DNA of 21,496 bases from a virus: positions 1-21,496 of IMG/VR virus record IMGVR_UViG_3300019880_000010. The stretch is one strand, 5' to 3'. Position numbers and translations under genes: made by a program. The notes below the pieces were generated by a model that saw nothing but the letters and a program-made list of their open reading frames with translations, did not search any database and was not told the origin of the DNA. Below, one piece after another: positions 1-21,496 of the stretch; the stretch's first letter is position 1, and each line of letters starts with the position of its first letter.

Positions 1-1
1 C

Positions 2-334
2 GTCGAGCTCGCCGACCGCGAGTGGGCGGCCAGTCGGAGCAAGCCGGCCAACGGCGGCGGCCACCTGGCCGGCGGCACGCTCGTCGATGCGCAGACCCGC
101 GTTGCTGCTGAGCGCGCTACTGCTCTCGAGCTGGCCAACGCACGGAAGCGCGGCGAGTACCTGGACGCCGCCACCGTCGAGCGCGAGAACTTCGAGGTCG
201 CCCGAATGTTGCGCGATCGGATCCTCAACGTCCCCGACCGCCTTGGAGAACTCGCGCCCGCAGTGCGGAGCCGAATCCGGGCTGAGCTGCGCCAGGCTCT
301 TGGGGACATCGCTGAGGACCTCGAGCATGGCTAG
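2..334 (+). CDS. terS: Terminase small subunit (lambda Nu1-like), 3' part
   Basis: The reading frame is open from the window edge and ends at TAG 332-334, giving about 110 residues of the C-terminal part; the start and the DNA-binding N-terminus lie outside the window. The protein reads VELADREWAASRSKPANGG, then a helical segment with ERENFEVARMLRDRILNVPD and an end of the type RAELRQALGDIAEDLE. This is the usual C-terminal layout of Nu1/TerS proteins that recognise the packaging site and dock on the large terminase. The following large terminase gene overlaps its last 8 bases, which supports a coupled terS-terL pair. The identification rests on my recognition of the family pattern and on position; no search was run. 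Confidence 0.8.
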   Translation, partial: VELADREWAASRSKPANGGGHLAGGTLVDAQTRVAAERATALELANARKRGEYLDAATVERENFEVARMLRDRILNVPDRLGELAPAVRSRIRAELRQALGDIAEDLEHG

Positions 335-2207
335 CCGAACGAAGACGGCCTGGTCGAGAGGGCTCCGCCCGGAGGAGGACATCCTCGTCAGCGCGTGGGC
401 CGATGCCCATCGGATCCTCCCGCAGAAGTCGAGCGCCGAGCCGGGCAAGTGGAGAACTGCGCGCACGCCCTACCTGCGCGAGATCATGGACGCTCTTTCG
501 GCCACCTCCGACGTCGAAGAAGTCGTGTTCATGGCGGCCTCGCAGGTCGGCAAGTCCGAGGCGATCCTCAATCTCCTCGGCTACATCATCGACCACGCTC
601 CGGGCCCGGCGCTGCTGGTCCAGCCGACGGTGGAGCTCGCGAAGCGGTTCAGCCGGCAGCGCATCGAGCCGCTCGTGGATGCGACGCCCAGGCTCGCTGG
701 GAAGGTATCGGAGTCCAGGAGCCGCGATCGGCGCAGCAGCATGCTCTCGAAGGACTTCATGGGCGGGCTGCTCATCATCACCGGCGCCAACAGCGCCGTC
801 GGGCTCAAGTCGATGCCGGCCCGCTACCTACTGCTCGACGAGATTGACGGATACCCGATGGACGCCGACGGGGAAGGGCCGCCGATCGACCTGGCCGAGG
901 CCCGCCAACGGACCTTCGCCCGGCGCAAGACCTTCAAGTCGAGCAGCCCCACGATCGGGGGCGTCTCCGCGATCGAGCGTGCCTACGAGGCGAGCGATCA
1001 GCGCCGCTACTTCGTGCCGTGTCCGGAGTGCGGGGAGATGCAACCGCTCGAGTTCGCGCGGATCACGTGGTCGAAGTTGGACCTCGAGCCCGAGGATGCG
1101 GTCTACGTCTGCCGCGCGTGCGAGGAACCGATCGAAAACCACCAGAAGACGGACATGCTGGCCCGCGGCGAGTGGCGCGTCGAGAACCCGGACGCGGATC
1201 CGCGGGTGCGGGGCTACCACCTCTCCGCCCTCTACTCCCCGGTTGGGTGGCTCTCCTGGGGCGACATCGCTAAGAAGTTCGTGGAGGTGCACAAGAACCC
1301 CCTCAAGCTCCGCGTTTTCACCAACACGGTGCTTGGAGAGACGTGGCGGGAGCGCGGAGAGGCCCCGGAGTGGCAGCGTCTCTACGAGCGCCGCGAAGGC
1401 TACGCCACCGGGACAGTCCCTCGAGGCGGGCTCCTCCTCACGGCCGGCGTTGACGTGCAGAAGGACCGGCTTGTCGTGGAGATCGTGGCCTGGGGCCGTG
1501 GCAAAGCCACCTGGTCGGTCGACTACGGCGTGCTCCCGGGCGACACGGCGGACCTCGAGAAGGGTCCCTGGAAGCAGCTCGACGAGCTGCTCGCCCGAAC
1601 CTACGAGCACGAGGATGGGGCGGAGATGCCGATCCGCATGCTGGCGGTCGACAGCGGCTACAACACGCAGGCCGTCTACACTTGGGCCCGGAAGTATCCG
1701 CTCAACCGGGTGATCGCGGTGAAGGGCGTCGCCAGCGGAGGCGTCCTCGTCGGTACGCCATCGCCGGTCGACATCACGATGCGGGGCAAGCGGCCGGTCT
1801 ACGGGTACAAGGTGTGGCCGGTCTGCGGTGCCGTCGCCAAGAGCGAGGTCTACGGCTGGCTCCGCCTCGAGGCGCCGACCAACGAGACCGATCCATGGTC
1901 GGCTGGGTTCTGCCACTTCCCCGAGTACGACGACGACTACTTCCGCCAGCTCACGGCCGAGCACCTGGTGTCGCGGAAGAACCGTCGCGGGTTCGTGAGT
2001 CTGGAGTGGGAGCTCATCCCGGGGCGGGAGAACCACGTCCTGGACTGCCGAGTCTACGCGCGGGCCGCGGCCGCGGTCATCGGGCTCGACCGCTGGCGGG
2101 AGACGGACTGGACGGCCCACGAGCGGGCGCTGTCGCCGAATGCTCCTCCCGAGCCGCCGCCGCAGCCGAAGCGCGAGGGCTGGCTGAACCGGCACAGGAG
2201 AGGGTGA
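327..2207 (+). CDS. terL: Terminase large subunit (lambda gpA-like)
   Basis: This is the ATP-driven DNA packaging motor and endonuclease. I chose ATG 327 (MASRTKTAW, 626 aa). The frame stays open upstream to 87, but that part is out-of-frame DNA of the small terminase gene. The Walker A-like loop ASQVGKS is at residues 71-77 and Walker B LLLDEID at 168-174 (D171/E172). Two CxxC pairs (C232/C235 and C262/C265) form a probable zinc knuckle between the ATPase and nuclease halves. The nuclease half begins with GVDVQKDRLVVEIVAWG, with acidic D376, and has a second acidic strand LAVDSGYNT (D442). Length and motif order fit the gpA (PF05876) family, which usually goes with cos packaging. The stop overlaps the next start by 1 bp. 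Confidence 0.95.
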   Translation: MASRTKTAWSRGLRPEEDILVSAWADAHRILPQKSSAEPGKWRTARTPYLREIMDALSATSDVEEVVFMAASQVGKSEAILNLLGYIIDHAPGPALLVQPTVELAKRFSRQRIEPLVDATPRLAGKVSESRSRDRRSSMLSKDFMGGLLIITGANSAVGLKSMPARYLLLDEIDGYPMDADGEGPPIDLAEARQRTFARRKTFKSSSPTIGGVSAIERAYEASDQRRYFVPCPECGEMQPLEFARITWSKLDLEPEDAVYVCRACEEPIENHQKTDMLARGEWRVENPDADPRVRGYHLSALYSPVGWLSWGDIAKKFVEVHKNPLKLRVFTNTVLGETWRERGEAPEWQRLYERREGYATGTVPRGGLLLTAGVDVQKDRLVVEIVAWGRGKATWSVDYGVLPGDTADLEKGPWKQLDELLARTYEHEDGAEMPIRMLAVDSGYNTQAVYTWARKYPLNRVIAVKGVASGGVLVGTPSPVDITMRGKRPVYGYKVWPVCGAVAKSEVYGWLRLEAPTNETDPWSAGFCHFPEYDDDYFRQLTAEHLVSRKNRRGFVSLEWELIPGRENHVLDCRVYARAAAAVIGLDRWRETDWTAHERALSPNAPPEPPPQPKREGWLNRHRRG

Positions 2208-2368
2208 TGGCGATCGTCGAGAACCCAACCTTCCCGGTGGAAATGCGCTGTCCGGCTTGCGGGCGCCAATGGACGCAGTGGAAGCCGGAGGTGTGGCCCG
2301 ACGACGAGGTCATCTCGTGCGCCTGCGGGGAGTACGCCGAGGTGGTGACGCCGGAGGCAGCGGGATGA
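2207..2368 (+). CDS. Small zinc-ribbon protein
   Basis: A 53-residue protein whose ATG shares one base with the terL stop (TGATG). It has CPACG at residues 15-19 and CACG at 38-41 (C15, C18, C38, C40), a compact zinc ribbon, with aromatic residues between the pairs (WTQWKPEVW). No other domain fits in this length. Its position between terL and the connector gene is where lambdoid phages carry small packaging or head-completion genes, but I cannot assign a role. It could be a packaging accessory factor or a nucleic-acid-binding protein. The existence of the gene is supported by coupling on both sides: 1 bp overlap upstream and 4 bp overlap downstream. Confidence 0.7.
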   Translation: MAIVENPTFPVEMRCPACGRQWTQWKPEVWPDDEVISCACGEYAEVVTPEAAG

Positions 2369-2550
2369 AGATCCTCGACACGGCCAGGAAGACGGCGCAG
2401 AAGGCGGCCGCGGCGGTGGTGGACGCGATCGCCCCGCCATCTCGGCGCGCGCGCGACCCCTGGTACTCGAATGAGGAGTTCGTGGCCCGGGTGAACGGTC
2501 GCCGGAGTGGGGCCTGGCTGGGCTCGCGGCGAAAGGGCTGGCTCCGATGA
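2365..2550 (+). CDS. Small basic protein of unknown function
   Basis: A 61-residue protein starting at ATG 2365, overlapping the previous stop as ATGA. The frame is open further upstream (to 2257), but that part lies inside the zinc-ribbon gene. The N-terminus is an alanine-rich amphipathic helix (ILDTARKTAQKAAAAVVD). The C-terminus is basic and aromatic (DPWYSNEEFVARVNGRR, then WLGSRRKGWLR). No signal peptide or membrane segment is evident. I do not recognise a family. The basic tail could contact DNA or the terminase; this is inference from composition and position only. Confidence 0.6.
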   Translation: MKILDTARKTAQKAAAAVVDAIAPPSRRARDPWYSNEEFVARVNGRRSGAWLGSRRKGWLR

Positions 2551-2564
2551 AGGAGGAGGACGTG

Positions 2565-3005
2565 ATGAGAACGAGGACGAAACTGCTTCTGACTGCCATG
2601 GCGCTCGCGCTTGCGGCCCTGGCCCCGCTGCACGCGCAGGCTCCCCAGGTCTACAACGGCAGCGTCGTGGTCCCCTTCACTTGCCGGGTCACGGCGCAGA
2701 CGGTGACGAAGGAATGCAAGGCCCTGACGGCGGGGATGAAGACCTATGTGACCGACGCGATCGTCAGCAACAACGTCGGCACGGCCCAGACCTTAAAGCT
2801 CGTCACCGGCACCGGGACCGACTGCGCCGGCGCCACAGCTGATCTGACGCACGCGGTCCAGTTCGGGGCCGCGGTCGGGAACCAGGGCCTCGGCCCATTC
2901 AACACGCCGCTACAGCCCACGGCCGCCGGCCTCGCGGTCTGCGTGACCCCGTCGGCGGCTACGAGCTACTCGGCAACGATCAACGGGTTCGTCGCTCTCC
3001 CGTAG
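2565..3005 (+). CDS. Exported beta-rich protein with Sec signal peptide
   Basis: The best start is ATG 2565, preceded by AGGAGG at 2551-2556 at ideal spacing. An in-frame ATG at 2547 would overlap the previous stop but lacks such a site. The 146-aa product begins with a classical signal peptide: MRTRTK, a hydrophobic run of Leu/Ala, and an AQA cleavage site around residue 26. The mature part is Thr/Val/Ala-rich with predicted beta strands (MKTYVTDAIVSNNVGTAQTL, later TSYSATINGFVALP) and four cysteines (C40, C51, one in GTDCAG, one in LAVCVTP), which could form two disulfides. The repeated 'TYVTDAIVSNN' style is common in beta-sandwich phage surface proteins, but those are normally not exported. 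Function is unknown. Confidence 0.75.
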   Translation: MRTRTKLLLTAMALALAALAPLHAQAPQVYNGSVVVPFTCRVTAQTVTKECKALTAGMKTYVTDAIVSNNVGTAQTLKLVTGTGTDCAGATADLTHAVQFGAAVGNQGLGPFNTPLQPTAAGLAVCVTPSAATSYSATINGFVALP

Positions 3006-3012
3006 GTTTTCA

Positions 3013-3228
3013 ATGCCGACCACCTGGACGCAAGCGGACCTCGACAAGTTGGACGCCGCACTCGCGGCAGGGGGCGCCGTCCAGTCCCTCACGTTCACCG
3101 ACCAGACCTTTACCTTTCGGTCGATCGACGAGATGTTGAAGCTCCGGGCGGTGATCCAGGCCGCCCTCAACGCCGCGGCCGGCACGTCGACTACCTCTCG
3201 TCTCGCGGCGACGAGCAAGGGGGTCTGA
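3013..3228 (+). CDS. Head-tail connector, gpW-like
   Basis: A 71-residue protein, the usual size for lambda gpW-family connectors (about 60-80 aa). It begins MPTTWTQADLDKLDAALAAG, has a short beta hairpin (SLTFTDQTFTFRSIDEM), and ends in a helix (LKLRAVIQAALNAA) and a basic Ser/Thr tail. This alpha-beta-beta-alpha layout is that of gpW, which joins the filled head to the tail beneath the portal. The order terL, gpW, portal matches lambda A-W-B. The portal gene starts on the last base of its stop codon (TGATG). Confidence 0.85.
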   Translation: MPTTWTQADLDKLDAALAAGGAVQSLTFTDQTFTFRSIDEMLKLRAVIQAALNAAAGTSTTSRLAATSKGV

Positions 3229-4913
3229 TGTCCCATGGTGGGGTGCAAGTGTCGGTCTCCTGGCTGGACCGGGCGGTGGGCTTCCTCGCGCCACAGGTCG
3301 GGCTCAAGCGCATGCGGGCCAAGGTAGCGCTCGACCTCCTGGCCCGGCACTATGAAGCGGCGTCGATCGGGCGCCGCACGCAGGGCTGGCGGACCACTAT
3401 CGCCGACGCGAACGCCGCCACCGGGCTATCCCTGGCCCGTCTGCGCAATGTGGCGCGGGACCTCGTGCGCAACAATGGCTACGCCGAGAGCGCCCTGGAC
3501 ACGATCGCCGACCACACTGTGGGATGGGGCATCGTCGCCAAGCCGAAAAAGAAGAACGCCAAGGCCGCCGACATCTGGGAGCAGTGGGCCGGAACCACGG
3601 CATGCGACTCGGACGGGCGCAACGACTTCTACGGCCTACAGAAGCTAGTCATCCGATCGGTGGCGGAATCGGGAGAGGTTCTCGTGCGCCGGCGCTTCCG
3701 CCGACCCGAGGACAACCTGCCGATCCCGCTCCAGCTCCAGGTCCTCGAGGCCGACTACATCGACACGCTGAAGACCGGCTTCCTTCTTCCGAACGGTGGG
3801 CGGATCATCCACGGAATCGAGTTTGATCCTCTCGGTCGGCGCGCCGCCTATTGGCTGTTTCCGGAGCATCCCGGCGCGCAGATCTTCGGGGGCGGCTCGG
3901 TGCCGGGGACCTCGCGCCGGATCCCGGCGGAGAGCATCCTTCACGTCTACAAGCAGAGTCGGCCCGGCCAGGTCCGTGGGCCCTCATGGTTTGCGCCCGT
4001 CCTTCTCCGCTTCAAGGATTTCGACGAGTACGAGGACGCGACCCTCATGAAACAGAAGATCGCGGCCTGCCTGGCCGTGATCACGAGCGACGTCGACGGC
4101 AGTGCGCCGCCACTTGGGACGACGACGACCGACGATCCGGGGATCGACAGCCTCGAGCCCGGCATCATCTACAACGCGGCACCCGGACGAACGATCCAGG
4201 TGGTCGAGCCGCCGTCGGTGCGCGAGTACGCGGACTATTCCAAGACCGGGCTTCGCGCGATCGCCACCGGCCTGGGCGTCAGCTATGAGGACCTGACGGG
4301 CGACTACACCGGCATGCCCTTCTCGGCCGCGCGCATGTCGCGGCTCCGGCACTGGGCTCGCGTATACGACTGGCAGTGGCGGACTCTGATCCCACAGTTC
4401 TGCACCCCGGCCTGGGATTGGGCGATGCAGGCCGCCCAGATCATGGGGCTTCAGCAGGCGCCGACCGCGGTCTGGACGCCGCCGCCGCCGGCGTTCATCG
4501 ACCCAGCCGCGGAAGGGCTGGCGATCGCGCGCAACATCCGCGGCGGGATCCAGACCCTCTCCGATGCGATCCGAGAACGCGGCTACGACCCCGAGGAGTT
4601 CTTCAAGGAGATGGCCGCCGACAACAAGCGCCTCGACGAGTTGGGCCTGATCCTCGACTCCGACGCGCGCAACACCACCCAATCCGGCGGCCCGCGGCAG
4701 TACGTGACGACTGGCCAGGTAGGTCCCGATGATCCTGGCGGAACGGCGCCCGCGCAGCCCGGAGACGCACCGCCACCGACGCCACCGCCGGCGCCGGCGA
4801 AGCCGGCCGCTCCGCCCCCGGCTCCGGTGAAGACGAAGGCCGCGCTCAAGAAGATCGACATCCGATACGACGCCAAGGGGCGCCGCACCGGCTACGACGT
4901 CACGGAGGAATAG
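3228..4913 (+). CDS. Phage portal protein, lambda gpB-like
   Basis: A 561-residue portal of the lambda type (phage_portal_2, PF05136), forming the dodecameric DNA gate at one capsid vertex. Family signatures include LARLRNVARDLVRNNGYAES near residues 60-80, SGEVLVRRRFRR, ESILHVYKQSRPGQVRGPSW, the helix region DFDEYEDATLMKQKIAACLA, and GLGVSYEDLTGDYTGMPFS, followed by the RLRHWARVYDWQW segment. After about residue 490 comes a Pro/Ala-rich disordered tail (PPPTPPPAPAKPAAPPP) and a short charged end. The start at 3228 shares a base with the gpW stop. The next ATG follows the stop directly, so translation is probably coupled. Confidence 0.95.
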   Translation: MSHGGVQVSVSWLDRAVGFLAPQVGLKRMRAKVALDLLARHYEAASIGRRTQGWRTTIADANAATGLSLARLRNVARDLVRNNGYAESALDTIADHTVGWGIVAKPKKKNAKAADIWEQWAGTTACDSDGRNDFYGLQKLVIRSVAESGEVLVRRRFRRPEDNLPIPLQLQVLEADYIDTLKTGFLLPNGGRIIHGIEFDPLGRRAAYWLFPEHPGAQIFGGGSVPGTSRRIPAESILHVYKQSRPGQVRGPSWFAPVLLRFKDFDEYEDATLMKQKIAACLAVITSDVDGSAPPLGTTTTDDPGIDSLEPGIIYNAAPGRTIQVVEPPSVREYADYSKTGLRAIATGLGVSYEDLTGDYTGMPFSAARMSRLRHWARVYDWQWRTLIPQFCTPAWDWAMQAAQIMGLQQAPTAVWTPPPPAFIDPAAEGLAIARNIRGGIQTLSDAIRERGYDPEEFFKEMAADNKRLDELGLILDSDARNTTQSGGPRQYVTTGQVGPDDPGGTAPAQPGDAPPPTPPPAPAKPAAPPPAPVKTKAALKKIDIRYDAKGRRTGYDVTEE

Positions 4914-5333
4914 ATGGCGATCACGCAGGCCCTAACCAGGTCGTACAAGCAGGAGATCCTCGGCGGCACGCATCTCGCGGCCGACGTTTACAAGATCGCC
5001 CTGTACACCAGCGCGGCCGCGCTCGACAAGAACACCACGGCCTACTCCGCGACGAACGAGGTCGTGGGCGCCGGCTACTCGGCCGGAGGCATGGCCATCG
5101 CCGGGTTCAACGTCACGATCGACACTGACACGGCGATCCTCGACTGGACGACTGACCCAGTGTGGGCCGCGGCGACGATCACGGCCCGAGGTGCGCTGAT
5201 CTACAACAGCACCAGGGCCAACAAGGCGGTGGCGGTCCTCGACTTCGGGGCCGACATCATCTCGACGGCCGGCAACTTCACCGTGGTGTTGCCGGCGCCG
5301 ACAGCAGCGGCCGGCCTGATCCGTATCACGTAG
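4914..5333 (+). CDS. Conserved beta-rich phage structural protein
   Basis: A 139-residue protein beginning directly after the portal stop. It shows the pattern ITQALTRSYKQEILGGTH, then VYKIALYTSAAALDKNTTAY, GAGYSAGGMAI, TITARGALIYNS, NKAVAVLDFGADI and a C-terminal FTVVLPAP...LIRIT. I recognise this arrangement from many siphophage genomes, where it is annotated as a hypothetical or virion-associated protein near head genes. It is all-beta with no signal peptide or catalytic motif. A capsid decoration or minor structural role is plausible but unproven. Confidence 0.75.
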   Translation: MAITQALTRSYKQEILGGTHLAADVYKIALYTSAAALDKNTTAYSATNEVVGAGYSAGGMAIAGFNVTIDTDTAILDWTTDPVWAAATITARGALIYNSTRANKAVAVLDFGADIISTAGNFTVVLPAPTAAAGLIRIT

Positions 5334-5342
5334 GAGGACGGC

Positions 5343-5543
5343 ATGGCGCTGGAGCTCAAGATCACGATCGACGACGCTGGCCGGACTCAGGTGACGGGGC
5401 CGATCGACCAGCCGATTGTAGCCTACGGCCTGCTCGAGGTCGCGAGGGACGTCATCCGGGTCTACAACGAGAGCAAAAAGAACCTCGTGCAGCCGGTTGG
5501 CGCCGCGGCGCTGCACGCCATCAGCAAGAGCAACGGAGGGTAG
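5343..5543 (+). CDS. Small conserved phage protein
   Basis: A 66-residue protein with a good ribosome-binding site (GGAGG just upstream of ATG 5343). The sequence MALELKITIDDAGRTQVTGP followed by a helix (AYGLLEVARDVIRVYNES) resembles small conserved proteins found beside phage structural genes. No enzymatic motif is visible. It sits 9 bp after the previous gene and 3 bp before the next, so it belongs to the same late transcript. Function is unknown. Confidence 0.65.
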   Translation: MALELKITIDDAGRTQVTGPIDQPIVAYGLLEVARDVIRVYNESKKNLVQPVGAAALHAISKSNGG

Positions 5544-5546
5544 GGG

Positions 5547-5996
5547 ATGAGATTCGAAGCTGGCGCGACGTCGATCTTAGTGGCCGCCACCGCGACGCCG
5601 ATCGTCGCCCTACGCTGCCCGGTGACAGAGCGCATGGGACTGCGGGAGCTCGGCGTCACGCTCCAGGCGGCGACGTCGACCCGGCTCGGCCTGGTCCGTG
5701 CGACGGTCGTCTCGGCGACCCCGACCGGCAACTTCGCCGGGCAGCCGAAGAACCCGCTGTCTCCGGCGAGCGCCGCGACGCTCGTCACCGGGTGGACCAC
5801 TATCCCGACCGCTGGCGGCACGCCCCACCGACGCATCACGCTCCCGGCCGCGATCGGCGCCGGCTTCATCTGGACGTGGCCGGCCGACGACCCGTTCTAC
5901 GTCGGCAACGGTGTGGCCATCGGGGAGGTCTGCCTTGTGAACCTCGTCGCGGTGGCGCCATCGCTGTTCGATTTCTACGCGGTATGGGAGGACTAG
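5547..5996 (+). CDS. Putative beta-rich virion protein
   Basis: A 149-residue protein preceded by a strong GGAGGGTAGGGG ribosome-binding region. It is made of alternating Val/Thr-rich strands (TSILVAATATPIVALRCPVT, then LRELGVTLQAATSTRLGLVR) and ends VAPSLFDFYAVWED. The PKNPLSPASAATLVTGWTT section looks like a loop-rich connector. There is no signal peptide or membrane span. The fold impression is a beta sandwich of the kind seen in virion surface proteins. I cannot assign a function. Confidence 0.6.
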   Translation: MRFEAGATSILVAATATPIVALRCPVTERMGLRELGVTLQAATSTRLGLVRATVVSATPTGNFAGQPKNPLSPASAATLVTGWTTIPTAGGTPHRRITLPAAIGAGFIWTWPADDPFYVGNGVAIGEVCLVNLVAVAPSLFDFYAVWED

Positions 5997-6374
5997 GTGT
6001 CGGTCCTGGTCGGCGGCATTCCCGGAAACAGCAGCCGGCTCGGTGGCGGCCTGGCCGGGACCGGCCCGGAGATGATGAGCGACGTCACGCCGTGCGCGCT
6101 TCAGGTCAGCCCGAAGTCGCTCGGTCCCAACGTGGGAAAGTTCCGGCGGGCCATCGTCGGCATCACGAAGGACTCCGCCGGTGCCGCCCTCGGAGCCTGC
6201 ACCGTGCATGCCTTTCGAACCCCGGACGACGTCGAGGTAGACCAGCAACCGTCTGACGTGAGCGGCAACTACGAAGTCTCGGTCTATGACGACGGGCCCT
6301 TCTACCTGAAGGCCGAGAAGGCTGGCGCGCCCAACGTCGCCGGCGCGACGGACAACACGCTCGTGGGAGTCTGA
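5997..6374 (+). CDS. Transthyretin/Ig-like beta-sandwich virion protein
   Basis: The gene starts with GTG 5997, immediately after the preceding TAG. The 125-residue product has a Gly/Ser-rich N-terminus and then a carboxypeptidase-regulatory or Ig-like module. The strand pattern is AIVGITKDSAGAALGACTVH, then DVSGNYEVSVYDDGPFYLKA, typical of 'added value, then D-x-x-G-x-Y' transthyretin-like domains. Such domains are common on phage capsids and tails, where they are thought to bind carbohydrate surfaces weakly. The fold assignment is moderately strong; the role is inferred. Confidence 0.65.
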   Translation: MSVLVGGIPGNSSRLGGGLAGTGPEMMSDVTPCALQVSPKSLGPNVGKFRRAIVGITKDSAGAALGACTVHAFRTPDDVEVDQQPSDVSGNYEVSVYDDGPFYLKAEKAGAPNVAGATDNTLVGV

Positions 6375-6376
6375 TC

Positions 6377-6601
6377 ATGACGCTCGCCGAGGACTATGCC
6401 CAGCGCCAAGCGCTCATGAAGGCCCAGGACGCGGCCACCAATGCTTCGGCCCCACCGGAGTTTCATTGTCCGACGTGCGACGCGAACGTCGAGCCGGACG
6501 GGATTTGCAGGATCACGCCAGGGCCGGGGCAAGGAATCGTGACGCTGAGCCAGGTCGATGCCTCGAAATTGCGTGACTGGATTACGGCGACCTTCACATG
6601 A
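6377..6601 (+). CDS. Small CxxC protein of unknown function
   Basis: A 74-residue protein with an N-terminal charged helix (LAEDYAQRQALMKAQDAATN) and a metal-binding-like element HCPTC at residues 30-34 with C44 downstream (DGICRI). The C-terminus is a short helix ending DASKLRDWITATFT. Three cysteines and one histidine could hold one zinc. Its stop overlaps the start of the next gene (ATGA), so the two proteins are probably made together. The family is not recognised. Confidence 0.6.
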   Translation: MTLAEDYAQRQALMKAQDAATNASAPPEFHCPTCDANVEPDGICRITPGPGQGIVTLSQVDASKLRDWITATFT

Positions 6602-7629
6602 CGGACGTCTTCCTCTATTCCGGGGAAGCAAACCCCAACGACATCAGGCTTCGCGACCCCTCCGTCCCAGCTGGCGGCGGGGCGAACGGCGACGCCATCG
6701 TCACCGGGATCGCTGTCGTCGCGGCCGTCGGCACCGTCCTCGCCATCGGGGACGCGAACGTCGCCCAGGCCGGCATCGCCGTAGCTGCGGCCACGGGGAC
6801 GGTCGTCGCCACTGGCGCCGCAAACACGAACGCGACCGGCATCGGAGCGACCGCCGCGGTGGGCACGGTCGTCGCGGGTGGTGCGGCCGGCGCGGCCGTC
6901 ACCGGGATCGCCGCGACGGCCTCAACGGGGACCGTCACAGCGAAGGGCGACGGGAACGCGGTGGTCGTCGGGATCGCGGTGGTCGCCGCCCTCGGCCAGG
7001 TCACCACGCCAGACGGGACGGCCATCGTCGTCGGGATTGCGGCCTCGATGGCGGTCGGCCAGGTCGCCGCCCTCGGGGATCCGGTCATCACCGATGCGGA
7101 CGTCGTCTACTGGATCCGCCCGCAGATCCACGCCCAGGCCCGCCCGCGGGGCGTCAACGCGCTTCTGCGGCTCGGGCGCGTCCGGGCTACCGGCACCGTC
7201 ACCCGTCTCGCTCCCGGGGTGGCCGCTCGGGCAAGCATGGGGCGCGTCCGGGCTACCGGCACGGCCATCTCCAGGGCGGTCCTTGGGGCATCCGTCATCC
7301 GGGTCGGCCGGGTCGCTCCTGGGGCATCCTCGACGGTTTCGATCCTGGGCATCGTGGCGGTCGAAGAGGGGGGCCGCGTCCTCCAGTTCGGCTCCGCTGC
7401 CGCCCGACCGATCGGTGCCGGCGCCTCCGGGGCGACGACCGTGCCGACGGTCAGGGCCGCCGCGCGGGTTGCCGCGGCCGCGGAGCCGGCCAGGGCCAGG
7501 CTCGGACGGGCCAGGGCCAGCGCCAAGCTCTTGAAGCCGGTCTTCGGCCGCCCGCCAGTGGTGCCCCCCTTGCCGCTCGAGGACGACGACGAGGAGGACG
7601 AGCTGCTTCTGATGGTCGGAATCCTTTGA
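6598..7629 (+). CDS. Repeat-rich phage structural protein (22-residue repeats)
   Basis: A 343-residue protein, coupled to the preceding gene by an ATGA overlap. Residues about 37-160 consist of six tandem units of 22 (one of 21) residues with the consensus GIxxxAAxGTVxAxGxAN. A hinge containing DADVVYWIRPQIHAQARPRG follows. A second, Arg-rich repeat region then contains LGRVRATGTV and MGRVRATGTA at 22-residue spacing. The C-terminus is Ala/Arg-rich and ends in an acidic, hydrophobic tail (EDDDEEDELLLMVGIL). There is no signal peptide. The repeats would form two short beta strands per unit, perhaps a solenoid or stacked hairpins. A role in the capsid or as a head fibre is suggested only by location. 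Confidence 0.7.
   Translation: MTDVFLYSGEANPNDIRLRDPSVPAGGGANGDAIVTGIAVVAAVGTVLAIGDANVAQAGIAVAAATGTVVATGAANTNATGIGATAAVGTVVAGGAAGAAVTGIAATASTGTVTAKGDGNAVVVGIAVVAALGQVTTPDGTAIVVGIAASMAVGQVAALGDPVITDADVVYWIRPQIHAQARPRGVNALLRLGRVRATGTVTRLAPGVAARASMGRVRATGTAISRAVLGASVIRVGRVAPGASSTVSILGIVAVEEGGRVLQFGSAAARPIGAGASGATTVPTVRAAARVAAAAEPARARLGRARASAKLLKPVFGRPPVVPPLPLEDDDEEDELLLMVGIL
6706..7080 (+). repeat. Tandem 66-bp coding repeats (22-aa units)
   Basis: In-frame units begin at 6706, 6772, 6838, 6904, 6970 and 7033. The first four are exactly 66 bp and the fifth 63 bp. They are similar at protein level (GI...GTV) and diverged at DNA level. Further downstream a 23-bp stretch is repeated exactly at 7174-7196 and 7240-7262, again 66 bp apart, indicating more recent duplication in the second repeat region. 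Confidence 0.8.
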
Positions 7630-7639
7630 AGGAGGACGC

Positions 7640-7864
7640 ATGGCGGTGAAGTCGTCGGAGCTGAGCACCCCTGAGCGCGGGATGAGCGTCGAGACGCGTG
7701 CCCAGGAGCGTGGGGAGTTTGCCCGCCTGGCTGCACTACAGGCCATGGAAGAGCGGCTCCAGAAGGCCAAGATCACCCGGCCCAAGGACCTGGCGCCGCA
7801 CTGTGGCGACTGCTTCCGGCGTGGAGTCGAGGCCGCCCTGCGCGCGGTGGAGGGTTTGGAGTAG
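7640..7864 (+). CDS. Small helical protein with HCxxC motif
   Basis: A 74-residue protein with a strong ribosome-binding site (GAAGGAGG a few bases before ATG 7640). Most of it is charged amphipathic helix (ARLAALQAMEERLQKAKI). A HCGDC element at residues 54-58 precedes a last helix (GVEAALRAVEGL). No known domain is apparent. It ends 3 bp before the protease/capsid gene, so it could assist head assembly, but nothing in the sequence proves this. Confidence 0.6.
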   Translation: MAVKSSELSTPERGMSVETRAQERGEFARLAALQAMEERLQKAKITRPKDLAPHCGDCFRRGVEAALRAVEGLE

Positions 7865-7867
7865 GCC

Positions 7868-10207
7868 ATGGCCATGGCTCCAGGGCCCGAGGGGCTCAGC
7901 AGGCAGCAGGCGGCGGTCTTCGCAACGATCGACCACTACCATGAAGCGGTGGGCGAGCCCTGCCCCGGGACATACATCGCCCGTAAGCTCAACATTGCCA
8001 AGCAGGTAGTCGCGCGACACCTTGAGTCGCTCCATCGGAAGGGGTGGCTCCGCGGGCCCAGCGCGCCGGCCGTCCCATCCCGCCCCCTCCCCCCCGAGCC
8101 AGGGGGGGTGACCGAAAGTCATCTTCCCACCACCCCGCTCGCGTGCGACGTTCCAAGCGTGAAGCGCGGCGCAAAGACGATCGAGATGGGCCCGATGCTC
8201 CGTCAGGCCGAGGTCCGCGCCGACCGGATCGACCCGGAAGCCCGCACCGCAGAGGTGGTCTTCTCTACCGGTGCCGCCGTCGATCGTTTCGACTGGTGGA
8301 CCGGGAAGCGCTACATCGAGACGCTCTCCCTCGAGCCCGGCCACGTACGCCTGAAGAGGATCAACAACAGCGCCCCGCTGCTCGATGCCCACAGCTCCTA
8401 CGAGCTGCGCAACCAGATCGGCGTGGTCGTGCCCACAAGCGCCCGGATCGAGGGCGGCAAGGGCACGGCGACCGTCCGCTTCTCGAAGCGCGCCGACGTG
8501 GAGCCTCTGTTCCAGGACGTGGTCGACGGGATCGTCCGCAACGTCAGCGTCGGCTACAAGGTCCACAAGTTCGAGATCACTGCCGAGGAGGGCAAGCCCG
8601 AGCTCCGCCATGCGGTGGACTGGGAGCCCTACGAAATCTCAGCCGTGCCGATGGGCGCCGACGACGGCGCGAAGTTCCGGGGGCAGAAGCCCACCGATAC
8701 CAACCCCTGCCAGGTCGTGACGCGCGGGGCGAAGGAGACGAGAATGGACCCTGAAGAGACGCCCGCGGAGACCATCGCCGAGGACCCGCTGACCCCTCCG
8801 ACCCGGCGCGCGGCCGATCCGCCAGCGGAGCCCAACGAGCACGACGAGGGCGTCAAGGCGGAGCGGAAGCGGTGCCAGGGCATTCAGCTCGCCGTCAGGG
8901 CCGCCCGTCTCCCGCAGTCCGTCGCCGACAAGCTCATTGCCGACGACAAGGTCACGCTCGAGGAAGCGCAAGGCCGCATCTTCCAGGAGCTGGCCAAGCG
9001 CGGCGGCGACGATCGCGGACCGCGCCCCGGACCCTCGGGCGTCGAGGTCACGGGAGACGATCCTCTGGTCCATGTCCGGGCCGGGATCGAGAACGCGCTC
9101 CTGCACAAGGTGCATCCGGTGCAGAAGGCCTACCGCCTGGAGACGGGCGAGGACGGCCTGAAGCATCGGGTCGCCTACGAAATCGGCTTCAAGCTGAGCG
9201 AAGAGGGCCAGCCGTACCGCGGCATGAGGATGCTCGACGTCGCGCGGGCCTATCTGAACGCGCGCGGCATGCGCGTCACCTCCATGGCGCCGATGGAGAT
9301 CGCCAGCCTCGCCCTCGGGCTGCGCGGCGGCCTCCACACGACGTCCGACTTCGCCAACCTCCTCGCGGATCTCCCGAACAAGATCCTGCGCCAGGCCTAC
9401 CTGGAGGCCGCCCAGACCTTCGGGCCCATCGTCCGCAACACGACGCTGGCCGACTTCAAGCCGGCGCGTCTCCTCCAGCTCGGTGAGGGCCCGGCCCTCC
9501 TCGCGGTCGGCGAGCATGGCGAGTTCGTCGAAGGGACGATGGGGGAGAGCAAAGAGCAGTACCAGCTCGGAACCTGGGGCCGGAAGTTCTCCATCACCCG
9601 TCAGGCGCTCGTCAACGATGATACGCAGGCCTTCTCGCGCGTGCCGATGGCCTTCGGGCGCCAGGCCCGCAACAAGGAGAGCGACCTGGTCTGGGCCGAG
9701 ATCACGGCCAACGCGAACATGGGGGACGGCGTGGCGCTGTTCCACGCCACCCACGCCAACCTCTCGGGCACGTCCGACGCCATCTCCGTGGCGGCGATCG
9801 GCGCGGGCCGTGCGGCGCTGCGCAAGCAGGTGGGAATTGACGCCGTCTCCCTGATGAACCTCAACCCGCTCTATCTGATCGTGCCCGCGGCCAAGGAGAC
9901 GATCGCGGACCAGTTCGTCAGCACGAACCTGCTGGCGAGCCAGTCCAGCTCGGTGAACCCCTTCGCCGGCAAGCTCACGGTCATCGCGGAGCCGCGGCTG
10001 GACGTGAACAGCGCGGTCTCCTGGTACCTGGCGGCCGACCCCGCCCAGATCGACATTATCGTCCTCGCCACACTCGAGGGCTCGGGCGGGCCGATGGTGG
10101 ACAGCCGAATCGGCTTCGACGTGGACGGGATGGAGTTCAAGATCCGCCACGACATCGTGGCCAAGGTCGTGGATTTCCGCGGCCTCTACAAGAACCCCGG
10201 CGCGTAA
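7868..10207 (+). CDS. Prohead protease/major capsid protein fusion with N-terminal winged-helix segment
   Basis: The 779-residue frame has four parts. Residues 10-62 look like a winged helix (LSRQQAAVFATIDHYHEAVG, then IARKLNIAKQVVARHLESL), followed by a Pro/Gly linker. Residues about 110-275 are an HK97-type prohead protease: LLDAHSS with catalytic H175, RNVSVGY with S227, and DWEPYEISAVPMGADDGA. Residues 290-395 are a charged, scaffold-like linker. Residues about 396-779 are a Mu gpT-like major capsid (GTWGRKFSITRQALVNDD, GDGVALFHATHANLSGT, EPRLD). Protease/capsid fusions are an established type and mature by self-cleavage. The winged helix is not a usual part and is joined through a C7/G7 tract, so it may be a separate gene. 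Internal starts possible for the protease are GTG 8108, GTG 8159 and ATG 8186. Confidence 0.9.
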   Translation: MAMAPGPEGLSRQQAAVFATIDHYHEAVGEPCPGTYIARKLNIAKQVVARHLESLHRKGWLRGPSAPAVPSRPLPPEPGGVTESHLPTTPLACDVPSVKRGAKTIEMGPMLRQAEVRADRIDPEARTAEVVFSTGAAVDRFDWWTGKRYIETLSLEPGHVRLKRINNSAPLLDAHSSYELRNQIGVVVPTSARIEGGKGTATVRFSKRADVEPLFQDVVDGIVRNVSVGYKVHKFEITAEEGKPELRHAVDWEPYEISAVPMGADDGAKFRGQKPTDTNPCQVVTRGAKETRMDPEETPAETIAEDPLTPPTRRAADPPAEPNEHDEGVKAERKRCQGIQLAVRAARLPQSVADKLIADDKVTLEEAQGRIFQELAKRGGDDRGPRPGPSGVEVTGDDPLVHVRAGIENALLHKVHPVQKAYRLETGEDGLKHRVAYEIGFKLSEEGQPYRGMRMLDVARAYLNARGMRVTSMAPMEIASLALGLRGGLHTTSDFANLLADLPNKILRQAYLEAAQTFGPIVRNTTLADFKPARLLQLGEGPALLAVGEHGEFVEGTMGESKEQYQLGTWGRKFSITRQALVNDDTQAFSRVPMAFGRQARNKESDLVWAEITANANMGDGVALFHATHANLSGTSDAISVAAIGAGRAALRKQVGIDAVSLMNLNPLYLIVPAAKETIADQFVSTNLLASQSSSVNPFAGKLTVIAEPRLDVNSAVSWYLAADPAQIDIIVLATLEGSGGPMVDSRIGFDVDGMEFKIRHDIVAKVVDFRGLYKNPGA
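8089..8108 (+). other. C7/G7 homopolymer hairpin inside the capsid-fusion frame
   Basis: Seven C (8089-8095), loop GAGCCA (8096-8101), then seven G (8102-8108) form a perfect 7-bp hairpin. It lies exactly between the winged-helix segment and the protease segment. TGA at 8109-8111 is in the +1 frame and GTG 8108-8110 is in the present frame. A single-base shorter tract would therefore end the upstream segment at a GTGA overlap with a GTG-started protease gene. Confidence 0.7.
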
Positions 10208-10236
10208 GCGACGGCGACTGAGGGAGCGAGGCGCTT

Positions 10237-10584
10237 ATGTCAAAGCTGGTTGTGCAACCTGGCGAGGTTTGGACGGTGGCCGCGCCCGCCACGGTACTCT
10301 CCGGAGCGGCCGCGCTCATCGGCACGATAGTCGGCGTGGCGATGAAGGACATCACGAGCGGCGTGGTGGGTCCGTTCGCCATGACCGGCGTCCACACTCT
10401 CGCCAAGGCCACCGGCATCGCTTGGACCGTGGGCATCCTGCTGTACTGGGACAACTCGGCCAAGAACGTCACCACCACGACCACGAGCAACACGCGGCTC
10501 GGGGTCGCATGGGTAGCCGCGGCCAGCGGCGACACGACCGGCCAGGTCCGCCTGAACGGCGTCGCGGCGCCGACCGGCGCGTAA
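10237..10584 (+). CDS. Capsid cement/decoration protein, DUF2190-like
   Basis: A 115-residue protein directly after the major capsid gene. It begins MSKLVVQPGEVWTVAAPATV and has the small beta-barrel pattern of DUF2190: SGAAALIGTIVGVAMKDITS, then WTVGILLYWDNSAKNVTTT and a terminal NTRLGVAWVAAASGDTTGQV...VRLNG. DUF2190 members are found as capsid-stabilising proteins encoded beside the major capsid gene, functionally like lambda gpD. A ribosome-binding site (GGGAGCGAGG) lies upstream of ATG 10237. The family call is fairly firm; the cementing role comes from the family. Confidence 0.8.
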   Translation: MSKLVVQPGEVWTVAAPATVLSGAAALIGTIVGVAMKDITSGVVGPFAMTGVHTLAKATGIAWTVGILLYWDNSAKNVTTTTTSNTRLGVAWVAAASGDTTGQVRLNGVAAPTGA

Positions 10585-10602
10585 GGCCGCGGGGGGTGCT
10601 GA

Positions 10603-10998
10603 ATGGGGGGACTCGCCGCTAGCATCGCAGGGGCTGTGGAAGCGGCCCGCGCGAGCACCGAGTCCCTCCAGGTCAACGTCGTCCACGAGGCCTGGGTTGG
10701 CCAGGACGCGCTCGGCGCCCCCTCTCCATTCGCCTCTCCAATCCTCCGCAAGTGCTTCGTTCAGGAGGGCGCCTTCCACGTCAAGCGGGCCGACGGCCAG
10801 ATCATCACCACGAAGGCCCGCCTCGGCTTCGTGGGTCCCGTCGAACCCAACGGCGCGCCGGGCCGGCAGGAGCCGATCGACCCCCGCGACGTCTTCACCC
10901 TGCCAAGCGGCTTGAAGGCCAAGGCCGTGGAGGTCCCGGGTGCCATGACGAACCCCCTGACGGGCCAGCCCTACGTGAGGACCGTATGGCTCGCGTAG
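10603..10998 (+). CDS. Putative head-tail adaptor/joining protein
   Basis: A 131-residue protein with an N-terminal helix (LAASIAGAVEAARASTESLQ), a strand-rich middle (VQEGAFHVKRADGQIITTKA) and the ending DPRDVFTLPSGLKAKAVEVP...TNPLTGQPYVRTVWLA. 'DVxTLPsG ... PyvrtVwl' endings are typical of small head-tail joining proteins encoded just after the capsid genes. Its 3' end overlaps the next gene by 13 bp. The role is inferred from position and pattern; it could be the counterpart of lambda gpFII. Confidence 0.65.
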   Translation: MGGLAASIAGAVEAARASTESLQVNVVHEAWVGQDALGAPSPFASPILRKCFVQEGAFHVKRADGQIITTKARLGFVGPVEPNGAPGRQEPIDPRDVFTLPSGLKAKAVEVPGAMTNPLTGQPYVRTVWLA

Positions 10999-11402
10999 CT
11001 TTCCGCGCCAGCCTCGAAGGCGAGAAGGAGCTGAAGGCCAAGCTCGCGTCGATCGCCGGGGACAAGGGCATGCGGAAGGAGGCCCGCGGCGCCGCCCTCG
11101 AGGTGGCCGCCACCCTCGTCGAGCAGATGAAGGCCAGGACCCCGGTCAAGACCGGAAAACTCCGGGACTCCGAGCGGCTCAAGGTGATGGTGTCTTCGAA
11201 GAAGGAGGACATCCGGATCTCTCTCCTCGCCGGCGGACCGGACGCGCCCTATGCCGCGCTCATCCACAACGACACAAAGCTGCGGCATCCGAACGGTGGC
11301 CAGTCGAAGTTCATGGAATCCGTCATCCTAGAGGCAGTCCCCACGGCCGCCAGGGACCTCGCCGAGAAGATCGACCTCCGGCGCGTGGCGGCAGCCCGAT
11401 GA
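10986..11402 (+). CDS. HK97 gp10-like head-tail/tail-completion protein
   Basis: The start is ATG 10986 (MARVAFRASLEGEKELKAKL, 138 aa). The frame is open to 10752, but that part lies inside the preceding gene. The core reads ALEVAATLVEQMKARTPVKT-GKLRDSERL, followed by DAPYAALIHNDTKLRHPNGG and SKFMESVILEAVPTAARDLA. The 'aRTPvkTGkLRdS ... YaaliH' pattern marks the HK97 gp10-like family (PF04883), which takes part in head-tail connection or tail completion. The stop overlaps the next start as ATGA. Confidence 0.85.
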   Translation: MARVAFRASLEGEKELKAKLASIAGDKGMRKEARGAALEVAATLVEQMKARTPVKTGKLRDSERLKVMVSSKKEDIRISLLAGGPDAPYAALIHNDTKLRHPNGGQSKFMESVILEAVPTAARDLAEKIDLRRVAAAR

Positions 11403-11812
11403 CTGAGACCTGGTATCTCGGCTTCACCCCGCTCCAGGAACCCTACAACCCCGGGCTCCTCGACGAGAGCGGGCGCCTCCAGTGCACCTTCAAGGTGATC
11501 GCCACCAAGAAGGCCTCCGCCAGCTTCATCACGGAGCTGATCAGCATCTTCGAGCGCGCCGGGGTCGGAACCGGGGCCGTGAACATCTTCGGCACCCCGA
11601 AGGCCGTGATCCCGGACGGGGATGGACCCTTTCTCTCGATCGATCCAAGCCAAGGGATCGCACCGGTCGGGACCCTCGCCGACCCCGTGTCCCAGCGTCG
11701 ACCAGGCGCCCAGATCACGGCCCGAGCGAGCTCGTGGATTGCGGCCGAGGCGATGGCCCAGGCGGCCTACGACGCGCTCGTCGCGGTCAGGAATCAGGCG
11801 GTGAGTGCGTGA
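11399..11812 (+). CDS. Putative tail terminator/minor capsid protein
   Basis: A 137-residue protein starting in the ATGA overlap with the gp10-like gene. It carries SFITELISIFERAGVGTGAV, VNIFGTPKAVIPDGDGPFLS, and a C-terminal RRPGAQITARASSWIAAEAM...AQAAYDALVAVRN. The 'paaqIxaRaxswxaAexmAqaAydaL' ending is typical of small tail terminator-like proteins that cap the tail tube and meet the neck. Position between the gp10-like and tail tube genes agrees. Family call by pattern only. Confidence 0.7.
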   Translation: MTETWYLGFTPLQEPYNPGLLDESGRLQCTFKVIATKKASASFITELISIFERAGVGTGAVNIFGTPKAVIPDGDGPFLSIDPSQGIAPVGTLADPVSQRRPGAQITARASSWIAAEAMAQAAYDALVAVRNQAVSA

Positions 11813-12123
11813 GCCGGAGGCGCGACGTGGTCGAGTCTGAATCCGAGGAGGTAGTTGACGCCCCCGAGGAACAGGAGGCCGCGTCCGAGGTGCCCGCCGC
11901 GAGGCCCCCGGCCGACCCCGCGCCGGCCGCGCCGGCAGAGAGGGGGCCGGACTTCATCTGGGCCGGCCAGCCCGTCTACCGCTGCCGGCTCTGCCGCGAC
12001 CAATACGAGCGGGTGGACAACCTCGCCGCGGTGCTCGACCACGAGGTGACCCAGCATCCGACCAACGCCCGCGTTTCGCATGTTCTCGGCCCCGGTGGCC
12101 AGCCGCTGATCGTTGTGGACTAG
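11809..12123 (+). CDS. C2H2-type zinc-finger-like small protein
   Basis: GTG 11809 overlaps the previous stop as GTGA, giving 104 residues. The first half is acidic and Pro/Ala-rich, probably disordered. The second half has YRCRLCRDQYERVD...LDHEVTQH, with C59, C62, H78 and H83 in a C-x2-C-x15-H-x4-H arrangement, close to a classical zinc finger. Such one-finger proteins occur in siphophage neck/tail clusters without a proven role. The GTG start is chosen because of the coupling overlap; the same frame further upstream is inside the previous gene. Confidence 0.65.
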   Translation: MSRRRDVVESESEEVVDAPEEQEAASEVPAARPPADPAPAAPAERGPDFIWAGQPVYRCRLCRDQYERVDNLAAVLDHEVTQHPTNARVSHVLGPGGQPLIVVD

Positions 12124-12132
12124 GAGACAGAA

Positions 12133-12564
12133 ATGAGCAACGCACTCATCGGCACGGGCGTCCTGCTGAAGGCTGGCGATGGCGGGTCCCCGGAGGTGTT
12201 CGTCACCGTCGCGGAGATCGTGTCCCTGAAACCGCCGCAGCTCTCCCGCAACGAGATCGACGTCTCGAACCACAACGAGGGCCAGGAGTCGAAGATCCTC
12301 GGCATGCTGCGGAAGGGCCAGGTGACCGCGACCCTCAACTGGATTCCCACCGACGCGACGCACAGCGACACCGGCCAGGGCGTGATCGCCGACATCCTGG
12401 CAAACAAGAAGCGCAACTGGCGGATCACGATGCCCCCGGGTGTCATCAAGACATGGACGTTCGCGGGCAGGATTCAGCTCATCGACCCCCAGGAGTTCAC
12501 GGTCGACGCGGCAATGCAGCTGGCGGTGGCGATCACCATCGACGGCGCGATCACGATGGTCTAA
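12133..12564 (+). CDS. Major tail tube protein
   Basis: A 143-residue protein with a good ribosome-binding site (GGAGACAG) before ATG 12133. It has LIGTGVLLKAGDGGSPEVFV, EIVSLKPPQLSRNEIDVSNH, GQVTATLNWIPTDATHSDTG and a C-terminal FAGRIQLIDPQEFTVDAAMQ. The 'tdVTnhds..' and 'f.g.v...p.....da.....v.i.i.G' patterns are those of siphophage tail tube proteins of the lambda gpV type. Hexamers of this protein build the tail tube around the tape measure. Position before the gpG/gpGT genes agrees. Confidence 0.85.
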   Translation: MSNALIGTGVLLKAGDGGSPEVFVTVAEIVSLKPPQLSRNEIDVSNHNEGQESKILGMLRKGQVTATLNWIPTDATHSDTGQGVIADILANKKRNWRITMPPGVIKTWTFAGRIQLIDPQEFTVDAAMQLAVAITIDGAITMV

Positions 12565-12573
12565 GGAGAACCC

Positions 12574-13077
12574 ATGCCTCTGACTTCCCGAGTCCAAGTG
12601 ACCCTCACCGGGACGCTGCTCAGCAGCCCCGACTTCGCAGACGTGAGCTTCCCTCTGGCTCTCCTGCGCGCCATCGACTTCGCCAATGGGGCCGGCGCCG
12701 GCCAGGCGAACTTCCTGTGGGCCGACCAGCGCACGATCGCCCCCTCGGGCACCGACGCCCTCGACCTCAACGGCGGCGGACTCGTGGACGCGCTCGGCGC
12801 CGCCGTCGCCCCGGCCCGTCTGCGCGCGGTTCTCATCTATGCCGCGGCTGGCAACCTGAACAACCTGACCGTCCTGGGCAACGCCGCCGCCGTGCCGATC
12901 CTCAACACGGTGGCCACCACGCACACGCTCACCCCGGGCGGTATCTTCCTGGTGACGAGGCCCGATGCGACCGGCTTCGTGGTCACCGCCGCCACGGGAG
13001 ACATCATCCAGATCGTCAACGCGGCCGGCGTCAACTCTGTGGTCTACGACATCGCGATCATCGGCAGCCTGACGTAA
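12574..13077 (+). CDS. Beta-sandwich phage tail structural protein
   Basis: A 167-residue protein between the tail tube and the tail chaperone genes, with a ribosome-binding site (AAGGAGAA) before ATG 12574. It reads FANGAGAGQANFLWADQRTI, DALDLNGGGLVDALGAA, LRAVLIYAAAGNLNNLTVLG and TGDIIQIVNAAGVNSVVYDI. I recognise this composition from many siphophage genomes, where it is annotated as a structural or hypothetical protein. It is all-beta without a signal peptide. It may decorate the tail tube, but this is inference from location. Confidence 0.7.
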   Translation: MPLTSRVQVTLTGTLLSSPDFADVSFPLALLRAIDFANGAGAGQANFLWADQRTIAPSGTDALDLNGGGLVDALGAAVAPARLRAVLIYAAAGNLNNLTVLGNAAAVPILNTVATTHTLTPGGIFLVTRPDATGFVVTAATGDIIQIVNAAGVNSVVYDIAIIGSLT

Positions 13078-13081
13078 CGGC

Positions 13082-13453
13082 ATGAGCGACGACAAGCCGA
13101 CGAAGCCCGAGGCGGCCTTTCTCTCGGCAGACGACGTCGAGGATCTCTTCTCGGCGGACGACCGCACGACGGTCGACCTCTACATCCCGGAGTGGAAGAA
13201 GAACATCAGGCTTCGCCAGCTCAGCGCTGCCGAGCTCCACGAGTTCCAGGACGTCCCCAAGAAGGACAGCATGGCGTTGATGGTGGCCCTCTCGGTCGTG
13301 GACGCGAATGGCAACCGCGTCTTCAAGGACCATCAGAAGTTGAATACGAGAAGCGTGGCCGTCCTCGATCGCATTCAAGACGCGGCGCTGAAGCTGAACG
13401 GTCTTCTCGGCAAGGCCGCTGCTGCGATGGCGGCCGCCGCAAAAAACGGCTAA
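13082..13453 (+). CDS. Tail assembly chaperone, gpG-like (unshifted product)
   Basis: A 123-residue protein in the position of lambda gpG, between tail tube and tape measure. It starts MSDDKPTKPEAAFLSADDVE, has WKKNIRLRQLSAAELHEFQD and VALSVVDANGNRVFKDHQKL, and ends in an Ala-rich helix before KNG and TAA 13451-13453. Such proteins coat the tape measure during tail assembly. The stop lies directly downstream of a slippery AAAAAAC, and the -1 frame continues into a conserved-looking extension, so this is the shorter of two products. Confidence 0.85.
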   Translation: MSDDKPTKPEAAFLSADDVEDLFSADDRTTVDLYIPEWKKNIRLRQLSAAELHEFQDVPKKDSMALMVALSVVDANGNRVFKDHQKLNTRSVAVLDRIQDAALKLNGLLGKAAAAMAAAAKNG

Positions 13454-13806
13454 GGCGGAGCGGTGCTCGCCGCTTCGCCTACCGTCTCGCTCTCAAGCTC
13501 GGGCAGCCCAACGTCGATCTCATGCTGCGCGGGCTCACCGCCCGCCAGTTCATGGAATGGCGGGCCTATGCGGACCTCGAGCCCTTCGACGAGGAACGTG
13601 CGGACCTCCGCGCGGCCAGCATCGTCCAGGCGATCTTCAACTCACCCCGTCGGAAGAAGGACCGCTTGAAGCTCAAGGACTGCCTATTGGCTTTTGGTGA
13701 TGATGCGGAGCCGATTCCTCCCGAAAAGACGCGAGCCGGGATTGAACAGGCTCTCGACCTATGCATGCTGATCTTCAACCAGCCCGAGCCGAAGGCGGGG
13801 AAGTAG
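13082..13806 (+). CDS. Tail assembly chaperone, gpGT-like -1 frameshift product
   Basis: If ribosomes slip back one base at 13441-13447, reading continues in the -1 frame from 13447 to TAG 13804-13806. The fused protein has 122 residues in the first frame plus 119 in the second, about 241 aa. The T-like part reads RFAYRLALKLGQPNVDLMLR, then LTARQFMEWRAYADLEPF and IVQAIFNSPRRKKDRLKLKD, a typical gpT-type segment that has no own start at its beginning. The next gene (tape measure) begins 1 bp after this stop. Programmed -1 frameshifting of G/GT is widely conserved in long-tailed phages, and the signal here is complete. Confidence 0.85.
13441..13479 (+). promoter_or_regulatory. -1 ribosomal frameshift signal (slippery heptamer and hairpin)
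   Basis: The heptamer A AAA AAC is at 13441-13447 in the gpG frame. After a 6-base spacer that contains the gpG stop, GGCGGAGCGG (13454-13463) pairs with CCGCTTCGCC (13470-13479) over ten consecutive base pairs (one G-U) around the loop TGCTCG. Heptamer, spacer and stem all match the classical arrangement. Confidence 0.88.
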
Positions 13807-13807
13807 C

Positions 13808-16009
13808 ATGGCCGAGATCGATGTAGGCACACTCCGCGCGGTCCTCAGTCTCCAGGACCAGTTCAGCGGCCCGATCGAAGATGCCTCCAAGAGGCTCGGC
13901 TTCATGGGTACGGCCCTTGGGGTTATCACGGGGGCGGCCGCTGCTGCCGTCGGGAGTATCGCGGCGACGACAGGCGCCGTCGTGGCGCTTGGGATGCGTG
14001 GTGCCGAGGTCAACGACGTTCGGGACGCCTTCGCGCAGCTGACCGCCCGAGCTGGCGAGTCGGCCGACGTGATGTTGGGCAAGCTCCAGGAGGGGACACT
14101 CGGCACCATCAGCAACTTTGATCTGATGAAGATGTCGAATGCGGCCCTCAGCACCGGTCTCGTGAAGAGCGCCGACGACATGGGGACCTTGGCGCAGGGC
14201 GCTCAGCTCCTCAGCGATCGCACCGGGACCGATCTTTCATCGGCCTTCGAAACCTTGACTGGTGCGATGGCCACGGGCCGGGCCGGCGGCCTGAAGCAGC
14301 TCGGCCTCTTCGCCGACACGGACGTAGCCGTCAAGAGGTATGCCGACTCCCTGCACCTTTCCGTTGGTGACCTGACCGACCATCAGCGGGCCGTGGCCGC
14401 GAGCCAGGCCATCCTCGGGGCACTGAAGGGGGAACTAAATGCAGCGGGCCCGGCCCAGGTCGACTTCGGCGACCAGGTCAATCGCTCGAAAGTCGCCGTC
14501 TTGAACCTCGTCGATGGCATCTCGTCGGCCGTCGCCTCTAGCCCGGCACTGGTGGCTGCGGCCGGGATGATCGCCGACGGCCTCAAGGCCATGGCGGACT
14601 GGGTGGGCAAGAACCAGCAGGCAATCCGAGAGCTCGTTTCCGACGGCCTAGTGAAGCTCTCTGGGGGCCTCAACATCGCCCTGGTGGCCATCGGGGCGAT
14701 CAACGAAGGATTCCGGATCACACGGGTTGCCCTGATCGATCTGACGGGGTTCCTAACGAAAGCTGCCTTCGGCTTCGAGTTCTTGCAGAAGGTGAAGGAT
14801 CACCCTCTCGAAGTGGCGACGGCCTTCGAGGATCTGACCGCTAAGGTTCAGGCCACCGACGTTGTCGTGGCGGAGATGACCAACTCCGCGAACGAGCAGG
14901 CCGGGAGCTTCGCCGGCCTCATCGAGAAGGTCGGCATGGCAAATGCAAACTTTGCCATGTTGGCCGCAACGACCGGAGCCGTCACCGAAACGGTGAAGAA
15001 GCTCCCGCCCGTCATCCGTGATCTTGGGGATCAGCTCAAGGAGGTAGGGGCCTTCGAATGGTCCACGGCACAGATGGATGCGTTCGCACAGAAGACGCAG
15101 GACGACATGGTGGCGATCGCCGGGAAGTGGACGGAGTTCCAGAACCAGATCACGCTCGCAAGCCTCACTGGACTCGACCAACGGCTCGCCGACATCGACA
15201 TCCACAAGCAGGCCGAGATCGACAGCCTGACGGCGCTCTATGGGACCGATTACCCGGAGCTTCTCGCCATGCTCGTGGGGGAGGTCCAATCGGCCTACGC
15301 CCTCACTGCGAAGGCCGCCATGGATGCCGCGGCAACGCAAGAAGCGGCCGCTCACCATGCTGGCGATACTCAGATCGACGTGGCGAAGAGGGTCCTGGAG
15401 AATGCCCTCCAGTCCGAATTCGAGATCGCGGCCTGCGTCGATTCGACCGAGGCTGAGATCCGGGCGGCACATCAGAAGACGGCCGACGCGAAGGAAGCTC
15501 TCGACAAATTGAGCAGCGCTTCGGCGGTGGGCCACTTCCTGATGATCGCCGAGGCCGCGTCGTCGATCCTGCGGTCCCTCTTCGGAAAGAACAAGGCCGC
15601 CGCTATCGCGGCTGTGATCATCGACGTCGCCGCCGGAGTAGTGAAGTCGTTCGCCCAGTACGGCTGGCCATGGGGCTTGGTGCCTGCGGCCGCGATCGTC
15701 GCTGCTGGCGTGGCGAATGTCGCGAAGATTCGGAGCGCCGATTCTGGTTTCGCCGAGGGCACGCCCGGGACGGCCTTCATGGATTTCGGTCGTAGCACTG
15801 CGGTGAACCTTCACCAGAAGGAAGCCGTCATCAACATGAAGCAGGGAGGCACCCTCGCGGGGATGATCGGTGACGAGATGCGGGGGGCCGGTGGCGGCGA
15901 CCCAGCGATGCTCGGCGAGCTTCGCGGACTCCGCGACGATCTCCTCGGAGTGCTGCCTGGCCTGCTCGCGCGCTCCGTCCGTGATGCCCGCCAACTGAGC
16001 GCGGCATGA
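13808..16009 (+). CDS. Tail tape measure protein
   Basis: A 733-residue protein that sets tail length and leaves the tail at DNA ejection. It starts MAEIDVGTLRAVLSLQDQFS, followed by a hydrophobic Ala/Gly region (ITGAAAAAVGSIAATTGAVV) and the family-typical section LSDRTGTDLSSAFETLTGAM and LKQLGLFADTDVAVKRYADS. Long helical regions fill the middle. Near residues 595-640 is a strongly hydrophobic segment (AAAIAAVIIDVAAGVVKSF, then WGLVPAAAIVAAGVANVAKI), probably the membrane-active part. The end is FAEGTPGTAFMDFGRSTAVN...LHQKEAVI. No lysozyme or peptidase domain is seen. At about 0.15 nm per residue a tail near 110 nm is expected. Confidence 0.92.
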   Translation: MAEIDVGTLRAVLSLQDQFSGPIEDASKRLGFMGTALGVITGAAAAAVGSIAATTGAVVALGMRGAEVNDVRDAFAQLTARAGESADVMLGKLQEGTLGTISNFDLMKMSNAALSTGLVKSADDMGTLAQGAQLLSDRTGTDLSSAFETLTGAMATGRAGGLKQLGLFADTDVAVKRYADSLHLSVGDLTDHQRAVAASQAILGALKGELNAAGPAQVDFGDQVNRSKVAVLNLVDGISSAVASSPALVAAAGMIADGLKAMADWVGKNQQAIRELVSDGLVKLSGGLNIALVAIGAINEGFRITRVALIDLTGFLTKAAFGFEFLQKVKDHPLEVATAFEDLTAKVQATDVVVAEMTNSANEQAGSFAGLIEKVGMANANFAMLAATTGAVTETVKKLPPVIRDLGDQLKEVGAFEWSTAQMDAFAQKTQDDMVAIAGKWTEFQNQITLASLTGLDQRLADIDIHKQAEIDSLTALYGTDYPELLAMLVGEVQSAYALTAKAAMDAAATQEAAAHHAGDTQIDVAKRVLENALQSEFEIAACVDSTEAEIRAAHQKTADAKEALDKLSSASAVGHFLMIAEAASSILRSLFGKNKAAAIAAVIIDVAAGVVKSFAQYGWPWGLVPAAAIVAAGVANVAKIRSADSGFAEGTPGTAFMDFGRSTAVNLHQKEAVINMKQGGTLAGMIGDEMRGAGGGDPAMLGELRGLRDDLLGVLPGLLARSVRDARQLSAA

Positions 16010-17529
16010 GTACCGTCACGACCCTGGTGGAGATGGACTTCGGCGCCGGGTACGTGGACGTGACTCCGGACGTAGTCGGTTCTATCGATGTCCGATACGG
16101 GATCAGCGGGACCGGCCCGCTCGACCGTGTCGCGTCCACCGGGACGATGAGGCTCAGCCTCGACAACTCGGAGTTCAATTCGGCGCAGCTCCTCGGCTAC
16201 TACTCCCCAGGAAACGTAAACCGCCGTGCCGGCTTCGGGATCGGGATCAAGTGCCGGCTCACTCTGACCTTTGCTTCGGTTCCCTATACGCGGTTCATAG
16301 GGACGATCGACTCGATCCGACCGACGCCCGGGGTCGGCCTGGAGCGCAGGACCGAAGTAGTGGCCGTGGACTGGCTGGACTACGCGGCACGGTGGCGGCT
16401 GAGCGGTATCCCGATCCAACTCAACCAGGTGAGCAGCGACATCTTCTCCACGATTATTGCGAGCATGCCCATCGCGCCATCGTCCATTGCTATCGCGCCC
16501 GGGAAAGATACCTACGCCTACGCCCTTGACAACGCCAAGTCGGGCCAGGCGACGGCGCTGTCGGAGTTCCAGCGCATCGCCCAGTCCGAGCTTGGCTTCA
16601 TCTACATCGTCGGCGACCAGATACGGTTTCTGAACCGACACGTCAGGATGGCGAACACAGTCAACCAGTTCATGCTCGACCAAACCATCGGACTCGAGGC
16701 CTCGCGCTCGCGCGGCCAGATCCTGAACCGGGTTCAGGTGGTGGTATACCCGCGCCGGGCAGACGCCTCTCTGGTCGTGCTGTTCACGCTGGACACGCCC
16801 TTTCAGGTTGCGCCCGCCCAGGTGGTCACGATCAGGGCCTCATACACGGATCCGACGTTGCGCGCGGAGAAGGTTGGCGCGACGGAGCTGGTGGCGCCGG
16901 TAGCCACGACCGACTACGTGATGAACGTGGCCGCCGATGGCAGCGGAGCCGACCTTACGGCCAACTTCTCGGTGGTAGCGATCTTCGGCGCGAGCGAGGT
17001 CCACTTCACGGTCACAAACAGTGGGAGCCAATCCGGCTTCGTGACCAAGCTCCAGTGTCGGGGAAAGGGCGTCTACGACTACTCGACCGCCATGGGCGAA
17101 GCCAAGGACACGGCGAGCATCGCCCAGTACGGCGAAAACGCTCTCACCTTCGATATGTTCTATCAGAATGACCCCGAGCGCGGCGCCCAGGCCGCGGCCT
17201 ACATCCTGAACGTCTACAAGGGCGAGGGGTCTTTCGTCCAGAGCGTTTCATTCCCGGCCAGCAGGAGCGATGCCCTGATGGTGGCAGCCCTCGGCATGGA
17301 GATCAGCGACCGGGTCGGGATCCGGGAGACGGTGACGGGGCTGACCGATGACGGGCCAGGGACGACCGTCCTCGGCCACCACATCCAGAACATTGCGCTG
17401 ACGATCGAGCCGGACGGCATTCTCTGGTGCACGTGGGGACTCTGCCCGGCGGACGCGGCGGCATATTGGATTCTGGGCCAGGCCGGTGCGTCCGAGCTCG
17501 ACGCGACCACCAAGCTGGGATTTCTGTGA
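16006..17529 (+). CDS. Tail tip/hub-like protein
   Basis: A 507-residue protein coupled to the tape measure by an ATGA overlap. The N-terminal part (about 1-130) has the distal-tail style pattern DVTPDVVGSIDVRYGISGTG, LDRVASTGTMRLSLDNSEF and RFIGTIDSIRPTPG. The middle contains an insert-like beta domain. The later section VTKLQCRGKGVYDYSTAMGE, with SIAQYGENALTFDMFYQNDP, and a C-terminal GHHIQNIALTIEPDGILWCT are seen in baseplate hub-type proteins of siphophages. It probably joins the tail tube to the receptor-binding part. No peptidase or lysozyme motif is evident. Exact equivalence to Dit or Tal cannot be decided by eye. Confidence 0.75.
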   Translation: MSTVTTLVEMDFGAGYVDVTPDVVGSIDVRYGISGTGPLDRVASTGTMRLSLDNSEFNSAQLLGYYSPGNVNRRAGFGIGIKCRLTLTFASVPYTRFIGTIDSIRPTPGVGLERRTEVVAVDWLDYAARWRLSGIPIQLNQVSSDIFSTIIASMPIAPSSIAIAPGKDTYAYALDNAKSGQATALSEFQRIAQSELGFIYIVGDQIRFLNRHVRMANTVNQFMLDQTIGLEASRSRGQILNRVQVVVYPRRADASLVVLFTLDTPFQVAPAQVVTIRASYTDPTLRAEKVGATELVAPVATTDYVMNVAADGSGADLTANFSVVAIFGASEVHFTVTNSGSQSGFVTKLQCRGKGVYDYSTAMGEAKDTASIAQYGENALTFDMFYQNDPERGAQAAAYILNVYKGEGSFVQSVSFPASRSDALMVAALGMEISDRVGIRETVTGLTDDGPGTTVLGHHIQNIALTIEPDGILWCTWGLCPADAAAYWILGQAGASELDATTKLGFL

Positions 17530-17540
17530 AGGGGATGGGC

Positions 17541-17756
17541 ATGCGATACGAGATCATCCTGACGGAAGTCGAGGGTGCGACGTCCGGCGTGAGCGTCGAA
17601 GCTGAGGCCTTGCCGCGGTTCGGCGAAGCGGTCCACGTCGAGGGCTTCGCTGGTGGCATCGTCAGGTCAGTGACGCATATCGTGTCGCCGGGGTTGCCGT
17701 GGAAGGCGCGGACCGAGGTCCGGCTCTTCCCGGCGGAAGTGCTCGCGGGCAAGTAG
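17541..17756 (+). CDS. Small tail-associated protein of unknown function
   Basis: The frame is open from further upstream, but ATG 17541 has AAGGGG (17529-17534) at correct spacing, giving 71 residues: MRYEIILTEVEGATSGVSVE, then ALPRFGEAVHVEGFAGGIVR and a terminal WKARTEVRLFPAEVLAGK. GTG 17526 and ATG 17535 are weaker alternatives. It is a small all-beta protein, lying between the hub-like gene and the fibre-like gene, and its stop directly precedes the next ATG. No family recognised. Confidence 0.6.
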   Translation: MRYEIILTEVEGATSGVSVEAEALPRFGEAVHVEGFAGGIVRSVTHIVSPGLPWKARTEVRLFPAEVLAGK

Positions 17757-18197
17757 ATGTCCTGGACAGAGCCGCCTCGGACGTGGGTGGCCGGGGAGCT
17801 CGTCACCGCTGCCCTCTGCAACACCCACATACGGGATCAACTGGCTGCGCTTCGGGCCATCGCGACGCCCATCAGCCGGGGTGGCGTCGTCGTGAACTCC
17901 AATGGGATCGCGGTGGCCATCAATGTGATCTGCTGTCGCATGACCCTAGCCTGCACGGTGGCCAACGTTCGGGGCTACCGAGTGGCCGGGACCGGTGCCA
18001 CGATCAACGCGCGGAAGAACGGGGCGTCGAATCATCTGTCATCGGCGCTCTCCCTCACCTCGGCGGATACCTGGATGGACGGGGGCTCGGTGCAGAACAC
18101 GGCCTACGCCGTCGGGGACAAGCTCGAGATCATGGTGGTGACCGCTACCGGTGGCCCGACGCAGATCGCCGTACAGGTTGATCTCGTACTGACGTAG
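17757..18197 (+). CDS. Tail fibre-like/receptor-binding candidate
   Basis: A 146-residue protein. The N-terminus SWTEPPRTWVAGELVTAALC followed by NTHIRDQLAALR is a well-known attachment motif at the start of many phage tail-fibre and tip proteins. The rest is beta-rich: GGVVVNSNGIAVAINVICCR, VRGYRVAGTGATINARKN and a final TQIAVQVDLVLT, resembling a jelly-roll head domain. Together with the following gene it is a candidate for host recognition. The N-terminal motif supports virion attachment; receptor binding is inferred. Confidence 0.7.
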   Translation: MSWTEPPRTWVAGELVTAALCNTHIRDQLAALRAIATPISRGGVVVNSNGIAVAINVICCRMTLACTVANVRGYRVAGTGATINARKNGASNHLSSALSLTSADTWMDGGSVQNTAYAVGDKLEIMVVTATGGPTQIAVQVDLVLT

Positions 18198-18209
18198 GGG
18201 AGGGACATC

Positions 18210-18860
18210 ATTCCGACCGTCACCGATCACCCATCGGCCGAGGGATCCGTCACCAACTGGGCCCTGGGGGCCGGGGCCTCGAAGGTAGCCGCGGTGGCTT
18301 CGAACGACGGGGATACATCTTACATTTTCAAGACCGGCACCCCGGCCGTCGCTCAGCGCTACACGTTCCCGGCCATACCAAACGACGCGGAGGACCCGAT
18401 GGTGCAGGCAACCATCGAGGCCAGAGCCTACTATTTCTCGGCGAGTTCCACCCTCTACCTCGACTGGGATAGCGCCTCCGATGCCGGCCGCACGGAGACC
18501 AACAACCTGCCCTACATCCTCTACACCCGAACGATCTCGACGCCCACCAAGGCCGCCGGGAACGGAGAGCACGGAGTCACGCACTCCGGGATCTCCGGCC
18601 TCTCGGAGAGTCGCGTCACTGAGATATTTCGCACCGTCGACATCGTCTTCGCCAACAGGGCATTTATCCTGATCATGGATCTGGTGGCGCCGCTGATCGG
18701 TGTGGGCCTCACCCTCGCGGAGATGCCAGGGCTCGCGCGGGAGTTGGACCGCTGGCGGCCGGTGGGTGGTATCTGGCGGCGGTTCGCGCTGAAGCCCGAC
18801 GAACTGCTCATCGCCTGGGAGGCGTGGCGGGCGCCGCGTCAGAGGTACGTGCTGCTCTAG
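18210..18860 (+). CDS. Tail-tip/fibre structural protein with probable ATT start
   Basis: The earliest standard start in frame is GTG 18294, but the frame is open from the previous stop and codes for a natural N-terminus PTVTDHPSAEGSVTNWALG before it. GGAGG at 18199-18203 stands 6 bases before ATT 18210, so ATT is the likely start (216 aa); ATC 18207 is the alternative. The beta-rich first part includes VAAVASNDGDTSYIFKTGTP and TIEARAYYFSASSTLYLDWD. The C-terminal part, GLTLAEMPGLARELDRWRP and a final WRAPRQRYVLL, resembles the ends of virion proteins in related phages. It is the last gene of the plus-strand operon. Confidence 0.65.
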   Translation: MPTVTDHPSAEGSVTNWALGAGASKVAAVASNDGDTSYIFKTGTPAVAQRYTFPAIPNDAEDPMVQATIEARAYYFSASSTLYLDWDSASDAGRTETNNLPYILYTRTISTPTKAAGNGEHGVTHSGISGLSESRVTEIFRTVDIVFANRAFILIMDLVAPLIGVGLTLAEMPGLARELDRWRPVGGIWRRFALKPDELLIAWEAWRAPRQRYVLL

Positions 18861-19408
18861 CGGTGGGCCCGGTCGAAGTCGAGGGCCTTGTTCCGCTCCC
18901 GGATGTTGTGGACGGCACAGTACCCGCGCGTGAGGACAGAGGCGACGGCGGCCACCTTCGCCCACTTGCGGATCGCGGGCTTCTCGCTGTGTAGGCCCCA
19001 GGTGATGACGCCCAACTCGGCCGCACTCCACGCTAGGCGCCCGCCGAAGGACTGCATCCCCGGCGTCCGGTTCTGTTCCCACGCCGGCCGCGGTTTGTAG
19101 CCCGGGGTCGTGAGCCCGTCCAGGACGAGCACACGCTCGGTGGTGACCTGGTCGGCGACGATCGCGCCGGCAACCGCGGCGCTCCAGAGGTGGGCGTCGC
19201 GGGCGTCGTAGCCGCGGACGGGCGTGACGAGCTGCACGGCGGGCAACGGCGGGCCGCAGGGCTCGGCCTGGGCGACACCGGCAAGGGACAGCACGAGGAT
19301 GCAAGTGGACGCTGAGCGGTGCCAGATTGGTGCCACTTTGCGCTGCGACTCGGCCTGTTTCTGGCGCGTGCGAAGGTTGCAACCTGCTGATTCTACGTGT
19401 TGGGCCAT
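18857..19408 (-). CDS. Secreted or membrane protein of unknown function
   Basis: The minus-strand frame from ATG at 19406-19408 gives 183 residues. A signal-peptide core (STCILVLSLAGVAQA, cleavage near residue 48) is preceded by an unusually long leader. GTG at 19334-19336 (residue 25) would give a normal signal peptide and a 159-aa product, and may be the true start. The mature part has three moderately hydrophobic helices (LWSAAVAGAIVADQVTT, GRLAWSAAELGVITWGLHS, WAKVAAVASVLTRGYCAVHN). Stop codons of this gene and the tail gene interlock in CTAG 18857-18860. I do not recognise a family. A lysogenic conversion or lysis-related role is possible but unsupported by any motif. Confidence 0.6.
   Translation of the reverse strand: MAQHVESAGCNLRTRQKQAESQRKVAPIWHRSASTCILVLSLAGVAQAEPCGPPLPAVQLVTPVRGYDARDAHLWSAAVAGAIVADQVTTERVLVLDGLTTPGYKPRPAWEQNRTPGMQSFGGRLAWSAAELGVITWGLHSEKPAIRKWAKVAAVASVLTRGYCAVHNIRERNKALDFDRAHR
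19372..19384 (+). repeat. Direct repeat copy 1 (GAAGGTTGCAACC), palindromic core
   Basis: GAAGGTTGCAACC contains the perfect palindrome GGTTGCAACC (19375-19384). A 12/13 matching copy lies 55 bp downstream. Next to an integrase operon such repeats may be integrase or excisionase binding sites. Confidence 0.5.
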
Positions 19409-19426
19409 GTTTCACCATGGCCAGCG

Positions 19427-19439
19427 GAAGGTTGAAACC
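19427..19439 (+). repeat. Direct repeat copy 2 (GAAGGTTGAAACC)
   Basis: This copy differs by one base from the repeat at 19372-19384. It lies inside a larger inverted repeat, GCGGAAG 19424-19430 with CTTCCGC 19457-19463. A separate hairpin, GGCCATG 19403-19409 with CATGGCC 19416-19422, lies between the two copies. Confidence 0.5.
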
Positions 19440-19440
19440 G

Positions 19441-19465
19441 ATTCGATTCCTACCCGCTTCCGCCA
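19441..19465 (+). other. attP: Candidate attP core: 3' end of a tRNA-Ser-like gene
   Basis: The stretch carries a T-loop-like ATTCGATTC and ends CGCTTCCGCCA, which is exactly the 3' acceptor strand, discriminator and CCA of bacterial tRNA-Ser genes such as E. coli serT. No 5' half of a tRNA precedes it; only the 3' fragment is present, as in attP sites of phages that integrate into tRNA genes. It sits in the only non-coding stretch beside the integrase operon. One extra base relative to a regular tRNA T-arm/acceptor spacing is a weakness. Confidence 0.42.
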
Positions 19466-19488
19466 GCTATCAAGGGTTTAATGCAAGT

Positions 19489-20007
19489 TTAGGGCCCTGG
19501 GGACGTCCCGGTGCCACCTTCGCGCAATCGCCGTTTGCCGTTCAAGAGAGGCTTTAGCTGCTCGATCAGGTTCGCCTCAAGCGCACGCGCCCCCTCGCTG
19601 TCGATGCACCGAATGATCTGGAGGCTGTCGCCGATAAGGATCGACTGGAGACGATGATGCCTTGGGTCCAGCGGCCGCAGCAGGCCCTGTGATGACATGC
19701 CGACGTACAGGGCTTCCGAGTTGCGCGACCAGAGATAGACGAGCGGTCCGCGAAGGATTTGGATCTGGTGCCCGGTGAGGGTGAAGACGGTCCCCTTCGC
19801 CTCTCTTGCCGCTTTGTGTGTGGCCATCCCCTCCTTTAGTGCCAGTTCCGCTTCCTCGCGAGTGAAGAATCCACCCTTGCGAATCTTCTTCCCCATCTTC
19901 CTGTCGTGGTACGTAAACGACCATCGAGTGCTTCGACAGGCTTCGCCGGTCTTCTTACTTATTCTGGTGCGCTGGTAAACCGATCCGGAGCCGTAGACCT
20001 TGTTCAT
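19489..20007 (-). CDS. Arm-binding-like domain fused to GIY-YIG nuclease domain
   Basis: A 172-residue protein starting at ATG 20005-20007, overlapping the integrase stop by ATGA. The frame is open further upstream but antisense-free evidence favours this coupled start, with the N-terminus MNKVYGSGSVYQRTRISKK. Residues 5-70 read like the three-strand plus helix arm-binding domain at the front of tyrosine integrases (WSFTYHDRKMGKKIRKGGFF, TREEAELALKEG). Residues 86-156 resemble GIY-YIG: GPLVYLW (Y91), ALYVGMS (YVG at 101-103), basic RPLDPRHHR, and ALEANLIEQLKPLLN with E144 or E149 and N156. No integrase core is present. A DNA-nicking or att-site accessory role is inferred; the nuclease fold call is moderately strong. 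Confidence 0.7.
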   Translation of the reverse strand: MNKVYGSGSVYQRTRISKKTGEACRSTRWSFTYHDRKMGKKIRKGGFFTREEAELALKEGMATHKAAREAKGTVFTLTGHQIQILRGPLVYLWSRNSEALYVGMSSQGLLRPLDPRHHRLQSILIGDSLQIIRCIDSEGARALEANLIEQLKPLLNGKRRLREGGTGTSPGP

Positions 20008-21083
20008 CTGAACGTTCTCACCTTCCGCGTCCCAGGCAACTTCCCCACATAGGCCGCGGTTCGAAGAATCGCCTCCCGAATATCCTCGGTCGAGGTGATG
20101 TTGTAGCGGTCGAACGTCGAGCGCGTCCGGTGGCCGCTGATGCGCATGGCCACCGTGTAGTCCGTCCCGCCCCTGATGAGGTTGCGCAGGGCGGTCCTGC
20201 GGAGGTCGTACGGGCGCAGGGAAGGGGGAAGGCCCGCCGTCTTCAGCGCATCGCGCCAGAGCTTCACGTAGCTCTTCACGGGCTGCCCAGGCTGGAGGCG
20301 GCTGGTCCGATGGAAGATGAGCGAGGTGTCCAGCCGCCGGGCCTTCCAGCGCCGGTCCATGATGGTGCGCAGTGGGCCCTCGAGGGCGATCACCCGGCCA
20401 CGCCGCCCCTTGTCGTCCTTCGGGTCGAGGTTGATCGTCTGGGCCTCCCGGTCCACGGTCGCCCACGTCAAAGACCGGATCTCCCCCGGGCGCATCCCCG
20501 TCCAGGCAAACCACTCGAGGAAGTCCCGGACATCGGGGTCGGCGATCGCCCGGAGCAGCGCTTGCAGGTCGCCCTTGCCCAGGAAGCCCTGGCGGGCGTT
20601 CTGGACCTTCAGGAGGGGGACGTAGGGGATGGCCTTGAGTTTCGCCGGGGTCGAGCGCGCGGCGAGGCGGAAGGCTTGCCGGAGACGCTCGCACTCCCGG
20701 TTGACCGTGGCGGGCGCGCGCCCGAGGTCGAGCCGCTCCTGCTGGTAGGCCCGGATGCTGGCGGTGTCGAGCCGGGCCGCTTGGCGGTGCCCGAGCTCCT
20801 CGCGGAGCGTCTTCAGGTGGGAGCGGATCTTCCCGAGGCCCGCCACTCCCCGGAGCCGGAGGTCCGCGTCAAGGTCCGCGAGCAGCTCCTTCACTGTGAC
20901 GCCGCGCTCGGCCGGGGAGGTGTACTCGCCGCGTTCCCTGGTCTTGCGGAGCCGGCCGAGGCGCTTCTCGGCAATCACCCGGTCCGTGGTCTTGAGGGAC
21001 TCGCGGACGCGGCGGCCATCGATCACGCCGAGGTCCGCGTACCAGATGCCGCGCTTCCGGTAGAGCCGGGGGTCACCACGCAT
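20004..21083 (-). CDS. int: Tyrosine recombinase phage integrase
   Basis: A 359-residue integrase that would join phage and host attachment sites. The N-terminal arm-binding part is PRLYRKRGIWYADLGVIDGR with LKTTDRVIAEKRLGRL. A SAM-like core-binding region spans about 60-160 (TVKELLADLDADLR, DTASIRAYQQERLDLG, TVNRECERLRQAF). The catalytic domain has R198 in TGMRPGEIRSLTW, a beta-hairpin lysine (K222 or K225) in DPKDDKGRRGRVIAL, R295 in PYDLRRTALRN, H318 in SGHRTRSTFDRY and nucleophile Y327. The box II histidine is replaced by Y292. The start ATG 21081-21083 follows the lipoprotein stop by 5 bases, and the stop overlaps the GIY-YIG gene, so the three genes form one transcription unit. Confidence 0.95.
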   Translation of the reverse strand: MRGDPRLYRKRGIWYADLGVIDGRRVRESLKTTDRVIAEKRLGRLRKTRERGEYTSPAERGVTVKELLADLDADLRLRGVAGLGKIRSHLKTLREELGHRQAARLDTASIRAYQQERLDLGRAPATVNRECERLRQAFRLAARSTPAKLKAIPYVPLLKVQNARQGFLGKGDLQALLRAIADPDVRDFLEWFAWTGMRPGEIRSLTWATVDREAQTINLDPKDDKGRRGRVIALEGPLRTIMDRRWKARRLDTSLIFHRTSRLQPGQPVKSYVKLWRDALKTAGLPPSLRPYDLRRTALRNLIRGGTDYTVAMRISGHRTRSTFDRYNITSTEDIREAILRTAAYVGKLPGTRKVRTFR

Positions 21084-21088
21084 TCAGG

Positions 21089-21457
21089 TCAGCGGACTTC
21101 GGTGAAGATCCAGAATACGCCGTTCGAATTGGTGATCTGGACGGTGCCGCCTGCGGTGATGAGGTAGGTCCCCTCGAACTTCGTCTGGTTGAATCCGGTG
21201 CCCATGAGTTCGTTGACTACCAGGTTCCCGGCGATCTTGACGATGAAGTTCGAGGCGAACTCGGTGTAGGTCGCGCCGATCTTGATGCGGGTGATCCGGG
21301 CCGGGAGGTCAAAGACGTTGTCGCCAGAGCCGGAGATGGTGAAGATCGCGGGCAGCGTGGTTGGTGGCGGGGTGGACGGCGAGGTGGGGGAGCTTCCGCC
21401 GCCGCACGCGGGCAGAAGTAGGGCGACCGACAGCAAGCCCGGCAGCATCTTGTTCAT
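21089..21457 (-). CDS. Lipoprotein of unknown function, first gene of the integrase operon
   Basis: A 122-residue protein with a clear ribosome-binding site (AAGGAG, 6 bases before ATG 21455-21457). MNKMLPGLLSVALLLPACGG has a lipobox LPAC with C18 as the lipidation site, followed by a Gly/Ser/Thr/Pro-rich linker. The mature domain is all-beta: IFTISGSGDNVFDLPARITR, FIVKIAGNLVVNELMGTGF and VQITNSNGVFWIFTEVR. Similar small beta lipoproteins are common in environmental high-GC bacteria. Being 5 bp upstream of int, it may be expressed in the lysogen; a surface or superinfection-exclusion role is a reasonable guess only. The 39 bases upstream, to the window end, hold only its ribosome-binding site. 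Confidence 0.8.
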   Translation of the reverse strand: MNKMLPGLLSVALLLPACGGGSSPTSPSTPPPTTLPAIFTISGSGDNVFDLPARITRIKIGATYTEFASNFIVKIAGNLVVNELMGTGFNQTKFEGTYLITAGGTVQITNSNGVFWIFTEVR

Positions 21458-21496
21458 GATCGTCTCCTTGGAGGGAGGGTGGAATCCTACGCCTCT

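Follow-up and report, generated by a model that had tools for sequence, protein, structure and literature searches.

I-TevI and the GIY-YIG Seg nucleases are associated with homing in which cutting takes place away from the binding site, with co-conversion, and with marker exclusion (PMC2988022). The phage gene described here resembles SegA-SegG and I-TevI of T4-like phages (PMC2988022) in its expected GIY-YIG catalysis, its intergenic position, its presence or absence in relatives, and its separate DNA-binding module. On the other hand, its DNA-binding module is N-terminal and integrase-arm-like, the gene lies in temperate phages at the junction of int and attP, and its cleavage and homing are putative. 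The arm domains of lambda Int (PF09003) and of Tn916-type integrases (PF14657) belong to the same Pfam families as the N-termini reported below, which score above cut-off in one relative (L075) and below it in the gene under study; unlike those integrase arms, the arm is fused to a nuclease and is not followed by a recombinase core. UvrC and Cho are closest to the GIY-YIG domain by Foldseek, phmmer and NCBIfam, but the present protein has neither helix-hairpin-helix nor UvrB-interaction parts, and its gene is linked to an integrase gene and not to repair genes. Like excisionases and other recombination directionality factors it is a small, predicted DNA-binding protein encoded beside int; in contrast to them it carries a nuclease domain, and its relatives keep a separate excisionase. 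In the open-access literature we found no description of integrase-arm/GIY-YIG proteins or of their linkage to int, which is no proof of absence, and a 2006 survey of the GIY-YIG superfamily (PMC1564403) does not mention integrases. We class the system as a variant of free-standing homing-type nucleases for which no description was found in this literature.

The stretch of DNA analysed (the window) is an IMG/VR virus record of 21,496 bases. Its + strand carries lambda-like head and packaging genes (terminase GpA, portal, capsid/protease, tape measure), and int and the nuclease gene follow each other on the opposite strand (see table). The int product (P0002) is a tyrosine recombinase according to Pfam (PF00589, E=1.4e-17) and matches the phrog_1 integrase in PHROGs (E=1.1e-46). 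The stop codon of int (TGA, 20006-20004) and the start codon of the nuclease gene (ATG, 20007-20005) have the ATGA overlap in common that the original prediction had pointed out, and from which translational coupling of the two genes may be inferred. GC content is 59.3% in the nuclease gene vs 69.7% in int. Viral contigs yielded a single relative of the window int (L002, 57% identical), and genome contigs and phage records yielded none; this nearest int has no nuclease gene beside it and offers no common attP for alignment.

The putative attP core begins 23 bp past the nuclease stop codon. Its 24-nt TTC-to-CCA spacing suggests tRNA-Sec (selC), an assignment which we presume from E. coli selC; Rfam and ARAGORN report no tRNA at this position. 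Short repeats on both sides of this core are candidate arm-type sites. Two of them are copies of one repeat (D2), of which there are no further copies in the window. The motifs were picked from the attP region itself, and hence their statistics are merely suggestive. As a separate observation, GCGGAAGGTKRRAAC occurs in the window in two copies only, one by the putative attP core (19424-19438, +) and one just upstream of the nuclease ATG (20014-20028, -); this motif was chosen post hoc. Directly upstream of int lies a small lipoprotein-like ORF (21089-21457, -) of 122 aa with a signal peptide and Cys, which has no family match in PADLOC, Pfam or PHROGs.

Table. Features of the int-nuclease region of the window, and GIY-YIG genes of other records that encode an apparent helix-turn-helix (HTH).
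Feature	Record	Coordinates	Strand	Basis or remark
int, tyrosine integrase, 359 aa (P0002)	window	20004-21083	-	right end of window; N-terminus with short arm-like segment
Arm-domain/GIY-YIG nuclease gene (predicted), 172 aa (P0001)	window	19489-20007	-	ORF; AlphaFold2; Foldseek; catalytic residues kept; GC
Stop/start overlap ATGA, int/nuclease gene	window	20004-20007	-	sequence
Probable DNA-binding domain of integrase arm type at the N-terminus, aa 1-76	window	19780-20007	-	PF14657; AlphaFold2 beta-beta-beta-alpha
GIY-YIG catalytic domain (predicted), aa 85-157	window	19537-19755	-	Foldseek 1ycz, E=6.8e-5; 42% identity over 74 aa to the viral GIY-YIG protein of L006
Putative attP core TTCGATTCCTACCCGCTTCCGCCA	window	19442-19465	+	resembles tRNA 3' end
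Candidate arm-type site GAAGGTTGAAACC	window	19427-19439	+	repeat D2; partner copy 19372-19384
Candidate arm-type site GAAGGTTGCAACC	window	19372-19384	+	repeat D2
Candidate arm-type site AAGGTGGCACC	window	19510-19520	-	inside 3' end of nuclease ORF
Candidate arm-type site AAAGTGGCACC	window	19329-19339	-	weaker copy 11 bp off, 19318-19328
GIY-YIG protein with apparent HTH	L056	669-1265
GIY-YIG protein with apparent HTH	L138	8599-9177
GIY-YIG protein with apparent HTH	L137	10447-10938
GIY-YIG protein with apparent HTH	L026	2548-3192

Structure prediction identifies the C-terminus of P0001 as a GIY-YIG nuclease domain, in line with the original prediction. AlphaFold2 models residues 81-160 with pLDDT mostly of ~78-95 (dipping to ~70 at residues 111-120), and the top nine Foldseek matches of this model are all UvrC GIY-YIG domains, with 1ycz as the best one. 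The motifs VYL and YVG take the place of the GIY...YIG strands. A Pfam search of P0001 did not call GIY-YIG, and sequence libraries gave matches below threshold only (Cho, E=0.024; UvrC, E=0.22). All the residues named beforehand as GIY-YIG features are present in P0001; across 11 aligned proteins Y91, Y101, G103, E144 and N156 are invariant, as is R111, but E149 is not. Since Y91, Y101, R111, E144 and N156 are retained in these homologues, P0001 is expected to be an active nuclease. Close homologues of P0001 were detected neither in viral or genome contigs (8-mer seeds) nor in phage and plasmid records (tblastn). The subfamily signature YVG.S..GL.RP, used to find relatives of the nuclease domain, retrieved L006 and L094, in which the domain has other attachments.

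The N-terminus of P0001 is a candidate integrase arm-type domain, which we consider probable on the basis of sequence comparison and modelling. Its best Pfam match is the integrase arm domain PF14657 (Arm-DNA-bind_4; E=0.0014, with 18.6 bits vs a curated cut-off of 22.3), and it matches the N-terminal part of the phrog_1 integrase at E=0.21. AlphaFold2 predicts three strands and a helix (E-E-E-H; pLDDT ~75), from an input alignment that included integrase arms. These data agree with the likeness to integrase arm-binding domains originally claimed, but a PDB fold search with the model returned no arm domain among its matches, and the comparison with the window integrase gave no support either: the window's own int ranks 9th of 24 (z=0), and a profile comparison of the two N-termini is not significant, with 5 of 60 shuffles scoring equally high. 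This weakness would suit an explanation that concerns the window only, in which P0001 is a free-standing GIY-YIG protein of unrelated origin whose generic AP2-like domain has nothing to do with integrase arms, and whose gene came to lie beside int by chance. In the (poorly resolved) nuclease-domain tree the window copy likewise stands apart from the main int-linked clade. However, Pfam matches the N-terminus best to an integrase arm domain, and the position of the gene, immediately behind int and ahead of a putative attP, recurs in relatives, so that we regard a chance neighbourhood as decidedly unlikely.

For 10 relatives with an int-linked, arm-like N-terminus, each N-terminus was compared with 24 integrase N-termini; the protein's own integrase ranked first in 6 of the 10 and among the top three in 9, with z of 7.6-33. 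Binding of the same arm sites by both proteins, as originally proposed, is thus strongly supported in relatives, though not by the window pair. Five N-terminal types can be distinguished, namely the lambda-type PF09003 (L075 group), the type of L019, L031, L079, L099 and L133 (which we read as typical of alphaproteobacterial integrases), that of L043 and L139, that of L015, and that of the window. The L075 protein has both PF09003 (lambda-Int arm) and PF01541 (GIY-YIG), each above the Pfam cut-off. Arm fusions appear in about four places of the nuclease-domain tree, which has few well-supported branches and does not exclude a single origin. In the nuclease of L043 (13276-14040, +) a second integrase-like N-terminal segment seems to be present between the arm and GIY-YIG; this segment resembles an ORF near a tyrosine recombinase on Bradyrhizobium plasmids (L141, L142).

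About ten phage groups that are unrelated to one another have an arm-domain/GIY-YIG gene beside int. Viral contigs were scanned twice with nuclease-domain patterns only, and hence without selection for integrase neighbours. The stricter, GIY-only scan yielded 16 loci in 13 independent groups, with a tyrosine integrase within 300 bp in 10 groups, at 0.6-1.9 kb in two, and elsewhere in the record in one (P ~2e-8 to 2e-11 for 10 of 13, given an assumed null of 5-10%). In the broader scan, where other GIY-YIG subfamilies serve as an internal control, 21 of 126 GIY-YIG genes had int within 300 bp, and most genes of other subfamilies had no int nearby. None of the three outcomes that would have refuted the original prediction was obtained, as a GIY-YIG fold is predicted, the catalytic residues are retained, and the linkage to integrases recurs. 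A position always directly after int is a different matter: the gene precedes int in L133, is divergent in L015, and lies 0.6-1.9 kb off in L031 and L079.

Nuclease-free relatives of L084 and L106 allow the insertion site to be located. The two loci were compared with the Pseudomonas phages LESphi3, phi2 and LPPA33, the integrases of which are ~65-69% identical at the DNA level. In these three phages xis-int is followed immediately by AT-rich repeats and the attachment region, which we read as lying in the start of an arsC-like gene, and there is no nuclease. In L084 and L106 the int stop 'GTGGCATAATCT' is followed by the nuclease gene and then by the attachment region common with LESphi3 and LPPA33; behind the same int end come 'AAACAGGAGACAAA', the ORF of the nuclease, and repeats of a similar kind. 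L084 continues into the same attachment sequence as LESphi3-type phages, and the L106 contig stops there. The nuclease of L084 and L106 is inserted exactly between int and attP, as an intergenic ORF of its own that is absent at the same site in LESphi3 and LPPA33. As a separate observation, Pseudomonas integrases with ~65% identity elsewhere reach 94-98% over the final 48 bp of int (L106 591-640, L144 4060-4110). This conserved 3' end may reflect a constraint at the DNA level or a footprint of recombination. It is not necessarily a co-conversion tract, since phages without the nuclease have it as well.

Divergence between loci gives signs that the nuclease gene may move separately from int. 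Among L075, L084, L106 and L125, the nuclease differs at 0-2 of 501 bp (0-0.4%) vs 75-93 of 1103 (7%) in int (P ~1e-12), and the upstream DNA is largely unrelated; computation shows an excess of recent spread of the nuclease in this phage group. L079 and L113 agree (0 of 549 in the nuclease vs 23 of 1131 in int), and L133 and L135 show the opposite (10 of 513 vs 1 of 1170). The GC content of the nuclease gene is lower than that of its own int in 11 of 11 pairs.

Based on this dataset, we hypothesize, at roughly even odds, that the gene has taken up residence between int and attP and encodes a GIY-YIG endonuclease of the free-standing homing type, which recognises arm sites and cuts junctions that lack the gene. 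The N-terminal arm-type domain would bind arm sites that are indispensable to the integrase; because the integrase needs them, these sites would stay conserved, so that an arm-domain nuclease would always find a target. The tethered nuclease domain would then cut near arm sites in int-attP junctions without the nuclease gene. If a co-resident copy were used to repair the cut, the nuclease would be installed, often together with the adjacent int end, or else the rival would be excluded. The carrier may be protected, as insertion of the gene would split the arm sites from the cut site. Computation supports this hypothesis with the fold and residues of the nuclease, the linkage to int, the partner-matched arms in relatives, and the insertion between int and attP. 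Arm-site binding, cleavage, spread by repair, and self-protection are steps which we infer. Insertion and mobility were shown in relatives only, since the searches returned nothing close to P0001, and the window copy presumably behaves as these relatives do.

The main rival to homing invokes the same chemistry. The nuclease of a lysogen may act as an exclusion weapon that binds the arm sites of superinfecting phages with its own integrase specificity and cuts their attP, so that they fail to integrate, with no homing involved. The logic of binding and cutting would be identical, and partner-matched arm domains would restrict the attack to phages relying on shared arm sites. However, attL and attR of the carrier retain arm sites, so that its self-protection would need explaining; near-identical nucleases beside integrases that have diverged by 7% point to spread of the gene; and no PADLOC defence family was matched. 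Exclusion without homing therefore appears unlikely. Among the roles suggested in the original prediction, the cutting of rival attachment regions, be it as homing or as exclusion, would fit best.

Steering of the direction of recombination, which had also been suggested, is weakened by the excisionase genes that persist upstream of int in nuclease carriers: PF07825 is found in the L075 group (E=2e-21), and HTH_17 in L043 (E=2.4e-9) and, weakly and below cut-off, in L099. A nuclease of the P0001 type as a stand-in directionality factor was rejected for this reason, and excisionase profiles do not match P0001. A broader role in the integration or the excision reaction, be it as directionality factor, as competitor for arm sites or as a nuclease that processes junctions, could draw on the stop/start overlap with int, which suggests coupled translation, and on the arm-type DNA-binding domain with its sub-cut-off PF14657 match. 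GIY-YIG enzymes elsewhere process branched DNA. Nevertheless, besides the retained excisionases, close int-attP modules exist without a nuclease (LESphi3, phi2, LPPA33), and neither the nucleotide-level sweep nor the foreign GC content suggests a core function, which makes such a recombination factor very unlikely.

A wider reading, doubtful as it is, may be considered beside the homing hypothesis. Temperate phages may repeatedly build a nuclease that copies the arm domain of their own integrase and polices the attachment site, either by cutting the int-attP modules of competitors or by regulating their own integration, and other phage-linked GIY-YIG proteins may reach the same att-targeting class with a helix-turn-helix. 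If true, arm sites of integrases would be exploited as targets of homing or exclusion, and phages or selfish genes would repeatedly have borrowed the integrase's own DNA-binding domain. This would provide a function for a set of genes beside integrases that lack annotation, account for some of the exchange of int-attP modules among temperate phages, and offer a source of nucleases directed at attachment sites.

Sinorhizobium phage NV1.1.1 (L140, OP484858.1, 2451-4336) encodes a divergent tyrosine integrase (PF00589, E=8e-7) and a GIY-YIG gene with a 4-nt overlap, both annotated as hypothetical; the N-terminus of this GIY-YIG protein looks like HTH_17/excisionase-type (E=0.06). In a second class of GIY-YIG proteins, judged by eye and with weak or absent Pfam support, an apparent helix-turn-helix (AlpA/excisionase-like) replaces the arm (see table). 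The genes of this type in L056, L138 and L026 are adjacent to int, and in L137 int lies elsewhere in the record.
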